A DNA stretch of 64,000 nt. It comes from Bacillus sp. FSL K6-3431 (GTDB taxonomy: Bacteria > Bacillota > Bacilli > Bacillales > Bacillaceae_C). The position numbers were made by a program, and so were the translations under genes. This document shows, one piece after another, positions 1 through 64,000 of the stretch (within the stretch, counting starts at the first letter, position 1; every line of letters starts with the position of its first letter). The notes beneath the pieces were generated by a model, which worked only from the letters and a program-made list of their open reading frames with translations, was not told where the DNA came from and did no database searches. The stretch covers positions 1,426,001 through 1,490,000 of the forward strand of contig NZ_JBBOCT010000001.1 of assembly GCF_038002605.1 (NCBI RefSeq). Reading direction: 5' to 3'.

Positions 1-1499
1 GTATTTCCATTATTTAAGCAGAAAATTCCTATTTGTGCCCCAATCCACCTGCCTACAGTTGCAGTAAATGAATAGTCGATGCTATGAAACTTTTCCCCGT
101 CTACACTATAACTAAATATACATCTCGCATTCTCCTTTACTTCCAGTCGGAAATATAGGTGATTATCTGTAACATGTGTAACTGTTACTTCTGTTTCCTC
201 TTTATCAAGTCCTCCTGAAATATAAACAACTTCAAGTCCAGGGCCTACTTTCTTTATCGAAATACCTGCGTAATCATGTCCAAGCACTACAAGTCCACAG
301 CGATCATCATTTGAATCGAGTTGTAGAGTCACTTCTGTTGTGACAGAAAATACTTCTGCAGGAAATTTCTGTGTCAAGACATGTGGTGTATCATAAATCT
401 TTTCCACAGTTTTGGGTTGATTAATCGCAAATAATCTCAGGGCTTGTCCTTCAAGTGAATACCAATGTTGTTTCACATTCGCTCGCCATTGCCATTGTAA
501 ACCAAGAGTCTGTTTCGAAAAGTCATCACTTGTAGACGGAACCATCACATCAGAAGCTGCTAGAACATTTGGTTTCCTCCATGAAATGACAGGCTCACCA
601 ATCCCATCTTCATTTTGATTATGCCCCATCAAAGGCCAATCATTTTTCCAACTCATCGGCTGCAAGTGAACAATTCGACCATATGCTCCTTTGTCTTGGA
701 AATGAAGAAACCAAGATTCACCTGATTCTGTTTCAATCCAGCCACCTTGATGTGGACCGTTAATATTTGTTTCACCTTGATGAAGGACAATTTTATCTTC
801 GTATGGCCCATAAATATTTTTAGAGCGAAGAATTGTTTGCCAGCCTGTAGCTACTCCTCCAGCCGGTGCAAAAATATAATAATAACCGTTTCTTTTATAC
901 ATTTTTGGTCCTTCGATTGTTTCGTGATGAAGATTACCATCAAAAATATGAACGCCTTCATCTAATAGTTTTGTTCCATCAGGTTTCATTTTACTTAAAT
1001 GTAAAATACTTTTAAAACCAACTCTACTTTTTGCAAAAGCGCTAACTAAATACGCCTGCCCATCATCGTCCCAAAATGGACACGTATCAATCCATCCCTT
1101 TGCCTTTTTCACTAGTTGTAAAGGGCTCCATTCTTTCGCTGGATCTTCAGCAGTACTCATGAAAATACCCTCATCAGGCGTCGCAAAAAACACCCAAAGC
1201 TTCCCAGCATGATACTTAAGACTAGGTGCCCACACCCCTTCTCCATGTCTCGGGAGATCATAATGTCGATATGGCAGTTCATTAGCTACATGGTTGATAA
1301 TCTTCCAATTCACTAAATCTTTTGAATGTAATACAGGCAGGCATGGTGACATATTAAAACTAGATGCAACCATATAAAAGTCTTCTCCTACCTGGACTAC
1401 ATCAGGATCTGAATAATCTGCATGCAATATTGGATTTTGGTATAAACCATTCCTAAGATCTGCTACCCAAACATTGGATTCCTTTAATTTCATATCCAT
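1..1499 (-). CDS. GH43 family glycosidase, C-terminus cut by window edge
   Basis: Partial gene of which about 499 codons are visible. It begins at an ATG behind a GAGGAAA ribosome binding site and runs off the window start. The N-terminal half reads as a five-bladed GH43 catalytic domain: HADYSDPD near residue 30 (general base Asp region), WIDTCPFWDDDG (pKa-modulating Asp) and EGPKMYKRNGYYYIF (general acid Glu). The C-terminal part resembles the concanavalin-like domain that follows GH43 beta-xylosidases and arabinofuranosidases. There is no signal peptide, so it is probably cytoplasmic and trims imported oligosaccharides. It lies directly downstream of the hydrolase and transporter genes. 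The exact substrate (xylosyl, arabinosyl or galactosyl side chains) cannot be read from sequence. Confidence 0.88.
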   Translation of the reverse strand, partial: MDMKLKESNVWVADLRNGLYQNPILHADYSDPDVVQVGEDFYMVASSFNMSPCLPVLHSKDLVNWKIINHVANELPYRHYDLPRHGEGVWAPSLKYHAGKLWVFFATPDEGIFMSTAEDPAKEWSPLQLVKKAKGWIDTCPFWDDDGQAYLVSAFAKSRVGFKSILHLSKMKPDGTKLLDEGVHIFDGNLHHETIEGPKMYKRNGYYYIFAPAGGVATGWQTILRSKNIYGPYEDKIVLHQGETNINGPHQGGWIETESGESWFLHFQDKGAYGRIVHLQPMSWKNDWPLMGHNQNEDGIGEPVISWRKPNVLAASDVMVPSTSDDFSKQTLGLQWQWRANVKQHWYSLEGQALRLFAINQPKTVEKIYDTPHVLTQKFPAEVFSVTTEVTLQLDSNDDRCGLVVLGHDYAGISIKKVGPGLEVVYISGGLDKEETEVTVTHVTDNHLYFRLEVKENARCIFSYSVDGEKFHSIDYSFTATVGRWIGAQIGIFCLNNGN

Positions 1500-1522
1500 A
1501 GTTATTTCCTCACAATTCCTGA

Positions 1523-2536
1523 TTATTGTGATATCTGATCTCGCAACCAGTCATACGATTTCTCTCCATTTATTTCATGACCGCCTTCGAAAAAATGAGT
1601 GGTTACTAATTTTCCCGCTCCAAATCCTTTATATATATCTATAATTATCTCTGAAGCAATCTTTACATGCTTTTTAGGAAAAAGTGGATCTGCATTTCCC
1701 GCTTCAATAAACAATGGTCTTGGAACGAGCAAACCAATTAATTCTGGCATTTCCGCATATTGTAAAATTCCAGGTATGTAATTATCTAGACAGTGCCTTC
1801 TTGCCATGATGCTACCTTGAAATATATTCGTGTATCCGGAAACAACAGTTGCCGAAATACGGTTGTCGAGTACTGAAGTAAAAGCAGCGACTAGACCACC
1901 ACCAGATATGCCCATACAGCCGATTTTCCCACTATCCACTATTTCGCGCGTTTCCAAATAATCTAGCACTCTTCTACATTCAAAAATTCTTAGGCCAGCA
2001 ATTGTTTTTCCAAATAACAGGAGCTGACTTGCAATGGAATAGCACGAGTTATCCTCCATTTTTTCCGGCGTATAACCCGGGGTATAGCGTCTCTCACCAA
2101 AGCCAATCAATTCGGGAACAGCAACGACCATGCCTCTTTTAACGAGTTCAACAGCAAAATCCTGATGATAACCTGGGTCTCCATCCCGCTCTGTTCCATC
2201 TACATTGATTCCAACAATATCTTTATTGCCATAACCATGTCCATGTAAAGCTAGAACAGCTGGATATCGCTGACCTATTTTATCATTTGGAATTAATACA
2301 TACATTTGCATTCTTAAACTAGGCAAAGTAGTTATTTCGATACTATATCTCGTATAACCATCTTTTTTTGTTTCTTCAAGTATCTCTGCCTGTAAAGGTT
2401 CCATACTTGAAAATTGTCCAAGAGACCCTTGAAATTGTGATATCAATCTTTGTTTCCAATCAGCATCATATGTTCTAGCATGTGTTTTCATTGCTTCTTC
2501 ATATAAATCATCTAAAAAAGGATGTTTTGCCCACAT
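1523..2536 (-). CDS. alpha/beta hydrolase, probable carbohydrate acetyl esterase
   Basis: 337 residues, ATG behind GGAGGAATCACA. It has the alpha/beta-hydrolase fold of the acetyl xylan esterase / Abhydrolase_7 type: oxyanion-hole region LALHGHGYG near residue 97, nucleophile Ser211 in CMGISGGG, acid Asp283 in EAGNADPLFP and base His320 in FEGGHEING. No signal peptide is seen, so it is cytoplasmic. It sits 23 bases before the GH43 gene in one probable transcript with the importers, which suggests it deacetylates imported oligosaccharides. The triad is direct from sequence; the ester substrate is inference. Confidence 0.8.
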   Translation of the reverse strand: MWAKHPFLDDLYEEAMKTHARTYDADWKQRLISQFQGSLGQFSSMEPLQAEILEETKKDGYTRYSIEITTLPSLRMQMYVLIPNDKIGQRYPAVLALHGHGYGNKDIVGINVDGTERDGDPGYHQDFAVELVKRGMVVAVPELIGFGERRYTPGYTPEKMEDNSCYSIASQLLLFGKTIAGLRIFECRRVLDYLETREIVDSGKIGCMGISGGGLVAAFTSVLDNRISATVVSGYTNIFQGSIMARRHCLDNYIPGILQYAEMPELIGLLVPRPLFIEAGNADPLFPKKHVKIASEIIIDIYKGFGAGKLVTTHFFEGGHEINGEKSYDWLRDQISQ

Positions 2537-2732
2537 TGTGATTCCTCCGATTTTCAGTTGACTTTCTTACACGCTTTACATCTCTTACTATAGCTACCGA
2601 TCCAGATTAAACGGTAATATCTTTATCCTGTTGAATATATTCCAGCAAGAACGAACATAGTACCTCCACCAAGATCTAAGCTATTTTTTATTGCTATCAC
2701 AAAAACTTCTATAGTACTAGCCACAGAGAATC

Positions 2733-3608
2733 TTATTCTTTAAGTGAGCCTAAAAGAGCTCCTTTTGTAAAGTGCTTCTGTAAGAATGGATATACCATCA
2801 GCACTGGGACCGTTGCGACAACGATAACTGCCATTTTCACTGTAATCTCCGGTGGGAGAATATCCGTAAATTCAGCACTGTCATAACTCAACCCGCTCGC
2901 AAGAACAACGATTTGCCGAAGTAACACTTGGATTGGCCATTTGGCCGCATCATTTATATATAAAATTGCATGCATATAGGTGTTCCAATACGTTACAGCA
3001 TAAAACAGAGATATCGTCGCAATCGCCGGCATCGAACAAGGTATGACAATTCGGAATAAGACACCAAAGTCATTACACCCATCAATTTTCGCTGACTCTA
3101 CCAAGCCTTCTGGTAGACCCTGGAAAAAGCTACGCAAAATAATCATATTAAAAACGTTGATTGACACAGGAATGACCAAAGCTGCGAGAGAATCTAGTAA
3201 ACCTGTATTTTTTACTATTAGGAACGTCGGAATCATCCCTCCATTAAATAACATCGTAAAGATGACGAAAAACATGATTTGTTTTCTACCAACTAAATCC
3301 CTTCGGGACAAGCCGTACGCTGTCAAGATAGACAGGAACATACTCCACATCGTTCCAAAAAGCGTCACTCCTATCGATACGAGCAGTGCCTTGAAAATAG
3401 TATCTGTTGAGAAAATATATTTATAGGCCGCCAAGCTGAACTCCGTAGGAAATAAGACAAAGCGTTTTTGCGCTAGCTCAGCACTTGTTGTAAAAGAACT
3501 TGCAACAACATGTATGAATGGGAGCACGGTAACGAGTGCGATAATGACAAGCAGAATCGTATTTGTCCAATTAAATATTCGGCTACCGAGTGTTTTATCT
3601 TCAACCAT
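2733..3608 (-). CDS. carbohydrate ABC transporter permease, LplC/YtcP type (copy 1)
   Basis: 291 residues, ATG behind TAGGAGGTTAAAAAGCT. It has about six membrane segments and the binding-protein-dependent permease loop with EGLVESAKIDGCND (EAA motif) near residues 165-178, which contacts the ATPase. It is the second permease of an LplABC-type importer; the family in Bacillus takes up oligosaccharides from pectin and related polymers. No ATPase gene lies in the cluster, so a shared MsmX-type ATPase elsewhere is expected. It differs from the copy at 6744-7619 by a single residue (SRRDLVG against SRKDLVG). Confidence 0.92.
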   Translation of the reverse strand: MVEDKTLGSRIFNWTNTILLVIIALVTVLPFIHVVASSFTTSAELAQKRFVLFPTEFSLAAYKYIFSTDTIFKALLVSIGVTLFGTMWSMFLSILTAYGLSRRDLVGRKQIMFFVIFTMLFNGGMIPTFLIVKNTGLLDSLAALVIPVSINVFNMIILRSFFQGLPEGLVESAKIDGCNDFGVLFRIVIPCSMPAIATISLFYAVTYWNTYMHAILYINDAAKWPIQVLLRQIVVLASGLSYDSAEFTDILPPEITVKMAVIVVATVPVLMVYPFLQKHFTKGALLGSLKE

Positions 3609-3763
3609 AGCTTTTTAACCTCCTAAAAAAGATATAAGCGCATTCTATTAATAACTCTCCTATTATGGACAGGATTTGCTACAACATGTGGGTCTAGGGC
3701 GGTTTCTGCCCTCAAAAGTCATTTGACATATAACCATCAAAAGCGAATTATCAAAACTAGACA

Positions 3764-4726
3764 TTAATAAATTCCTTCTTCACCAATTTTCTTCGCGAAT
3801 TTGTTCGCGCCTATTACAAGCACTAAACCGATCAATCCTTTAAAGAGACCTATCGCAGTACTATAACTATACTGTCCTTGCTTCAACCCAGTCGTATACA
3901 CATAGGTATCAAAGATTTCTCCAACTTCACGGTTTGATGCGTTTAATAGTAAGTACACATGTTCAAATCCAAGTTCTAATACATCCCCAATTTTCAAGAT
4001 TAAGAGAACGACAATAACACTTTTAATGGCTGGAATGGTAATATGCCAAATTTGTTGAATTCGATTGGCTCCGTCCATACGAGCTGCTTCATACATGGAA
4101 GGATCCACAGCTGCAATCGCTGCCAAATATATGATCGTCCCCCAACCAGCTTCACGCCAGATAACTTGAATAATGTACATCGGTCTAAACCAGCCTTCAT
4201 TCAATAAGAAATTGACTTTTTGAAAGCCGAATGTTTCCAATACTCCATTGACAAGCCCACCATCCATCGTCAGTAAAACATAACTAATCGAAACAATGAT
4301 AACCCAGCTCATAAAGTGAGGAATATAAATGAGTGTTTGTACTGTACGTTGAAATGCACGAAGCCTTACCTCATTTAACATTAAAGCTAAAATGATCGGA
4401 ATGGGAAAGAATATTAAGATGTTCAACCCAAACAATATGATGGTGTTTTTAAAGATCATCCAAAAAGCAGGTTCTGTAAATAAGCGATGAAAATGTTCGA
4501 ATCCTACCCATTCACTCCCGAGAATTCCTTTGTATGGTTTATAGTCTTGGAACGATATAACAAGACCGTACATCGGAATATACTTGTAAATGAAAAAGTA
4601 TAGTAGTCCTGGTAAAATCATCATATACAGTAATTTGTTTTTTTTCACACGCCTCATGAGCTCAGAACGCACAGCGGACTTATCCACTATTTCTTCTACT
4701 GGCTCCATTACTGTCTCCGTTTTCAT
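3764..4726 (-). CDS. sugar ABC transporter permease, LplB/YteP type (copy 1)
   Basis: 320 residues, ATG behind AGAAAGGAAG. A cytoplasmic N-terminus is followed by about six membrane segments. The EAA loop reads MYEAARMDGANRIQQIWHITIP near residue 210. It pairs with the permease 155 bases downstream and with the lipoprotein upstream to form one importer. Its twin at 7668-8630 differs at only about five positions (for example MKTETVMEP against MKMETVMKP at the N-terminus, LVLVIG against LILVMG near the C-terminus). A stem-loop separates it from the binding-protein gene. Confidence 0.92.
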   Translation of the reverse strand: MKTETVMEPVEEIVDKSAVRSELMRRVKKNKLLYMMILPGLLYFFIYKYIPMYGLVISFQDYKPYKGILGSEWVGFEHFHRLFTEPAFWMIFKNTIILFGLNILIFFPIPIILALMLNEVRLRAFQRTVQTLIYIPHFMSWVIIVSISYVLLTMDGGLVNGVLETFGFQKVNFLLNEGWFRPMYIIQVIWREAGWGTIIYLAAIAAVDPSMYEAARMDGANRIQQIWHITIPAIKSVIVVLLILKIGDVLELGFEHVYLLLNASNREVGEIFDTYVYTTGLKQGQYSYSTAIGLFKGLIGLVLVIGANKFAKKIGEEGIY

Positions 4727-4774
4727 AGCTGACTTCCTTTCTATAAGAAATATTATGTAAAATTTGATTGTGTA

Positions 4775-4805
4775 GTAAGGATGTTATCTAATTTAACATC
4801 CTTAC
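4775..4805 (-). terminator. stem-loop between binding protein and permease genes (cassette 1)
   Basis: A perfect 12-bp inverted repeat (arms 4775-4786 and 4794-4805) with a 7-nt loop lies just after the binding-protein stop codon. It has no strong U-tract, so it is more likely an mRNA-stabilising or attenuating hairpin that gives more binding protein than permease than a full terminator. Confidence 0.6.
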
Positions 4806-4815
4806 TTCATTTTTA

Positions 4816-6324
4816 TTATCCGTTTTGATTTGTATAATCTTCTGTAAATTCCTTGATAATGTCATCCCCACCGGATTTTTTCCAGTCCTCGATTATTTTC
4901 TCGAATCCTTTTTCGTCTATTTGGCCAAGAATGAATTTATATGTCGCATCTGTAATTGTTTGATTCAATCTCTCTCCAATTTCAATATAAGTAGGTGATT
5001 CAAGTGGGATGCTTATATCCTGAACAAGATAATTATCATTATCCCGAATTAGTTCATCTGCTTTTACTCTTACGTCATAAGTTGCTACACCTTCGTATCT
5101 TCCAGTCGTCGCTGGCTCTCCTATTTCCATCGATTGATAAGGTTTTACTTCACGGTCGATTAGTTTTGCGTCTGTATCTTGTAAAGCAGCTCCATCCTGC
5201 ACAGTGAAATGTTCACCTTCAATTCCCCAGAAGAGTAAATTTGCTACTTCCTTGGATGCTAACTGATCAAAGAAACTCAAAATATGCTTTAATTCTTCTT
5301 CTGTTTTAACTGCAGATTTAGAGAATAGTAGAACAGATCCGTAACCAGGCAGTGACCATATTCGATACTTTCCATCCTTACCTTTAATTTGGTTTTGCAC
5401 ATCAAACTCTACATCAGGATTTAAAGTTACTGCATCATTATTCATGGCGAATACGTCTCCCATTGAGCCAACATACATTCCAGCATCGCCACTTTTGAAA
5501 AATGATTGTTGATCATCCTTACTCGTCACTGGGAAGTCCTGATTGATATAACCCTTATCACGTAATTCTTTAAAGAATTTCATCGTATCAATATACTCAG
5601 GGAACATAAATTCAGGTAGCACTTTCCCGTCCTTTGCCCCCCAATTGTTTGGAGTACCATGCCAAGAAGATACCGTTTTAAATGCACCATAAATCAGATC
5701 ATTTCTGTCAGTTATTCCAAACGTATCTTTCTTTCCGTTTCCATCAGGGTCATCTTCTGAAAAGGCCCTTGCCATTTCATAGAATTCATCAATATTTGTT
5801 GGTGCAGACAATCCCAATTTATCGGCCCAGTCTTTACGATAAATTAAACCCGAGCGTGCAGCTGGTCTACCTTGATAAAGAGCATAGATTTTGCCGTCAA
5901 CAGAAGTATTTTTATATGATTGTTCATTTAAATTTTTCAAGTTTGGAAATTCATCAAGTAATGGGCCAATTTCCCAAAACTGATCATCCCGAATTGCTTC
6001 TTTAAACTGAAGAAAAGTTGTCGTGTTTCCTAAAAACGTTGCTTCAGGCAATGTACCAGTAGCGAATGCTGAGTTAAGTTTTTCAATATAGTTACCATCT
6101 GGTACCCATTGAATATTAATATCCGTTCCTGTTTTTTCTTCAATGAGTTTTTCAATTTTATCGGATGGAACTTCGGGCGTATGTAGCGTTGTCATAATTG
6201 TAAATTCTATTGGACTACTTTCTTTTCCCGAACTACTATCACCCGAGGAACAAGCTGCTAGGAAACTCATTCCCAGTAAAACTGCTAAACTAGTACCGAG
6301 TATCCTCTTTTTTGTTTTAAACAA
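4816..6324 (-). CDS. extracellular solute-binding lipoprotein (cassette 1)
   Basis: About 502 residues. An upstream in-frame ATG at 6333 overlaps the AGGAG site directly, so the TTG at 6324, nine bases further on, is the better start; it also aligns with the N-terminus of the paralogue at 9057-10592. A lipoprotein signal peptide ends in LSFLAAC-type lipobox (Cys about 25), followed by a Ser-rich linker and the LplA/YtcQ family body. It captures oligosaccharides at the outer face for the two permeases downstream. It is clearly a paralogue of the second binding protein but much more diverged than the permeases are, which suggests different ligands. Confidence 0.9.
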   Translation of the reverse strand: MFKTKKRILGTSLAVLLGMSFLAACSSGDSSSGKESSPIEFTIMTTLHTPEVPSDKIEKLIEEKTGTDINIQWVPDGNYIEKLNSAFATGTLPEATFLGNTTTFLQFKEAIRDDQFWEIGPLLDEFPNLKNLNEQSYKNTSVDGKIYALYQGRPAARSGLIYRKDWADKLGLSAPTNIDEFYEMARAFSEDDPDGNGKKDTFGITDRNDLIYGAFKTVSSWHGTPNNWGAKDGKVLPEFMFPEYIDTMKFFKELRDKGYINQDFPVTSKDDQQSFFKSGDAGMYVGSMGDVFAMNNDAVTLNPDVEFDVQNQIKGKDGKYRIWSLPGYGSVLLFSKSAVKTEEELKHILSFFDQLASKEVANLLFWGIEGEHFTVQDGAALQDTDAKLIDREVKPYQSMEIGEPATTGRYEGVATYDVRVKADELIRDNDNYLVQDISIPLESPTYIEIGERLNQTITDATYKFILGQIDEKGFEKIIEDWKKSGGDDIIKEFTEDYTNQNG

Positions 6325-6391
6325 TGCTGTCATCTCCTATATCTTATTTAACCTTATTGCTGACTCCAACATATCCTATATTTGGCTATAT

Positions 6392-6407
6392 CGTAAATAA
6401 TCACTTT
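6392..6407 (-). promoter_or_regulatory. shared upstream motif, binding protein 1
   Basis: On the minus strand the sequence reads AAGTGATTATTTACGA about 60-70 bases before the start codon. Near-identical copies lie at the same distance before the second binding-protein gene and before the pectinase gene, so it is probably an operator or part of a common promoter. Confidence 0.45.
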
Positions 6408-6483
6408 GTCATATTCGCCCGAAATATAGCGTTTGGAAGGGTTTACAATTAACCATCTAAGAAAATGATTACATTATTTCAAT

Positions 6484-6515
6484 AAAAAAAGCAAACCCAA
6501 TTTATAAGAGTTCGC
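6484..6515 (-). terminator. rho-independent terminator after cassette 2
   Basis: On the minus strand GCGAACTC and GGGTTTGC form an 8-bp stem (two G-T pairs) with a 10-nt loop, followed by seven T. It lies downstream of the second permease pair and upstream of the first cassette, so the cassettes are probably separate transcription units. The rest of 6408-6743 shows no gene. Confidence 0.7.
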
Positions 6516-6743
6516 TTCTGTTATCCTTTTTACCACTTGTATTTGGACCACTGCCCACGAGGTAGCCAAGCATAAACAGCCTTTACTTACTATTTTTTCA
6601 TATCTAGTTTAACACTATAAGTAACAAATAAATTCAATTGCTTTTGTTTACATATATGCATTAGATAACTTTTGGTAGTTCTTAACCTCTACGCTTTTCA
6701 TTGTAAAACATCTTTCTAATTGTTAGAGATGAGTCGTTTTTGA

Positions 6744-7619
6744 TCACTCTTTCAATGATCCAAGTAGAGCACCTTTTGTAAAGTGCTTCTGTAAGAATGG
6801 ATATACCATCAGCACTGGGACTGTTGCGACAACGATAACCGCCATTTTCACTGTAATTTCCGGTGGTAGAATATCCGTAAATTCGGCACTGTCATAACTC
6901 AATCCGCTCGCAAGTACAACGATTTGCCGAAGTAATACTTGAATTGGCCATTTGGCCGCATCGTTAATATATAGAATTGCGTGCATATAGGTGTTCCAAT
7001 ACGTTACAGCATAAAACAGAGATATCGTCGCAATCGCCGGCATCGAACAAGGTATGACAATTCGAAATAAGACTCCAAAGTCATTACACCCATCAATTTT
7101 CGCTGACTCTACCAAGCCTTCTGGTAGACCCTGGAAAAAGCTACGCAAAATAATCATATTAAAAACGTTTATTGACACAGGAATGACCAAAGCTGCGAGA
7201 GAATCTAGTAAACCTGTATTTTTTACTATTAGGAACGTCGGAATCATCCCGCCATTAAATAACATCGTAAAGATGACGAAAAACATGATTTGTTTTCTAC
7301 CAACTAAATCCTTTCGGGACAAGCCGTACGCTGTCAAGATAGACAGGAACATACTCCACATCGTTCCAAAAAGCGTCACTCCTATCGATACGAGCAGTGC
7401 CTTGAAAATAGTATCTGTTGAAAAAATATATTTATAGGCCGCTAAACTGAACTCTGTCGGAAATAAGACAAAGCGTTTTTGCGCTAGCTCTGCACTTGTT
7501 GTAAAGGAACTTGCAACAACATGTATGAATGGGAGCACGGTAACGAGTGCGATAATGACAAGCAGAATCGTATTTGTCCAATTAAAAATCCGGCTACCGA
7601 GTGTTTTATCTTCAACCAT
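6744..7619 (-). CDS. carbohydrate ABC transporter permease, LplC/YtcP type (copy 2)
   Basis: 291 residues, ATG start behind AGGAGGGTGAAATAAACT. It is identical to the copy at 2733-3608 except for one Arg-to-Lys change near residue 107; the DNA differs at scattered silent sites. It has the same six-segment topology and EAA loop. It is last in the second importer cassette, 48 bases after its partner permease (155 in cassette 1), so the intergenic DNA has changed while the proteins have not. Confidence 0.92.
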   Translation of the reverse strand: MVEDKTLGSRIFNWTNTILLVIIALVTVLPFIHVVASSFTTSAELAQKRFVLFPTEFSLAAYKYIFSTDTIFKALLVSIGVTLFGTMWSMFLSILTAYGLSRKDLVGRKQIMFFVIFTMLFNGGMIPTFLIVKNTGLLDSLAALVIPVSINVFNMIILRSFFQGLPEGLVESAKIDGCNDFGVLFRIVIPCSMPAIATISLFYAVTYWNTYMHAILYINDAAKWPIQVLLRQIVVLASGLSYDSAEFTDILPPEITVKMAVIVVATVPVLMVYPFLQKHFTKGALLGSLKE

Positions 7620-7667
7620 AGTTTATTTCACCCTCCTGTAAAAAAGTATCAGCACTAAAACTAGACA

Positions 7668-8630
7668 TTAATAGATTCCTTCTTCGCCGATTTTTTTCGC
7701 GAATTTGTTCGCGCCCATCACGAGTATTAAACCGATCAGTCCTTTAAAAAGACCTATCGCAGTACTATAACTATACTGTCCTTGCTTCAACCCAGTCGTA
7801 TACACATAGGTATCAAAGATTTCTCCAACTTCACGGTTTGATGCATTTAATAATAAATATACATGTTCAAATCCAAGTTCTAATACATCCCCAATCTTCA
7901 AGATTAAGAGAACGACAATGACACTTTTAATGGCTGGAATGGTAATATGCCAAATTTGTTGAATTCGATTGGCTCCGTCCATACGAGCTGCTTCATACAT
8001 GGAAGGATCCACAGCTGCAATCGCTGCCAAATATATGATCGTCCCCCAACCAGCTTCACGCCAGATAACTTGAATAATGTACATCGGTCTAAACCAGCCT
8101 TCATTCAATAAGAAATTGACTTTTTGAAAGCCGAATGTTTCCAATACTCCATTGACAAGCCCACCATCCATCGTCAGTAAAACATAACTAATCGAAACAA
8201 TGATAACCCAGCTCATAAAGTGAGGAATATAAATGAGTGTTTGTACTGTACGTTGAAATGCACGAAGCCTTACCTCATTTAACATTAAAGCTAGAATGAT
8301 CGGAATGGGAAAGAATATTAAGATGTTTAACCCAAACAATATGATGGTGTTTTTAAAGATCATCCAAAAAGCAGGTTCTGTAAATAAGCGATGAAAATGT
8401 TCAAATCCTACCCATTCACTCCCAAGAATTCCTTTGTATGGTTTATAGTCTTGGAACGATATAACAAGACCGTACATCGGAATATACTTGTAAATGAAAA
8501 AGTATAGAAGTCCCGGTAAAATCATAATGTACAGTAATTTATTTTTCTTCACACGTCTCATGAGCTCAGAACGCACAGCGGACTTATCTACTATTTCCTC
8601 TACTGGCTTCATTACTGTCTCCATTTTCAT
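7668..8630 (-). CDS. sugar ABC transporter permease, LplB/YteP type (copy 2)
   Basis: 320 residues, ATG behind AAGGAAGATAATC. It is a near-identical twin of 3764-4726. The two copies could in principle exchange between the importers. It lies over 400 bases after its binding-protein gene, with a strong terminator-like hairpin between, so expression may depend on read-through or a local promoter. Confidence 0.92.
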   Translation of the reverse strand: MKMETVMKPVEEIVDKSAVRSELMRRVKKNKLLYIMILPGLLYFFIYKYIPMYGLVISFQDYKPYKGILGSEWVGFEHFHRLFTEPAFWMIFKNTIILFGLNILIFFPIPIILALMLNEVRLRAFQRTVQTLIYIPHFMSWVIIVSISYVLLTMDGGLVNGVLETFGFQKVNFLLNEGWFRPMYIIQVIWREAGWGTIIYLAAIAAVDPSMYEAARMDGANRIQQIWHITIPAIKSVIVVLLILKIGDVLELGFEHVYLLLNASNREVGEIFDTYVYTTGLKQGQYSYSTAIGLFKGLIGLILVMGANKFAKKIGEEGIY

Positions 8631-8998
8631 GATTATCTTCCTTTCTCTTTTAATATTTCTAACGCAACTTTGCCAGTTTTAAATAGATACCTTTGTGATT
8701 GCGAATTTAAAAGGATTACGTATAATACGCTTTCATTTTTAATTCACTACCACTTAAAATGATTTAGTTCTGTTACATGACATTACTTTAATCGACAATC
8801 GCTGATTCATATATAATCACCTATACATATATGTCATCTAAAAACACGACAACGACACCGTTTATGCTACTAATCTAATAAAATGATTATCATAATTTTA
8901 TTAGATTAGTAAATATGCTACACTCCAGCAAATACAAATCTTTGCCCTAAATAAATTAGCTGATTGATCTCTATTGACTAGTTTCGAAGATAACCCTC
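8631..8998. other. non-coding stretch between permease and binding protein 2
   Basis: No gene is visible. The stretch is AT-rich and contains a large perfect palindrome at 8869-8910 and ends at the hairpin at 9000-9041. A local promoter for the permease pair may lie here but none is convincing. Confidence 0.5.
8869..8910. repeat. 16-bp perfect inverted repeat, AT-rich
   Basis: The arms 8869-8884 and 8895-8910 are perfect reverse complements around a 10-nt centre that contains GATTATCAT. The centre resembles the ATGATTAT motif seen before the cassettes. It could be a strong RNA hairpin or a protein-binding palindrome. Confidence 0.75.
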
Positions 8999-8999
8999 T

Positions 9000-9041
9000 A
9001 ACGATAAAAAAGGCTGCAACACAGCCTCTTTTATCGTTAGA
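9000..9041 (-). terminator. hairpin after binding protein 2
   Basis: AGGCTG and CAGCCT arms inside a longer AT stem (ACGATAAAA against TTTTATCGT) with a 5-nt loop form a strong stem about 15 bases after the binding-protein stop codon. It would end or attenuate transcription before the permease genes. Confidence 0.7.
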
Positions 9042-9056
9042 TATAGTACTAACAGA

Positions 9057-10592
9057 TTACTTCGCTTCACTATAAGATTTGTTAAACTCTTTAATGATGT
9101 CATCCCCACCGGATTTTTTCCATTCGTCAACAACTTTTTCAAAACCAGATTTATCAATTTGGCCAAGGATATATTGATATGTAGCATCCGTAATAGATTG
9201 GTTAAGTCTTTCTCCTCTTTCGATGTTGGTAGGTGAATCAAGAGGAACTGTTGGATCATGAATTAGATAGTTTTCATTGTCCAGTATCAGTTCTTCCGCC
9301 TTTTCTTTCACATCATATGAAGACAATCCTTCATATCTACCATTAGTTGCTGGTTCACCAATCTCTATTGATTGATATGGCTTTACTTCGCGGTCCGTTA
9401 ATTCCGCGTTTTCACTTGCTAGAGCCTTGTCTTTTTCGACAGTGTAGTGTTCCCCTTCAATACCCCAAAAAGCTAAGTTCGATATTTCTGCTGACATCAT
9501 TTGATCGAAGAATCCAAGGATTCCTTTTAATTGTTCTTCATCTTTTACTGCAGATTTTGGGAACATGACAACTGTTCCATATCCGGGCAATGACCAAATA
9601 CCATATTCACCATCTGGACCTTTAATTTGATTTTGGACATCATAAACAACATCTGGATTAATTTTTTCAGCATCTCGATGAATACTAAGCACATCTGGCA
9701 TGGATCCGACATACATTCCAGCCTTACCATTTTTAAAGAAGGATTGTTGGTCTTCCTTGCTCGTAACAGGGAAATCCTGGTTAATATATCCCTTATCACG
9801 TAAATCTTTAAAGAAGTCCATTGTATCCATATACTCTTCAAACATAAACTCTGGCAGCAATTTACCATCCTTTTCTCCCCAGCCATTAGGTGTCCCATGC
9901 CATGAGGAAACTGTTTTAAATGCACCATAAATTAAATCGCTACGGTCTGTAATCCCAAAGGTATCTTTTTTACCATTTCCGTCTGGATCATCTTCCGTGA
10001 ATGCTCTAGCCATTTCATAAAATTCCTCTATATTCGTAGGTTCTGAGATTTCGAGCTTGTCTGCCCAGTCCTTACGGTAAATTAAACCCTGACGAGATAA
10101 TGGTCTCCCCTGATAAAGTGTATAAAGTTTGCCGTCAACAGCTGTATTCTTTAATACTGTTTCATTTAAATTCTTCAAATTTGGAAATTCATCTAAGAAA
10201 GGCCCAACTTCCCAGAATTGTCCATCACGGATCGCTTCTTTAAATTGAAGAAATGTTGTGGTGTTTTTCATAAATACTGCTTCTGGAAAGGTACTTGTAG
10301 CAAAAGCTGTGCTTAGCTTCTCCTCATAATTTCCATCTGGAGTCCATTGAATTGTAATATCGGTGTCTGTCTTTTCTTCAAGAAGCTTTTCAATTTTATC
10401 CGATGGGACTTCCGGCGTATGCAAGTTAGCCATAATAGTAAACTTTACCGGTTCAGCAGATTTCTGCTCCTCTTTTTTCTTTCCACCAGCCGACTCGTTT
10501 GAAGCGCTTTCATTAGAGCATGCAGCCAAACCTCCAATTCCCAGCATTAGAGCAAGCCCTATGCCAAGCACTTTCTTCTTTGATTTACGCAA
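9057..10592 (-). CDS. extracellular solute-binding lipoprotein (cassette 2)
   Basis: 511 residues, TTG start behind GGGGGTCGAGAAA. The signal peptide ends in GIGGLAAC (lipidated Cys25), followed by a Ser/Glu/Lys-rich linker and an LplA/YtcQ-type binding domain. It matches cassette 1 along its whole length (for example FTIM-LHTPEVPSDKIEKL near residue 52), but with many substitutions and a longer linker. It is probably the ligand-recognition subunit of a second oligosaccharide importer. Because the partner permeases are nearly the same as in cassette 1, specificity must lie in this protein. Confidence 0.9.
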   Translation of the reverse strand: MRKSKKKVLGIGLALMLGIGGLAACSNESASNESAGGKKKEEQKSAEPVKFTIMANLHTPEVPSDKIEKLLEEKTDTDITIQWTPDGNYEEKLSTAFATSTFPEAVFMKNTTTFLQFKEAIRDGQFWEVGPFLDEFPNLKNLNETVLKNTAVDGKLYTLYQGRPLSRQGLIYRKDWADKLEISEPTNIEEFYEMARAFTEDDPDGNGKKDTFGITDRSDLIYGAFKTVSSWHGTPNGWGEKDGKLLPEFMFEEYMDTMDFFKDLRDKGYINQDFPVTSKEDQQSFFKNGKAGMYVGSMPDVLSIHRDAEKINPDVVYDVQNQIKGPDGEYGIWSLPGYGTVVMFPKSAVKDEEQLKGILGFFDQMMSAEISNLAFWGIEGEHYTVEKDKALASENAELTDREVKPYQSIEIGEPATNGRYEGLSSYDVKEKAEELILDNENYLIHDPTVPLDSPTNIERGERLNQSITDATYQYILGQIDKSGFEKVVDEWKKSGGDDIIKEFNKSYSEAK

Positions 10593-10649
10593 TTTCTCGA
10601 CCCCCTATTTTTTTGGTATTGCCACTTAAAAGTAGTCTATTGGAACAAT

Positions 10650-10665
10650 TCTGTAAATAATCATT
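10650..10665 (-). promoter_or_regulatory. shared upstream motif, binding protein 2
   Basis: The minus strand reads AAATGATTATTTACAG about 60-70 bases before the TTG start, matching 14 of 16 positions of the copy before cassette 1. The surrounding 10666-11135 holds no gene; a further AAATGATTATCA copy on the plus strand lies near 10725. Confidence 0.45.
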
Positions 10666-11135
10666 TCATTAGCTTTGAGTGTAAAAAGCACTATAAAGGC
10701 ACTTTAATTATTTTCATCTAATCAAATGATTATCAATTATACTGACTTTTCCAAATACTAAATGGTCATTTTCTTCGAATATTATCTTACACCTTTAGAG
10801 AAAAGCTACCGCGAGCATGGCTTTTCCCATTTCTTAACATCATTTGGGAATCGATAAATGATATAAGGTTATTTATCTTTATCCTACTTATTTTCTAGAA
10901 AAATATTTGAAAATACATTTGTATTATATGACTTGTATTTTTTGCTGCATCTACTGCAAATCATTTACGTCAGATTTCCCTACAGAAGATTGTTGATCTT
11001 CTGCAAATGAATATAATGATCAATAGAGTAAAAACAGCATTATTATAGCTAATAATGCGACAACTATTTTCTTTAACAGATCGTTATCCCCTTAAAATTG
11101 ATTTCTATTTGCCGCTAAAAAATTATCTTTAGTAA

Positions 11136-14100
11136 TTATTTATTTGGATTCCAACCATCAAGTACATGAACAATTGTTGCCTGTGCTGCATCTGACTCGG
11201 TTAGTTGTCGTCTTGAATCATTGAGTACTACACCAGGTCCCGTATTCTTGTATTCAAAAAATCTAGCATCATTTGCACTAAATCCTGACATATCTGTCCA
11301 GCCGGTTTCCTGGATATGCTCCCCGAGTTCACTGTTCATAATAATGACACTACCGATAGCGCTTGCGTCTCCCCCTGGGTGCCATGGTCTTCCCAACCAG
11401 ACTGTTCCAGCTTTCGCATTACTTGTAAACTTGCTATTAATGAACAAAAACCCATAATCCTGTTCAATATTTGTACTTGCGGCTGTAATATAGCCGTTAT
11501 TTAAAGATGAACCACGATCTAAAGAAACGATTTCACAATGATCAAATACTGCTCTTGCTCCTCCGAAAATGAAATCAACATCACCTTCTATATAACTGTC
11601 ATGATAATATTGAGTACCTGAATGCGCTAGTAGGGTATCTTGGTTTCCAAGGAAACGCACATTGTCGAATGCCATCCGTTCACCACGAATATATGCCGCA
11701 AGGGCCTGTGATCCCCCTTCTACTGTCGACTCATCAAAAGAATTTTCCAGTGTCAAATTCTTAACAGAGATATCATTTGCATATAAAAATACACTTGCAC
11801 TTCCACTTGTTCCATATGTGCCTCCGGAAGGCCTTTCTTTTTTAGCATAATTATCATAGGTTAATACTGTTCCCTCCTTACTTTCCCCAGTCAAATGAAT
11901 AAATGGTTTGTCTGCAGGTATCGTTATTACTTCCTTATATATTCCATCGTTTATGAATATTTCAGCATGTTCTTTATTATTTACTGGTATAGCTTCTACT
12001 GCTGCTTGAATCGTTTTATAATCACCATTACCGTTTTGATTAACAACTAGTTTAGTAGGTATTTTTTCCAATGCTTTTGTACTATCTTCCACTCTTTTTG
12101 ACTCTCCCTTTACTAGTGACCTACCATATTTGTCATTAACTTCATTATGAACTACTTCAGCGAAAACATGATTCTCATAAAATCCTGTCTCTTTTGCCAC
12201 TATAAGCAGCTGGGTTGCATAGCTCCCACCCCACTGATATCCATCACGACGTTCTTGCTCAATTTCATGAATGGTTCTTTTGATAATGCCATCCCTACTT
12301 GAAAAGATGGGTAAATTTGTCCCTATTTCATAAAATCTGTACCATGTGTCTGAATCCGGATCTTCAACAAAATAAACACCATTCTTATCTCCACTAACAT
12401 AACGAATTCCTTCCAATTTCACCTTATCAAACCACTCTAAAGCACCTAAAACAGCCTTTTTGATTTCTGGTGTTTGATTTGGACGCGACATTAGAAATTT
12501 GATAATGCCGATTGATTCACTCCCTGAATTGGACGCATGCTCATATGAACGACCTTCTCTTGCTTCATATGTAACTGGATCATGCTGAGCACTCCATACT
12601 TGAAGGCTATCGTCCACTTTATTTTGTGACTTTAAAATATAATCAAGGCCTTTTTTCTGAGATGTTATCAGATCCGTCCGTTCCTTTTTATTAAGGAATT
12701 CTTGATCAAATGGATAATGTTCATTCAAAATATCATCAAAAAATTCGAGCACCCTAACCATTGCGTTATCATTAAAAGTTACATAGTTTGTATAATATAT
12801 AGAGCTTTCAGTCGATGTTGTTCGTGCTGGATATACTTGCGGCCAGCCTCCTGCTTGATATTGCATCGTTAATAAAAAGTCAATCCCCCGCTGAATACTT
12901 TCTTTATATTTTGCCTCTCCAGTTTCACGGTACGCCTGAGCGACGATACGAATTTCTTTGATTGTGGCATTATTATCAATCGTGCCTGTTTCCTCCCCTT
13001 TTTCTCCAAGCTGTTTAGAGCGAGCTTCTTTTCCATCCCATGGACGTTTATATTCTTCATCCATACTTTTCGTCCATCCGCCATGTTCCATTTGCCATGT
13101 TAACAAAATATCAGCTTGCTTCACTAAATCATCGATATTGCCTGAGAAATGTTGTTCATCCTTTGCACTTACCTTTCCTTCCACTAATGCTTCTCGAACC
13201 TCATAAAAAATAACAGTCTGGTCAAATCTATTTTCTCCAATGGCAGCTCTAACTGGATACATATCTGTCAGCTTATTATTTAATGAAGAAAACTTTTCTT
13301 GCGCTTTCTTTAATGTAATTGCATGTATGTCAAATTGATCAAAAGAGCCATTTAAAATGACTGCTACGATATGATCCGAAACTGCTTCAGTAGCAGCAAT
13401 ATGCACATGATTGTTTTGATCTTTCATTTTTTTAGCTATTTTTTCAGCAATTTGGTTAGCCTCCTTTGCAGTCAAAGATTCTTTCTTCCCAAATTTCCCT
13501 TTATTCATGTAACCGGCTTTCTGCACATGACCAATTTTCCCTTCACTTTGTTTAGGTAAATTCGGGGCAAGATTTAATACATTGGCAATAATAAATGCGG
13601 CTTCACGGCGAGTAATAATGCTATCTGGATAAATATTTCCTTGCTTATCTGCATCGATATAACCTTCTTTTAATGCCGTTTCGAGAACATAACTAAACCA
13701 TTCTTCTTTTGACACTTCCCAGACCTGAGAATTTGGATCTAGGTTTTTATACTTTTCTTCGTGGTGAAATCCCATTGCATCATTTATTTTGGCAAAAAAT
13801 TCAATACGGGTCATGTTTCGATTTTCATCTAAATTCGTATGATCAGCTAATAGTCCTGTTGTTTTCAATCTTTTTAATAAAACCCCGTCTGTTAGATCTT
13901 CAATGTCGACTTCAGTAATTTCTACTGGCTCAGGTTCACCAGGCTCTATATCATCGTCGTTATTATGAATACGGAGATGATCAATATTAGCCCCACCACT
14001 TGAACCAACACCAGTTGCAATAATATTATTTTTTCCTTTTTGGAGCTGCGCTTTTATGGAAACAGTTTGCCAATTATTCCATTCAATCGTTGTATTAAAA

Positions 14101-14498
14101 TCTAATTGTGGATTAATGGTTTCCCCATTAACATTAATAGCAGCTGGTCGATTCTCAGCACCGCCATTCGCATATCTAAAAACGAGTGAATATTCACCTT
14201 TGGCAAGAACATCATCAATGATCCATGTAATTGTTCCTCCTGGTGCATTTGGTACATAGTCAACGAAGCCAGTACCTGTAAATCCTAAATGTTTGTTATC
14301 AATAATGGCACCTTGAATTTCTGTATCTTCCGCTTCAAATATAGAATCATAAGCATCAATTGCGTTAGTCTCAGCATTCACCACGGCATCATTGAAAGCA
14401 CTTACATAAATAGACTTGCTGAATCCAAGTGAAAAAGCTAGTAAAAACACAAGTATAAACAATAAACCATCTATCGATCTTATTTTCGAATAGATCAA
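11136..14498 (-). CDS. secreted modular pectinase: CBM35-like, S-layer-like, PL10 pectate lyase, CE8 pectin methylesterase
   Basis: 1120 residues, TTG start behind AGGAGGAGATTGATT. A signal peptide spans about 1-34. Residues about 50-178 are a CBM35-like beta-sandwich (FEAEDTE, ending in ANIDHLRIHNN). An acidic linker leads to about 195-350, which reads like S-layer homology repeats (RIEFFAKINDAMGF, PDSIITRREAAFIIANVL). Residues about 450-790 are a PL10 pectate lyase (GGWTKSMD, GTIDNNATIKEI, GGWPQVYP, TFNDNAM, WSAQHDP). Residues about 815-1115 are a CE8 methylesterase with GNQDTLL (Asp954), DVDFIFG (Asp975) and WLGRPW (Arg1037). It would demethylate and cleave pectin at the cell surface and feed the importers downstream. 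Confidence 0.93.
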   Translation of the reverse strand: MIYSKIRSIDGLLFILVFLLAFSLGFSKSIYVSAFNDAVVNAETNAIDAYDSIFEAEDTEIQGAIIDNKHLGFTGTGFVDYVPNAPGGTITWIIDDVLAKGEYSLVFRYANGGAENRPAAINVNGETINPQLDFNTTIEWNNWQTVSIKAQLQKGKNNIIATGVGSSGGANIDHLRIHNNDDDIEPGEPEPVEITEVDIEDLTDGVLLKRLKTTGLLADHTNLDENRNMTRIEFFAKINDAMGFHHEEKYKNLDPNSQVWEVSKEEWFSYVLETALKEGYIDADKQGNIYPDSIITRREAAFIIANVLNLAPNLPKQSEGKIGHVQKAGYMNKGKFGKKESLTAKEANQIAEKIAKKMKDQNNHVHIAATEAVSDHIVAVILNGSFDQFDIHAITLKKAQEKFSSLNNKLTDMYPVRAAIGENRFDQTVIFYEVREALVEGKVSAKDEQHFSGNIDDLVKQADILLTWQMEHGGWTKSMDEEYKRPWDGKEARSKQLGEKGEETGTIDNNATIKEIRIVAQAYRETGEAKYKESIQRGIDFLLTMQYQAGGWPQVYPARTTSTESSIYYTNYVTFNDNAMVRVLEFFDDILNEHYPFDQEFLNKKERTDLITSQKKGLDYILKSQNKVDDSLQVWSAQHDPVTYEAREGRSYEHASNSGSESIGIIKFLMSRPNQTPEIKKAVLGALEWFDKVKLEGIRYVSGDKNGVYFVEDPDSDTWYRFYEIGTNLPIFSSRDGIIKRTIHEIEQERRDGYQWGGSYATQLLIVAKETGFYENHVFAEVVHNEVNDKYGRSLVKGESKRVEDSTKALEKIPTKLVVNQNGNGDYKTIQAAVEAIPVNNKEHAEIFINDGIYKEVITIPADKPFIHLTGESKEGTVLTYDNYAKKERPSGGTYGTSGSASVFLYANDISVKNLTLENSFDESTVEGGSQALAAYIRGERMAFDNVRFLGNQDTLLAHSGTQYYHDSYIEGDVDFIFGGARAVFDHCEIVSLDRGSSLNNGYITAASTNIEQDYGFLFINSKFTSNAKAGTVWLGRPWHPGGDASAIGSVIIMNSELGEHIQETGWTDMSGFSANDARFFEYKNTGPGVVLNDSRRQLTESDAAQATIVHVLDGWNPNK

Positions 14499-14551
14499 AT
14501 CAATCTCCTCCTAAAGTTTCGATCATACCGATCTTATCAACCGCAAAATAT

Positions 14552-14567
14552 TTAACAATAATCATTT
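14552..14567 (-). promoter_or_regulatory. shared upstream motif, pectinase gene
   Basis: The minus strand reads AAATGATTATTGTTAA about 55-70 bases before the TTG start, sharing AAATGATTATT with the two binding-protein genes. The spacing is the same in all three, which favours a regulatory role. Confidence 0.45.
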
Positions 14568-14677
14568 TTTTATATTAGGGTCAAAAGCCTTACTCAAAAG
14601 AACCTCCTACCCTTTGATGATTACAATCTTGTAAAAGATTATGTCCTTTGGGTCATGTCTTTATATATAATTAAACC

Positions 14678-14703
14678 AAAAAACCTCCCCATAATAGAGA
14701 GGT
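14678..14703 (-). terminator. rho-independent terminator after CorA-like gene
   Basis: On the minus strand ACCTCTC pairs with GGGGAGGT (one G-T pair) and is followed by six T. It lies between the CorA-like gene and the pectinase gene, ending the former. The rest of 14704-14925 shows nothing further. Confidence 0.65.
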
Positions 14704-14925
14704 CCTTGATATGAGCCTTACATATACATTGAATGATTTATAGATTCAAATACTAATTCTTTTTTTCATTTTCTGTTAATTGGGACGGCAATCATATTAA
14801 AAGAGTTCCCTCCGATAAGTTACTATCTTTATGAGGATTTTTTTACTCTAATTAGAGCTTACTACCTTGCCAATTCAATATTTCCACCTTCAGAAGCAAT
14901 GTCGCTTAATGAAACTTCATCCTAA

Positions 14926-16380
14926 TTACATAGGCGATTTAGTTTTAATTTTGCGCAATTTACTCATTACTATTTTGCCGAAAGTCGTTACAATCAGATA
15001 AGCGGAGAGTCCAATTCCGCCCACCGCAGTAATCAAAGACACCCATTCTAGGAATGTATATGTAAAAATTTTATTCCAAGTAAAAGGGGATTCCCAGTCT
15101 TCAACGACAAGGTTCATACCATAAATTCCAGATACCACTGTGAAAACAGTTAGAAAGAAGAGGAGCATGTTCATTCTATCTGATGCGTCATTTTCCTGAC
15201 TTTTATATAGTTCGTGCAGTGTATTGTTCACATCTTTGAATAGGTTGTCGATATTGAATGACTCCCTGAACATCTTCGTTAGTTCTTTACCTTCAGACCG
15301 AGTACTCACTTCCTGGAAAAAATACCAAGATGAAAAAAGAGTAATGAACTTGATAAGTGATTTTACATATTCATCATCTTTTTCCCAATCGATTTCACTA
15401 TATTCATAAGCAAATCGCAATAACATCATTTTGTAAAAATAGTGAAGAAGAAAGTTATAATAATGAGTCCCCATGAATTGGCTAAGTTCCCTTGACATAT
15501 CTCCTTGGGAGCCATTTGTAGCCGTTATAAAGGCATGTTCTGTTACTACGGTATAGGTATTGGGTGCCCAACGATCATGTAAAGTCCTATGCAAGTAACG
15601 CCGAATATAATCAGGATTGTTCGTTGAAATAAATTTTTCTCCATCTGGTGAAATCCCATCTAGAGTCCCCATACGATACAATTGATCCTCAGTGAATTGT
15701 GACCCTTCCCTGCTAAAAAGAAATGCAGATGCATACATCCTCTCGTCTTCAAAGTAAGGAAGTGAGCCAAAATATCCATTCAATTTATCGTCATGCAATA
15801 TAAACCTTTTTAGAAATGGGCATAGATGTTCAAATAAAAGATCATTAACAGTTAAGTGACTTTCACTTTCAGGGCAGACGATAATCGCTCCTTGTTCCTC
15901 CTTTAATTTCGATTCGACCACTCTGAAATGATGCATGAAATCTATAACATTTGATAGTTCATTTTCCTGACCTTCCAATTGAACCCTAATGGTCATAAAG
16001 GCAATACCGAATGGGCCTAAAATAATATCCACGCTTTGGATTTGGAAGAACATGCTCTTATCTCTAAGTTTTAAATTAAAGTGCTTCATGATAGGCTTTG
16101 TAAATCTGTGGAATCCATTTTCTTTTAATGAGGCTGGAAATAGTTTATTTTCAACATACGGAAGAAAGTATTGTTCTAGTTCTTTTCCATCGACAGCAAT
16201 TTCTTCACCGTAAATATCCATTTCCCGTGAAGTGCCATCAATTTGAAAAAAACTATAACCATTTTTCTTTAGCATTTCTACCAGTTCAATCTTTTTTCTA
16301 TTGTCATACCCTAACGGTAGAATGAAGGACATATGCGATCGATAGATATCTAGATTATTAATCAAAATAGGTTTTCGCAT
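14926..16380 (-). CDS. CorA-like divalent-cation transporter family protein
   Basis: About 484 residues from the ATG at 16380, which has an AAGGGTGG site six bases away; an in-frame TTG at 16467 has no convincing site. The long N-terminal part is soluble and unrecognised. The C-terminal region has two membrane helices, the first ending in IYGMNLV, the GMN signature of CorA-type Mg2+ channels, followed by an acidic EDWESP loop and a basic C-terminus. That topology matches CorA, but the soluble domain is long and atypical and contains mainly unfamiliar sequence. It is unrelated to the pectin genes, and the transported ion is not shown. Confidence 0.65.
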   Translation of the reverse strand: MRKPILINNLDIYRSHMSFILPLGYDNRKKIELVEMLKKNGYSFFQIDGTSREMDIYGEEIAVDGKELEQYFLPYVENKLFPASLKENGFHRFTKPIMKHFNLKLRDKSMFFQIQSVDIILGPFGIAFMTIRVQLEGQENELSNVIDFMHHFRVVESKLKEEQGAIIVCPESESHLTVNDLLFEHLCPFLKRFILHDDKLNGYFGSLPYFEDERMYASAFLFSREGSQFTEDQLYRMGTLDGISPDGEKFISTNNPDYIRRYLHRTLHDRWAPNTYTVVTEHAFITATNGSQGDMSRELSQFMGTHYYNFLLHYFYKMMLLRFAYEYSEIDWEKDDEYVKSLIKFITLFSSWYFFQEVSTRSEGKELTKMFRESFNIDNLFKDVNNTLHELYKSQENDASDRMNMLLFFLTVFTVVSGIYGMNLVVEDWESPFTWNKIFTYTFLEWVSLITAVGGIGLSAYLIVTTFGKIVMSKLRKIKTKSPM

Positions 16381-17152
16381 TAGTATCCACCCTTGAAAAT
16401 CACGTATTAGTTGAACTTTATGGGCGACGAATTTCCGACCATCCCGAAAAATTATTCCTTGATACAATTAACATTTTATTTCCCCCAAACAGGTAAAATT
16501 AAACATAATGATTAAACTCGATACAAAACTTATATATGTAGAAGGGATTTTCAAAACAAACTTATGCTAGATAAACAGTCTTCGGATTTTGCAATGGCGT
16601 GATAATCATTATGATGTTCTTATAATAAAAGACCCAATGATATAGCGTATATAAGAGGCGTTCCTGCCAACTGGCTTCTCATTTCATGCTCTCCATAAGC
16701 GCTGCCGCTAACAAATCAGTCTCTAGAACTGATTGAAGCCAGTGAGAAGACATTGTTATTTGCGATTGAATTTCCTAAGTTCAAGGGCCATTTTTTCAAA
16801 ACAAATAGGACTTGCTGAATATTATCCATATGATTAAAGAATCAATGCGCTTTTTGCTACCTAAACTCTATGAGATAGTTGATTTTTAAATCTCTACTGG
16901 TTTACTGTAGCAATAGTTGTTCAAGAAATTCAATAGTTACAGACCAAATTGTGAAAGTTCATTTGAAGGATGTAAAAGAATTCTATTTAGAGTCAAATTG
17001 AGATGTTATACGAAGCGGATGCAGATTTTCGGAGAGAATGTTTCATTATTTTTAAACATTTACGACTATACAATCGCGAAGTTATCACGATTGGCGCAGC
17101 AATGACAGGCGACAAAAATCGCTAGAGCGAAAATGACATGTAAAGTCGGTAG
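16381..17152. other. non-coding stretch before tRNA-Val
   Basis: No convincing gene is seen. A 9-bp inverted repeat (ACTGGCTTC near 16669 and GAAGCCAGT near 16736) encloses a region resembling a decayed element, but no terminal repeats or coding remnant can be proved. Confidence 0.35.
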
Positions 17153-17181
17153 TTGACAAATTTTGATTTTTATTATATATT
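17153..17181 (+). promoter_or_regulatory. sigma-A promoter of tRNA-Val
   Basis: A perfect -35 TTGACA (17153-17158), a 17-bp spacer and a -10 TATATT (17176-17181) lie 33 bases before the tRNA. Confidence 0.8.
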
Positions 17182-17214
17182 ATTAATTGTCTAGCACGAA
17201 AAAATACATAGCAT

Positions 17215-17287
17215 GATTCCGTAGCTCAGCTGGGAGAGCGCCACCTTGACAGGGTGGAGGTCATGGGTTCGAGCCCCTTCGGAATCA
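17215..17287 (+). tRNA. tRNA-Val (anticodon GAC)
   Basis: 73 nt with acceptor stem GATTCCG/CGGAATC, D-stem GCTC/GAGC, anticodon stem CCACC/GGTGG with loop TTGACAG, T-loop TTCGAGC and discriminator A; CCA is not encoded. The T-stem ATGGG/CCCTT has a T50-T64 mismatch. The gene abuts the prophage integrase, so its 3' part is the likely attachment site (attL). Confidence 0.95.
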
Positions 17288-17290
17288 TAC
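17255..17290. other. probable attL, left prophage boundary in tRNA 3' end
   Basis: A tyrosine integrase follows the tRNA by about 140 bases and composition changes here. Integration at tRNA 3' ends is the standard habit of such integrases. The exact core cannot be set because attR lies beyond the window. Confidence 0.6.
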
Positions 17291-17292
17291 CG

Positions 17293-17333
17293 GGTGTCAA
17301 AACGTTGTTACTAAGCGTTTTGGCACCTTTTTT
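17293..17333 (+). terminator. terminator after tRNA-Val
   Basis: A 12-bp stem (17293-17304 with 17316-17327, one G-T pair) and an 11-nt loop are followed by six T. Confidence 0.9.
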
Positions 17334-17429
17334 ATTTCCGTTGACATAGGCGGAGACTTAGCGCAGGGTGGCGGTTCTATTACGTACAAGGTGGCGGTCG
17401 TTGTCGTTGACATATTCGAAGGGATGATA

Positions 17430-18479
17430 ATGTTGACGGACAAACGTAAGGGTAAACGAGTTAAGACAGCGCGGGTAAATGTGCGGAAAACCTCCGTGAA
17501 GCTGGACGAACTATACGAACGGTTCATCGAAATAAAGAAGGCGGAGGGTCGTGCGCAAAGTACGTTAGGACAGTACGAAGAAAACTACGGTTATTTTATC
17601 GAGTATCTACGTAAATACGATATACCCAAGGAAATTAACGCAATAACGAAAGATACTATTCGAGAGTATATCGTCTATATGCGCGACACACTTGTTAAAT
17701 TCGAGGAACATCGCTTTAAGAATGACGACGCAAAGACTACGGGGCTTGCGCCAAGTACGATAAATACTCGGTTAAAAACGCTGAGGGTCATATTTAAGTG
17801 TTTGGAGGAAGAAGAACACATTAAGTTAAATCCGATGCACGGAGTAAAGAATGTTACGGAGTTAGAAGAAGATATATGCGTACTAGATTCGGAGGAATTG
17901 AAGAATCTTTTAGCCGTTCCCAATAAACGCAGCTATGCGGATTTTAGGGATTTCGTCTTAATGAACTTTCTGTTAGACTGTATGACGAGAATTAGCGAGG
18001 CTATAAATCTAAAAATAAGCGATTTCGATTTGTCTTCGCAGTTAGTAACGATACCGGCGTCAATCGCTAAAAATCGTAAATTTAGAATCCTTCCGTTAAC
18101 TCGATCTACTGCGAGGTTAATCGGGGATTTAATTCGAGATAACGAAGCCGATTTCGATAGTGAGTACGTATTTTTAACGAATTACGGAGAAAGAATCTCT
18201 CGTGACCACTTTCGTAAACGTCTGAATACTTTTGCGGAACAAGCGAAAATAACTAAAAACGTACATCCGCATTTATTCCGTCACACATCAGCGACAATGT
18301 TTTTAGAAAACGGAGGAGATATCCGTCATTTGCAGAAGCTGTTAGGGCACGCTGACTTACGTATGGTAGTTCGTTACACACACCTTTCCGGCACAGCCCT
18401 AGCAAAACAACATGCGCAATATTCCGGTATGAATCAAGTTTTAGGTAATTTAAACAAGAAACGTAAAATTAAACGCTAA
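17430..18479 (+). CDS. int: tyrosine recombinase / phage integrase
   Basis: 349 residues from the ATG at 17430, five bases after GAAGGGA; an in-frame GTG at 17391 has no ribosome binding site. Residues about 20-135 form the SAM-like core-binding domain; about 150-330 form the catalytic domain with Arg187 (MTRISEA), Lys214, HLFRH (His281, Arg284), LLGHAD (His307) and nucleophile Tyr316 (VVRYTH). A basic tail KKRKIKR ends it. It would integrate and excise the prophage at the adjacent tRNA-Val. It is transcribed toward the FtsK cassette and ends at a bidirectional terminator. Confidence 0.95.
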   Translation: MLTDKRKGKRVKTARVNVRKTSVKLDELYERFIEIKKAEGRAQSTLGQYEENYGYFIEYLRKYDIPKEINAITKDTIREYIVYMRDTLVKFEEHRFKNDDAKTTGLAPSTINTRLKTLRVIFKCLEEEEHIKLNPMHGVKNVTELEEDICVLDSEELKNLLAVPNKRSYADFRDFVLMNFLLDCMTRISEAINLKISDFDLSSQLVTIPASIAKNRKFRILPLTRSTARLIGDLIRDNEADFDSEYVFLTNYGERISRDHFRKRLNTFAEQAKITKNVHPHLFRHTSATMFLENGGDIRHLQKLLGHADLRMVVRYTHLSGTALAKQHAQYSGMNQVLGNLNKKRKIKR

Positions 18480-18487
18480 TAAACGTA

Positions 18488-18524
18488 AAAGCCCCGCGCG
18501 GATAAATGCGTAGGGCTTTTTGTT
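18488..18524. terminator. bidirectional terminator between integrase and pilin-like gene
   Basis: AAAGCCC (18488-18494) and GGGCTTT (18513-18519) enclose an inner CGC/GCG pairing, with T-runs on both sides. It serves convergent genes. Confidence 0.8.
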
Positions 18525-18928
18525 TAAAGAGACTTCGCAATATCCACGAGTAAATCCATTAATATAGGAAGCATCTGTATTAACACGTAGCCAAGTCCCG
18601 CTTTTTGAATCATCGCAAATCCACGGTCAGCATTCCCTACCATTACGAATAATCCGCCGCCTAGCATCATTACGAGTCCAATCGGATAAGATAGCGCCTT
18701 TACTAAGTCGACCAACGGATTAAACGCGTTAACCACCTTCGACGCCACCGCGCCATCTATCGCATTAGCAAACGCAAAAGATACGTCGCCAAACGTTAAG
18801 CAAAGGACCGTTGCGCCTACGGTAACGCCCGCTCTCAGCAACGGTTTATAATCTTTACGCTCACGGTGTTTGCCCGCCATGAACTCGCTAATTGTGCCGA
18901 CTGTTTTAACTTTGTTCCGCATGAACAT
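18524..18928 (-). CDS. small membrane protein resembling VirB2/TrbC pilins
   Basis: 134 residues, ATG behind GGGAGGTTATCGAA. A basic N-terminus precedes a hydrophobic segment (about 30-55, signal-like, ending in Ala-rich FAFANA), then two further membrane helices (about 72-98 and 105-130) joined by a short polar turn GNADRGFAMIQKAG. This three-part layout is that of VirB2/TrbC-type pilin subunits. I do not recognise a sequence family with certainty. It is the last gene of a cassette with a replication-relaxation protein and an FtsK-like ATPase, genes more typical of conjugative or plasmid-like elements than of phage morphogenesis. Confidence 0.6.
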   Translation of the reverse strand: MFMRNKVKTVGTISEFMAGKHRERKDYKPLLRAGVTVGATVLCLTFGDVSFAFANAIDGAVASKVVNAFNPLVDLVKALSYPIGLVMMLGGGLFVMVGNADRGFAMIQKAGLGYVLIQMLPILMDLLVDIAKSL

Positions 18929-18943
18929 TTCGATAACCTCCCG

Positions 18944-19537
18944 TTATTTAAAGTCGCTAACCGTATAGATACGCGCCGTCAAACCTTCGCATAACAACGT
19001 CAATTCTTTCCGTCTATATTCCGTCGTAGTAAGCCACGTAAATTGCGGCTGCTTTTTAAATACGCCTAGCTCGCATAGCCGTTTATACTTCGTTATCTTC
19101 TCGCGATTCACCGCCATCTTCTGCGTATGATCTATTTCAATAATATTGTAGCGTCCTCCCACCGTAAATAATGCGTCGGCGACAATCGATAGCTCGCCTT
19201 TTACCGTTAGTTTTACTTCACTTCGCCAACTAGCCGGACAATCCGCCGCTAAATAAAGCTCGTTACGCATAAGATGATGCTCGACTTGATACGTCTTTTT
19301 TAACGCCTTGACTGCGCCAACTCTTCGCCTGCCTTCCGCGTTGAGGTAATAGACGTGCTCCTGCGTCCTTAGCACGTGCATATACGGCTTTAAATCGTTT
19401 AGTATACGGTTAGTATTCCGAACGCCTCCGAGCCTGTGTAGGCGCTGTATTTGCGTCCTGCTAAGAAATCCCAACTTCTTCAACGATAAGAGTATTTCTT
19501 CGTGGCGCTGCTGTTTCTCTACGGTCGCTAAACGCAT
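18944..19537 (-). CDS. replication-relaxation family protein
   Basis: 197 residues, ATG behind AGGGGACGGTAATA, overlapping the end of the ATPase gene by 77 bases in another frame. The N-terminal part (about 5-90) is a winged helix (LGFLSRTQIQRLHRLGG), followed by an alpha/beta half with EIDHTQKM near residue 118, resembling the core of restriction-like folds. This matches the replication-relaxation family found with rolling-circle plasmids and some Bacillus phages, thought to act in DNA replication or relaxation. The overlap implies translational coupling to the ATPase. Confidence 0.75.
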   Translation of the reverse strand: MRLATVEKQQRHEEILLSLKKLGFLSRTQIQRLHRLGGVRNTNRILNDLKPYMHVLRTQEHVYYLNAEGRRRVGAVKALKKTYQVEHHLMRNELYLAADCPASWRSEVKLTVKGELSIVADALFTVGGRYNIIEIDHTQKMAVNREKITKYKRLCELGVFKKQPQFTWLTTTEYRRKELTLLCEGLTARIYTVSDFK

Positions 19538-20738
19538 TATTACCGTCCCCTTTTCCGCGTATATTTACTTTCAAATTAAGCGTTTCTTCTATAAACTTAT
19601 TTTCGATCATTGGCGTCTGTACCGTTGTCTTACGGTCGGTAACGTAGATCGCGCGTCCTTTGATTAACGGTAAGTCCTCCGCTCCCTTTTCGTCAATGAC
19701 CGCCATGCTTGCGGCAACCGTATTCAGTCGAAAGGTTAATCGCGCACTACAATTCTGACGGACTTGCGGACTTAGCGTTTCATTCGTTGGGTATTGCGTT
19801 GCGTAAACCAGTCGGAAGCCTGCGCCCCTGCCACGTCTTGCAATATCGCGTATGACCGCCTGACACGCTTTGTCGCCGCTTATGTCCGCAGCTTCGTCAA
19901 TAATAACGAAATGACGCTCTTTAAAGCCGGCTTCCTTTACGTCTTCAAAGCCGTTTTGCAATAGATATTCGATAGTTGCGTTCATCTTCGTCTGAGCTTC
20001 CGTTAGTATTTCGAGTGCCTCTTCGGGATTCTTCGCCAATCCGTCGACCTGTTCCAGACCGCGAAAACGATTGAACGCAAGGCCGCCTTTTAAGTCGACG
20101 AGATAAAGCCGCGTATGCTTCGTTTTGCGAGCGACTAGCGTAGTTATAATGTTTTTGAGAAACACGGACTTGCCGTAATCCGTCATGCCTGCGACGATCA
20201 AATGGCAGTGCTTATCGAAATCATGCCGTATTAACTTAGTGCGCGTAGTACCGACGGGAATTTCCCAACCGTTTAACTTATCGAAGAGAGCCGCCGTGTA
20301 ATCGTATCGTGCCGTCATTTGCTCGGCGTAAACTTTGACGCATAATACACCGTCATAGGACAGTTCGACTTCCTTCCGTGCGCCTTTCTTACGTTTAAGC
20401 AGGCGTTTTATATCGTTGATTAACGTCGGACCAAAGCGTAATTCCCGCAAGATACCGAAGTCGATCGCTTGCTTGGCGTTTAAACCGTCCTGTATAGCGT
20501 CCTTAGCTCGCTCGAAGTCCTTAAACGATAAGCCTAACGGAATGCGATAAGCGTACTCGACGCCCCACGTGCGCTTGCTACGTCGTAATAACTGCATTGA
20601 ATCGTCTTTAACGGATAGTCCGCTGTTGGCGCATATACGAGCGATCTTTTTACCGTCGTCCGTCAGACCGTTTTGAGCGAAGTAAGTGTATCCGATAAAG
20701 CTACCGACGAGTGCAGACGAAACTACTTCGAACAACAT
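19461..20738 (-). CDS. FtsK/SpoIIIE-type DNA translocase
   Basis: 425 residues, ATG behind AAGGAGGTGGCGCC. An N-terminal membrane segment (about 5-22) is followed by a linker and an FtsK-type RecA ATPase: Walker A GMTDYGKS (184-191), DLKGG (about 214), Walker B FVIIDEA (about 277-283) and an Arg-rich sensor region GRGAGFRLVYATQYPT. It lacks the large FtsK membrane domain and the gamma DNA-reading domain, so it looks like TcpA-type coupling ATPases. It starts a three-gene cassette transcribed toward the integrase. Its role in the phage is unknown; DNA movement or plasmid-like maintenance is inferred. Confidence 0.85.
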   Translation of the reverse strand: MLFEVVSSALVGSFIGYTYFAQNGLTDDGKKIARICANSGLSVKDDSMQLLRRSKRTWGVEYAYRIPLGLSFKDFERAKDAIQDGLNAKQAIDFGILRELRFGPTLINDIKRLLKRKKGARKEVELSYDGVLCVKVYAEQMTARYDYTAALFDKLNGWEIPVGTTRTKLIRHDFDKHCHLIVAGMTDYGKSVFLKNIITTLVARKTKHTRLYLVDLKGGLAFNRFRGLEQVDGLAKNPEEALEILTEAQTKMNATIEYLLQNGFEDVKEAGFKERHFVIIDEAADISGDKACQAVIRDIARRGRGAGFRLVYATQYPTNETLSPQVRQNCSARLTFRLNTVAASMAVIDEKGAEDLPLIKGRAIYVTDRKTTVQTPMIENKFIEETLNLKVNIRGKGDGNNAFSDRRETAAPRRNTLIVEEVGIS

Positions 20739-20775
20739 GGCGCCACCTCCTTATACATAGTATAGTCCCGCGCAA

Positions 20776-20844
20776 CTGGAATACTGCCGACTGCTTGTAA
20801 ACGTTGCTACGTAGCGATTCCGACTATTCCAGCCGCAATTCCAG
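20776..20844. promoter_or_regulatory. operator-like ATTCCAG repeats in divergent region
   Basis: ATTCCAG occurs at 20826-20832 and 20838-20844 and inverted at 20776-20782. GTATGTAAC and GTATGTTAC follow near 20872 and 20893. The region separates the ATPase gene and the oppositely oriented small regulator, so these may be its binding sites. Confidence 0.4.
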
Positions 20845-20969
20845 CGTGGTATTTTAATTGGCATAGTTAATGGTATGTAACGCTGCTTGTCCAGTATGTT
20901 ACTTTTTTGCACGTATAAAAAACTTGGCGCGTGTCGATACTTGTACTAAAAACGCAGGAGTTGACCGCT

Positions 20970-21200
20970 ATGTTTTCGTTTTTTGGGTTAGGTAAGGACC
21001 GTACGAAGTTTGGGCGATGGATGGATCGGAAGGATTTAACGCAGATAGAGCTAGAAGAATTATCGGGGTTGAGTCGCAGGACTATATCACGTTTATGTAA
21101 TGACGCTGACTATTCGCCGAAGTATTCGACTGTCTCACGTATAAAGAAGGCGTTAACGAAGATCGGCGAGAGTGTGCCGGATGATTATTTCGGCATGTAA
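20970..21200 (+). CDS. small Xre/Cro-type helix-turn-helix regulator
   Basis: 76 residues from the ATG at 20970, behind GCAGGAGTTGACCGCT; an upstream in-frame GTG at 20931 has no site. The helix-turn-helix spans about 20-55 (LTQIELEELSGLSRRTISRLCND), and nothing else is present. It is one of few plus-strand genes and diverges from the FtsK cassette, so it probably controls that cassette or prophage state. It is too small to be a full CI repressor. Confidence 0.8.
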   Translation: MFSFFGLGKDRTKFGRWMDRKDLTQIELEELSGLSRRTISRLCNDADYSPKYSTVSRIKKALTKIGESVPDDYFGM

Positions 21201-21204
21201 ACGC

Positions 21205-21240
21205 AAAAAATCCCCGACAGCTACGTGAGCCATCGGGGTT
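21205..21240 (-). terminator. terminator of the late/lysis operon
   Basis: On the minus strand CCCCGATGGC and GCTGTCGGGG form a long GC-rich stem followed by six T, ten bases past the endolysin stop codon. Confidence 0.85.
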
Positions 21241-21250
21241 AATTCGTACA

Positions 21251-22105
21251 TTATTTAATAATAGCGCCGGTACCTTTGCCAACGTAAATGTTCCGCTTGC
21301 CTCGCGAAGTATTAATCGTAACCACATCCGCGTAAGGCTTGCCGATTATTTCGTAAGTTAAGCCGCCGAATGCGCTAGGCGTCAGCGACCAGTCGGAGTT
21401 CTTCGTGACTGGCTGAACGGACAACTTGTACGTACGCCACGTCTTTGCAGATGCCGGTAAATGAACCATTCCTTTAGGTTGTACGGACGTTGCGCCGCCT
21501 TTTACCTTCGCCAATAACGTGATATTCTGCGATGCCGTTCCGCTGTAGTTTTTAATGCCGTGCTGTGCTGCTAGTTTAGCGCGATTAGTGAACGTTGAGG
21601 AAATACCCTTTGCGTTAAGATAATCGACAATGCTTCCTCCGCCAGTTACCGGCTTGCTCACTGATGGCGGACTGTACGCCTTTAAATACACAGTCGGGTC
21701 GAGACAGTTACCCGCGCGATTGGCTTCCCATCCGTAGCTCGGCGCACATGTCTTACGTACTTCGAAGTGTAAATGCGAGCCAGTCGATTGTCCCGTCGTA
21801 CCTTGGTAACCTACGACTTGCCCTTTCGAAATACGCGCTCCTGACTTAACGGCAACACTGTCGAGGTGAGCGTATACTTGCGCCCGCCCGTTTTTGTCTT
21901 TGACGACGACTACGTTACCATAACCGCCTAATCCCGTGCCTGCATTGCCGAAGCCTGCGTAAAGTACAGAACCTTCGGTAAATGCATTGATTGGCGCCTT
22001 GTGCGTCTTTACTACGTCAATTCCCGTGTGAAACTCTTGCGCGCCTCCGAACGGGCTTTTGCGCCAACCAAACGGCGATGTAACTCGATATCCTGTAAAC
22101 GGCAA
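21251..22105 (-). CDS. M23 peptidase endolysin
   Basis: 284 residues. The N-terminal half (about 1-145) is a lysostaphin-like M23 zinc endopeptidase: HTGID supplies His26 and Asp30, YAHLD carries His80, and SHLHFEV carries His111 and His113. The C-terminal part (about 165-284) is an unrecognised wall-binding-like region with an SPOR- or SH3-like composition. It has no signal peptide, so the holin would release it to cut peptidoglycan cross-links. It follows holin and XhlA genes in the lysis module; gaps are 1-13 bases. Confidence 0.9.
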   Translation of the reverse strand: MPFTGYRVTSPFGWRKSPFGGAQEFHTGIDVVKTHKAPINAFTEGSVLYAGFGNAGTGLGGYGNVVVVKDKNGRAQVYAHLDSVAVKSGARISKGQVVGYQGTTGQSTGSHLHFEVRKTCAPSYGWEANRAGNCLDPTVYLKAYSPPSVSKPVTGGGSIVDYLNAKGISSTFTNRAKLAAQHGIKNYSGTASQNITLLAKVKGGATSVQPKGMVHLPASAKTWRTYKLSVQPVTKNSDWSLTPSAFGGLTYEIIGKPYADVVTINTSRGKRNIYVGKGTGAIIK

Positions 22106-22106
22106 A

Positions 22107-22346
22107 TTATTCGTCTCCCTTCGTTTTCAAATCGCGTAAATATTCGTCAGCTTTCTGCGCTTCTTTCGTTACGCTGTTATTCTTCCACCACGTCCATAAT
22201 GCCGCTCCAAACGTAAACACTCCGGTCATAACCGACTCAACTTCCGCGTCACCCCAAGGTAATGGCGAATATCCTGCGAGTACAAGCGTTTGATTAAGGA
22301 GTGCGACTGCTAGTACGATTGTTCGAATTAATACTGCTGTGTTCAT
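22107..22346 (-). CDS. SPP1-family holin
   Basis: 79 residues with a first membrane segment (about 5-25), a WGDAEVES turn and a second segment (about 38-55, FTFGAALWTWWKNNSVT), then a charged tail ending in KTKGDE. This is the pattern of the SPP1 holin family. It would permeabilise the membrane at lysis. It stops one base before the endolysin start. Confidence 0.88.
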   Translation of the reverse strand: MNTAVLIRTIVLAVALLNQTLVLAGYSPLPWGDAEVESVMTGVFTFGAALWTWWKNNSVTKEAQKADEYLRDLKTKGDE

Positions 22347-22359
22347 CCGTAAATCCCCC

Positions 22360-22671
22360 TTAGTAGAATATTTTCGTAATTACAAACGCAATGATGCCGC
22401 CGACTACCGCTGTGATGCCTGCGGTAATGATAGCTCCGGTAATCTTGCGTCGAATCCAGTTGGTATCGTCCTTAATTTCGGTTAGCGACTCTTTTAACGT
22501 CTTAATCTCCTGATCCTGCATTTTGTCGCTGAATTGTAGATCGCGTATTGCGTCACGTTGCGTTAGTTGTTCGCTTCTTATCTGCGTCTGGTTGTTCTTT
22601 AATTCGCTGATGTCCTGTTGAATACGGTTTTGCCAAACGTCCATGTCCGCAAATTCCTCCTTTGGTCCCAT
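22360..22671 (-). CDS. xhlA: XhlA-like hemolysin / holin-associated protein
   Basis: 103 residues. A long polar coiled coil (about 10-75, QQDISELKNNQTQIRSEQL) leads to one C-terminal membrane helix (about 77-100). This is the XhlA layout seen in PBSX and other Bacillus phages, where it works with the holin in lysis. It heads the lysis module. Confidence 0.85.
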   Translation of the reverse strand: MGPKEEFADMDVWQNRIQQDISELKNNQTQIRSEQLTQRDAIRDLQFSDKMQDQEIKTLKESLTEIKDDTNWIRRKITGAIITAGITAVVGGIIAFVITKIFY

Positions 22672-22735
22672 AGTTACCTCCTCGTATTATTGCTAGAATT
22701 GAAATAACCGCCGGCGCTCCTCGCGCTGACGGCTA

Positions 22736-22762
22736 GGGACTGTTCGCGCAGTCCCGTTTTTT
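22736..22762 (+). terminator. terminator facing the plus strand
   Basis: GGGACTG and CAGTCCC with a 6-nt loop are followed by GTTTTTT on the plus strand. All nearby genes are on the minus strand, so it would stop antisense transcription. Confidence 0.6.
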
Positions 22763-22772
22763 ATTTAGTTCA

Positions 22773-23507
22773 TTAGACTAAATTCAGCAAGAAGTTTTCT
22801 ATCTCTCGCGCTCGTATTACATGCCCCGCTCCGTTCGGATGCAACCCGTCACCTTGATAAAAGTAATTTGTATTAATAAAGTTAATATCTGGTTGTAAAT
22901 CACAAGTCGAGAAACTATCTAGCACAGGGATAGCATACTTAATGGCTACCTCTTTTATAGCACTGACATAAGGTTTTAGTCCTTCGTTGTTTGCGCGATA
23001 CTTGATGGGGGTAATGATTACTTTTGGCTTATTTGGAAATTTAGTTATCATGTTTTTACAAAGTATGTCTAACGCCCCATAAAAAGTAGTATTATCTGTG
23101 CTGTCCATTGTGCCTAAAGGTAGCCCGTTTCTTAAATCGTTAACACCTCCAGCAACAATTACAACATCACAATCATCATCTAATTTTAAAATCCTCTCGC
23201 ACATGTGATCCGACGTATGCCCTGATACGGTGGATTTTGTTATCATCGATCCTGATACTGCAAGATTGTTAAGTGACATATTATTTCGATCTGCAATCTG
23301 TTTCGGATACTCCATTCCATTACCTTTATATCCAACAACTGAAATACTATCGCCAATAATACCTAGTTTCAAACCATACAATTTATTTAATTCTAAAAGT
23401 TTCGTTTCAAGTGTTTTGGTTTCATCTACATATACCGCTTTAGAAACTGTTACAGGAAAAATGTAATTCCCTAAGCTATCTTTTATTTTTTTTAAATTGC
23501 CTAACAT
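22773..23507 (-). CDS. SGNH/GDSL hydrolase, tail-associated
   Basis: 244 residues. Residues 1-45 are a short attachment-like segment. The SGNH hydrolase follows: block I IIGDSIS (Ser54), block III GGVNDLR (Asn123) and block V DGLHPNG (Asp220, His223). Such esterases on phage tails deacetylate or de-esterify cell-surface polymers. It is adjacent to the baseplate protein gene (abutting ends) and precedes lysis genes, which fits a tail-tip enzyme. Confidence 0.85.
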   Translation of the reverse strand: MLGNLKKIKDSLGNYIFPVTVSKAVYVDETKTLETKLLELNKLYGLKLGIIGDSISVVGYKGNGMEYPKQIADRNNMSLNNLAVSGSMITKSTVSGHTSDHMCERILKLDDDCDVVIVAGGVNDLRNGLPLGTMDSTDNTTFYGALDILCKNMITKFPNKPKVIITPIKYRANNEGLKPYVSAIKEVAIKYAIPVLDSFSTCDLQPDINFINTNYFYQGDGLHPNGAGHVIRAREIENFLLNLV

Positions 23508-25115
23508 TTACCGCACCCCCAAACCGTCATAAATTTGTGTAACTTGTTGTTGACGCATGGCTGTTTTATACATTTTTAAAAGTTTTAACTCTGTTGGAGC
23601 AGTGCGTTGAATATAACTAAACAACTTTACTGATGGCGCTATTGGTGTCCAACTCTTAAAATCAGATGTAGCGTTAACCGTGGATACTAATACGCCATTT
23701 ACATAGACTTTTATACATGATCTGGCGTTTATAACTTCGGAAGTCATAACGACATGAGTTAATTCTCCCAATGCAAAAGGAATGTTATCCGCTCTTACGT
23801 ATGTTGCAAAATCTGCAGTATTAATATATCCGAAATTTAATTGCATTTTATTACCTGGAAGTGTCGTTACCCTAGTAGTAGAAGACGCGCTTCCCGCATC
23901 GAGAAGTATAATATTCCCTGTACCGGTTTCACTTTTCGCCCTAAATAAAAGTTCTATGGTTGCTCCTTGGTTAAATACGGTCAAGTCTGAGGTTGCCGGA
24001 ATTGAGACAGTGTCATTGATTGAGTCAAATAATAAATATCCGTTATTCCACCCACTATTTATATCATGGCTAAAGTTTATGAGTGATGCTTTATAACCAC
24101 CTACACTTGAATTCCATGCACTAGAGCCTAATGTTCCATCAATAGCATCAAATGCCATAAAGGGATCTAACGATGTAATAGCTTGCTTGGTATAAGTTAC
24201 CGTCTGAACAACACTCGCGTTCCCCGCGATATCTACTGCGTATACTTTTATAGTAGTTGTTTCAGTTAATGTAATAGCAAATGTGTATTTAGCCCTTGTT
24301 GCCGATGTTTTAGGATCAGTGCTGTCTTTTGTATACCATATATCAGCAGTTTCATCCGTCGTCATTGTAACGATTTGTGTATCCGTAAATGTCCTTGCTG
24401 ACGTAATCTCTATCATCGGAGGAGTCGTATCCGCCGGAGGTGTATCCTCATTATCAATATTAACCGACTCACCACCCACCCAATCTTCGAAAAGAATCAC
24501 ATTAGATGGAGCACCTCCACCTTCCGTTACCATGTCATTCAACTTATCTATAAGCGTCGGAAACGCGCCTTTTGCATTGTCTATTTCGGACTTACTTTCG
24601 TCTAACTGCGCCTGTAATCCCGTCTGCTCGTCCGTAAGTTTATCGATTAACGGTTTCTTTTCCTCAATATAAGTGGAAGCTTCCTGTGCCTGTTTTATCA
24701 CCAAGGGTCCGCTACCAAGCACGACTTCGATTATCGACTGCTCCCGATCGGAAGGAACGAAACCATCTCCGGAAGGGTCTTTAATGACGATGAACGCAAA
24801 TTTAATCGTTGAAACGCGCTCGTCCGCCGTATATAACTGAATTACCGCGTCTACTTTGCCGAGAACCGCGATCTCCGAAGTACCAAGATCGAATGTAATT
24901 TCGTTTAAACCCGTCTGCGTCCCCGCCGTGACTATCGTTTCTTTATCGGTACGCGTGCATACAAGAGTGTTCGTCGATACTTCGTCTAATTTAAAAGGTA
25001 TGCCTTCGTCAAGGACCGAGACAATTAAACGGACCGAATCGTTTTGTGTTACGGTATAGACCGGCACGCGTCTAAGTCCTTTTAAATCCACCTCAACCGC
25101 TAATATATTCCGCAT
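23508..25115 (-). CDS. baseplate upper protein (BppU N-terminus) with LamG-like lectin domain
   Basis: 535 residues, ATG behind GAGGTGAAAA. Residues about 1-140 match the BppU N-terminal domain (VEVDLKGLRRVPVYTVTQND, ending IKDPSGDG). A coiled coil (about 150-200) follows, then a beta-sandwich of the chitobiase C-terminal type (about 230-312, ADIWYTKDSTDPKT) and a concanavalin/LamG-like domain (about 325-535). It probably anchors to the baseplate and carries a carbohydrate-binding receptor module. The LamG part differs from typical neighbours and may be exchangeable. Confidence 0.82.
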   Translation of the reverse strand: MRNILAVEVDLKGLRRVPVYTVTQNDSVRLIVSVLDEGIPFKLDEVSTNTLVCTRTDKETIVTAGTQTGLNEITFDLGTSEIAVLGKVDAVIQLYTADERVSTIKFAFIVIKDPSGDGFVPSDREQSIIEVVLGSGPLVIKQAQEASTYIEEKKPLIDKLTDEQTGLQAQLDESKSEIDNAKGAFPTLIDKLNDMVTEGGGAPSNVILFEDWVGGESVNIDNEDTPPADTTPPMIEITSARTFTDTQIVTMTTDETADIWYTKDSTDPKTSATRAKYTFAITLTETTTIKVYAVDIAGNASVVQTVTYTKQAITSLDPFMAFDAIDGTLGSSAWNSSVGGYKASLINFSHDINSGWNNGYLLFDSINDTVSIPATSDLTVFNQGATIELLFRAKSETGTGNIILLDAGSASSTTRVTTLPGNKMQLNFGYINTADFATYVRADNIPFALGELTHVVMTSEVINARSCIKVYVNGVLVSTVNATSDFKSWTPIAPSVKLFSYIQRTAPTELKLLKMYKTAMRQQQVTQIYDGLGVR

Positions 25116-25162
25116 TTTTCACCTCATAAAAATATTCAATGGACGCAAAAAAGACGCCGTAA

Positions 25163-25453
25163 TTAATAGGCGTCAAGTATATGCATCGCTTGTATTTGAT
25201 ATTTCGTAGCTTCTCCGGTAGTTAATCCGTTGTACATTCCGCTTAAAACTTCGTAAAGTTCGTCGTCTGAAAAGCTGCCGTAAGTCTCCGTGTAATCCTC
25301 GTACATTTCGTTAACCTTCGTCGTTTGGTCGCCGTCTTTAAACATCTGTACGTATAAAGCTTGCGATTCCTTTACGAAATCCTCTTCTTTATTTACGCCA
25401 CAACCACCGATTAATACCGCTAACAACGCTAATATTACGAATATTCTTCTCAT
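25163..25453 (-). CDS. small phage lipoprotein
   Basis: 96 residues. A signal peptide ends in lipobox LIGGC (Cys18), leaving an acidic mature domain of about 78 residues (FVKESQALYVQMFKDGD and a helix-rich tail). No family is recognised. Its place in the tail operon between baseplate genes recalls phage lipoproteins that block superinfection by acting on the tape-measure protein, such as that of streptococcal phage TP-J34. That role is inference only. Confidence 0.75.
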   Translation of the reverse strand: MRRIFVILALLAVLIGGCGVNKEEDFVKESQALYVQMFKDGDQTTKVNEMYEDYTETYGSFSDDELYEVLSGMYNGLTTGEATKYQIQAMHILDAY

Positions 25454-25510
25454 TGACGACGCCTCCCGATTGTTTTGTTATCTCTATAATACACAATCGT
25501 TATTGTTTCG

Positions 25511-25684
25511 TCAAGCTTTCGTTACAATTCGTTTAATATCGAAACGTCCGAATATGAAATCGCCTATAACTACGGTGTTTACTTCGCTGTCATTTAGCTT
25601 TTCGTTAACTTCCATTGCGTCATACTCCGCCACCTCTACGTTAAATAATTCGCCATCGTGCGTTAATACTTCGAGATTTATCAA
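25511..25684 (-). CDS. 57-residue protein coupled to the tail protein gene
   Basis: TTG start overlapping the tail-protein stop codon (TTGA), nine bases after a GGGGAGGTG site. The product is acidic and probably a small beta-rich domain (LEVLTHDGELFNVEVAEYDAM) with a basic end. No family is recognised. The overlap indicates translational coupling to the tail protein. Confidence 0.7.
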   Translation of the reverse strand: MINLEVLTHDGELFNVEVAEYDAMEVNEKLNDSEVNTVVIGDFIFGRFDIKRIVTKA

Positions 25685-27750
25685 GCGTCTACACCTCCCC
25701 GTGATTGCATAAAGAATTGCGTCATAACTTCGGCATTAATACGTCCGAGATCGTTGGGCGTAATTTCCACCGTGTGCCAGCCGCGCGTTACGCGATTTTC
25801 TGAATCTAACGGCAAGTACGGTATCAAATCGATTGAATCGCCGTAAGTAGCCGTGATAGGCACGGTAACGCCGTCTACTTTAATCGTTACGCGCGATGGT
25901 GTGCGATTTAACTTAAATATTCCGTGCTCGATTTCGTGCGTATGATTCGGCAGTGTAATTTCGTGCTGATGCGCCGGTATATCTATATCGTGTTGGTGAG
26001 ACGGAATATCGATACTGTGTGTATGCGCCGGTATCACGACATTGTGTGTATGGTTTGGGATAGATACGTTGTGAGAATGACTAGGCACGTCGAAATCGTG
26101 AGTATGCGAAGGCACTGTCACACTGTGCGAATGATTTCCGCTCGAACCGTGAGTACTAAAACTCGTCATAGTCGGTGTATTTCCGTCCAATGCAAAAAAT
26201 ACCGCACCCGCCGTATTCGCGAGAACGGGTTCTCCGCCCGAAGAAGGAACGGTGCCCGTCGTTTGGAACATTACATGCCTGTGGTCTCCGCCTGCTGCGG
26301 ATGATTGCGTTGTTGCCCCGCCACTCGCCGTCGATTTCGCCACGCCGCCCCCGTTTGTACTCGTCGCCGTCGTACCGCCACCGCTACTTGACGTAGCCGT
26401 TGAACCTCCGCCACTTGACGTTGACTTAACGACCGCACCGCCGGCTGACGTACTTTTAACGACCGCACCGCCCGCCGACGTAGAACTTACGATAGCGCCT
26501 CCGCCTCCAATAGCCCGCGAATACGTTCGGAACTCCGCAGTCTCATACGTTAGTTCTAGCTTATTGATGCGGACCATTTCGTCGGGTAATTTAAAACGTA
26601 TGATAGCCGCGTTTTGTGCATCGGCGTTGTCCTCGTAAGAGTAAATCAACATATTCGTAGCGCCCTGCGCGTATACTTCGTTGATTTCCTGTCGCCTCTC
26701 AACGTCTGCGAGCGATGTACCGATGTTAGCCTTCGTATTCGCTATTTCGAGGTCAATGTCGCCCGGCGCTCCGTATATGTCCGCTTTCGCTTCGTTAACA
26801 ATGCGCGCTGTAAACGTGCCGATTTCCGGGTCTACAATACGCACGACTTTGCCGACCGTAAACTTGTCGATAGATAAGCCGGTCAGCGACGAAAGGTCTA
26901 CGGCTTTGACGCTATAACTTACGCGAGGCACCGACCATTCTTCGAGAAACGCTTTAGCAGACGCAAGTAAAGTCGGGGCATCTTCGAAACGCCTATCGAC
27001 CCATACGTATTGACCAAGTCCGTATTCCGCTATCGACGCAGTGTTTTCGATATATGCGCGCCCACCGTTTACTTTTTCGATAGTTAACTGATTGACGCCC
27101 TCGCCGTAACCTAACGCATACAGCCGATTAACGATATTTGACGGATCGACTTCGCGCTCGATTTCCGCGAGGTTCTTGCCGAATCGTATTTCCGCTGATG
27201 GCGTGGTACTCGGTGTTGTGAGATTAATCGTCCAAGGATACGACTGCGTATCGAAAGTCCATACGTAAGGAACATCGAAAGGCTGTGCGATAGAAAACAA
27301 CGGACCGAGCAAGCCGTTTTCGTTTTCCCACTTGTAGTGAAAATAACGCGTAATGTCGCAAGAGCCTAATCGCCAATGCTTCGTCGTTTGTCGCGCAAGA
27401 ACGTATTCGATATTCTCCCGCGTGGTTAAGTTCGAGCGTTGATGATACCGGAATAATACGTCGTTAAGCAACGTCGCTAATACGTGTTCTAATTCGTAGT
27501 TAACTTCGTTTAACGTTGTGAGCTTCCGCGTCTTTGTTGGAATAATCCGGAATAAGCCGATATACTCGCCCGTGTTGTCGTCCGTGATTTCAACGTAGTT
27601 TAACGGCTTGCAGTGCGCGTTCTTGGTATCGTCGAGTGGCAGCGAAAAGCTCGCCGTCCAAAGTTCGTTGAGTTTGCGCGAATAGCCGATGCCGAACGCG
27701 TTTTCGAGGATTGCGACCGGTTGGCGCGATTGATTTAATATGCGGATGAT
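25681..27750 (-). CDS. tail-tip (Tal-like) minor structural protein, apparent ATC start
   Basis: About 689 residues. The first ATG/GTG/TTG in frame is at 27471, but the frame is open further and coding to 27750, where an ATC follows an AAGGAGG site by nine bases; a stop codon lies just upstream. The added N-terminus (IRILNQSRQPVAILENAFGI) is the usual start of Bacillus phage minor structural proteins. The N-terminal third is Tal-like baseplate hub sequence. Residues about 425-490 hold Gly-Gly-Gly/Ser-Thr repeats, and about 530-600 hold seven or more HxH units (SHTHDFDVPSHSHNV) that may bind metal in a trimeric fibre. Confidence 0.82.
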   Translation of the reverse strand: MIRILNQSRQPVAILENAFGIGYSRKLNELWTASFSLPLDDTKNAHCKPLNYVEITDDNTGEYIGLFRIIPTKTRKLTTLNEVNYELEHVLATLLNDVLFRYHQRSNLTTRENIEYVLARQTTKHWRLGSCDITRYFHYKWENENGLLGPLFSIAQPFDVPYVWTFDTQSYPWTINLTTPSTTPSAEIRFGKNLAEIEREVDPSNIVNRLYALGYGEGVNQLTIEKVNGGRAYIENTASIAEYGLGQYVWVDRRFEDAPTLLASAKAFLEEWSVPRVSYSVKAVDLSSLTGLSIDKFTVGKVVRIVDPEIGTFTARIVNEAKADIYGAPGDIDLEIANTKANIGTSLADVERRQEINEVYAQGATNMLIYSYEDNADAQNAAIIRFKLPDEMVRINKLELTYETAEFRTYSRAIGGGGAIVSSTSAGGAVVKSTSAGGAVVKSTSSGGGSTATSSSGGGTTATSTNGGGVAKSTASGGATTQSSAAGGDHRHVMFQTTGTVPSSGGEPVLANTAGAVFFALDGNTPTMTSFSTHGSSGNHSHSVTVPSHTHDFDVPSHSHNVSIPNHTHNVVIPAHTHSIDIPSHQHDIDIPAHQHEITLPNHTHEIEHGIFKLNRTPSRVTIKVDGVTVPITATYGDSIDLIPYLPLDSENRVTRGWHTVEITPNDLGRINAEVMTQFFMQSRGGVDA
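26290..26510 (-). repeat. degenerate repeats coding for Ser-Thr-Gly-Gly units
   Basis: About nine imperfect units encode [S/A]-[S/T]-[S/T]-x-GG(G/A) in the tail-tip protein (GGAVVKSTSAGGAVVKSTS). The DNA units are close enough to recombine, so copy number may vary. Confidence 0.75.
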
Positions 27751-27780
27751 ATGCGATTACCTCCTTCTTTTAGAAATGTC

Positions 27781-27810
27781 GAAAAGACGTCCGGATAGGG
27801 ACGCCTTTTC
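27781..27810. terminator. inverted repeat upstream of the tail-tip gene
   Basis: GAAAAGACGTCC (27781-27792) pairs with 27799-27810 with one mismatch and a 6-nt loop, with A/T runs on both sides. It separates the inserted AT-rich genes from the tail-tip gene. Confidence 0.55.
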
Positions 27811-27855
27811 ACGTTATATACGATATTAGTTACGACGCAGTTTGTTCCAAAGCCG

Positions 27856-27957
27856 CTACTGTCTAAACCTACCACAAACTATACACTTATTTGTATAATA
27901 ATCATATCTGTGTTTTTTAAATAGCCTGCAATCAACCCAGTGTTTTATCTTCCTCAT
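27856..27957 (-). CDS. 33-residue cysteine-rich zinc-ribbon-like peptide
   Basis: ATG behind GGAGGGTTTAT. The sequence has Cys10, a KKHRY segment and a C-terminal CIVCGRF knuckle. It resembles the DUF1660-type small prophage proteins (C-x-L-F-x-H then CxxC). It lies in the AT-rich inserted block. Function is unknown. Confidence 0.6.
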   Translation of the reverse strand: MRKIKHWVDCRLFKKHRYDYYTNKCIVCGRFRQ

Positions 27958-27991
27958 ATAAACCCTCCGAATTACTTTAAATTATATTCGA

Positions 27992-28019
27992 TTACTTCTA
28001 TTAATTAATGTACTATAAT
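27992..28019 (+). promoter_or_regulatory. promoter candidate of the acyltransferase
   Basis: A perfect -10 TATAAT (28014-28019) with a weak -35 TTACTT 16 bases upstream lies 30 bases before the acyltransferase start, inside very AT-rich DNA. Confidence 0.5.
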
Positions 28020-28048
28020 AGTAACACTACGAAAGGGTGAATGAGCAA

Positions 28049-29134
28049 GTGAACAAAAAAATAATTAATGAAGTTATCTGGTTAAGGGTCGTGGCTTGCA
28101 TTTCAGTAGTTTTAGGTCATTCTTTAATTACTACTAATACCATATTATACGAAGATGTAGATAGTTTTGGTAAAAAAATAGTGTACCTAATCCTAATGGC
28201 GACATATTTCGCTACACCAGTTTTTATTTTTATATCTGAATTTTTATTAGCTAAGAAATATTCTAATGGTCTACCGCCTAATTTCATAAAGAAGAGGGCA
28301 AAATACCTCCTTGTTCCTTATCTTTTTATGAGCGTTGTGTATGGGTTTGTTAATGCTGATTCTCTTAACCCACAATCGATTATGATGACAATAATTAGGA
28401 ATATTCTCTTAGCTGAATCAACGGTTTATTTCATATTAATTATTTTTCAGTTTTATTTTCTACATATAGTTTTCTATAAAAAGCTAAATAAATGGAAACC
28501 TTTAACGGTGATCAGTTCAACTCTTTTATTAAATATTCTTTACTTGTCTTTTTTTCACTTTGTAAATGCTCCTGAAAATGAAATAGCCTCTTATATTTGG
28601 AGAAGAGGCCATTGGCTATTATTTGTCGCTTGGATTTTTTATTTTGTAATGGGTTTCTATATTGGTAAATATTTTAATAAGGTAAAGAAGAAATTACATT
28701 CGAAAAAAGTTGCGATATCCCTTGCATTTTCGACAACGTGCTTACTAATACTAGTGATAACAAATAAGTATTTTGATTTAATTCACACCGTTTCATCAAA
28801 AAGAATAGATATTTTGATATATACTGCAAGTGTTATCTTGTTAGTATTTTCATTGTCAACATTTATAAAGCGTACTCCTAATTTCATAATTACGATTAGT
28901 AATTATTCATTTAGTATTTACTTACTTCATAAAGTTTTTTTGGCTGTTTTTGAGGCATTTAATCTTAATTATTTTAACCCCATTCTTCACGTGGTGTTGG
29001 CTTTTCTGTTTAGTTTTTTTTCCTCTATATTGATATCTTATTTACTTAATTTAGGGAGTTTCGGAAAGTACCTTGTTGGTCAGAATCAACAATTGAAAAA
29101 AGATTTTAAGAATGAGAGAAAATTAGCTGGATAG
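28049..29134 (+). CDS. membrane acyltransferase family 3 (O-acetyltransferase), lysogenic-conversion candidate
   Basis: 361 residues from the GTG at 28049, ten bases after AAAGGG; an earlier in-frame GTG at 28037 touches the binding site. It has about ten membrane segments and the family-3 start pattern NEVIWLRVVACISVVLGHSL with the conserved early Arg and the His of GHS. Members O-acetylate exported sugars such as wall or capsule polymers. It is oriented against the tail operon, is far more AT-rich than its neighbours and has its own promoter and terminator, so it looks like an independently expressed cargo gene that changes the host surface. Confidence 0.85.
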   Translation: MNKKIINEVIWLRVVACISVVLGHSLITTNTILYEDVDSFGKKIVYLILMATYFATPVFIFISEFLLAKKYSNGLPPNFIKKRAKYLLVPYLFMSVVYGFVNADSLNPQSIMMTIIRNILLAESTVYFILIIFQFYFLHIVFYKKLNKWKPLTVISSTLLLNILYLSFFHFVNAPENEIASYIWRRGHWLLFVAWIFYFVMGFYIGKYFNKVKKKLHSKKVAISLAFSTTCLLILVITNKYFDLIHTVSSKRIDILIYTASVILLVFSLSTFIKRTPNFIITISNYSFSIYLLHKVFLAVFEAFNLNYFNPILHVVLAFLFSFFSSILISYLLNLGSFGKYLVGQNQQLKKDFKNERKLAG

Positions 29135-29156
29135 AATTATATTTACCAGCTAATTT
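29120..29156. terminator. bidirectional terminator between acyltransferase and tail spike
   Basis: AAATTAGCTGG (29120-29130) and its exact complement (29146-29156) form an 11-bp stem with a 15-nt loop between the ends of two convergent genes. Confidence 0.75.
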
Positions 29157-31480
29157 ATTATCGACTGTACAATTCTTGTTTCGATAACACACTTCTCAGC
29201 TATTGGAGTAGAGCCGACAATTTCAAAGGACCTTAAATTCGACCAGTTTCTAAAAGTGATAGATAAATTAGTCTTATTGCCGATAATTTTAACGTCTTCT
29301 GAGCCTGTAGTGCCATCCAGCAATCTCGTAATAGATGTATTGTCGCTTTTGGTGAAAGTCACTGAATTAACTCCCCCGCCCCCATTAAAATGGAAGAAAT
29401 CAAAATAGAAATTTTCTTCACCCGCTGAATGGAAGCATTTAATATAAACACGACTTCTAATTTTTTTTGTTAGTAGTTCTGTAGGGTAGTCCGGGTCAGA
29501 TAAAACGAAAGTCCGTTCAGACCCCATGAGCCTTGAATTGATTTCCATTTTAATATTAACCACCTGAAACCCTCCCCTCGGTGAAAGTGCGATAGAGTTC
29601 TGTGGTATTTCTGCTATATCTATGTTAGATTTCAAAATTAAATTTCTGATATTGAGTCCATAAGCGATATTAAATGTGCCGGTAATTCTTTGCAATACAA
29701 TCTCATTATTACTTAATTCAACTTTGTTTAATATTGTATTACTACTTGCTAATGTTGAGTTAATCAATGTTGTTATGCGGGGCAGTGCAATGTAGTTTCC
29801 GTTCATAATTATATCTGACAATATTTTATTATTTTCTTTTGTACTTCTTATTTGAACTAGTGTTATTCTAGTTAATGTGTTTTGTTCTTTTTCCACAATA
29901 ATTGTATTATTATTAAATAAAAATTTCTCTTTATCTGTTAAATCTTCCCCGCTCCCAAAACCTTCCGGATAAACAGAAAGTAGCGTAAATACACTTCCGT
30001 AAAATGTCTCTGCGCGAATTGAGTTGTTTGAAAAGTTTATACTTCTATTTCTTTGATACTCTTTCATTCCTATCGCATAAATATTCACGGTATTATTATC
30101 TACGATTACATTTTCAATTTCCATCTGAAAATCGTACAAGTCAGCACCTAATTCACTATAAGGACGACCAAAAAAATCGGCGAAAGATTTCTCGATCTCA
30201 TAGATATTACCTTTGTAAATTCGAGAGGTTCCCTTATATGTTTTTAAATTATGCATTTTCGACTTCATTAAGACGGCATTGCTTTTGTTTTCATAAAAGC
30301 ACACATTATTCTTCCATCGATTATTTAGGTAATTTAATTCTTTACATGATAGATAGGCATCATATACCGCTATGTCTTTCCCTACCGTGTGCAGTCCCTC
30401 GACTGTATTGTTCTCGTAATCACACTTAGCCCCTTCAAAAAGCACAAACGCATGGTATCCTTCGTCGATATCAAAGTGCCAATCTCGGTCGTTTATTACT
30501 GTATTTCGGTCAACTTTTAAATATTCCATGCGAGTCGATATTTCACTCAAATAGGGATTGTCATTAAACAAAGATTGATAATAAAATACATTAGAAAAAT
30601 TATTGATATCATTATCTAAGACACACCCATACTTTAACGGTACATTACTTAACAAAATGAAGTGTTTAGGCGATGTGTTCTTGATATTAGAACACTTATT
30701 TTTTGAAAAAGAAAAAAAAGAGATGCCATAATCATTGGAGTTTGGGTTAATATAAACCCCATCAGTAAAACTCCAAGCAACAAGGCTAATATTTCCTTCA
30801 TACCCACAATCTTCAGCAATAAACCTATTAATTTTAGTATCATTTTTAATGACTATTAAATGCGTCTGCCCAAACCCGATGTGCATAAAATCTAAGTTTG
30901 CAAATTTGAGGTTGCTTCCTTTAAATTCAAACAATGTCGATGTGTTTAGAAACATAAATCCGGCATTGCCGCTAATACCCTCTATGAATAGGTCTTCATG
31001 TATAATTTCGGGTAAAGCATTTCCTGTGATGTGATATTTATCATCAACCAATATTTTATAACCTGCGTTTATAGCTCCGCATAATTTGGCGAAATTACTA
31101 ACAGCTTCGATATCTGTGTTTGCAATAAGTCCTAATTGTTGACACGTTTTTTGATTGTGCGTTATATCCGCCAACTGCGTCGTAACTTTCGTAAACCCAT
31201 CGTCCACACGCGCCTTCAAAGTCGGATGCGCCGCGCCTATTTCGTCCACTCTTGCCGCCGCTGCCTCAACGCTCGAATCTCCTTCGATGATTACTTGGTC
31301 AAATTGCGTTTGAACACTATCGGCTTTATTCTCGGCAGTCTGCGCAATCTGTTTCGCCTGCCCTGCCGTACTAACCGCATTCCCCGCAGTTACCTTCGCC
31401 GTATCTGCGTCTTGTATCGCCTCGTTAAGTTTCACCCGCCCATCGTTCAACGAGTCCGTTTTCTGTATTAAATCCGCCAT
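29150..31480 (-). CDS. tail spike / receptor-binding protein with beta-helix
   Basis: 776 residues, ATG start. Residues about 1-105 are an Ala-rich helical tail-attachment region (KLNEAIQDADTAKVTAGNAV). From about 120 there is a pectate-lyase-like right-handed beta-helix with many Asn-rich turns (NNTVNIYAIG, NNTIIVEK), and the last about 130 residues form a beta-sandwich-like end. It probably binds or cuts host surface glycans. It lies between the Dit and Tal genes, an unusual place. The 3' two-thirds is much more AT-rich than the N-terminal part, which suggests swapping of the receptor domain. Confidence 0.8.
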   Translation of the reverse strand: MADLIQKTDSLNDGRVKLNEAIQDADTAKVTAGNAVSTAGQAKQIAQTAENKADSVQTQFDQVIIEGDSSVEAAAARVDEIGAAHPTLKARVDDGFTKVTTQLADITHNQKTCQQLGLIANTDIEAVSNFAKLCGAINAGYKILVDDKYHITGNALPEIIHEDLFIEGISGNAGFMFLNTSTLFEFKGSNLKFANLDFMHIGFGQTHLIVIKNDTKINRFIAEDCGYEGNISLVAWSFTDGVYINPNSNDYGISFFSFSKNKCSNIKNTSPKHFILLSNVPLKYGCVLDNDINNFSNVFYYQSLFNDNPYLSEISTRMEYLKVDRNTVINDRDWHFDIDEGYHAFVLFEGAKCDYENNTVEGLHTVGKDIAVYDAYLSCKELNYLNNRWKNNVCFYENKSNAVLMKSKMHNLKTYKGTSRIYKGNIYEIEKSFADFFGRPYSELGADLYDFQMEIENVIVDNNTVNIYAIGMKEYQRNRSINFSNNSIRAETFYGSVFTLLSVYPEGFGSGEDLTDKEKFLFNNNTIIVEKEQNTLTRITLVQIRSTKENNKILSDIIMNGNYIALPRITTLINSTLASSNTILNKVELSNNEIVLQRITGTFNIAYGLNIRNLILKSNIDIAEIPQNSIALSPRGGFQVVNIKMEINSRLMGSERTFVLSDPDYPTELLTKKIRSRVYIKCFHSAGEENFYFDFFHFNGGGGVNSVTFTKSDNTSITRLLDGTTGSEDVKIIGNKTNLSITFRNWSNLRSFEIVGSTPIAEKCVIETRIVQSIIN

Positions 31481-31495
31481 ATGTTGACACCCGCC

Positions 31496-32329
31496 TTAAA
31501 TGTATTTGTCGCGGTATTTCACCGTTAGATCGAAGTTTAACCCGCCACCACCAACTACTACGTTGTTATCTCCGTTAATTAGCTCGATAAAGTCGCCCGT
31601 CATTGCCGCTAAGTCGAGCGTTCCATTCCGCTTAACCGTAAAATCAGCACCGTCGATTTCCCACCGTGTATTTGTAAACGCCGGCAAACTAAACGACTTT
31701 CCATTCGCGCTAATCGTTAACGCCTTCGCACTTCCGTCGATTACGAAAATCGGACGTAAAGCATCGCCGTGTAAATTAACGTTAAGCGCTCGTGGCGCTG
31801 TAACTTTAATACCACCGAAAGCTTCCGTTCCTAGTAGATAATTAAACTCAAACGTAATAACCTCGCTGCCCCACAATATTTCGTCTGCCGTTACCGTTGA
31901 ATAAGCGTAAGGATCAAACGCCGTAAGCCCTAACGTAAAAAAGCCACGCTCGGCAACGCGGTCAATCGAGATTCCTTCCGTTATGCGTGCGTTATAATAC
32001 TTATCTACCTCGTCGCCGAAACGTAATTGCACCGTCTTAGGGCGTCCATATTGGTCGACAAAAAGACGATTAAGGGCGCGTATCTGTCGTTTTAGGTCGT
32101 CGTAAGGCTGCCGTTTGAATACGCAGTTAAGCGCAAATTCCCTCGGCTCAAAGTAAGCCCCGAAGTCATAAGCGCCGTGTCTGCCGGGCACCGTTACGCC
32201 CATGTTCCGCATAGAGGGCAACGCCGGTTCCTCCGAATTAAGAAGTACCGCGACGTTAAAGTCCTTCTGCAATAGCGTGTCGTCGATCCATACGCGCGAT
32301 TCGACTGCGCCTTCCGTAAAAATAGTCAT
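31496..32329 (-). CDS. dit: distal tail protein (Dit)
   Basis: 277 residues. It reads as a siphovirus Dit: N-terminal beta-sandwich (VWIDDTLLQKDFN, VTVPGRHGAYDFG, ALNCVFKRQPYDDLKRQIRAL) and C-terminal galectin-like domain (about 150-277). Dit forms the hexameric hub joining tail tube to tip. It starts four bases inside the end of the tape-measure gene, as is usual. Confidence 0.9.
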   Translation of the reverse strand: MTIFTEGAVESRVWIDDTLLQKDFNVAVLLNSEEPALPSMRNMGVTVPGRHGAYDFGAYFEPREFALNCVFKRQPYDDLKRQIRALNRLFVDQYGRPKTVQLRFGDEVDKYYNARITEGISIDRVAERGFFTLGLTAFDPYAYSTVTADEILWGSEVITFEFNYLLGTEAFGGIKVTAPRALNVNLHGDALRPIFVIDGSAKALTISANGKSFSLPAFTNTRWEIDGADFTVKRNGTLDLAAMTGDFIELINGDNNVVVGGGGLNFDLTVKYRDKYI

Positions 32330-35088
32330 CGTATTCTCCGTTGCCCCCTTCCCCGTGTTGCCTGCGTTGACTGACCGTTTATAGCTTCGCTAACCGTTGG
32401 CGCTACGATATGACCGACTTCTCTGCCGTCCATTTCGACGCGTAAGTCCGTTAGCTTGCGTTCTAGGCTTGCGATTGCGCCCGCGAGCATATCGTTACTT
32501 GCGTTTACGTCGACCGATCCGTTTAGTGCGCCGGAAAGTGAATCGTAAGAACCGCTAGGCGTGTCGTATGCCATCGATACTTGCGGAACGTCCGGAGTCA
32601 TTGCGTCAGCTAATCGTTGCGATGCCGCCTCAACTTTGTAACGCATTGAGTCCATGCCTTTAATTGCGCCGCCCGGTACGTGTTTAGCGAGTTCGACCAT
32701 GACGCGTGAAGGCGATTTAATCTTCAACGTTTTCTTAGTCGTAGCCGTAATCGTGGACGCAAGTTGCTTCGCTGCGTTGCTAAGTGCGCCTTTCATGCTT
32801 TTCATACCTTCGATGATGCCGGCGACCGTATTTTTACCGAGCGCCTTACCGCTATTTCTAAGCGAGCCTAATTTCGCAACGTCCGCACTAAGCGTCTGCA
32901 ATTTACGAATGTATTCGTTACGTAACAACGAAAGTTCGTTAGTCGCCGCTTGTCGAAGTTCCGCCATCTTCTTCGCTGTGGAATCTCGAAGACCGCTAAG
33001 TTGTGTTTCCGCTTCGGTTTTCGCGAGCTTATGTTTTTCTTTCCACAGCTTGATATACTGGTCGAGTTCCGGTTTTGCCATCGAAGATATTGCGCCAATT
33101 TCCGCCGATGCACCAACACCCATTTCGCGTAATTCGTCGACAAAGGCTTTCGGTGCAACTCCGCTTAGTTTCGCGATTGAACCGTTAAATTGACGTACAG
33201 CCGTTATTTGCGACTTCAAGTTGCTGATTAGATCGTTTTTGCTAACCGCCTTCGATTCGACTTTTTCGAACAAGCCGATTTGAGCGTATATTTGCTTTTG
33301 ACGATCTGCGAGGGCCTTCGTATATTCGCCGTTCGTTTTCTTTAAATCGGACGTAAGCTTTTTATTTATCGCGCTAAACTTCGACGCATACGTTTTGCTT
33401 GCAGAAAGTACCGTATTGTTTACCTTAGTGACCGCGCTTTGTTGCGACTTAACCGTTGCCGCCGCCTGTGCTGTCGATACTTTCGATGCTGCGTCCTGTA
33501 TACGTTTGATTTCGAGGTTAACCTTCTGGAACTGCGCAGGCGTTTTCGCATAGGCAGCGCGTACCTTTTCGAGCGATTTAATGTGCCCCGACGTGCTGAT
33601 TTCGCCCATCTTAAAGCGATAGTTTGCGCTGTTGAACGAGTCCTTAAATTGCTTCTCCGTTTTCTGCGCGAGTGCTTTCGTTGCGGCCGTCACTGACTTC
33701 GCATTTTTCGTGATACCCTTCGCGACACCTCCGGAAATATGGACGCCGACTTGATCGCGCATGACCCGGGATGGTGACTTAATACCGAGAAAGGACGTTA
33801 TCGAATCTTTTATATTAGACGCAATGTTTACTGCCGCCGTTTTTACTGCCGACCCCATTGAGCCGATACCTTTAATTAGACCGTTAATAATATCCTTACC
33901 GATCTGTACGAGGTCGACACTTTCGAAAAAACCTTCGATGTTAGCCCATATTTTTTCCGCTGTTTCTTTAATAGCAGACCATGCGCCTTCCCAATCTCCG
34001 CTCAACAGCGCCATGACCGTGCGGATTATACCGAGTACCAAATTGATGCCGGTAGATACCGCGAGTTTAATAAGATTCCACGCTACCTTCGTTATACTAG
34101 AAATAATCGGCCATACGACTTGGAATACGCCCTTAATAACGCCCATGACCGCCTGTATGACAGCTTGTATATTTTTCATAATCGTTTTAACTATCGTCAT
34201 AATTTGCTCGCCGTTCTCCGCCCAAAACGCCTTTATTTTCGCGAGTTGTCCGCCGAAAAACGAGGTAACTTCTTTCATTACTTTTTTCACGATGCCGCTA
34301 ATGAACGCAAGCGCTACGTTAAACGCTTCTTTAATCTGCGCCCACACCGCCTGCACGCCGTCACGAAACCATTCGACGTTGTTATACGCCCATATGAAGG
34401 CAGCTACGAGTAAACCGATTCCTGCGATAATTAAGCCGATGGGACCGGTCAAAGCCGCGAAGACTATTTTGACGGCGCCAAAACCCGCGATAATTTGCGG
34501 TATAAATCCGATAAGTAAAAGAATAGGACCGGCGATAAGCATAAGTCCCGATACTATTGCAGCGCTTATTGCTATAAATCGCTTAGTTCCTTCGCTTAAT
34601 CCGTTAAATTGTTCGATTAAACCCTTTAGAATCTCAGTGACAGATCGTACCGCAGGCAATAGCGCCTGCCCTAATGACATTGCCGCATCGATTACCGTGT
34701 TTTTAAGCATCCCGAATTGAGAGGCTGTCGTTTTGTAACGTTCTTCCGCTTCATTTGTAAGTGCTATGTTTTCGTCCCATGCTTTGTTACCTAATTTAAG
34801 AGAATCTCGGAACAGATCGCCTGCTCCGCTTGCCCTCAATAACGCATCCCTAACACGTATTTCAGAAAGACCTAACTTGTCTAACATTCCGAAAGTACTC
34901 TCGCCTTGTCCGTCTAATTTATTTAAACCCTCGATGAATGTTACGAGCGCATCCGCAGCATCGTCTTTAAACGCTTTTTGGAAATCTTTCGAAGACATTC
35001 CGGCTACTTTCGCGAAATTCTTTAAGTCATCTCCGCCCATTTCAACCGATTGAGCCATGTTAATCATGACGCGGGATATGGCTGAACC
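32326..35088 (-). CDS. tail tape-measure protein, exon 2
   Basis: 920 residues, continuing exon 1 at GGT TCA GCC (Gly-Ser-Ala). Before splicing the frame could only start at an in-intron GTG with no ribosome binding site. The start GSAISRVMINMAQ is the normal continuation of the exon 1 end. Hydrophobic helices (about 145-210) and long helical, Lys/Ala-rich segments follow, with repeated SPSRVM motifs (near 435 and 785) typical of tape measures. The spliced protein would have about 1143 residues and set tail length. Confidence 0.9.
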   Translation of the reverse strand, partial: GSAISRVMINMAQSVEMGGDDLKNFAKVAGMSSKDFQKAFKDDAADALVTFIEGLNKLDGQGESTFGMLDKLGLSEIRVRDALLRASGAGDLFRDSLKLGNKAWDENIALTNEAEERYKTTASQFGMLKNTVIDAAMSLGQALLPAVRSVTEILKGLIEQFNGLSEGTKRFIAISAAIVSGLMLIAGPILLLIGFIPQIIAGFGAVKIVFAALTGPIGLIIAGIGLLVAAFIWAYNNVEWFRDGVQAVWAQIKEAFNVALAFISGIVKKVMKEVTSFFGGQLAKIKAFWAENGEQIMTIVKTIMKNIQAVIQAVMGVIKGVFQVVWPIISSITKVAWNLIKLAVSTGINLVLGIIRTVMALLSGDWEGAWSAIKETAEKIWANIEGFFESVDLVQIGKDIINGLIKGIGSMGSAVKTAAVNIASNIKDSITSFLGIKSPSRVMRDQVGVHISGGVAKGITKNAKSVTAATKALAQKTEKQFKDSFNSANYRFKMGEISTSGHIKSLEKVRAAYAKTPAQFQKVNLEIKRIQDAASKVSTAQAAATVKSQQSAVTKVNNTVLSASKTYASKFSAINKKLTSDLKKTNGEYTKALADRQKQIYAQIGLFEKVESKAVSKNDLISNLKSQITAVRQFNGSIAKLSGVAPKAFVDELREMGVGASAEIGAISSMAKPELDQYIKLWKEKHKLAKTEAETQLSGLRDSTAKKMAELRQAATNELSLLRNEYIRKLQTLSADVAKLGSLRNSGKALGKNTVAGIIEGMKSMKGALSNAAKQLASTITATTKKTLKIKSPSRVMVELAKHVPGGAIKGMDSMRYKVEAASQRLADAMTPDVPQVSMAYDTPSGSYDSLSGALNGSVDVNASNDMLAGAIASLERKLTDLRVEMDGREVGHIVAPTVSEAINGQSTQATRGRGQRRIR

Positions 35089-35356
35089 CACACTGTTATC
35101 GTAAAGGCTTTTTAACCTCTACTTCTTATAGTTTCCTATAAGGTCGGCATACATTTTTACCCTCAACTTTACTTGCTAGGGTAACGGATACTCGTGGGGG
35201 AATTATAGTCTGCATTGCAGGATCATCCCCTATGCTCTACGGTGCCAAAGACTTTTTAATTCCTTTGGTTACCTCGGTATTGGCATTTGACAGCTTTCAC
35301 CGATTTTACCCGTTATTTTAAGCTGCTTGTTTCCAAACAACTGGGCAGTTATGTTT
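35089..35356 (-). ncRNA. group I intron-like element in tape-measure gene
   Basis: 268 nt with no internal reading frame. Exon 1 ends in U (35357) and the element ends in G (35089), as group I introns require. Exon GGGU pairs with internal GCCC plus G giving the conserved U-G pair at the 5' site (P1). The next four bases upstream in the guide, AACU, pair with exon 2 GGUU (P10). UGCC/GGCA and CCAAAG/CUUUGG fit P4-P5, UUACCC/GGGUAA fits P8, and CUUAUAG-GAAA-CUAUAAG just before AGAAG fits P9. I could not assign P3 and P7 fully. Removal restores the frame exactly. Confidence 0.82.
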
Positions 35357-36025
35357 ACCCGCTTCAGCTTCTATCCCAACGGAAGACAAAGACCCTGCGA
35401 TCGCCATTATTTGCGCTTCCGTTAAGCCGATTTGATGTCCAGCTCCGGCAATACGCAGTCCCATAGCCACGATTTCACCCTCCGTTGTCGCCAAGTTATT
35501 ACCTAAGTCAACGACTGTCGAGCCTAGTCGGTCTATTTGGTCCATTGGCATCTGCGTAATATTAGCGAGCCGCGCTAAACTCATAGCCGCCTCTTCTGCG
35601 TTCATATTCGTAGATTCTCCAAGGTCAACCATGACCCTTGAAAACTTTAGAATGTCCTCGCGTTTGATGCCTAATTGACCGGCAGCCTCTGCGACTCCCG
35701 CGATTTCTGCGGCACTTGCCGGAAGTTCTTTAGCCATTGCGCGAATACCCTGCTCTAACTCCGCAAATTCGGCTGGCGAAGCATCTACAGTTTTACGTAC
35801 ACCCGCGAAAGCTGATTCGAAGTCGACTGCGGTTTTAACCGCTGCACCAAGACCTACCGCAATCGCAGCTCCACCCGCAGTTACCGCAGCGCCTACGCCT
35901 TTGAACGCATCAAACGTTTCTTTGTTCGCCTTGCCGAAATTCGTTAGACTTTTATTTGCGTCCGCCATATTTTTTGAGAAATTCGTTATATCTGCGCCAA
36001 CTTTAACGAGTATGTCGTTAGTCAT
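35357..36025 (-). CDS. tail tape-measure protein, exon 1
   Basis: 223 residues, ATG behind AAAGGAGGAACTAA. The sequence has the N-terminal tape-measure pattern (FAGVRKTVDASPAEFAELEQ, LPASAAEIAGVAEAAGQLGI, MNAEEAAMSLARLANI) ending in SSVGIEAEAG. Without splicing, translation reads twelve intron codons and stops. It lies directly after the tail chaperone genes. Confidence 0.92.
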
Positions 36026-36437
36026 TTAGTTCCTCCTTTCCGCTAAAGTTCGCAAATTGCGCCAACCATTCCGTAGCGTTCTCTGCCTTTTCCTGTAAAT
36101 CAACCGACTTAGATTTCGCAACGCCTTCGTCAATTGGTCGCTTAAACAAGTCGCTCGGCTTTAATCGTTTAGCGTGATAAGCCTGACGCATCATAAATGC
36201 TTCGTGAGTCATGCGTTCATATTCGTCATGTTTGCGTTCTGTTTGGGCGCGCATCATTATCGTAAACTCGCGCGGGGTTAACGATAATACCTTTTCTGCA
36301 CTAAGTCCTAAATAACGCCAACCGTCGAAAATAGCTTGTTCTACTTCGCATAAACCTTCGATTATTTCAATAAGTTGTCCAGCGCCGCCTTCGCTTCCGG
36401 AGTGTCCGCCATCATCTTCGTTACCGCGGCTTTGTAG
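36018..36437 (-). CDS. tail assembly chaperone, frameshift (T) domain
   Basis: 139 codons read only after a -1 shift at 36437-36443; the fusion has 236 residues. No start codon with a ribosome binding site exists: the first ATG pair (36257) is mid-domain. The segment LIEIIEGLCEVEQAIFDGWRYLGLSAEKVLSLTPREF is a typical T-domain start. The fusion presumably binds tape measure and tail-tube protein during tail assembly, as lambda gpGT does. Confidence 0.8.
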   Translation of the reverse strand, partial: LQSRGNEDDGGHSGSEGGAGQLIEIIEGLCEVEQAIFDGWRYLGLSAEKVLSLTPREFTIMMRAQTERKHDEYERMTHEAFMMRQAYHAKRLKPSDLFKRPIDEGVAKSKSVDLQEKAENATEWLAQFANFSGKEELND

Positions 36438-36727
36438 AAAAAATTATCCGTCACCACTTCGTTTGATAGACGTAAAAGCCCTAATAGGTCAAGTCGTTCT
36501 TCTTCGACCGCTTGTTCGATCGCCGATTCTATGTCTTTAAGTTTGTATTCTTCGCCTGTGTGGCGGAGTGCTGCGGAAATGATATGTGGAATTAAATCCT
36601 CATCGCCCTGCATCGCCTGTCCTACGACTGCCAAAGCACCACCGTCTACTTTTTTATTTAAGTATTTAATGCCCGCATAATTAAGTTTAAGTTCGTGTTC
36701 TTTTCCTTTAATTTCAAAAGTCGCCAT
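36362..36727 (-). CDS. tail assembly chaperone (G protein)
   Basis: 121 residues. It begins MATFEIKGKEHELKLNYAGIKYLNKKV, the Phage_TAC pattern found after tail-tube genes. Helical acidic sequence follows to ALDNLLK. Its gene contains the slippery heptamer at codons 95-97, so most ribosomes make this short form and some make the fusion. It lies between the tail tube and tape measure genes. Confidence 0.88.
   Translation of the reverse strand: MATFEIKGKEHELKLNYAGIKYLNKKVDGGALAVVGQAMQGDEDLIPHIISAALRHTGEEYKLKDIESAIEQAVEEERLDLLGLLRLSNEVVTDNFFYKAAVTKMMADTPEAKAALDNLLK
36437..36443 (-). promoter_or_regulatory. programmed -1 frameshift site T TTT TTC
   Basis: The heptamer TTTTTTC is in exact X-XXY-YYZ phase with the short chaperone frame (AAT TTT TTC). 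The -1 frame has a stop codon immediately upstream (in GAT AAT) and then stays open to 36018, so the site lies within the only permitted window. Confidence 0.8.
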
Positions 36728-36791
36728 TTATTATTACGCCCCTTCGCGTTAATTTTCGATAGTAAAAAGACGAGCCGAAGCCCGTCGTGTT

Positions 36792-37259
36792 TTAAGGTAT
36801 TTCTGGTTCTGATTGCGACCCTTCTAACGGAGCGCCATCTGGTACTACTGTTAGAATTTCTTCCGTTATACCGCCATTTAGAGTTCCATCAAGCGTGTAC
36901 GTAGCAAAGTCTCCGTTGCTGTACTCGCGATCAAACGTTGATATCATGTAAAAACCGGATTCTGCTGCTTTGGTACGCGTGTTAATTTCGTAAATCTTGA
37001 CGAATTGCTTTCCGCGAATTGCCGCTTTAATATGATCGATAAATTCGTCGCCTTCCGTAATAATGCCCTCTAAGGATACCGATTGAGTAATTTTTCCGTA
37101 ATCACTGCCCGTTTTATCTTTCGTATCAAGTTCGATTTCGTCCGCACTTAAAGACGTACTTCCGCCTGTTTGGTTAAATGGACGGATTAGTTTTTCTCCT
37201 ACTTCATCCGTAATTTCCACCGCAAAAAGTATCTCTTCCCCGCGATATTCAATAGCCAT
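36792..37259 (-). CDS. major tail (tube) protein
   Basis: 155 residues, beta-rich, of the TP901-1 major tail protein type: TSLSADEIELDTKDKTGSDYGK near residue 35, SLEGIITEGDEFI, and AAESGFYMISTFDREYSNGDF. Its position between head-tail joining genes and the tail chaperone fits. It would polymerise into the tail tube. Confidence 0.9.
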   Translation of the reverse strand: MAIEYRGEEILFAVEITDEVGEKLIRPFNQTGGSTSLSADEIELDTKDKTGSDYGKITQSVSLEGIITEGDEFIDHIKAAIRGKQFVKIYEINTRTKAAESGFYMISTFDREYSNGDFATYTLDGTLNGGITEEILTVVPDGAPLEGSQSEPEIP

Positions 37260-37285
37260 TTATTTTTCCCCCTGTATTTTCGTAT

Positions 37286-37729
37286 TTATCTTTTAGCACG
37301 CATCACCGTGTCGATTTCCACGTCGAAGTAAACGCGATGATATTGCGATATGTCCTCGATACCTTCCGCGTTAAAAGGTTCCTCCGCTGTTAATTCACAT
37401 CGAAAAAAGCCGTCAGCTTGTGCCGGCGACCTATCCGTATCTAGGTATTCGATTGTGTCGAAGATCAGTGATCGTTTAATTACGTCTTGCCTGCGCGCAC
37501 GATCGTTTGCACTCGATGCAAAATAGCCGATTTGAAACCGGTAAATTGACTGAACGGCTTCACGTTGTTTCGTGAGGATTGCGTTGTTATTCTGCATTTG
37601 CTCGACCGTGATAAACGGCGTGCTTGCCGGTAACTTAACGCCTCCGTATTGCCAGATGACTGTTAAGCCGGTCAATGCCCGTAAGTGCGTAATAATCGAA
37701 TGCTGTAAGCCGTGTTGGTGCACGTTCAT
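37286..37729 (-). CDS. tail terminator-like protein
   Basis: 147 residues. The pattern LTGLTVIWQYGGVKLPASTPFITVEQMQ and SIYRFQIGYFA, with the place just before the tail tube gene, matches the gpU/gp17-type tail-completion proteins. It is likely the ring that ends tail-tube growth. Recognition is by context and length more than by strong motifs. Confidence 0.7.
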   Translation of the reverse strand: MNVHQHGLQHSIITHLRALTGLTVIWQYGGVKLPASTPFITVEQMQNNNAILTKQREAVQSIYRFQIGYFASSANDRARRQDVIKRSLIFDTIEYLDTDRSPAQADGFFRCELTAEEPFNAEGIEDISQYHRVYFDVEIDTVMRAKR

Positions 37730-37736
37730 AACCCGC

Positions 37737-38087
37737 TCACCACCTCGTAAATTCCTTTTTCAACGCTTCTCGATAAGGCGTGCGGTTATTCCATACGGAT
37801 TTCCGTATGAACCCTTTATGCGACGCATTTTCGTATTCTTGACGCCGAGCATATTCGAGCGTTGATCCGTATTGCCAGACGCCTTTTCCGAGTGGTTCCG
37901 GTGACGCTGCGATGCTTGGCGCAAGTATGTTATCGAGTACAGGCGCCATTGCCGCGGACTCATTCGCCATCTTACGCGTGTAAGTTTCCGTAATTTTATC
38001 CGCGTTATTTAAAGCCGCCTGCCCTGCAATTCCGCTAATCTTTTTCGTCAACTTTTCGATACCTGTTACGTTTACGTTTATATTCAC
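37737..38087 (-). CDS. HK97 gp10-like tail-component protein
   Basis: 116 residues, GTG start overlapping the upstream gene. The sequence begins with a short beta-strand (NINVNVTGIEKLTKKISG) and ends with YGSTLEYARRQEYENASHKGFIRKSVWNNR, the conserved part of the HK97 gp10 family. It is a head-tail joining or neck protein. Confidence 0.8.
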   Translation of the reverse strand: MNINVNVTGIEKLTKKISGIAGQAALNNADKITETYTRKMANESAAMAPVLDNILAPSIAASPEPLGKGVWQYGSTLEYARRQEYENASHKGFIRKSVWNNRTPYREALKKEFTRW

Positions 38088-38479
38088 GAAGCAACACGTC
38101 CTAAGATTTCGTATCGATTCCGGATGCCGAGTCCCTTTTTGTCTATCGCGAGAATAACGTGTGTCTTGCCGTCATGTTCTACGCGCTCTATTTTGTCGGC
38201 AATGTCCTCGATTAAATCTATAGCGACCGAGAGCCAGATATCGCCTTTTTCGTATTTGATGCCGTTCGCCATGTAACGTTCGGCACCCGCGCCTGTTGCC
38301 GAGGATAGTTCGGTCACAACCGCCATTACTTCTCGTTCGATCCTCGTTTCCCCGATTAGCTCGCCCGTATATTCGTCGTACTCGCCATCGAGGTAAACAA
38401 CGGTAACAGGGCGTTGTCTAAGCGCTGTAATTTCGCCTCTAGTTTCGTAAATCAACTGTAAATCCGCGTCTGTTAGCAC
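38084..38479 (-). CDS. head closure / head-tail joining protein
   Basis: 131 residues, GTG start behind AAAGGTGG. It is beta-rich (RQRPVTVVYLDGEYDEYTGELIGE, RVEHDGKTHVILAIDKKG), of a kind common between the connector and gp10-like genes. Specific function is assigned by position; overlap with the next gene is 4 bases. Confidence 0.65.
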   Translation of the reverse strand: MLTDADLQLIYETRGEITALRQRPVTVVYLDGEYDEYTGELIGETRIEREVMAVVTELSSATGAGAERYMANGIKYEKGDIWLSVAIDLIEDIADKIERVEHDGKTHVILAIDKKGLGIRNRYEILGRVAS

Positions 38480-38480
38480 G

Positions 38481-39299
38481 TTATAACCACCTTTCGTCGA
38501 GTACGTACGTGATAAACGATGTGCAGTTCGGATGTGGTGCGTATATTTCCGAGTCTGTTGGCTTGTAAATGCCTGCGCCTTGACCGTATGGGTCTGCGTG
38601 CGCTAATTCATAACAACGATGCACCGCGTGATTTCGGTGACCATCGGGGCGATCGTTTATCTGCACCCATTCGACCACTTTCGATCTTTCCGCGTTATAA
38701 GCCGTTGCTGTCCGATAAGCTGTAGATCCCTCCGTCTGAGCTAAACGACGAATTTTCCATGTTTCGTTTTCGTGTACCTTGCGTATTTGCGGTATCATTG
38801 CGCTAACGCCTTCGCCGCGTATAATGGACGACCGCAATACCGTCGCTATTTCTTCGCGTATTCCGCCAGCCAAGTCCCAAACGCGATCGGAAAGCACTAA
38901 ATCATCGTCGCCAAACCGCTTGGTCACGTAGCGAAATACATCACGGTTCACACGGTCAAAAGATGACGCAGCGATAGCAGGCGAGCCGATTACTGTCGTC
39001 ATTGCTCCGTTTATCTTGCGCGTTGTCCAGTCCGCTGATTCCGTAATGATTTCGTCTAATGCGACCGTGCCGTTACGTCTTATTTGCGCCTCTATGGCGT
39101 CTAGGTCACGTAAGAGTCGGTTGATTCGCGTACGCTTGATTGTGCCGTCGGTAGCCGCATAGTCCGCAAGCAAGTCGGATAGCTCGCCGCGTACACGACC
39201 GATTTCACGAATAGCGAAGTCCTGCTGGCGTTTGTTAAGGCGTCCGTATTCGGTTGCGAGCTTGGCGAAAATGGCGTCAAGTTCCGATTGCTTGCTCAT
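38481..39299 (-). CDS. minor head protein (SPP1 gp7 / Mu F type)
   Basis: 272 residues. The C-terminal third has the family pattern RRLAQTEGSTAYRTATAYNAE, WVQINDRPDG, HRCYELAHADPYGQGAGIY and APHPNCTSFI. The N-terminal two-thirds is helical. The protein binds the portal in related phages and may accompany DNA entry. It is unusual in lying after the capsid gene rather than next to the portal gene. Confidence 0.85.
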   Translation of the reverse strand: MSKQSELDAIFAKLATEYGRLNKRQQDFAIREIGRVRGELSDLLADYAATDGTIKRTRINRLLRDLDAIEAQIRRNGTVALDEIITESADWTTRKINGAMTTVIGSPAIAASSFDRVNRDVFRYVTKRFGDDDLVLSDRVWDLAGGIREEIATVLRSSIIRGEGVSAMIPQIRKVHENETWKIRRLAQTEGSTAYRTATAYNAERSKVVEWVQINDRPDGHRNHAVHRCYELAHADPYGQGAGIYKPTDSEIYAPHPNCTSFITYVLDERWL

Positions 39300-39700
39300 A
39301 AATAACGCCTTCTGCGTGGTGGAGTCGTCAGTGGGCGGTCAACCCGCGCCATAAGACTAAATCCCGAACCGCTTTCGCTTACCTTTTCGGCGTCATAGTC
39401 GTCTTTGAGTTCGCGCGCTAATTTACGATAGTTTTCCGCGATCATCGACTTATCGACTGATTCTTCGCCGTCGGTATATTTAAAGTAATGCGCAACGGAA
39501 AAGGCGATTTGAAACGCGCTTTCCGACTGTGCGTATAGTAAGACCAAACGTTGTTTATCCGCAGGGACGTCCGCCGTTAGCGCAAAACCGTGAACTTGCA
39601 TCGCGTCGCCAACGGAATCCATTGCGTCTGTTAACTCGTAGTTTGGAACGCCTTTGAACCGTTTAAGTAAACGCTCGGCAAGTTCCACTTGTGTCGCCAT
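39296..39700 (-). CDS. head-tail connector protein (gp6-like)
   Basis: 134 residues, ATG behind AGGAGGGAACGCCGT. It is helical (ELAERLLKRFKGVPNYELTDAMDSVGDAM) with a basic C-terminus PPRRRRYL. Size and place after the capsid gene fit a connector that extends the portal. Confidence 0.65.
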   Translation of the reverse strand: MATQVELAERLLKRFKGVPNYELTDAMDSVGDAMQVHGFALTADVPADKQRLVLLYAQSESAFQIAFSVAHYFKYTDGEESVDKSMIAENYRKLARELKDDYDAEKVSESGSGFSLMARVDRPLTTPPRRRRYL

Positions 39701-39713
39701 ACGGCGTTCCCTC

Positions 39714-39932
39714 CTATTCGTTTTTCTTCGTTTTCGTAACCTTCGCCTTTGCAGTCGGCTTTTTCGGCGCTGACTCCTTTTTCACCGGTGCAGGCTTCGG
39801 CTTTTCTTTCAATATGCGCACGTAGCCGTTAGCTTCGAGAGCCTTCGCGCTACTTGCGTCAATTTCGATAGTCGAGCCGGGCGCGTTACCGTCGACAACT
39901 GCGCCTGTGACTTCGACTTTTACTTTCGCCAT
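39714..39932 (-). CDS. small lysine-rich protein after the capsid gene
   Basis: 72 residues, ATG overlapping the capsid stop codon. The N-terminal half is a small beta fold (VEVTGAVVDGNAPGSTIEID, SSAKALEANGYVRIL), like the short connector-associated proteins of many phages. The tail is Lys/Pro/Ala-rich. Function is unknown. Confidence 0.75.
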   Translation of the reverse strand: MAKVKVEVTGAVVDGNAPGSTIEIDASSAKALEANGYVRILKEKPKPAPVKKESAPKKPTAKAKVTKTKKNE

Positions 39933-40957
39933 TATACAGTGAATACGTCAGCGTGCAATAATAGGCTAGGCGCTTCAACAATCGGGAATCCTGCCGCAGC
40001 TACACGTAGAATCGATTGAATCGGCTCTTTCTTGTCGTAAGCGTCAAGTACGATACCCGGTGCGAAGTTGTTTTCGACTGTCGGACCATATACGAAATTA
40101 CCTAGTCCTTCCGAAACGAATACAACACGATTTACCGGGAAGAATTCGATTACTTCGTCTTCGCCCGTATAGTTATTTTTTGCCGTGATCTTACGATTAG
40201 TAATGATTTGTACAGGCGGTAATCCGTATCCTCCAAGCACCGAATTAAGCTCGTCGACAGATACGCGTCCCGTTCCGCTTTGCGATCCGCGCGCTTCGTT
40301 AACAATCGTCGTGTTTTTAAGTAACAACGCTTGTGCTTCGCGTGTGATTAAAATAACGTCGGCTTGTTTTCCGTTAGCATCAACGTATTTATCGTTCCAG
40401 TTAAGCAAGTCTCCGATAACGTCACGATTTACGTCAGCCCAATCGTTGCCAGCCGTAAGTGCGATCTTTTGGTCGGAAGGGATTCCGTAATCAACAACGA
40501 TTTTTACGCCGTTCTTGTTATACGTAAAGTTACCTTTCGCGATTGCTTCGACTTTAGCTACGTCTACACGGCGTTGTGTAGCTTTTACCAAGTCCGCGCC
40601 TTTAACGAGTAACTTTTCAACCATCGCTGACTTCTCGCCTGCTGAACGTGCTTGATGTAAGGAAAGAAGTTCTTCTTCTGTAGCGATATATTTAAGTCCC
40701 ATTTTCGCAAGTTCGCCAGCTTTGCTTGCTACTGCGTCACGGTCGATTACTGGTGGCTCTGCGCCGTATCCGATCATTGCCGCGATGTGGTTAGATTTCT
40801 TGATGATGTCATATGCGAAAGTAGTCGAATAAATCGAATCGTTCGGCATAAAACGGTCACCGAAAGAAGGTGCGTCCAGTTGCTCTTTTTCCAATGCGTC
40901 TACCAATCCGCGAAGTGCGGGCTTAGAAAATTCAGTAAGGTACGTAATTCCACTCAT
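39932..40957 (-). CDS. major capsid protein (protein E-type)
   Basis: 341 residues, ATG behind AGGAGGAATTTTAAT. It shows the lambda E-like family pattern: LGDRFMPNDSIYSTTFAYDII-type N-terminus, EPPVIDRDAVASKAGELAKMGLKYIATEEE near residue 68 and NNFAPGIVLDAYDKKEPIQSILRVAAAGFP at the C-terminus. It forms the HK97-fold shell with the scaffold and decoration proteins encoded just upstream. Confidence 0.9.
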   Translation of the reverse strand: MSGITYLTEFSKPALRGLVDALEKEQLDAPSFGDRFMPNDSIYSTTFAYDIIKKSNHIAAMIGYGAEPPVIDRDAVASKAGELAKMGLKYIATEEELLSLHQARSAGEKSAMVEKLLVKGADLVKATQRRVDVAKVEAIAKGNFTYNKNGVKIVVDYGIPSDQKIALTAGNDWADVNRDVIGDLLNWNDKYVDANGKQADVILITREAQALLLKNTTIVNEARGSQSGTGRVSVDELNSVLGGYGLPPVQIITNRKITAKNNYTGEDEVIEFFPVNRVVFVSEGLGNFVYGPTVENNFAPGIVLDAYDKKEPIQSILRVAAAGFPIVEAPSLLLHADVFTV

Positions 40958-41004
40958 ATTAAAATTCCTCCTATAGTTTCCCTTGTTTTTTAGTTTTCAG
41001 TTCG

Positions 41005-41745
41005 TCAGTCAAAGCAGTTATAAACGTGAGCCTCATACTCTTCGGGGCTAAGTCCATTTAACTCCGCTAAATAAAAAACGACGGATTCAAACCTCTTGAG
41101 GTCGATGTCCCCGCGTTCTTTAACCCATTCAAATGGATTTTTAGCACCTTTAGACAAATTCAGTGTTTTATCTAGTGGGATTAAATTACTAACTATGGTA
41201 TCTCCATAACCAGTTTTAACAGGTATGAAATGATCCATATGAATGTTAAGTGAGTCTGTGATAGGACATCTGTACTTAAATCTCTCTAAAATCTGTGCGC
41301 GTTGTTCATTAGTTAATTCGATAATACTTCCTCGTTCGCGTGATTTTCTTTGAAATCTATGGAACTTAAAAATATCTTTATTAGCTAAATAGTATTCGCG
41401 AGATTTTATTGATATTTTTTCAGCGTTATTATGATGATATTTTCGCCCGTATAACTTCTTTTTCTCACGGTTATTAAAGTAGTTTTCCTGCATTTGTTTT
41501 AATATCTTATCTCTATTATTCCGGTAGTAAGTCTTACCTATATTCTTATAGTACTCTGGCTTTTTAGCTTCGGACGCTCTCTTACTAGCAGCGACTTTAA
41601 CTGGATTTTTAGTGCGGTAATCCTTCGCCTGTGATCTAGTGCAGTCTTTACATTTGGATCCATAATAAACAGACCCTTTGTAACTTCCCGCTTTATAGAA
41701 CTCACTTACTTCTTTTTCGTTACCACATTCCTTACATACCTTCAA
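41005..41745 (-). CDS. free-standing HNH homing endonuclease
   Basis: About 246 residues from a TTG at 41745, with AGAGGA nine bases upstream. An N-terminal zinc knuckle (CKECGNEK and CKDC) is followed by a long basic helical stretch with repeated Tyr/Asn/Arg and a C-terminal HNH nuclease (CPITDSLNIHMDHFIPV, SNLIPLDKTLN). It lies between the decoration and capsid genes, is AT-rich relative to them and has no structural role, so it is probably a mobile gene that cuts intronless or endonuclease-free relatives near this site. Confidence 0.85.
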   Translation of the reverse strand: MKVCKECGNEKEVSEFYKAGSYKGSVYYGSKCKDCTRSQAKDYRTKNPVKVAASKRASEAKKPEYYKNIGKTYYRNNRDKILKQMQENYFNNREKKKLYGRKYHHNNAEKISIKSREYYLANKDIFKFHRFQRKSRERGSIIELTNEQRAQILERFKYRCPITDSLNIHMDHFIPVKTGYGDTIVSNLIPLDKTLNLSKGAKNPFEWVKERGDIDLKRFESVVFYLAELNGLSPEEYEAHVYNCFD

Positions 41746-41805
41746 AAAGACACGTCCTCTCATTCGGTATTAAGAAAAAGACACTGACGTTTTCTCGTCA
41801 ATGCC

Positions 41806-42186
41806 TCAAATATGACTCACATACCTAATAAGTGGATTCGCTGCTCTAAACTCATCGGATACTGCGTCAGCTAATTTAGCCTCATAAACCGACCCGCGAA
41901 CGATTACCTCGCCTGCAATCAAGTCGTTAGTACCGTCGTTTTCGAAATCGACGTTAAGGATGCCGAAGTTATCGAAGCCAGCTAAGTCAACTGCAGCTAC
42001 TACTGGTTCGAATTTACCTGACGTTGTGTTTCTTGCGATTAGTTTACCGACGTCGTTAAATCCTACGTCGAATTTAGTAGCGTCTAAAGTTGCGCCCGCT
42101 TCGATGAACTGTAGGTGCTCTGATGCGAGAATGTTTTTACCCCCGCGAAAGTCTGTGTTTGTAAATTTCGGTGTGTATAAAGGCAT
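41806..42186 (-). CDS. head decoration protein (lambda gpD-like)
   Basis: 126 residues, ATG behind GGAGGAATTTTA. Beta-rich, with GKLIARNTTSGKFEPVVAA and AGEVIVRGSVYEAKLADAV, the usual signature of gpD-type capsid cement. It lies between scaffold and capsid genes. Confidence 0.8.
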   Translation of the reverse strand: MPLYTPKFTNTDFRGGKNILASEHLQFIEAGATLDATKFDVGFNDVGKLIARNTTSGKFEPVVAAVDLAGFDNFGILNVDFENDGTNDLIAGEVIVRGSVYEAKLADAVSDEFRAANPLIRYVSHI

Positions 42187-42201
42187 TAAAATTCCTCCGT
42201 T

Positions 42202-42756
42202 TTATCGTATTTTGTTTTTGATTCGTGCGAATAGTTCGTGTCCATATTCCGTTGCGTCTTTCGTCTCTGGCGTATCTTTTGTTCCGTTGCCAGCGCTAGG
42301 ATCAACGTAAGTAGGCGTTGGTGGCGCTAGTTTAATAAACCGTTCAACTGACGTTTTCATAGACTCTTCGTCCTCACCCGTAATAAATTCGAGCGCGTCC
42401 GTAAGCTTTTCCGCTGTGTAACCGGCTTCGATAAGTAGCGCCTGTTTCTTCGCCTTCAATGCATCAGCTTGCGCCTGCGTTTCTATTTCTGCGATCTTTT
42501 GCTGCGCTTGCTCGTATAACGTTTTGTACTCCGATTCATCCTCTAATCGTTTACGTTCCGCTTCGTCTTCGCGTTTCTTTCGGTCGCGCGCCAACCTGTC
42601 TTGCACTAACGCGTCAAGCTCTGCTTGCGTAAATTCGATCTTAGGCTCCGTTGGCGTTTCGTCCTTTACCGGTTCGTCAGTCGTTGGATTATCGTCTCCA
42701 CCATCCGCAAAATGCTGTAAGTTCAGACGAAGCCATTTCGGTTTGTTCGTTTCCAT
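42202..42756 (-). CDS. capsid scaffolding protein (DUF4355 type)
   Basis: 184 residues, ATG behind GGGAGGTAATACT. Residues about 1-10 read PKWLRLNLQHFADGG, the usual scaffold start; a highly charged coiled coil spans about 45-110 (LVQDRLARDRKKREDEAERKR) and a disordered C-terminus follows. It would guide procapsid assembly and then leave. Confidence 0.88.
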   Translation of the reverse strand: METNKPKWLRLNLQHFADGGDDNPTTDEPVKDETPTEPKIEFTQAELDALVQDRLARDRKKREDEAERKRLEDESEYKTLYEQAQQKIAEIETQAQADALKAKKQALLIEAGYTAEKLTDALEFITGEDEESMKTSVERFIKLAPPTPTYVDPSAGNGTKDTPETKDATEYGHELFARIKNKIR

Positions 42757-42836
42757 AGTATTACCTCCCGTTTAAAGTCCGTTTGACTATAATTCCGTTC
42801 AGTTTACCGACATGACGTACGGTCGTGTTAATGCGT

Positions 42837-43025
42837 CTATGCTCCTCCGCCTTCTAAGGCGTCAAGTCTTGCGATAGTTGCGTCGTACTGTGCTTTCGTT
42901 CCGAATCCCGCTGCGCCGGTGTCGCCTTTCAAACCCTGCGATCCTTGTGCGCCAGTATCACCTTTTTCGCCTTTCGGACCGACTGGTCCCTTCGCACCTT
43001 TATTGCTATACATCGGAGTTGCCAT
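42837..43025 (-). CDS. collagen-like head fibre protein
   Basis: 62 residues, ATG behind GGGGAGGTGTTAGACG, overlapping the portal gene end. Ten or so Gly-X-Y triplets (about 9-42) are followed by a short helical end (QYDATIARLDALEGGG). Bacillus phage head-fibre proteins have this plan: a trimerising tail and a collagen-like stalk. Its place between portal and scaffold genes supports a capsid-surface role. Confidence 0.75.
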   Translation of the reverse strand: MATPMYSNKGAKGPVGPKGEKGDTGAQGSQGLKGDTGAAGFGTKAQYDATIARLDALEGGGA

Positions 43026-44601
43026 CGTCTAACACCTCCCCGTAAGGATCGCCTTCGCTACGTCGTTTTGCGCGCTCGCTTTCGATTTCTTGACGTTTCG
43101 ATTGCACGTTTTCAACGCCTAGACGTTCCATTGCGCCACGAACCGACTCAAAGCCTGCGCCAGTTTCAAACGTTAATAACTCAACGAGTTCTTTGCGATT
43201 GTCCGGTAATGGCAATATAAAGCGCATTTCATTTTCGTAATTATCCCCAATTTTATCGACCACTGAACGGTCATACGCGAAGTTAGGCGCTTTTGTTCTC
43301 GCCTGCATGTATCGGATAGTCTTTTCGTGTAATTCCGCTAAGTTATAGCCCCATGAAAGCCAATGTTCCTCAGTGTCCGTGATAATATCGTGATAAAGCA
43401 CTTGTAACGCCTCGCCGTTGAGTCCGCCGAAATTAAGCTCTTGCGGAACTACTTGCGGTAACCCGGAAATCTCGTGCATAGCCGCCTTAACGCGCATGTA
43501 CTGATCTTGGAACGCGTCTTTCCAACGGAATCCACCTTCGACTTTCTTAATGTCCGGTGATAATCCGTCCGAATGTCCGCGAGCCTCTACGACTGCACCC
43601 GGCGCGACAACCATCTTAGCTGCCGTTCCCTCCGGCGCATTTAATACGGCCGTCATCGAGAACATTTCGAATTTAAGCGAGTCGATTGCGTCCTCGTTCA
43701 TCTGATTAAGTACGTCGTTTTGTTCGCGTAAGTCGCTAATCTCGGATTCTCCGATTGATTCCGCCAAAAGCTCATTGACTGGAAATACTACGATTGGTAT
43801 AAAGTCGAGTCCCATCGGCGCTTTCTCCGTAATTGTCGCGAGTAACTTTAAGTCGGATTCGCGGTATACCGCTTCTTCAAACGTACATACGCCGTCTTCA
43901 AGTCGATATGTTTGCTTACGTATCGCATCTACTTCCGCGCCTTTTACAACCCACTTGCGCTTATTTACGAAATGTGCTCCGATTAAGTCTTCGAAATCAT
44001 CGTCGGAATAAATCGGGATAAATTCGCTGTCAGGTCGCCAAATCCATCGCATCTTGCCCGTCCGCTGATTAAATACGATCTTACATACGACTCTATCGGC
44101 TATCAAACGATCCCTTGCCGCCTGTATTAAGCGAGCGCGCATTTTGTTTTCGTCCCATAAACGGTAAAGCAAGCGTTCGTAATCTTCGGCGCGCTTGTTT
44201 TCAGCTTCCTGCGCTGCACTAGGTGTATATGCGTCAGACTGCGCCGCCTTAACGTCATCAATCTGCTTACGTGGTACGCTGATGCCGTGCGTGCCGCCCA
44301 TTTGCCATCGTGCTTTTCGGTCGACGATTGCTTTAAAGTAATTCGTAGCATAACGTGTTGGGTCGTAATCTAAGCCGTCCGGCCGAGGTAAATCCGCTGC
44401 TTTGACGAGTGCGCCCGTTTCAGGGTCTTCGTGCTGCTTGCCTTCGTAATAATCGTAGTTTTCGAGTTGTCGCTGTATGCGTGCGTACGTTTCTGCTCCG
44501 AGTGCTTGTCGGAAGGGAGCGAATAAAAGATCGTTCATTTCCTGCGGCGCTAGTAAATTATAGTCCGCCATGTTGCGTGTGAATTTCGTTAATATCGACA
44601 A
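43006..44601 (-). CDS. portal protein (SPP1 gp6 type)
   Basis: 531 residues, TTG start behind GGAGGTGAAACA. Family patterns include YATNYFKAIVDRKARWQMGG near residue 90, NELLAESIGESEISDLREQNDVLNQMNEDAID in the middle and SGLPQVVPQELNFGGLNGEALQVLY near residue 375. It forms the dodecameric DNA channel at the capsid vertex. It follows the large terminase gene directly. Confidence 0.92.
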   Translation of the reverse strand: MSILTKFTRNMADYNLLAPQEMNDLLFAPFRQALGAETYARIQRQLENYDYYEGKQHEDPETGALVKAADLPRPDGLDYDPTRYATNYFKAIVDRKARWQMGGTHGISVPRKQIDDVKAAQSDAYTPSAAQEAENKRAEDYERLLYRLWDENKMRARLIQAARDRLIADRVVCKIVFNQRTGKMRWIWRPDSEFIPIYSDDDFEDLIGAHFVNKRKWVVKGAEVDAIRKQTYRLEDGVCTFEEAVYRESDLKLLATITEKAPMGLDFIPIVVFPVNELLAESIGESEISDLREQNDVLNQMNEDAIDSLKFEMFSMTAVLNAPEGTAAKMVVAPGAVVEARGHSDGLSPDIKKVEGGFRWKDAFQDQYMRVKAAMHEISGLPQVVPQELNFGGLNGEALQVLYHDIITDTEEHWLSWGYNLAELHEKTIRYMQARTKAPNFAYDRSVVDKIGDNYENEMRFILPLPDNRKELVELLTFETGAGFESVRGAMERLGVENVQSKRQEIESERAKRRSEGDPYGEVLDDGNSDV

Positions 44602-44620
44602 TGTTTCACCTCCTTCGTAA

Positions 44621-46390
44621 TTACCATCGGTTCATGCGTCTGACCGTCTGTACGACCGCCGTGTTATCTGCAACAGCGCTAACCGCCATTTCGAGTGCAT
44701 CAGGCAAATCGTCATGCGAACCTCCCGATCCGTACTGTTCGAATTGCTCGTTTAGTAACGTGTGTATGCGATTGAATTGAATCGTTTTGTTTTCAATCGA
44801 GGGTAATAACGCCTCTATACGCAACTCTTTACGTGAGCGCTGATATATCTTTTTAACGCGCGTGCCTGCCGGATAGCCTACCTTTTCTAGCGCCTTTTTA
44901 AGCTCGTCAACGAAAAACTCCTGCGCCGCCTGTGATTCCACTGCAATAACTGTCGGCTGATATTCGAGTACTTTTTTGACGACTACTTTAAGAAATGCGT
45001 CGGGTTTTATCCGGTCGCCATAAGCTTCGAGTACATAAATAGCGCCAGTCATACGCTCTTTCGCCACAACAACAATTGCTGAAAAGTCACCGCGCTGCTT
45101 ACCCATTGCAAAATCTACGCCCATAGCTACCTCATAATTACCATTTAGAAAGTCTATTTCACCGTCGTAATACTTGAAGTTTTCAGGATTAAATAACATA
45201 TTTTCTTCGTCGATGGGATTATTCATATACTCCGTATTAAATGCGAGACTTCCGTTATCCCATTTCCACGTCATCAGCTTCCATATAGGCTGCACTTCCG
45301 GCCATAGGACTTTTACGCCTTCGAGCATTTCTGATCTATTATTCTCGTAGAAGGTTCGAGCATCTTCCGCCCTCGATGGGTTATCTCGGTCGATATAAAT
45401 AAGCCGACAAGCTTCCCATATATCGAGGTGCTTCGGCTGCCCTATAATTGCACGATATATTTTAGACTGAAAGTCTGATCGTTTATGCAGCAAATTCATT
45501 AAAAGCGATTCGCGATGAACTGTAGTTCCAACGACCACAAACGCTGTACGTTCGCCCTTCGGGTCGCCGAGAGGCATTACTGTCTGCGCGAACCACGATA
45601 GTAGCTTTGTCCGCTGTTCCGGCGTACTTGCGTTTCCTCCCGATCTAGCATCTTCGAGATCATCGCATATAATTAAATCAGGTCGAGATCCATTCCAGTT
45701 TCGCCCACGTAGCGCTTGCCCCGTTGATACTGCTTGAACCAATGTTAACTGCCTTTTACCGCTGTCAACGTCCGCGTGCCACGCTATGAACGCGACGCTG
45801 TTGTCGGTTATATTCGACTGATCTTTCGGCGAGAGTAAAGGTCCGAAATCCTCTCGTAATTTATGATTGAATTTTAACTGATTTCGTATCCACTCCATAT
45901 TGGCTGTAGCGACGTCTGGCGTTTCGGATATAATAATTATATACTTACGCAATCTGTATACGACTTGATGAATCGGAAAGTCCTTAGTGAACCATGTCGA
46001 CTTTGCGTGCGAACGTGGCGCGGCTACCGCTATCTTGGCGTTAGTATTAACCGCAGAAACATCATCGATAATATCCGTCATTTCTATATGAAAGTCCGGC
46101 GCGCTCCTTTTGTCGATTACGTCGAATCCTTCCCAATTTCCACCATTTCCGGGGTTTCTTGCTTCCGTAAAGTATTCGAGGGCGAACTCGTAAGCGTCAT
46201 TTTCGCAACGGTCAATTCGCTCTAAACGCTGTAATTCCGTTGCCTTTTCGAAATAGTCGGTCAAAATATCCGCCGGCATATCGTCAGTTGACGGGTATTG
46301 GGCGTCTAGCATGTCGATGTACTGGCGATACGTTGCGATGATTTCCTTGCGTTCCTTACCGGCGACCCATGCTCCGTTTAACCACGCGAT
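44621..46390 (-). CDS. terL: terminase large subunit, apparent ATC start
   Basis: About 589 residues. The first ATG (46312) has no ribosome binding site, while the frame continues upstream to an ATC at 46390, eight bases after AGGAGG; no ATG, GTG or TTG lies between. The added 26 residues (AWLNGAWVAGKERKEIIATY) look coding. The ATPase has a Walker-A-like APRSHAKST near 124 and Walker B DLIICDD near 243; the RNase H-like nuclease has MGVDFAMGKQRGDFSAI and GGSHDDLPDAL. It packages DNA into the procapsid. Confidence 0.9.
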   Translation of the reverse strand: MAWLNGAWVAGKERKEIIATYRQYIDMLDAQYPSTDDMPADILTDYFEKATELQRLERIDRCENDAYEFALEYFTEARNPGNGGNWEGFDVIDKRSAPDFHIEMTDIIDDVSAVNTNAKIAVAAPRSHAKSTWFTKDFPIHQVVYRLRKYIIIISETPDVATANMEWIRNQLKFNHKLREDFGPLLSPKDQSNITDNSVAFIAWHADVDSGKRQLTLVQAVSTGQALRGRNWNGSRPDLIICDDLEDARSGGNASTPEQRTKLLSWFAQTVMPLGDPKGERTAFVVVGTTVHRESLLMNLLHKRSDFQSKIYRAIIGQPKHLDIWEACRLIYIDRDNPSRAEDARTFYENNRSEMLEGVKVLWPEVQPIWKLMTWKWDNGSLAFNTEYMNNPIDEENMLFNPENFKYYDGEIDFLNGNYEVAMGVDFAMGKQRGDFSAIVVVAKERMTGAIYVLEAYGDRIKPDAFLKVVVKKVLEYQPTVIAVESQAAQEFFVDELKKALEKVGYPAGTRVKKIYQRSRKELRIEALLPSIENKTIQFNRIHTLLNEQFEQYGSGGSHDDLPDALEMAVSAVADNTAVVQTVRRMNRW

Positions 46391-47070
46391 AGTAACGACC
46401 TCCTTTCCTTGCGTTTTAAGCCGTCATAGCTCCGTTTGATACTTACGTATAGGATTGCGCTTAGGACATCTGTAGTGACGTTGCAGGTGCGTGTGTGATA
46501 CGTTAGGCGACGTTAGCAAAGCGTTTTAAAAATATCGCGGAATTTTCGGGAGGCAAAACGTTATTTTGTGATGCGCGAATTAAGTTAGCCAGAAATTGTC
46601 CGACAATTCCGACATACCCCCGCCCCTACCTCGATATTCGCCCGTACATCTAACGTATTCATAACAATACACTCCGTTGTATATTCGCTTGCATATCGTC
46701 TAATACGTTATACAAATCTAGTTAACATAATACTAATTTCAGGAAGCTGGCGTATATTCCAACGTTGTAACGACGCGCTTTATCGACTGTCCGTTTTTAT
46801 GCGTTATGCAACGTTTTATACATCGTTGGTATGTCGCTGTTTGTGCCGTCTTACATTACGATATTTCCCGTCGATAATGTATATTCGTTAACTTGCGGAG
46901 TGTATACGGTAGTGCATAACGTGTAGCCTGCGTGTTGTATACAATTCCGTCTACATTACGTTAGCCAAAGCGTTTGAGGTACCCTCGCGGAATTGGACTT
47001 TTCCTGAGTAAATCGCCATCCCTCGTAAGCTATCGAAAGCTCCTCCGTCATGTTCCTTCATATATAGGCG
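46391..47070. other. 680-base non-coding region between terminase genes; cos or pac candidate
   Basis: No gene or tRNA is seen. GTATATTC occurs three times in the same direction (46679, 46752, 46879). A palindrome AATTGTC-C-GACAATT lies at 46594-46608, followed by a C-rich run near 46614-46630. Terminase subunits normally bind their packaging site beside their own genes. Confidence 0.45.
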
Positions 47071-47454
47071 TTAATTACCGCGGTTTCTAAAAGCCTCGAT
47101 TTCCGCCTTCATCGAATTAAGGTCGGTGTCACCATTACCTTTCGTTTCTACTTCGAGCTTATCCGTCAATAAGGAATGCGCCTGTAGCAGCGTTCTTAGC
47201 ATCGCAGCATTACCGTCATTTATGATATGATCCGGCACTGACGCCATTACTTCCGGCAATCTGTCGATAGTATTCCGGACTATCTGACGTTTTAACTCGT
47301 CATTGAATACGTCTTCCTTACGCCATGCGCGTAATGTTACCGAGCTTACTCCGACTTTCTCTGCGACTTCCTCATACGTTAAACCTCCGCGCTTAGGTAG
47401 CGCTAAGTATTCGATAGCTGCGACTTGTAATTCGCTTAATCTGCGTTTTGACAT
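47071..47454 (-). CDS. terS: terminase small subunit (phBC6A51 type)
   Basis: 127 residues from the ATG at 47454, six bases after GGAGGTG; an earlier in-frame GTG overlaps that site. An N-terminal helix-turn-helix (about 22-50, LTYEEVAEKVGVSSVTLRAWRKEDVF) is followed by helices typical of small terminases. It recognises the packaging site. The large gap to terL is unusual and probably holds that site. Confidence 0.82.
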   Translation of the reverse strand: MSKRRLSELQVAAIEYLALPKRGGLTYEEVAEKVGVSSVTLRAWRKEDVFNDELKRQIVRNTIDRLPEVMASVPDHIINDGNAAMLRTLLQAHSLLTDKLEVETKGNGDTDLNSMKAEIEAFRNRGN

Positions 47455-47469
47455 TCGTTTCACCTCCGT

Positions 47470-47691
47470 TTACATTCTCCTTCTATCCACGTACAACTTC
47501 GCGGTTTCCTCTATCTTCGTTATATAAACAAATATACATGCGTTCGTCTTCTCGATTTCTCTAGCGTATAATATCGCAGAATCTTCGTCAGGGAACGTTT
47601 TGAATCGTCCTCCGTCGAACATCACGTCAACAATTACGGCCCAACTTCCGCTAAGTAGGTCGTTATCTTCGTTCAAACTTCCGATACTCAT
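47470..47691 (-). CDS. small phage protein of unknown function
   Basis: 73 residues from the ATG at 47691 behind GGAGGTGTTGCGC. It has alternating strand-helix-strand sequence (WAVIVDVMFDGGRFKTF, EDSAILYAREIEK, ACIFVYITKIEE), like small phage proteins that present a single alpha/beta domain. No family is recognised. Confidence 0.65.
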   Translation of the reverse strand: MSIGSLNEDNDLLSGSWAVIVDVMFDGGRFKTFPDEDSAILYAREIEKTNACIFVYITKIEETAKLYVDRRRM

Positions 47692-47746
47692 GCGCAACAC
47701 CTCCGTTAATTATTACGCTCTAGTTCACGCTGAACCAGACGTCATA

Positions 47747-47932
47747 TTATCTCGAATAAACTATCCGCAAAGTCTCGACTACTTCGTTTCCATAATCGCT
47801 ACATTTCGAACATGTTGCGGCGACTGTCGAGTTGTCTATCGCTTCTATAACAACGCTACTGTCTTCGCTCAACTGAACGTATCTTTCGCCTATAGTCCGT
47901 AGTTGTCTACGTAACTCTGTTTCGGATTTCAT
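47747..47932 (-). CDS. small cysteine-containing phage protein
   Basis: 61 residues, ATG behind GGAGGCGAAACG. A helical start leads to CSKCSDYG (CxxC). No family is recognised; it forms a small group with the preceding gene upstream of terS. Confidence 0.6.
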   Translation of the reverse strand: MKSETELRRQLRTIGERYVQLSEDSSVVIEAIDNSTVAATCSKCSDYGNEVVETLRIVYSR

Positions 47933-48257
47933 CGTTTCGCCTCCGTTATATAAAGATCAAAACCTACCAAGCCGAGGAAGACCGCCTCGTTTGGGACATC
48001 ATTACCTTTATCGATAATCTTTTAAGTAATACATTTCCCGCCGAAAGAACCCGGTCTTGGTTGTTGAGGCGGTATCTCTTAATCCCTTTAAGTATTTAGC
48101 GATGGTTTCGTTATTAGCGTTAGCTCTAAGAAGAAGACGACACTTCCACGCTAAAACGCCTCAACGCCTACTCTCCGTAGGTCTCAACGCCATTTTCACG
48201 TGTTCTGTTTTCGTCACACTGAAACCCCGTTTTGTTCTGTTTTCGTCACACTGGGAT
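47933..48257. other. non-coding stretch with direct repeats
   Basis: No gene is seen. It holds a 21-bp direct repeat at its right end and long inverted GACCGCCTC/GAGGCGGT segments near 47980 and 48070. Confidence 0.5.
48201..48253. repeat. two exact 21-bp direct repeats
   Basis: TGTTCTGTTTTCGTCACACT plus G occurs at 48201-48221 and 48233-48253 (32-bp period). The spacing of about three helical turns suggests protein binding, for example iterons or operators, next to a winged-helix gene. Confidence 0.8.
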
Positions 48258-49100
48258 TTATCGACGTGCCTTTTTCGCATGATCCTCGAACATTTTCCGC
48301 ACTGCCCACGTCCATTTCGTCTCTGTTCCTTCGGCTTGACGGAACATTAAATCCGGATGCACTAAGTAACGCGCTTCATTTCGTGTGCCTGTCGTTAGTA
48401 TTGCGCCAGCATTCTGTAGCTTGCCGATTAAACGCGACACAGTTTCCGGGGCATGTCCGACCTCTTGCGCCAGTCCTTCGCGTCCCATATACTCGATGTT
48501 ACTAACGTCAGCATTCGCGTTTGCACAAAGGTAGTATTCCGCGTAATGAAAGAACGGTATGATTTTGTACAGTAATCCGATTTCGTTTAACTTTAACCCT
48601 GCGACTATCTCGCGTGCTCTCACCGTATACATCTTCGTAAACACTGCGTTTGCAGCCGTAGTGCCCATTACGTGATACTTAGCGTTAATCCGGAAGCACT
48701 TAGCGACAGGGTCATACAGTAGGACGTCAATCGCCATTAGCCGGTCTATGATGCCGTTCGTGTTCGATTTACTGCGCCCAAATAGGCGTGCTATGTCCGC
48801 CTTGTTAAGCGCCTTGTCGCCGTAAGTTATTCGCCCGTTATCGTTCACCTTTAACGTCAGCAACAACTTAATTAGCGCGCCTGCTTCCGTTAGCGAAAGA
48901 TCGCGTATAATCTCCGCCACTTTATCGTTATAGCTGACGAAGTAATTGCGCCCATGGTGGAATCGTTTGCGAGCCGGGAGTGTAGCGAACATCTTAGCGC
49001 GTTCTATTTCTTCCGGCGTTCGTATGACCGCATTAGCAGCGTCTGGCACGAATACGCCGACTTCGCCATCTTCGGAAATTACTCTATCGTAGTTGTTCAT
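48258..49100 (-). CDS. winged-helix protein, possible replication initiator or regulator
   Basis: 280 residues from the ATG at 49100 behind GGAGGGAAAACG; the longer frame upstream lacks a site. Two helix-turn-helix regions are visible: about 80-140 (LSLTEAGALIKLLLTLKVND, KADIARLFGRSKSNTNGIIDRLM) and about 215-250 (GREGLAQEVGHAPETVSRLIGKLQNAG). The first resembles RepL/plasmid initiator or MarR-like domains, the second Crp-like domains. Direct repeats lie just past its end. Initiator of replication or regulator of the late genes are both possible. Confidence 0.65.
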   Translation of the reverse strand: MNNYDRVISEDGEVGVFVPDAANAVIRTPEEIERAKMFATLPARKRFHHGRNYFVSYNDKVAEIIRDLSLTEAGALIKLLLTLKVNDNGRITYGDKALNKADIARLFGRSKSNTNGIIDRLMAIDVLLYDPVAKCFRINAKYHVMGTTAANAVFTKMYTVRAREIVAGLKLNEIGLLYKIIPFFHYAEYYLCANANADVSNIEYMGREGLAQEVGHAPETVSRLIGKLQNAGAILTTGTRNEARYLVHPDLMFRQAEGTETKWTWAVRKMFEDHAKKARR

Positions 49101-49200
49101 CGTTTTCCCTCCGTATAAATTAATACGAAAGGGTGGGCGGAGCTTATGCCGCCTCATTCGTTACCCTTCGCCAAACAAAAAGAACGCCCGCAAGGACGTC

Positions 49201-49515
49201 CTAGTTCGTTACTTTATCGAGGTGTAAGCGCGCTAAGTCCCCGTGTGGCCCGATTCGATGTTCCGTTACGCCTTCCCTCGACGCTAACTCACGTCTAAGC
49301 TCCGAAGTAGAAATGCCTGTTAAATCGCTTTTACCGTGCTTAGCGAACCATTCCGCACGGCATTTCCTCGAGCAGAAATCGTAGACACGCATATCATCAC
49401 TACGGTATTGTTTGAAATCTTCCGGAATATCTATCGACATAGTGTGGCCGATGAAATTCGGATCAATTTGCGGATTCACGTTATTGCGGCAGATATCGCA
49501 TAAGGATACTCTCAC
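49201..49515 (-). CDS. putative zinc-binding small protein
   Basis: 104 residues from a GTG at 49515 that overlaps the previous stop codon by 4 bases. A treble-clef-like arrangement is visible: CDIC near residue 5 and CSRKC near residue 48. Function is unknown; translational coupling ties it to the gene before it. Confidence 0.65.
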   Translation of the reverse strand: MRVSLCDICRNNVNPQIDPNFIGHTMSIDIPEDFKQYRSDDMRVYDFCSRKCRAEWFAKHGKSDLTGISTSELRRELASREGVTEHRIGPHGDLARLHLDKVTN

Positions 49516-50081
49516 TCGCAATCACCACCCAATCCGTAACTCCGCGTGATGTCATCCGTAATGGATTTCGTAGCAACCTTGTCGCCTAACGAAATCATCG
49601 CGTTTGCTGCGTCAGTTATAGTAGGCTTCGGTATTACGTTGACCTTCTTACCGTCCATTTCTACGTCAACCGGAAATGATTTCGCATGTATTGCGTCACG
49701 TAAGCGCAGTAACGTCGCATCAGACAGCGTAATCTCTCCGTCACCTTGCGTCTCGCTTTGCGCTGCCTCTAACTCCCGCAGTACCTTCGTAGCCTCACGC
49801 GCTTCACGCTGCAAGGACTTTAGTCCGACTAGTGCTTCCGATACGTCTACGTTGACCTTTACCGTTAATTCTCCGGACGAGTTACCGTCCCTTATCCGAA
49901 CTTCGTTTCCGCCTACTCCCGTATACGCATCGAGTAACTTTTTCGCATCTCTTTGCACCGTCCAATGAAACGGGGAATCAGTGTCGATTTCGGGTTTATT
50001 ATCGAATTCAACTACGATCTCTTCGTCAAGTCCTTCCGTTACATATACCGTCTTTCCTTCGCGCGACTGTTTGTCCGCCAT
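49512..50081 (-). CDS. hypothetical phage protein
   Basis: 189 residues from the ATG at 50081 behind GGAGACGATATC; an upstream extension lacks a site. It is mostly acidic and helical in the middle (EALVGLKSLQREAREATKVLRELEAAQ), with repeated VDVEMDGKKV-like strands that resemble parts of the tape-measure C-terminus (LRVEMDGREVGHIVAPTVSEAI). No function can be given. Confidence 0.65.
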   Translation of the reverse strand: MADKQSREGKTVYVTEGLDEEIVVEFDNKPEIDTDSPFHWTVQRDAKKLLDAYTGVGGNEVRIRDGNSSGELTVKVNVDVSEALVGLKSLQREAREATKVLRELEAAQSETQGDGEITLSDATLLRLRDAIHAKSFPVDVEMDGKKVNVIPKPTITDAANAMISLGDKVATKSITDDITRSYGLGGDCE

Positions 50082-50287
50082 GATATCGTCTCCATTTCGT
50101 TTATAATATCCGCCGTCCTCGTGAGTCAGCGGAGTTATTGCGATAATGGCTTTCGCCAATCTTACGTATCTGGCGGATTTCTCCGCTAATTAAGGTAATT
50201 CCGCAGGCGTGTCGGCACTCACGCATCTCCAACTAGGGTGACGGCTGCCTGTTCCGTCCTCTGCGGCTGAATTCCGTTTAGGACTTT

Positions 50288-50902
50288 CTACTGTTCCTGA
50301 TACAATTTCTGCGACTCTATCGGAAGATCACGCACATTATACGTAATTACCGGTTGAATCTTCGTAAATTCGTTATATTTGCGACGCCTTTCTTTATTTC
50401 TACTCCGCGTATTTTCATCAATCGTTAGATTATCGGTCAATGTGCGCATTTTACGTAATGGTACGCGATGATCCTTGCCGTCAATGCCGACGAAATCCGC
50501 CGTAGTAAAGTTGAGTTCACCGCTGCCGCCTTCGTTCTTACGCTGATGTACGCCGTCTCTCCGACGCGCTAACTGTAAGTCGCTAAGAAACGGATATTCC
50601 GATTGACGCGATTTCCATGCGGTCGTGTCCGTTAAGTCTTCGTGTAGTACTAAATTCGCTAATTGTTCGAGTAAGTTTGCGTCGGGCGGATTAAACGGTA
50701 GCTCACGCGGCTGACGGTTCTTTTCTTCCGCGACCAAACGTTCCTTTTCGCGTGCAAGAACGTTAAGTCTGGCGTGTTCCACCGCATAACGTGACGATGC
50801 TTTTTCGACTTCAATAATGCGCTGTTCCAACGGTAATTCGCCTGCTTTCGTGCGTGTGCGTATGTCTTTTATCGCTGCTTTTAGTTCTTCGATGTACGTC
50901 AT
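50288..50902 (-). CDS. hypothetical phage protein, helical and charged
   Basis: 204 residues from the ATG at 50902, which overlaps the stop codon of the sigma-like gene by one base, behind GAAGGGGGAACG. A coiled N-terminal half (KAAIKDIRTRTKAGELPLEQ) and a basic C-terminal half (RSRNKERRRKYNEF) suggest nucleic-acid contact. No family is recognised. Confidence 0.65.
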   Translation of the reverse strand: MTYIEELKAAIKDIRTRTKAGELPLEQRIIEVEKASSRYAVEHARLNVLAREKERLVAEEKNRQPRELPFNPPDANLLEQLANLVLHEDLTDTTAWKSRQSEYPFLSDLQLARRRDGVHQRKNEGGSGELNFTTADFVGIDGKDHRVPLRKMRTLTDNLTIDENTRSRNKERRRKYNEFTKIQPVITYNVRDLPIESQKLYQEQ

Positions 50903-51228
50903 TAATACGTTCCCCCTTCGTCTGTTAGCGCCCATTTATCGTAAACCCGCTGTATCTTCGCAATTCCTAACGCCAATAACTCGCTCACCGTATTCTGTCC
51001 GACGCCTAATCGTTCCCCTGCGTCAGCCTGCGTTAAGTCATCACCGTACACCAACGCTATCGCTTGCGCCTGCCTGTCCGTTAAGCCTGCGCGTGTAATC
51101 GCCTCCGCGAGGTCTACTAGCGTCACAACCGCGTCGTAATCGCCTTTAAACTGGCGCTCGTGTATGGCGTGGTATTGCGCTAATAGGCTGCGGACATTTG
51201 GCGCTTTGTTTACGTTTTTATGCGTCAA
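50902..51228 (-). CDS. sigma-factor region 4-like regulator
   Basis: 108 residues; the start is a TTG with only a weak site, so it is uncertain. The C-terminal half is a sigma region 4 / LuxR-like helix-turn-helix (GLTDRQAQAIALVYGDDLTQADAGERLGVGQNTVSELLALGIAKI). No region 2 is present, so it is not a complete sigma factor. It resembles small phage activators of late genes. It is coupled to the next gene. Confidence 0.7.
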   Translation of the reverse strand: MTHKNVNKAPNVRSLLAQYHAIHERQFKGDYDAVVTLVDLAEAITRAGLTDRQAQAIALVYGDDLTQADAGERLGVGQNTVSELLALGIAKIQRVYDKWALTDEGGTY

Positions 51229-51263
51229 TTAATCGCCCACTTTCGTTTGTTTGTATATTTCGC

Positions 51264-51292
51264 TTGTCTTACGTCAATACTTCGGATATAAT
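51264..51292 (+). promoter_or_regulatory. sigma-A promoter of the plus-strand gene at 51325
   Basis: A -35 TTGTCT (51264-51269), a 17-bp spacer and a perfect -10 TATAAT (51287-51292) lie just before the only plus-strand gene of this part of the prophage. Confidence 0.75.
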
Positions 51293-51324
51293 CGTTGTAT
51301 ATAATGAAATACGGAGGTTTTCGC

Positions 51325-51714
51325 ATGATTAACGCCCAATTCGAATGGATTTCTAACGTTGACGCTAACGCACCGTTCCTCACCGTCGACAGTCAACGTA
51401 GGATTTACTTTAATTCCGGCACACGTGCGCTACTCGGCGTCGAAGCACACCAACGTTGGCTAATCGGCTTTGATCCGGCTAACAAACGCCTAATACTCGC
51501 CAAGCCTGACATCGTAAAAGCCGTCAATGTTGCGCCGTTTAGCGTGGACAAGCGTTTTTATATGTCGGCGCGGAAGTTCGTTGACAAACTCGGCTTGGAA
51601 TCGTCGGACTTACCCATGAATTTCCGCTTTGTCGAGCATGTGACGGTAGCTAACGGCGCCTATCCGAGTGGATCGTATGTGTTTCAAGCGGATGGCGGCG
51701 GTTCGGACGGTTAG
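51325..51714 (+). CDS. plus-strand small protein, possibly expressed in the lysogen
   Basis: 129 residues from the ATG at 51325 behind GGAGGTTTTCGC. The sequence is beta-rich at first (FLTVDSQRRIYFNSGTRALLGV, RWLIGFDPANKRLIL), resembling AbrB- or SWI-like DNA-binding folds, and has a Gly-rich end. No family is certain. Its own sigma-A promoter and opposite direction suggest expression apart from the lytic operon. Confidence 0.7.
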   Translation: MINAQFEWISNVDANAPFLTVDSQRRIYFNSGTRALLGVEAHQRWLIGFDPANKRLILAKPDIVKAVNVAPFSVDKRFYMSARKFVDKLGLESSDLPMNFRFVEHVTVANGAYPSGSYVFQADGGGSDG

Positions 51715-52256
51715 TCGATTAATTTCGCTACAATAGCGTCGATTTGCGCATGTAAGTCGTCCAGCGTGCCGTCATTCACTACACCGTAATCAACGACAAA
51801 CGAGTCGACATAGCTTTCCGTCTTATGCGCCAAGTCCGCCATCTCGAAGGCATCGCCGGCTCTTTCGGCGCGCTTCACGCGGTCGGCTAACGGCGCTGAC
51901 ACGCGGATTAACGTAAAGCCATTCGCCTTACACCACGCATAGTCGTCCGGATGCCGGACGTCGGAAATAACGATGCCACGCGTACTTTTACTGTCGAGCG
52001 CTACTTCGACTTGGCTTGCGATGTGCCTCGACCATACGTCCGGGTCAAACTCGCGCATAACGTCCATGAATTGGTACAACGCGCGTGGCTTCGGCTCTTT
52101 CGGTATGTGCGGAAATATATCGTGTGCGCATCGTTTGAGCGCTGATCCGAAAGCTAACGGAAATTCGAAGCCGTGTGCGAAGTAGAGGTGTTCGCTAATA
52201 ACGTCTTTACCCGCCCTAATTTGACCGCACAATGCGACTTTAATTACGTCAGTCAT
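51711..52256 (-). CDS. deoxynucleoside monophosphate kinase
   Basis: 181 residues from the ATG at 52256 behind AGGCGGTGTTGCGA, overlapping the next gene by 8 bases. P-loop GQIRAGKD (11-18), an aromatic/acid substrate region with KPRALYQFMDVMREFDPDVWSR and a DVRHPDD segment match phage dNMP kinases. It would phosphorylate dNMPs (including dTMP from ThyA) to dNDPs. Confidence 0.85.
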   Translation of the reverse strand: MTDVIKVALCGQIRAGKDVISEHLYFAHGFEFPLAFGSALKRCAHDIFPHIPKEPKPRALYQFMDVMREFDPDVWSRHIASQVEVALDSKSTRGIVISDVRHPDDYAWCKANGFTLIRVSAPLADRVKRAERAGDAFEMADLAHKTESYVDSFVVDYGVVNDGTLDDLHAQIDAIVAKLID

Positions 52257-52881
52257 TCGCAACACCGCCTAGCAAGCGCGCTAATTCTTCGACATTTATT
52301 AGGACTTTCTTCGGCTTAGTCGCGTGCTTTAATTCCTCGACTTCCTGCGCCCAAGTTTCGATGTCGCGTTTGATTCCGGAAATGCTTTCGTCCAACTCCC
52401 CGTATTTCCGCCAGACATCCGACATTTCAACGTCTAAACTTTCGATGAATTCGCGATGCTCCACGTCCTTACGTTCTAACTCCGCCATACGACGTACTAG
52501 ATTGGTGATAATGTCGTCGTTGGATTGCGGTGAGGCTTCGGTGGCGATCGGTTCGAGAACGTGGTAATATTCGTTTTCTATACGCTTCATCCTCGAAGGG
52601 CCATTCGAAGGGTGCGCAAAGTTTACTTGATTAGATTCGTTAGGTGCGTCAACAAGTCCAGAGATGACTTCGAGAACACTTCCCGGCATAAACGAGTACC
52701 ATTTCGAGGTTACGATAATACGCTCGCCTACGTTTGCCTTCCGGTTGGTCATGCGATACCGATCGCCTTTTACGTGGATATAGGGGGTCATAATACGCCA
52801 GCCGTCGTTGTAGATTTCGTATTCCCGTAATACTCCTCCGAGCAAATCATCCGCAATTAATTCAATCTTATAACCCGCCAT
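52249..52881 (-). CDS. hypothetical phage protein with coiled coil
   Basis: 210 residues. An N-terminal half rich in strands (KIELIADDLLGGVLREYEIYND) includes a KOW/SH3-like loop (GERIIVTSKWYSFMPGSVLEV). The C-terminal half is a coiled coil (about 125-190). No family is recognised; it lies between the 3D-domain and kinase genes. Confidence 0.65.
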   Translation of the reverse strand: MAGYKIELIADDLLGGVLREYEIYNDGWRIMTPYIHVKGDRYRMTNRKANVGERIIVTSKWYSFMPGSVLEVISGLVDAPNESNQVNFAHPSNGPSRMKRIENEYYHVLEPIATEASPQSNDDIITNLVRRMAELERKDVEHREFIESLDVEMSDVWRKYGELDESISGIKRDIETWAQEVEELKHATKPKKVLINVEELARLLGGVAND

Positions 52882-52882
52882 A

Positions 52883-53482
52883 TTAACGCTCCCCTTCGTT
52901 TATAATTTCGACCGTCGCCGCCTGCCTTCCGAGCCTATTCGCTTCGTCCCGCGTCGCTACTAATACGTCAATCCTTGCGCCTTTAATGTCGCCACCTGTG
53001 TCGCTCGCCACCGCCTTAAACGTAGAACCGTCCGCCAACGTAACCCGCACTAACGAGCCTAACGAGATTTGCGAAGGGTCCACGGCAATAACTCGGTAAC
53101 CTTCCGGTGTGTATATCGTGTTACTTACGTCTAAGCCTGTCGCGGTTATTCCGATGCATCCAGTCGGGCAAAATGCGGTGTAAAACGTGGCTTCTACGTT
53201 AATAGTTTCGCTACTCCGAGAATTGCTACGAACGTCACTATGAACGCTTTGATTACTTCGATCATCTCGATTACGATAACGTTCGACCTCCTTCTTTAAG
53301 CGAGCAACCTCCGCCTTTGCCCCGCGTAACTCCGTCTTGACTTCGCCTAAATGTGCGTCAGGTTCGGTCAAAACGGGATCATCTGCGCCTGCTATTATTT
53401 GTGCGATTAATGCCGTTGATGTGATAAATCCGATGTTAGATCGCCACCTTTCCGGCAATGTGCGGATGTGGGTCGTAGCCAT
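52883..53482 (-). CDS. 3D-domain (double-psi barrel) cell-wall protein
   Basis: About 199 residues from the ATG at 53482, which overlaps thyA. It lacks a ribosome binding site; an ATC at 53434 one base past the thyA stop codon, behind AAAGGTGG, is an alternative. A hydrophobic segment ([15 protein letters not shown]) and a coiled coil precede the 3D domain (about 95-195: [53 protein letters not shown]), named for three Asp residues. This domain occurs in wall-active and resuscitation-type proteins, so a role in wall opening is likely. It is unexpected among nucleotide genes. Confidence 0.75.
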
Positions 53483-54260
53483 TAATGCCGATGTTATCGA
53501 AGGTAAAGTCGTCAATATTATCGATAAGCGGACTCAGTCCCAACGTCGGTAGTTTGCGAGGTTCGCGCGTCAGTTGCAGCCGGACTTGTTCCGTGTGATT
53601 CGTGTATATATGGGCGTCTCCGATTGTATGGACGAACTCGCCGACTTCTAAGCCGGTAACATGTGCGATCATGTGCGTTAGAAACGAGTAGCTTGCGATA
53701 TTAAATGGTAAGCCGAGAAATACGTCAGCCGAACGTTGGTATAACTGACACGATAGCTTGCCGTTAGCTACGTAGAATTGAAAAGCGAAGTGACACGGTG
53801 GCAGCGCCATTTGGTCGAGTTCTCCGACGTTCCATGCGTTAACGATAAGGCGTCGGCTGTCGGGATTCGTGCGGATTTGTTCGATTACATACCGAATCTG
53901 ATCGTGTTCTATATACCCGTCACCACTCGCCCAATTGTAATCGCGCCAACTACGCCAATTGTGACCGTAGACAGGACCTAAGTCGCCGTTTTCGTCCGCC
54001 CATTCATCCCATATTCGGACGCCATTATCGCGGAGGTATTTAACGTTTGTATCTCCGGATAGAAACCACAGTAACTCATGCGCAATCGACGGCCAGTGTA
54101 GTTTTTTCGTCGTCAATAACGGAAAGCCTTCCGCCAAGTTGAATCGCAATTGCCAACCGAAGGTGCTTAGCGTGCCCGTTCCGGTGCGATCCGTTTTAAC
54201 TGCGCCATTTCCGAGTATGTGTCGGCATAATTCGAAATACTGCTTATCTGCGTTGTTCAT
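53436..54260 (-). CDS. thyA: thymidylate synthase
   Basis: 274 residues. All ThyA signatures are present: [12 protein letters not shown] near 25, [12 protein letters not shown] near 94, the nucleophile Cys156 in [23 protein letters not shown] near 177 and DAHIYTNH. It makes dTMP from dUMP using methylene-folate. It acts with the dUTPase, dNMP kinase and ribonucleotide reductase genes nearby. It overlaps the upstream small gene by four bases. Confidence 0.96.
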
Positions 54261-54451
54261 TCGCCTACCTCCTCAAATTTAACGTGAATTGCGTGATTCA
54301 TATTAATCGTAAACTGAGGAGTTCCGACCCAACCGATTGTCGGCGCTGCGTGCGGGCCTCTATTCCCCGTAAAGTAACCGTGAATATCAGCAACTATAGC
54401 GCCAGTTATCGTAAATACTTCACCATTTGTCAACGTAATGATCGCCTTCAT
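54257..54451 (-). CDS. small hypothetical protein between dut and thyA
   Basis: 64 residues, ATG at the dUTPase end with a 4-base overlap. It has short beta-strands ([38 protein letters not shown]). No family is recognised. Tight overlaps on both sides show it is translated with dut and thyA. Confidence 0.7.
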
Positions 54452-54984
54452 TCGCCCACCTCCGTATTTACCCCTGTTGAACCGAAGCCCCGCGTCCCTC
54501 TTTCCGAAACACCTAACGTGTCAACCTCGTAAGCTACTACGTCGGGTAGACGCTGTATCACCAACTGCGCGATGCGGCCGCCTTTACGGATGGTGTAAGT
54601 TCCGTAAGGGATTCGTCCGCCTACATAGGTCAAGTCGCCCGCGAGCGTTAGTACCTCCGGGTAAAAGTCGTGACGATCTTCTTCGTCAACCGGAAATATA
54701 TTATCGACAATCACGCCAATCTCGCCGGCATATCCGTTGTCAATCGTCCCTAACTGAACGCGCAGCTTCGTTTTCGATGTAACGCCCGACCTCGGTCTTA
54801 CTGTAGCCTCATAGCCAACCGGAAGCTGAACGGCAATGCCCGTCGGCACTACGACGGTAGCGCCTGGCTCGATAATTACGTCCTCTGACGCGACAAGATC
54901 AAAGCCGCTGTCGCTTGCGTGTGCTTTCGTCGGTATTACTGCGTCGGGTGATAGTCGTTTAAATCCGATTTTAATTGCGCTCAT
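54448..54984 (-). CDS. dut: dUTP diphosphatase
   Basis: 178 residues. Trimeric dUTPase motifs are in order: DSGFDL near 25, RPRSGVTSK near 63, the uracil-binding GTIDNGYAGEIGV near 79, GRIAQLVIQRL near 131 and the C-terminal RGTRGFGSTGV (glycine-rich lid, 165-175). It yields dUMP for ThyA and keeps uracil out of DNA. Confidence 0.95.
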   Translation of the reverse strand: MSAIKIGFKRLSPDAVIPTKAHASDSGFDLVASEDVIIEPGATVVVPTGIAVQLPVGYEATVRPRSGVTSKTKLRVQLGTIDNGYAGEIGVIVDNIFPVDEEDRHDFYPEVLTLAGDLTYVGGRIPYGTYTIRKGGRIAQLVIQRLPDVVAYEVDTLGVSERGTRGFGSTGVNTEVGE

Positions 54985-55124
54985 TCTTCCGCCTCCAATG
55001 CGATTCCACGTAGTTTTTGTAATACGTAACTGTGTTTTTCCGCTTCCTGCGCATCGCGTAATCTTAACGCCGCGAGGAATAACGCTTCTTCCCGCCTTAT
55101 CTCACGAAGGAGAATCGATTTCAT
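54981..55124 (-). CDS. 47-residue helical peptide upstream of dut
   Basis: ATG behind AAAGGAGGTGCGCGG, with 4-base overlaps to both neighbours. It is a single amphipathic helix (REIRREEALFLAALRLRDAQ). Function is unknown. Confidence 0.65.
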   Translation of the reverse strand: MKSILLREIRREEALFLAALRLRDAQEAEKHSYVLQKLRGIALEAEE

Positions 55125-55300
55125 CCGCGCACCTCCTTTACGTTACCTTCGTCATCGAATACGAAGCCATTCCGTTTGGCGAGCGCCTGTACTTCGCTAA
55201 AATCCGGTTCCCTTGCGTCAACGATGATTTCGAGTAAACGGGCGAATTCCTTCTTAATTCGACTATTTCGTATGATTTGCGGTTTTTGTTGATTCGGCAT
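55121..55300 (-). CDS. 59-residue small protein
   Basis: ATG behind AATAGGAGGACGATAAT and ATGA overlap with the next gene. The sequence is basic at first (KKEFARLLEIIVDAREPDF) and acidic later (DDEGNVKEV). A longer reading frame exists here in another frame (to 55359) but lacks a ribosome binding site and looks like a shadow. Confidence 0.7.
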   Translation of the reverse strand: MPNQQKPQIIRNSRIKKEFARLLEIIVDAREPDFSEVQALAKRNGFVFDDEGNVKEVRG

Positions 55301-55352
55301 ATTATCGTCCTCCTATTTATACAATCGATTGATAACGGAAAGTGGATAGTTT

Positions 55353-56003
55353 TTACCACGTTAATTTATCGGCATGCTGCGATATAACTCCGCGGAAATT
55401 CGTATGAAGCTCGCAAACCTTCGCGTATGGTTCATTGCGGAAATGTTCGAGATAAGGCACGAAGCCACTTTTCGTTGGGTCGGCTAAATCGTTCTGTCCG
55501 TCGTGTCCGATCATAATAACGGTAACGTCCGAATGTACGCGCGTTAAAACTTTCTTTAATTCCCCGCGTGTCATATTCTGCGCTTCATCGATAATCAACG
55601 TAGCGTCCTTAATATTCGTGCCGCGCATAAATACGTGTGATTTCGCCGTTACCCACGCAGCCGCGTTCATAAAGTCGGGGTTACTGTCGCGGTAAATGGC
55701 AAGGCGAGGGTCTTCGCGTATTACCGTCAGCGCATCGATCAGTGGCGTAATGTACTTCGATTCCTTGTCCTCTACGTCGCCGGGCGTGAAGCCGAGCGCA
55801 TCTTCTTCGACGGTTGCGAACGTATAATATAACGGCTTTCCGATTAACTTAGCGCAGGCGACGGCAAGGGTCGTTTTGCCCGTGCCAGCCTTCGCGTTGA
55901 CGATCGTTACTTTATTATCGAAAATGGAATCGACGTAAATGCGCTGTTCCTCGGTAAGCTTCGATGCGAATCCGAATAATAAATTATCCTTCGGTAGTCC
56001 CAT
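55353..56003 (-). CDS. PhoH-like ATPase
   Basis: 216 residues. Walker A AKAGTGKTT (36-44), Walker B TLIIDEAQNM (near 140) and GHDGQNDL plus LHTNFRGVIS match the PhoH family, which is common in phages and related to helicase domain 1. Its biochemical role in phages is not settled; it is often near ribonucleotide reductase genes, as here. Confidence 0.88.
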   Translation of the reverse strand: MGLPKDNLLFGFASKLTEEQRIYVDSIFDNKVTIVNAKAGTGKTTLAVACAKLIGKPLYYTFATVEEDALGFTPGDVEDKESKYITPLIDALTVIREDPRLAIYRDSNPDFMNAAAWVTAKSHVFMRGTNIKDATLIIDEAQNMTRGELKKVLTRVHSDVTVIMIGHDGQNDLADPTKSGFVPYLEHFRNEPYAKVCELHTNFRGVISQHADKLTW

Positions 56004-56027
56004 ATAACCGCCCCTTTTCCGTTTTAT

Positions 56028-57698
56028 TTACGCCTCACACATAACGCAAATCTTATCCTTACTAAACTGTTGCGCAGCGTTAGTGCTGTGTTGGTAGTAC
56101 AACGTTTTAACTCCGTTCCTCCATGCGAATAAATATAAGTCGTTAATCTCTTTCGCGGAAACTTTCGGATTAATCATGATGTTAAGCGACTGGCTTTGGT
56201 CTATAAATTGCTGACGAATAGCTGCCTGATCTAAGACAACGTATTGGTCGATTTCGCTAAACGTCTTAAATACGTCCTTCTCATGTTCCGTTAAGAAGTC
56301 GAGGTGTTGCACTGAACCGTCATAATCGCGAATACTGTTCCAAACATCGCGTGTATCATTACCGTATTTAGCGAGGACTTCTTTAAGATATGGATTTCGG
56401 ATTGTTACCTTCGCTTTAGCCACGTCTTTAACGTAGTTGTTCGACCAAATCGGCTCTATCGACTGACTGACTTGTCCTAGAATGAACGCGGAAGAAGTAG
56501 TTGGCGCCACGGCCGTCAAAGTCGTGTTCCTTCGCCCGTACCCTTTTAATACGGAGGGCTCGCCATATAATTCCGCTAGTTCCTTCGATGCCTTGAGCGC
56601 CTTCTCCTGTATGAATCGGAAAATCCACGCGTTTAGCTTCGATGCGTCCAAGCTCTCAAACGGAATCATTTTCGACTGTAAGTACGAGTGCCATCCGAGC
56701 GCTCCGAGTCCTAAAGCACGGTTAGCCTTTGCGAAGTTATACGCACGCTCCATAAAGCCGAACGCTAGTCTGTCCTCTTTGGCGACTGAATCGCGTAACG
56801 CCTCTAATTTGTCGAGGAACTCCGTCATAACGGCGTCAAGGAAATAAACCATCGTTTCAACTGCGTCCGTTTCCTTCCATTCATCGTAATGCAGTAAGTT
56901 CATGGACGATAGGTTACAGACGAACGACCATTCGGAGTTATTCGGTAAGGCTATTTCGCTGCATAAATTACTATGATTTATCCGCAATCCTTTATCCTTA
57001 TATACGTCGACTGTATTGTCGTTCACTGTGTCGGTAAAGAATATATACGGATATCCGATTTCCACTCGTCGCTGAATAACTTTCGCCCATAACGCACGTT
57101 TGTCCGCATCGCCCGCGACCATTTCCTCCATCCACTTGTTAGTTACCGTTACGCCGTGCGTTAATTCTTGTATCGGATTGCCTTCCGTGCCGATGCCGAG
57201 AAATTCCTCGATGTCCGGATGATCGATAGGTAGGTAAGGAGAGAAGCGTCCACGGCGCGTTGATCCTTGTGATACTACGTCGATGATAGTTTCGAATAAC
57301 TTCATAAAGTGAACGGCTCCGGACGACTCTCCGTTGTTTTTTATAGCAGCGCCACGGTGTCGTAAGTCTCCGAAGTAGCCGGAGGTGCCTCCACCGAACT
57401 TACTCATCATCCCGACCTCGGCCTGCGTGTGTAGGATATCACCCATATTATCGCCTACGTACGAACCGAAACAACTAATCGGAAGTCCTTTGTCGTTTCC
57501 AAAATTCGACCATACTGGCGACGATAGCGAGAAGTAACCCTTTTCCATGTAACCGTAAAACTTGTCGGCAAATCCTTCGATTCCTAAGATGCTCTCCGCT
57601 GTGTCTGAGATAGTTCGTACACGTTGTTCAGGCGTCACACCTTCCGTTAAATATCCGCCTTTTAAGAAATTCCTACTATTTTCGTTTAACCATTTCAT
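56028..57698 (-). CDS. class I ribonucleotide reductase alpha subunit, lacking ATP-cone
   Basis: 556 residues. The redox Cys pair is Cys76 (GLPISCFG) and Cys261 (VCNLSSMN); the active-site triad is Asn244, Cys246 and Glu248 in SNLCSEIAL. A C-terminal CVMC (551-554) resembles the re-reduction cysteines. The domain starts directly in the catalytic barrel, with no N-terminal ATP-cone. It reduces NDPs to dNDPs with the beta subunit encoded upstream. Length is short, as in other phage enzymes. Confidence 0.93.
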   Translation of the reverse strand: MKWLNENSRNFLKGGYLTEGVTPEQRVRTISDTAESILGIEGFADKFYGYMEKGYFSLSSPVWSNFGNDKGLPISCFGSYVGDNMGDILHTQAEVGMMSKFGGGTSGYFGDLRHRGAAIKNNGESSGAVHFMKLFETIIDVVSQGSTRRGRFSPYLPIDHPDIEEFLGIGTEGNPIQELTHGVTVTNKWMEEMVAGDADKRALWAKVIQRRVEIGYPYIFFTDTVNDNTVDVYKDKGLRINHSNLCSEIALPNNSEWSFVCNLSSMNLLHYDEWKETDAVETMVYFLDAVMTEFLDKLEALRDSVAKEDRLAFGFMERAYNFAKANRALGLGALGWHSYLQSKMIPFESLDASKLNAWIFRFIQEKALKASKELAELYGEPSVLKGYGRRNTTLTAVAPTTSSAFILGQVSQSIEPIWSNNYVKDVAKAKVTIRNPYLKEVLAKYGNDTRDVWNSIRDYDGSVQHLDFLTEHEKDVFKTFSEIDQYVVLDQAAIRQQFIDQSQSLNIMINPKVSAKEINDLYLFAWRNGVKTLYYQHSTNAAQQFSKDKICVMCEA

Positions 57699-57740
57699 TC
57701 AATCGTCTCCTTTTATTTCGTATAATAATCGAACTGCGTA

Positions 57741-57890
57741 CTACTTACGCTGTTCTTTTACTAATTCCCAAATGTTGTGTCTTAACCAACCACTCGTTGT
57801 GTAACCTTGTTCTTTTGCTAATTCCTCAACTTCTTTAAACATATTTTCATCAATAATATTTTTAATTACATCTGCTAATTCCTGATTCAT
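57741..57890 (-). CDS. 49-residue peptide between the reductase subunits
   Basis: ATG behind GGGGGGAAGTT. It is an acidic-basic helical peptide (VIKNIIDENMFKEVEELAKE) with a Trp-containing end that could be ribbon-helix-helix-like. It is more AT-rich than its neighbours. Function is unknown. Confidence 0.6.
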   Translation of the reverse strand: MNQELADVIKNIIDENMFKEVEELAKEQGYTTSGWLRHNIWELVKEQRK

Positions 57891-57941
57891 AACTTCCCCC
57901 CTTAGTTCATAGTTTTGGTCTTATACGAAATAACTTATCCT

Positions 57942-59201
57942 TTAAAATAAATCATCACCCGTAATGCTGCGCGCTCTTTTACTGTAATTAATCGAACGCT
58001 TTACGAAGAAATCGACGTGCTTTGTCGCTACGATTTCGTCATCAAACCAATCCGTCTGCCCTACGACGTCCTCATTAACGTTGAATAACGGTTTATATCC
58101 GGTACTTACGAGCGAGTTATTTAGGCGATTCTTCACGAACTCTTTAACGGTTGCTTTCGGCAAGAAATCTAAGTCGCCTTTCTCATAAATCCAATCGATA
58201 ACGATTTCTTCCGAACGGTACGCCTCTTTGCACGCCTCTACAACAGCGCTCTCTAACTTGTCGTCGAACCATTCCGGATGCTCTTCGCGAATAATATTGA
58301 TAAGCTCGATCCCGAATAAGCCGTGAATTTGCTCCTCTTTCGACGTCGCTTCGATTACGTTCGATACGCCTTTGAAGATGTTCTTATGCTTATTAAACGA
58401 CATGATGATAAGGAACTGCGAGAACAGCGATACGTGTTCGATGAATAACGAGAATAGGAGGATGGATAGTGCGTAGTCCTTATCACTGCCTGTTCGTGAT
58501 AACGCCGCACCTTTCGTTAGATAATCGACGCGTTGGAATAGTTCCGGTATACTTTCGATTTTCTCAAACTCGCTATTGAGTCCGAGGATTTCGAGCAGAT
58601 GCGAATATGCGTCATGATGGCGTACTTCACTTTCAGCAAACGTATACCCTACCGAACCAACTTCCGGCTTAGGCATGCGGTGGTATAAATCGCCCCAAAA
58701 CGTCTTAACGGCGACCTCGACCTGCGCAATGGCGAGCATGGCGTTCTTAATTGCATTACGTTCGGCTTCCGTCACATTGACTTTAAAATCCTGAATGTCG
58801 GACGTATAGTTAAACTCGGTATGCAGCCAGTACGAGTGCTGTATCGCTTCTTTATATTCGATAAGTTGCGGATATTCGTAAGGCTTTAGGTTTAATCGTG
58901 GTCGGAATATATCAGGCTTTCTCGCTTGTGTGCGCTGTTCCCTATATACGATATAAGCCTTTGCGGTGTTCTTATACTCCGAATTTAGCAAAGCGCGCTC
59001 TACTAAATCCTGTACTTTCTCAACCGATAATTCTTCGACAACGTTTATCGACTCTACGACGTCCTTTGCGAGCGCCTCCGATTCCTTAGTACCGAATTCG
59101 CCTGTTTGCGTACCCGCCTTATTAATAGCTCGCTTAATCTTATCTACGTTAAATTCCACTACTTCCCCGTCACGTTTTTTAATCTTTAGTGGCGCCGTCA
59201 T
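57942..59201 (-). CDS. class I ribonucleotide reductase beta subunit with N-terminal ATP-cone
   Basis: 419 residues. Residues 1-90 form an ATP-cone (KIKKRDGEVVEF, KIKRAINKAG, VQDLVERALL, AKAYIVYREQR). The ferritin-like metal domain follows: Glu192 and His195 (ESEVRHH), likely radical Tyr199, Glu255 (SLFIEHV), Glu290 and His293 (KEEQIHG); the first carboxylate may be Glu162. ATP-cones normally sit on the alpha subunit and switch activity with dATP; in a few enzymes, such as Facklamia ignava and Leeuwenhoekiella blandensis, they sit on beta. This subunit follows that rarer layout. Confidence 0.93.
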   Translation of the reverse strand: MTAPLKIKKRDGEVVEFNVDKIKRAINKAGTQTGEFGTKESEALAKDVVESINVVEELSVEKVQDLVERALLNSEYKNTAKAYIVYREQRTQARKPDIFRPRLNLKPYEYPQLIEYKEAIQHSYWLHTEFNYTSDIQDFKVNVTEAERNAIKNAMLAIAQVEVAVKTFWGDLYHRMPKPEVGSVGYTFAESEVRHHDAYSHLLEILGLNSEFEKIESIPELFQRVDYLTKGAALSRTGSDKDYALSILLFSLFIEHVSLFSQFLIIMSFNKHKNIFKGVSNVIEATSKEEQIHGLFGIELINIIREEHPEWFDDKLESAVVEACKEAYRSEEIVIDWIYEKGDLDFLPKATVKEFVKNRLNNSLVSTGYKPLFNVNEDVVGQTDWFDDEIVATKHVDFFVKRSINYSKRARSITGDDLF

Positions 59202-59385
59202 CTAAACGCTCCCCTTCTATTTTCGATAATTCCTCCATAATCCCCTCGATACCTTTCCGCAACTTATCGCGCTCGACCGCAAGCTCCGTCAGCCGCGAGC
59301 CATAACGTTTTACATCCGCCTCATTTTCGGCAAGGCGAACGTAAAGACCCTCGCGTAGCTTGCGTAATTCAGTCGGGATATTCAT
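59179..59385 (-). CDS. 68-residue coiled-coil protein
   Basis: ATG overlapping the previous stop codon. It is one long charged coiled coil (LYVRLAENEADVKRYGSRLT) overlapping the start of the reductase gene. No family is recognised. Confidence 0.65.
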   Translation of the reverse strand: MNIPTELRKLREGLYVRLAENEADVKRYGSRLTELAVERDKLRKGIEGIMEELSKIEGERLDDGATKD

Positions 59386-59468
59386 CGCGATGCCAAGCCC
59401 GCAATTAGCGCAATTATCGAAATTGCTAACGCGACGATCGCTATTATGTTCGCTTGTTTCGGAGTCAT
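59382..59468 (-). CDS. 28-residue membrane peptide
   Basis: ATG behind GGGAGGACGCAGA, with 4-base overlaps on both sides. It is a single hydrophobic helix (IIAIVALAISIIALIAGLA). It is too short to place in a family. Confidence 0.6.
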   Translation of the reverse strand: MTPKQANIIAIVALAISIIALIAGLASR

Positions 59469-59851
59469 TCTGCGTCCTCCCTCATTTTTACGAAATCTAC
59501 GCTTTCCGAATAATAACCATTACTTTCACCAAGCCATCGAAGTACTACCGTGCCTTTAATAGTTGCGACTTTATAAAACGTCCATGTCTGCGTTCCCCAT
59601 TCGGACTCACCATCTTGCGAAACTTCTTCCGCCATTAGAATCGGTTCGCCTAATAAATCCGCGATGTCTCCGTTTATATCTTCGATTTCTACCGACTCAC
59701 AGCAGTCTTGTTCGTGGTACATTACGTAATGCTCGTTATTTGTCGTGTGAAAATGGATTTCGAACTCTCTTTTATCTACTTCTACGTTCTTCAACGTCTT
59801 TCCGACGAGTTCCCCGATTTCTACCCCGTCACTATTTCTCCAGTAACTCAT
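59465..59851 (-). CDS. DUF7448-like phage protein
   Basis: 128 residues. The pattern VGKTLKNVEVDKREFEI, MYHEQDCCESVEIEDINGD, LMAEEVSQDGE and SNGYYSESVDF matches a family seen widely in phages and of unknown role. The CC pair and the acidic turns may bind metal. Confidence 0.75.
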   Translation of the reverse strand: MSYWRNSDGVEIGELVGKTLKNVEVDKREFEIHFHTTNNEHYVMYHEQDCCESVEIEDINGDIADLLGEPILMAEEVSQDGESEWGTQTWTFYKVATIKGTVVLRWLGESNGYYSESVDFVKMREDAE

Positions 59852-59872
59852 TCCGCAATCACTCCAATTCGC

Positions 59873-60409
59873 CTATCGGCTTATTTTTTCTTCGTATATT
59901 AATTTCGCCAGTCCTACAGCGCAGGCGTCCGATTCGTCGTCACACGCAAACTCGCCAGTGTAGCCGGTCCATCGCCGCACTGCTTCGGCAACTTCGTCCT
60001 TTTCCGCCTTACCTTTTCCGACGACTATCCGTTTGATCTCCGACTGCGACATGCCTTGCTTCGTTTTCTTGCGTCCAGTTTTCGTTTCCGTGACGTGCTT
60101 ATCGAATGTTAATCCGAATTTATGCGCAGCTAACTCCGTCCCTGTCCACGCTGCGAATACCGGATAATTCTGCGCCGATGACATGCCGTGAAAGTCCTCG
60201 CGAACTACGTAGTCGAATCCGCCTTTAGCTTGGTCGGCGATGAATAACGTCGCCCACGATTCAACGATGTCGGCGCGTAACGCATAAGGTGATTTAGCGT
60301 CAGGCTTTACGTGAGACATTGCGGTGATGACCGGCTTGCCGCGTTTATCTACGGTGATGATCGCAACGCCCGGTGATGTGAGCGAAGTGTCGAACGCTAG
60401 GATTCTCAA
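59873..60409 (-). CDS. RuvC-like Holliday junction resolvase
   Basis: 178 residues, TTG start overlapping the stop codon of the small membrane gene. The RNase H fold shows Asp7 (LAFDTSLTSPG), Glu71 (VVREDFHG) and an acidic end DDESDACAVG (about 157-166). It would resolve branched DNA before packaging. It is followed, 21 bases on, by the DUF7448-like gene. Confidence 0.85.
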   Translation of the reverse strand: MRILAFDTSLTSPGVAIITVDKRGKPVITAMSHVKPDAKSPYALRADIVESWATLFIADQAKGGFDYVVREDFHGMSSAQNYPVFAAWTGTELAAHKFGLTFDKHVTETKTGRKKTKQGMSQSEIKRIVVGKGKAEKDEVAEAVRRWTGYTGEFACDDESDACAVGLAKLIYEEKISR

Positions 60410-60546
60410 TCGACTACCACCGCCGCGAAAATCCCGACAGCTACTCCGAGTAGTATCGTCTCGTAAATTCCAGGAACGTACCCAACCGCTGGATATATAA
60501 CGAGATTAATTAACAACGCAATCGCAATCCCTATTACGTAACTCAT
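60406..60546 (-). CDS. 46-residue membrane peptide
   Basis: ATG behind GGGAGGCGAGAGG, with TTGA/ATGA overlaps to its neighbours. It has two hydrophobic helices (VIGIAIALLINLVIY and TILLGVAVGIFAAVVV). No family is recognised. Confidence 0.65.
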   Translation of the reverse strand: MSYVIGIAIALLINLVIYPAVGYVPGIYETILLGVAVGIFAAVVVD

Positions 60547-61544
60547 CCTCTCGCCTCCCTCGTCGTTTTAATAAACTCGAAAGCTTCGTGATATTCGCGT
60601 TTCTTCTTATCCGGCAATGATGACCGCAAGTAGCGTTGTACCTTCGTCTTTATTTCGTCAAACTCCTCGTCGGATAAGTCGAGTGCGCACGCTGTTTTGA
60701 AGTTGTTAAACGTGAATTTATCGAGGTCCATCGGTGGTTTATCGCCCACACGTTGCGTCTTCGTTTGTTCCGCTAATTTATCGAATAGTTCATTGCGTTC
60801 AGCGTCGGTAATCTTACGGCAGAACGCCCGGATGTCCGGCGTCTTAGCGTATTGCTCGGCGCTCATATTCCACGCCTGCTTCGCCGCATTTACGTACAAA
60901 ATGACGTAATAATCGCAATTATACATGGCGCTATAAGCTACGACTTGCGCTGCGTGCGAGCTATCCGGTTCTTTCATCGAATACAATGACGTGCGAGCTG
61001 GCGTCCCTTGCTTCGACTTGATTTCGAGTCCGACGCGAATCTTTTCGCCATCGTCCGTTGTATACTCCATAATTCCGTCCGGTGCTCCGTAAAGGTAAAA
61101 CGTCTCGCCGTTATACGTAATTTTCCGATTAGCCTTCGCGAAATCTTCAAACGCAGGCTGACCGTCCTTTGTACGCAGAAACTTAAAGCGCGGCTGATTG
61201 CCGGTTTGCTTGGCGAAATGCTTTTCGATGAACAGAAACTCGCGTTGTATTAGGTCGCCGATGCTGGTTCCGATTTTTTTCCAACGGTTTTGATGCGGCT
61301 GCTGCGGAAATTGATCGCGCTTGGCACCCTTTGATTTTACGTAAAGCTCACGCGGACAACTACTGACACTCGATGGGCTGAAATACGGCTTTTGCGGCCA
61401 TACTTTCGGCGGATTTACGTACCATGCGTGTATTTGCGAATCAAGTGCGTCGTCCCAAACTTCGCTTGCCGTGCCCCATTCGTCGAGCATTGCGATCAAG
61501 TCGCCTTCTATTTGAGTTGAAATATCCTCGTAGAATTCCGTCAA
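60543..61544 (-). CDS. PD-(D/E)XK nuclease (Cas4/RecB-like)
   Basis: 333 residues, TTG start behind AAGGGGAGTCGATAAC. Motifs: SSCPRELYVKSKG near residue 62, YGAPDGIMEY (Asp about 155), GLEIKSKQGT (Glu/Lys about 173-175) and HAAQVVAYSAMY (about 193-204, QxxxY). The C-terminal Cys cluster of true Cas4 is missing. It is probably a DNA exonuclease of the phage replication/recombination set. Confidence 0.85.
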   Translation of the reverse strand: MTEFYEDISTQIEGDLIAMLDEWGTASEVWDDALDSQIHAWYVNPPKVWPQKPYFSPSSVSSCPRELYVKSKGAKRDQFPQQPHQNRWKKIGTSIGDLIQREFLFIEKHFAKQTGNQPRFKFLRTKDGQPAFEDFAKANRKITYNGETFYLYGAPDGIMEYTTDDGEKIRVGLEIKSKQGTPARTSLYSMKEPDSSHAAQVVAYSAMYNCDYYVILYVNAAKQAWNMSAEQYAKTPDIRAFCRKITDAERNELFDKLAEQTKTQRVGDKPPMDLDKFTFNNFKTACALDLSDEEFDEIKTKVQRYLRSSLPDKKKREYHEAFEFIKTTREARG

Positions 61545-61545
61545 G

Positions 61546-61707
61546 TTATCGACTCCCCTTCGTCATTTTGTCCGCAATCAAATACAGCACACACACGAAT
61601 ATAAATCGCATGTATAATTCGTCTGACGGAACGCCTAGCACTTTAGATACTACGCTTATAACTATCGTAAATACGACTACCATTATAATGAATATTACGT
61701 TACTCAT
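61546..61707 (-). CDS. 53-residue membrane protein
   Basis: ATG behind AAGGAGGACAGCGA and overlapping the previous stop codon. It has two hydrophobic helices around a short polar loop (VLGVPSDELYMR). No family is recognised. Confidence 0.65.
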   Translation of the reverse strand: MSNVIFIIMVVVFTIVISVVSKVLGVPSDELYMRFIFVCVLYLIADKMTKGSR

Positions 61708-61898
61708 TCGCTGTCCTCCTTCGTTTTACTTTCCGCCACTACCGTCAATTCCACGGCTTTGTCGTTTGCCATTAGGATTCCGACCGTCTGTACTATCATC
61801 GCAGCCAAAAGCGCTTGTATCAGCGTTATGGTAACGCCTAAGTACGGCATGGCGAAGTAAAAGACGGCGGCTGCGAGAGCCAGTTTAATTACGAACAT
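61704..61898 (-). CDS. 64-residue membrane protein
   Basis: ATG at 61898 behind AAGGAGGACGCCAA; an earlier in-frame start overlaps that site. Two hydrophobic helices (LALAAAVFYFAMPYLGVTIT and ALLAAMIVQTVGILM) precede a charged tail. It pairs with the next gene (4-base overlap). Confidence 0.65.
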   Translation of the reverse strand: MFVIKLALAAAVFYFAMPYLGVTITLIQALLAAMIVQTVGILMANDKAVELTVVAESKTKEDSE

Positions 61899-61914
61899 TT
61901 GGCGTCCTCCTTGA

Positions 61915-62658
61915 TTACTTAACATTTTTATATGTGTTGAAAGACACTACTCTTTTCACTTGATCATAACTGTGTCCTAACTTATCCGCTAAGCCTTTTA
62001 GCCCGTACTCCCCGCCATCATAAAGCATTCTGATGTTACGTACTTCGTCATTAGTTAAGAACCTTCGGGCATCTTCTTCATATTCTTTGCCGCCTACTTT
62101 ATACATCATTGTGTCTATTCTGTGTTTGACAATATATACCTTGACGTCCGGCCTGAATTTTCGTACTAATTCGCGTGGAAAGTACAGGTAGTAAAATTGC
62201 CTTCCGTCTTGTTTGCGGTCTATACGTAACCGAGGTTTAGTTCCATATAATTCACTGACTTTTTCTATTAATAATTTTGACTGGCTTTCGTCTAATTCGT
62301 TAGAATAAAGATGCATTGTACTTCGATGGATGTGCCAAGAGCCATCATCCAAATACCACAAGAATAAATCCTCTTTTGTAATATCTTTAATAAGCTCTTC
62401 GATCCCCGCGTCTGAGGCTTGTTTAACCTCTTCGCTGGCGGTTGTGGCATATACGTGTATTACCTTTGTCCCACCGTACCCCGACTCTTGTGTCTTCTTT
62501 ACTGTTACTTCCAACCCTTCCTCGTTGAGTAACTTCTCTTTATGCTCTAGTAGTTTTCTGTCGGTAGAAATGAAGGTTATTGCCGCTGTCGTTTTATTTA
62601 ATCGAACCATACCGTCTCCAAGAATTGCGTTCTTCGCTACTCGGCTATATTTAGACAA
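61915..62658 (-). CDS. LAGLIDADG-type homing endonuclease
   Basis: 247 residues, TTG start behind AAGGAGGAATTCT. Two LAGLIDADG-like helices are visible: AILGDGMVRL near residue 11 and LFLWYLDDGSW near residue 98, with the catalytic acids Asp15 and Asp105. A C-terminal helix-turn-helix (DEVRNIRMLYDGGEYGLKGLADKLGHS) is added. It lies 15 bases after the DNA polymerase gene and has no intron around it, so it is a free-standing mobile gene. Confidence 0.85.
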   Translation of the reverse strand: MSKYSRVAKNAILGDGMVRLNKTTAAITFISTDRKLLEHKEKLLNEEGLEVTVKKTQESGYGGTKVIHVYATTASEEVKQASDAGIEELIKDITKEDLFLWYLDDGSWHIHRSTMHLYSNELDESQSKLLIEKVSELYGTKPRLRIDRKQDGRQFYYLYFPRELVRKFRPDVKVYIVKHRIDTMMYKVGGKEYEEDARRFLTNDEVRNIRMLYDGGEYGLKGLADKLGHSYDQVKRVVSFNTYKNVK

Positions 62659-62673
62659 AGAATTCCTCCTTGC

Positions 62674-64000
62674 TTATTTCTCCGCCCATCTGCGCGGATT
62701 AATTTCGATGTCACAACGGACAGGAACCATTAATTTAACCGCCTGCTCCATCGTTTTCTGTATTTCCGCAAGTTCGTCATCGGCTATAGATGCTGGACAG
62801 TCGTAAACCAGTTCGTCATGCACCTGTAGAAGAATGTACGAATCTAAACGTTCGAGCACCGTTTGCAAGTCGACAATCGCCTTTTTTAAGATCGTGCCCG
62901 CGCTCTCCTGTATCGGAAAGTTACCGGCTTGCCTTTGCGCGCTGAACTGTTTCCAACGATCTTTCGCCTTAACGTCAGCATGTAAACGGCGCTTTCGACC
63001 ATATAGCCCCGTAACGAAACCTTGCTTCATTACCGTTTTCTGCTGCACGTCCATATAACGCTTGATTCCGGGATACCCTTCGAAATAATCGTCAATTATC
63101 GTCTGCGCTTCGTTACGTGATATTTCGAGAGTGTCCGCAAGTTTGCCGGCTCCCATTCCATATACGATCCCGAAGTTAACCGTCTTAGCCTGACCGCGAA
63201 ACCTCTTACAGTCATGTCCGTTGGTTTCTTTGTCCGTTTCGATTTCCTCGTAGGTATAACGCCCCTTACTTATCATCGCTGCTGTGACTGAATGAATGTC
63301 GCGGCCTTGTTCGAATGCCTCGATTAATACCGTTTCATTCGCCATGTGCGCAAGTACACGCAATTCAATCTGCGAATAGTCCATCGAAACTAAGATACGG
63401 TCTTTTCCTGTCGCCATAAACAAGTGGCGTATTTCCGGTCGTTTCGCCGGTATTTGTTGCGTATTAGGGTTCGAGCATGTAAAGCGTCCAGTCGCGGCTC
63501 CCCACGTATTATGCCAAGGATGTATTCGACCATCGCTTTTAACGTCTCGCGGTAACTTCTGCGTAAAGGAAGAACGTAGCTTTCCGATTTCTTTATATTC
63601 GAGTATTAAGCCAACGACTTCGTGCTCGTTTTTAATCCGCTTCATAAAACGGCTATTCGTCGAACCTTTGCCGAGGTCCGTTAGCTTCAAATCGTCGTAT
63701 AGCTTCTTACTTAATTGCGCCGGCGAGTTGAGATTTATTTCTCCGCCAAGTATCGTAAATATGCGCGCCTGTAATTCCGCCTCTTCTTTCGCAAGTTGTT
63801 CATCTAAATTATGCGCTCGATCAACGTCGAAACGTATTCCGCGTATGTCTGAACGTATAAACTGGCGAGCTACCGGCATTTCTATCTCGTAAAATAAACG
63901 CTTAATGTCTCGTAAATCTTCGCGCTTGTCGTACCAATTCGAAATCCAGTCGTATAGCCGCAACGTCTTTTCCGTATCGCCTGCCGCATAAGCTAATGAA
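62674..64000 (-). CDS. polA: DNA polymerase I, N-terminus beyond window
   Basis: About 442 codons are visible, open to the window end (frame continues through LAYAAGDTEKT before the first start codon). The end of a 3'-5' exonuclease region is followed by a family A polymerase: motif A VSMDYSQIELRVLA, motif B KTVNFGIVYGMG, QAGNFPIQESAG, and motif C LQVHDELVYD. It replicates the phage genome. Confidence 0.94.
   Translation of the reverse strand, partial: SLAYAAGDTEKTLRLYDWISNWYDKREDLRDIKRLFYEIEMPVARQFIRSDIRGIRFDVDRAHNLDEQLAKEEAELQARIFTILGGEINLNSPAQLSKKLYDDLKLTDLGKGSTNSRFMKRIKNEHEVVGLILEYKEIGKLRSSFTQKLPRDVKSDGRIHPWHNTWGAATGRFTCSNPNTQQIPAKRPEIRHLFMATGKDRILVSMDYSQIELRVLAHMANETVLIEAFEQGRDIHSVTAAMISKGRYTYEEIETDKETNGHDCKRFRGQAKTVNFGIVYGMGAGKLADTLEISRNEAQTIIDDYFEGYPGIKRYMDVQQKTVMKQGFVTGLYGRKRRLHADVKAKDRWKQFSAQRQAGNFPIQESAGTILKKAIVDLQTVLERLDSYILLQVHDELVYDCPASIADDELAEIQKTMEQAVKLMVPVRCDIEINPRRWAEK

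Follow-up and report, generated by a model that had tools for sequence, protein, structure and literature searches.

A predicted group I intron of a lineage recurrent in phage tape measure genes divides the tape measure gene of a Bacillus prophage

Introns that interrupt the structural genes of bacteriophages are already documented in the literature. The tape measure transcript of Vibrio phage ICP1 is described as comprising four exons and three introns, with splicing demonstrated by RNA-seq and RT-PCR (PMC10448857), and group I introns have been reported in the capsid gene of LittleE and the minor tail gene of BAKA, both Cluster J mycobacteriophages (PMC3706429). A 2025 paper describes as still mysterious an apparent bias of the group I introns of phages towards genes of nucleotide synthesis and DNA metabolism (PMC12350094). 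In this study, we describe a tape measure gene of a prophage in Bacillus sp. FSL K6-3431, whose two halves are separated by a spacer of 268 nt. The gene lies in the window, by which we mean the whole stretch of 64,000 nucleotides that was analysed. We place high confidence in an account in which this spacer forms a group I ribozyme that would splice the two halves into one and that most likely descended from a mobile intron whose endonuclease was lost.

The host genome comprises 5.5 Mb in two contigs; its genus is probably Lederbergia, since a protein of the chromosome has 86% identity to one from Lederbergia lenta and Lederbergia accounts for several of the named relatives that come next. The prophage appears, from its gene content, to be intact, with integrase, terminase, portal, capsid, tail and peptidase genes kept and the exons of the tape measure gene open (Table 1). 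An HNH/endonuclease VII-like gene (41005-41763; phrog_1035, 5.8e-17) stands among the capsid genes of the prophage and may possibly be a free-standing homing endonuclease. A match to the skipping-rope RNA (RF02924, 48.6 bits) was also found within the prophage, at 50199-50268.

Table 1. Features of the prophage, the divided tape measure gene, the modelled intron helices and related introns. Positions are those of the window unless another locus is named; intron scores refer to model R1 (see text).
Feature	Position	Strand	Remarks
Terminase	44621-46312		prophage late operon
Portal	43006-44601		prophage late operon
Major head	39932-40957		prophage late operon
Major tail	36792-37259		prophage late operon
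Tail chaperone	36362-36727		prophage late operon; tape measure follows
Tape measure exon 1	36025-35357	minus	223 codons, ends ...GAA GCG GGT; frame open
Predicted group I intron	35356-35089	minus	268 nt, final base G; no endonuclease gene
In-frame TAA	35320-35318	minus	intron codon 13; ends unspliced exon 1 reading
Tape measure exon 2	35088-32326	minus	920 codons + stop, starts GGT TCA GCC; frame open
Distal tail	31496-32329		prophage late operon
Peptidase	21251-22105		prophage late operon
Integrase	17391-18479		adjoins tRNA gene 17215-17287
P1	35360-35357 with 35346-35343	minus	exon GGGU, intron GCCC; U.G at splice site; read from sequence
P10	35350-35347 with 35088-35085	minus	intron AACU, exon 2 GGUU; read from sequence
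P2	35342-35334 with 35329-35321	minus	9 bp, GAAA loop
P3	35314-35308 with 35189-35183	minus	AACGGGU, AUCCGUU
P4	35303-35299 with 35278-35274	minus	UCGGU, ACCGA; encloses P5
P5	35295-35293 with 35284-35282	minus	one A-C mismatch in window copy
P6	35273-35271 with 35243-35241	minus
P6a	35268-35263 with 35250-35245	minus
P7	35237-35231 with 35151-35146	minus	G[A]GCAUA (A bulged), UAUGCC; presumed guanosine site
P7.1	35230-35226 with 35201-35197	minus	encloses P7.2
P7.2	35220-35217 with 35213-35210	minus
P8	35182-35178 with 35163-35159	minus
P9	35142-35136 with 35131-35125	minus	GAAA loop
P9.1	35122-35116 with 35107-35101	minus
Host nrdJ intron	L011:4660-4901; host chromosome C1 near 5417660-5417900		133.4 bits
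Same-site intron, Enterococcus phoeniculicola	L157		258 nt; EAG/GSA codon boundary
Same-site intron, E. dispar	L153		256 nt; EAG/GSA codon boundary
Same-site intron, metagenomic phage	L166 (IMG/VR contig 3300029822_000061)		1275 nt; EAG/GSA codon boundary
Other-site tape measure introns			Staphylococcus phages vB_SpsS-DH5, PG-2021_67; phage TPWB06
Other-site tape measure introns			Streptococcus phages MissB1, Javan355, phiJH1301-1
Tape measure site	EAG/GSA		window
Tape measure site	18 nt upstream		E. dispar
Tape measure site	before NNMAAQE		Staphylococcus-type phages
Tape measure site	before DLGI		Streptococcus phages
Tape measure site	near MYEDQG		IMG/VR group
Tape measure site	near residue 78 of homologue P0002		L226
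Tape measure exons by PHROGs (10)			L100, L053, L068, L070, L034, L084, L074, L072, L059, L060
Tape measure exons by own HMM (5)			L032, L087, L045, L098, L115 (via near-identical twin L080)
Tape measure exons on other basis			window (PHROG 13339); L042 (record annotation)

The initial annotation of this DNA had read the frames of 223 and 920 codons as parts of one tape measure, which a PHROGs profile search bears out, as exon 1 matches positions 43-245 of PHROG 13339 and exon 2 continues at positions 246-460. In Pfam, exon 1 matches PF10145 (E 1.9e-18), and no family was matched by exon 2 searched alone. The lengths of both exons are divisible by three. Exon 1 and exon 2 were aligned separately to 119 homologues (the best 120 of 827 protein-search matches, minus the window's own protein), of which 103 reach the junction from both sides, and in 102 of these usable homologues the last residue of exon 1 adjoins the first residue of exon 2 with a gap of 0; in the remaining one, 49 residues lie between the parts that match the exons. 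Sixteen homologues were unusable, and in the 12 of them that were printed the exon 2 alignment begins at residue 18-21, a late start that is the sole reason for exclusion in 11 of the 12. Comparison with unsplit tape measures, which had been named as a check, agrees with the claim that removal of the spacer restores the frame, and, judged from these alignments, the break in the tape measure gene is not a natural one. The ends of the spacer are also as had been described (it begins after a U and ends with G, on the minus strand), and the 268 nt contain no endonuclease frame.

P1 (GGGU/GCCC with a U-G pair) and P10 (GGUU/AACU) are present on the minus strand as first drawn, and P3 and P7, which the first drawing had not fully assigned, have now both been placed with support from changes on both sides of their pairs; in our model, P7.1/P7.2, P8, P9 and P9.1 are added to that structure. 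Helices P3 to P9.1 were drawn by eye from the window copy and scored on six cleanly aligned sequences, a small alignment in which two of the six are nearly identical. All six pairs counted in P3 are formed in every sequence, with both-side changes in three of them. The six pairs of P7 are likewise formed in 6/6 sequences, with both-side changes in two: the pair adjacent to the bulge is G-C in four sequences and A-U in two, and an inner A-U becomes G-C in two. Both-side changes were further counted in 7/9 pairs of P6 and P6a, 4/5 of P7.1, 3/5 of P8, 2/7 of P9 and 5/7 of P9.1; P7.2 is weaker (88.9% of cells paired), and P4 is invariant across the six sequences and therefore uninformative on covariation. 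The A-C mismatch of P5 was also read by eye in the intron of the host nrdJ gene. The guanosine site of group I introns is P7 with a bulged base, and P7.1/P7.2 helices are of the subgroup IA type. The window intron has extra helices between the 5' strand of P7 and the 3' strand of P3, a subgroup IA feature, and it combines compensatory changes in the core helices P3, P6, P7 and P8 with the U.G pair in P1 and the terminal G that characterize group I introns.

Across the 57 named pairs (333 cells), standard pairs make up 98.2% of cells vs 80.4% in shuffles, both-side changes occur in 32 pairs vs 13.7, and the covariation score is 0.568 vs 0.212, with none of 500 shuffles attaining any of the five measures. 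Pairing falls to 34.6-45.3% when the partner columns are slid by 1-3, and control (b) of this covariation test is biased towards the structure, since its helices were taken by eye from the window copy. A 311-nt stretch that includes the intron folds at -102.3 kcal/mol (shuffle mean -70.4, z = -6.28), which was equalled by 0 of 100 shuffles. RNAalifold, applied to eight held-out sequences, recovered P3, P4, P6, P7.1, P8, P9 and P9.1; P7 is absent from that fold because P7 and P3 together need a pseudoknot. The P7 of the Rfam alignment (AGACUA) was discarded, the window having no UAGUC partner for it while GAGCAUA/UAUGCC covaries, and a two-sequence alignment with the nrdJ intron was mis-registered and kept out of the structure work.

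The Rfam group I model, another check proposed at the outset, was borne out in part: RF00028 matches the intron over its full length (E 3.7e-7 in a search of 551 bases), at a score of only 34.6 bits, so that its gathering score of 50 is not reached in the window. The gathering score is a detection threshold and no defining feature. When the host genome was searched with RF00028 under stricter filters, the window intron went unreported. Two lineage models were used, R1, which includes the window copy, and R2, which consists of eight relatives without it. R2 scores the window copy at 235.5 bits (E 6.1e-64) with no broken pair flagged, and this score and the covarying helices uphold the original reading of a group I intron that splits the tape measure gene; R1 gives 257.8 bits to the same copy, which is part of that model, and at E up to 0.1 it matches this intron alone in the window. 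In the family, R1 finds 11 matches, all of them in genomes to which RF00028 was applied as well. Six overlap a match of RF00028 that passes its cut-off; the other five, four nrdJ copies and the window copy, were unreported under the stricter filters, so RF00028 overlooks part of the lineage and not all of it. Since part of the lineage is missed, tape measures annotated as two genes may hide introns that a lineage model would reveal. One lineage member above the RF00028 cut-off lies in a flagellin gene from the same genus (L003:148-1900), which has two RF00028 matches (70.6 and 98.5 bits), and only the first of these scores highly with R1. In the host chromosome, an RF00028 match of 34.6 bits near C1 2064655-2064938 (L012:4656-4939, minus strand) overlaps the 3' end of a tmRNA match and is possibly an intron inside or beside a tmRNA gene; ARAGORN found no tmRNA gene at this locus, and with only 15.6 bits in R1 the match was rejected as a lineage member.

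Introns at the same codon boundary of the tape measure gene are present in two Enterococcus species and in a metagenomic phage (Table 1). A scan of genome contigs for the junction pattern gave 21 stretches, with an R1 intron in the two Enterococcus ones only, and two more IMG/VR contigs appear to repeat the Enterococcus cases. The Enterococcus introns share 75.8% and 76.9% identity with the window copy, and AACUGCCC is identical in all three same-site relatives, the search pattern having demanded it. In E. dispar, the tape measure gene has a second intron 18 nt upstream, which leaves an 18-nt exon, VEAEAG (L153:6510-7038, L087:1722-2250). The metagenomic intron (L166) encodes a GIY-YIG + NUMOD3 gene between the 5' and 3' strands of P4; over the first 58 nt this intron has 98.3% identity to the window intron, and over a later stretch of 207 nt only 74.9%. 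The last 69 nt of the window intron are 95.7% identical to an intron of a Clostridioides phage, whose downstream peptide resembles ribonucleotide reductase by eye, and this likeness may reflect general conservation of P9/P9.1 or some mosaicism. The homing endonuclease that marks mobile group I introns is encoded in L166 and absent from the window copy. Because L166 occupies the same site and holds a GIY-YIG gene, the window copy would seem to descend from a homing intron and to have lost the endonuclease, although homing, the order of events and the direction of gene loss are what we infer from this comparison.

Beyond this site, BLAST with the intron against phages returned 60 records, and R1 matched 54 of the 299 genomes that were sampled from the order (E <= 1e-12) and 8 of 34 genomes of the family (E <= 1e-8), the window's own included in each case. 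The host itself has a second intron of this lineage: it is 242 nt long (boundaries by eye) and interrupts the nrdJ gene (class II ribonucleotide reductase) at the NPCGE motif, and nrdJ introns at a comparable position occur commonly elsewhere in the order. A first pattern scan of viral contigs gave 99 stretches, and R1 was run on the 80 listed. A set of 114 introns was composed of 91 of 105 R1 matches (14 below 50 bits were dropped), 17 of 29 others (one duplicate, one cut at the locus end and ten below 25 bits were dropped) and six loci found by BLAST (L029-L034). Our tape measure HMM matches the flank in 38 of these 114 introns, equal to 15 of 71 clusters at 90% identity; it is an imperfect HMM, with two hits unsupported by PHROGs (L111, L122) and five tape measures per PHROGs missed (L100, L053, L068, L070, L034). 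The other-site tape measures listed in Table 1 were identified from annotation, and the unannotated DH5 and PG-2021_67 by the same HMM.

Exclusion of 12 clusters without a downstream frame of 60 codons left 59, and tape measures, with 17 of these 59 non-redundant downstream exons, are the top host in a sample that was collected by likeness to a tape measure intron and could therefore favour this host. Late genes are thus not unusual hosts in this lineage, and the remark in the initial annotation on late structural genes as less usual hosts finds no support in it; introns in late genes have also been published. Forty of the 59 downstream frames were scanned singly and gave 10 tape measures, 3 terminases, 4 major head proteins, 1 NrdD, 1 DNA polymerase, 1 helicase, 6 endonuclease frames, 10 without a match at 1e-8 and 4 of unknown function, so that in 6 of the 59 the scanned frame is no host exon. 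Three further terminases are known from records (L038, L039, L044). Over all 59, 10 have the best-matched tape measure PHROG, 5 have terminase domains, and 4 plus 1 have ribonucleotide reductase domains. Among 34 loci from bacterial genomes, nrdJ is the host found most often (11 by the peptide EQPLAPYSVCNL). At least three have tape measure flanks, a minimum figure because some loci on the minus strand appear not to have been turned. In another genome of the order (L271), a lineage intron lies beside a downstream peptide that is recA-like by eye.

In the mechanism that we propose, the spacer would be a complete group I ribozyme with P7.1/P7.2, from a lineage mainly in Firmicutes and their phages. 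On transcription of the late operon, the intron would fold and bind guanosine at P7, the message would be cut after the U of GGGU, and exon 1 (...EAG) and exon 2 (GSA...) would be joined to give one tape measure of 1143 residues, with the stop at intron codon 13 barring ribosomes from the core. Self-excision of the element from its transcript is, in our judgement, very probable, and we infer both catalysis and splicing in cells. The ancestor was most likely a mobile intron that homed with a GIY-YIG endonuclease into the conserved Gly-Gly codon pair, and whose endonuclease gene would later have been lost.

Several other explanations were weighed against this one. A GTG at 35091 could serve as the start codon of exon 2, which is listed as an ORF of its own and stands as a separate entry in the protein database (P0001), so the locus might encode two separate tail proteins from adjacent genes with a merely intergenic spacer; we find this scarcely credible, however, as no ribosome-binding sequence is visible by eye before the GTG, the junction is exact in all but one of the usable homologues, and the spacer bears a conserved ribozyme fold. 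It is very unlikely that the element is a decayed group I intron that has lost splicing within a defective prophage: the missing endonuclease gene and the one mismatch in P5 would fit such decay, but all other named pairs form, the U.G and the terminal G are kept, P7 is intact, and the exons are open across 1143 codons.

A different account concerns why the intron is retained, namely that splicing times or throttles tape measure synthesis according to cell state, in place of neutral or selfish persistence. Same-site introns in four phages or prophages, including those of Enterococcus and of this Bacillales host, would be in keeping with such a role, as would the several intron sites within the gene. 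Homing, on the other hand, accounts for site conservation without any benefit, and most tape measure genes lack a lineage intron (one was found in 80 IMG/VR tape measure loci, a sample biased to unbroken genes), which leaves a regulatory role improbable. The reading that we prefer remains a self-splicing intron of mobile ancestry. For the lineage as a whole, we lean towards the view that the conserved tape measure core is a major homing target of one Firmicutes-phage group I lineage, entered independently at several codons and crossing genera, with a host preference reaching far beyond nucleotide metabolism and with part of the lineage hidden by the Rfam model. Set against the published preference for nucleotide and DNA-metabolism genes, the tape measure leads in our lineage sample.

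Since spliced tape measure introns of ICP1 have been published, the window intron joins a known kind and its novelty is modest; what it adds is the recurrence of the tape measure as a target and the partial under-detection of the lineage by Rfam. In the open-licence PMC papers, as far as they were consulted, we met no description of tape measure introns from this lineage, a negative that we put forward weakly. The closest relatives are the introns of the two Enterococcus species and the metagenomic phage, which have the gene, the codon boundary, the P1/P10 sequences and the lineage (R1) in common with the window, whereas the metagenomic copy differs by its GIY-YIG gene and E. dispar by its additional upstream intron. 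The introns of the Staphylococcus and Streptococcus phages and of TPWB06 belong to the same lineage by BLAST or R1 and also lie in tape measure genes, but at different codon positions, that of Javan355 with an annotated homing endonuclease. Like the window, ICP1 has a tape measure gene interrupted by intron sequence, which in ICP1 is known to be spliced; it differs in having three introns, of which the middle usually carries an HNH endonuclease gene (PMC10448857). ICP1 is moreover a lytic phage of a Gram-negative host, unlike the prophage in the window, and is likened to it by description, its intron class going unnamed in the section that describes the splicing (PMC10448857). The Cluster J phages, in turn, are temperate siphophages that share with the window the location of group I introns in late structural genes; theirs are spliced during late expression, although they lie in other genes and the capsid intron carries a putative endonuclease (PMC3706429).
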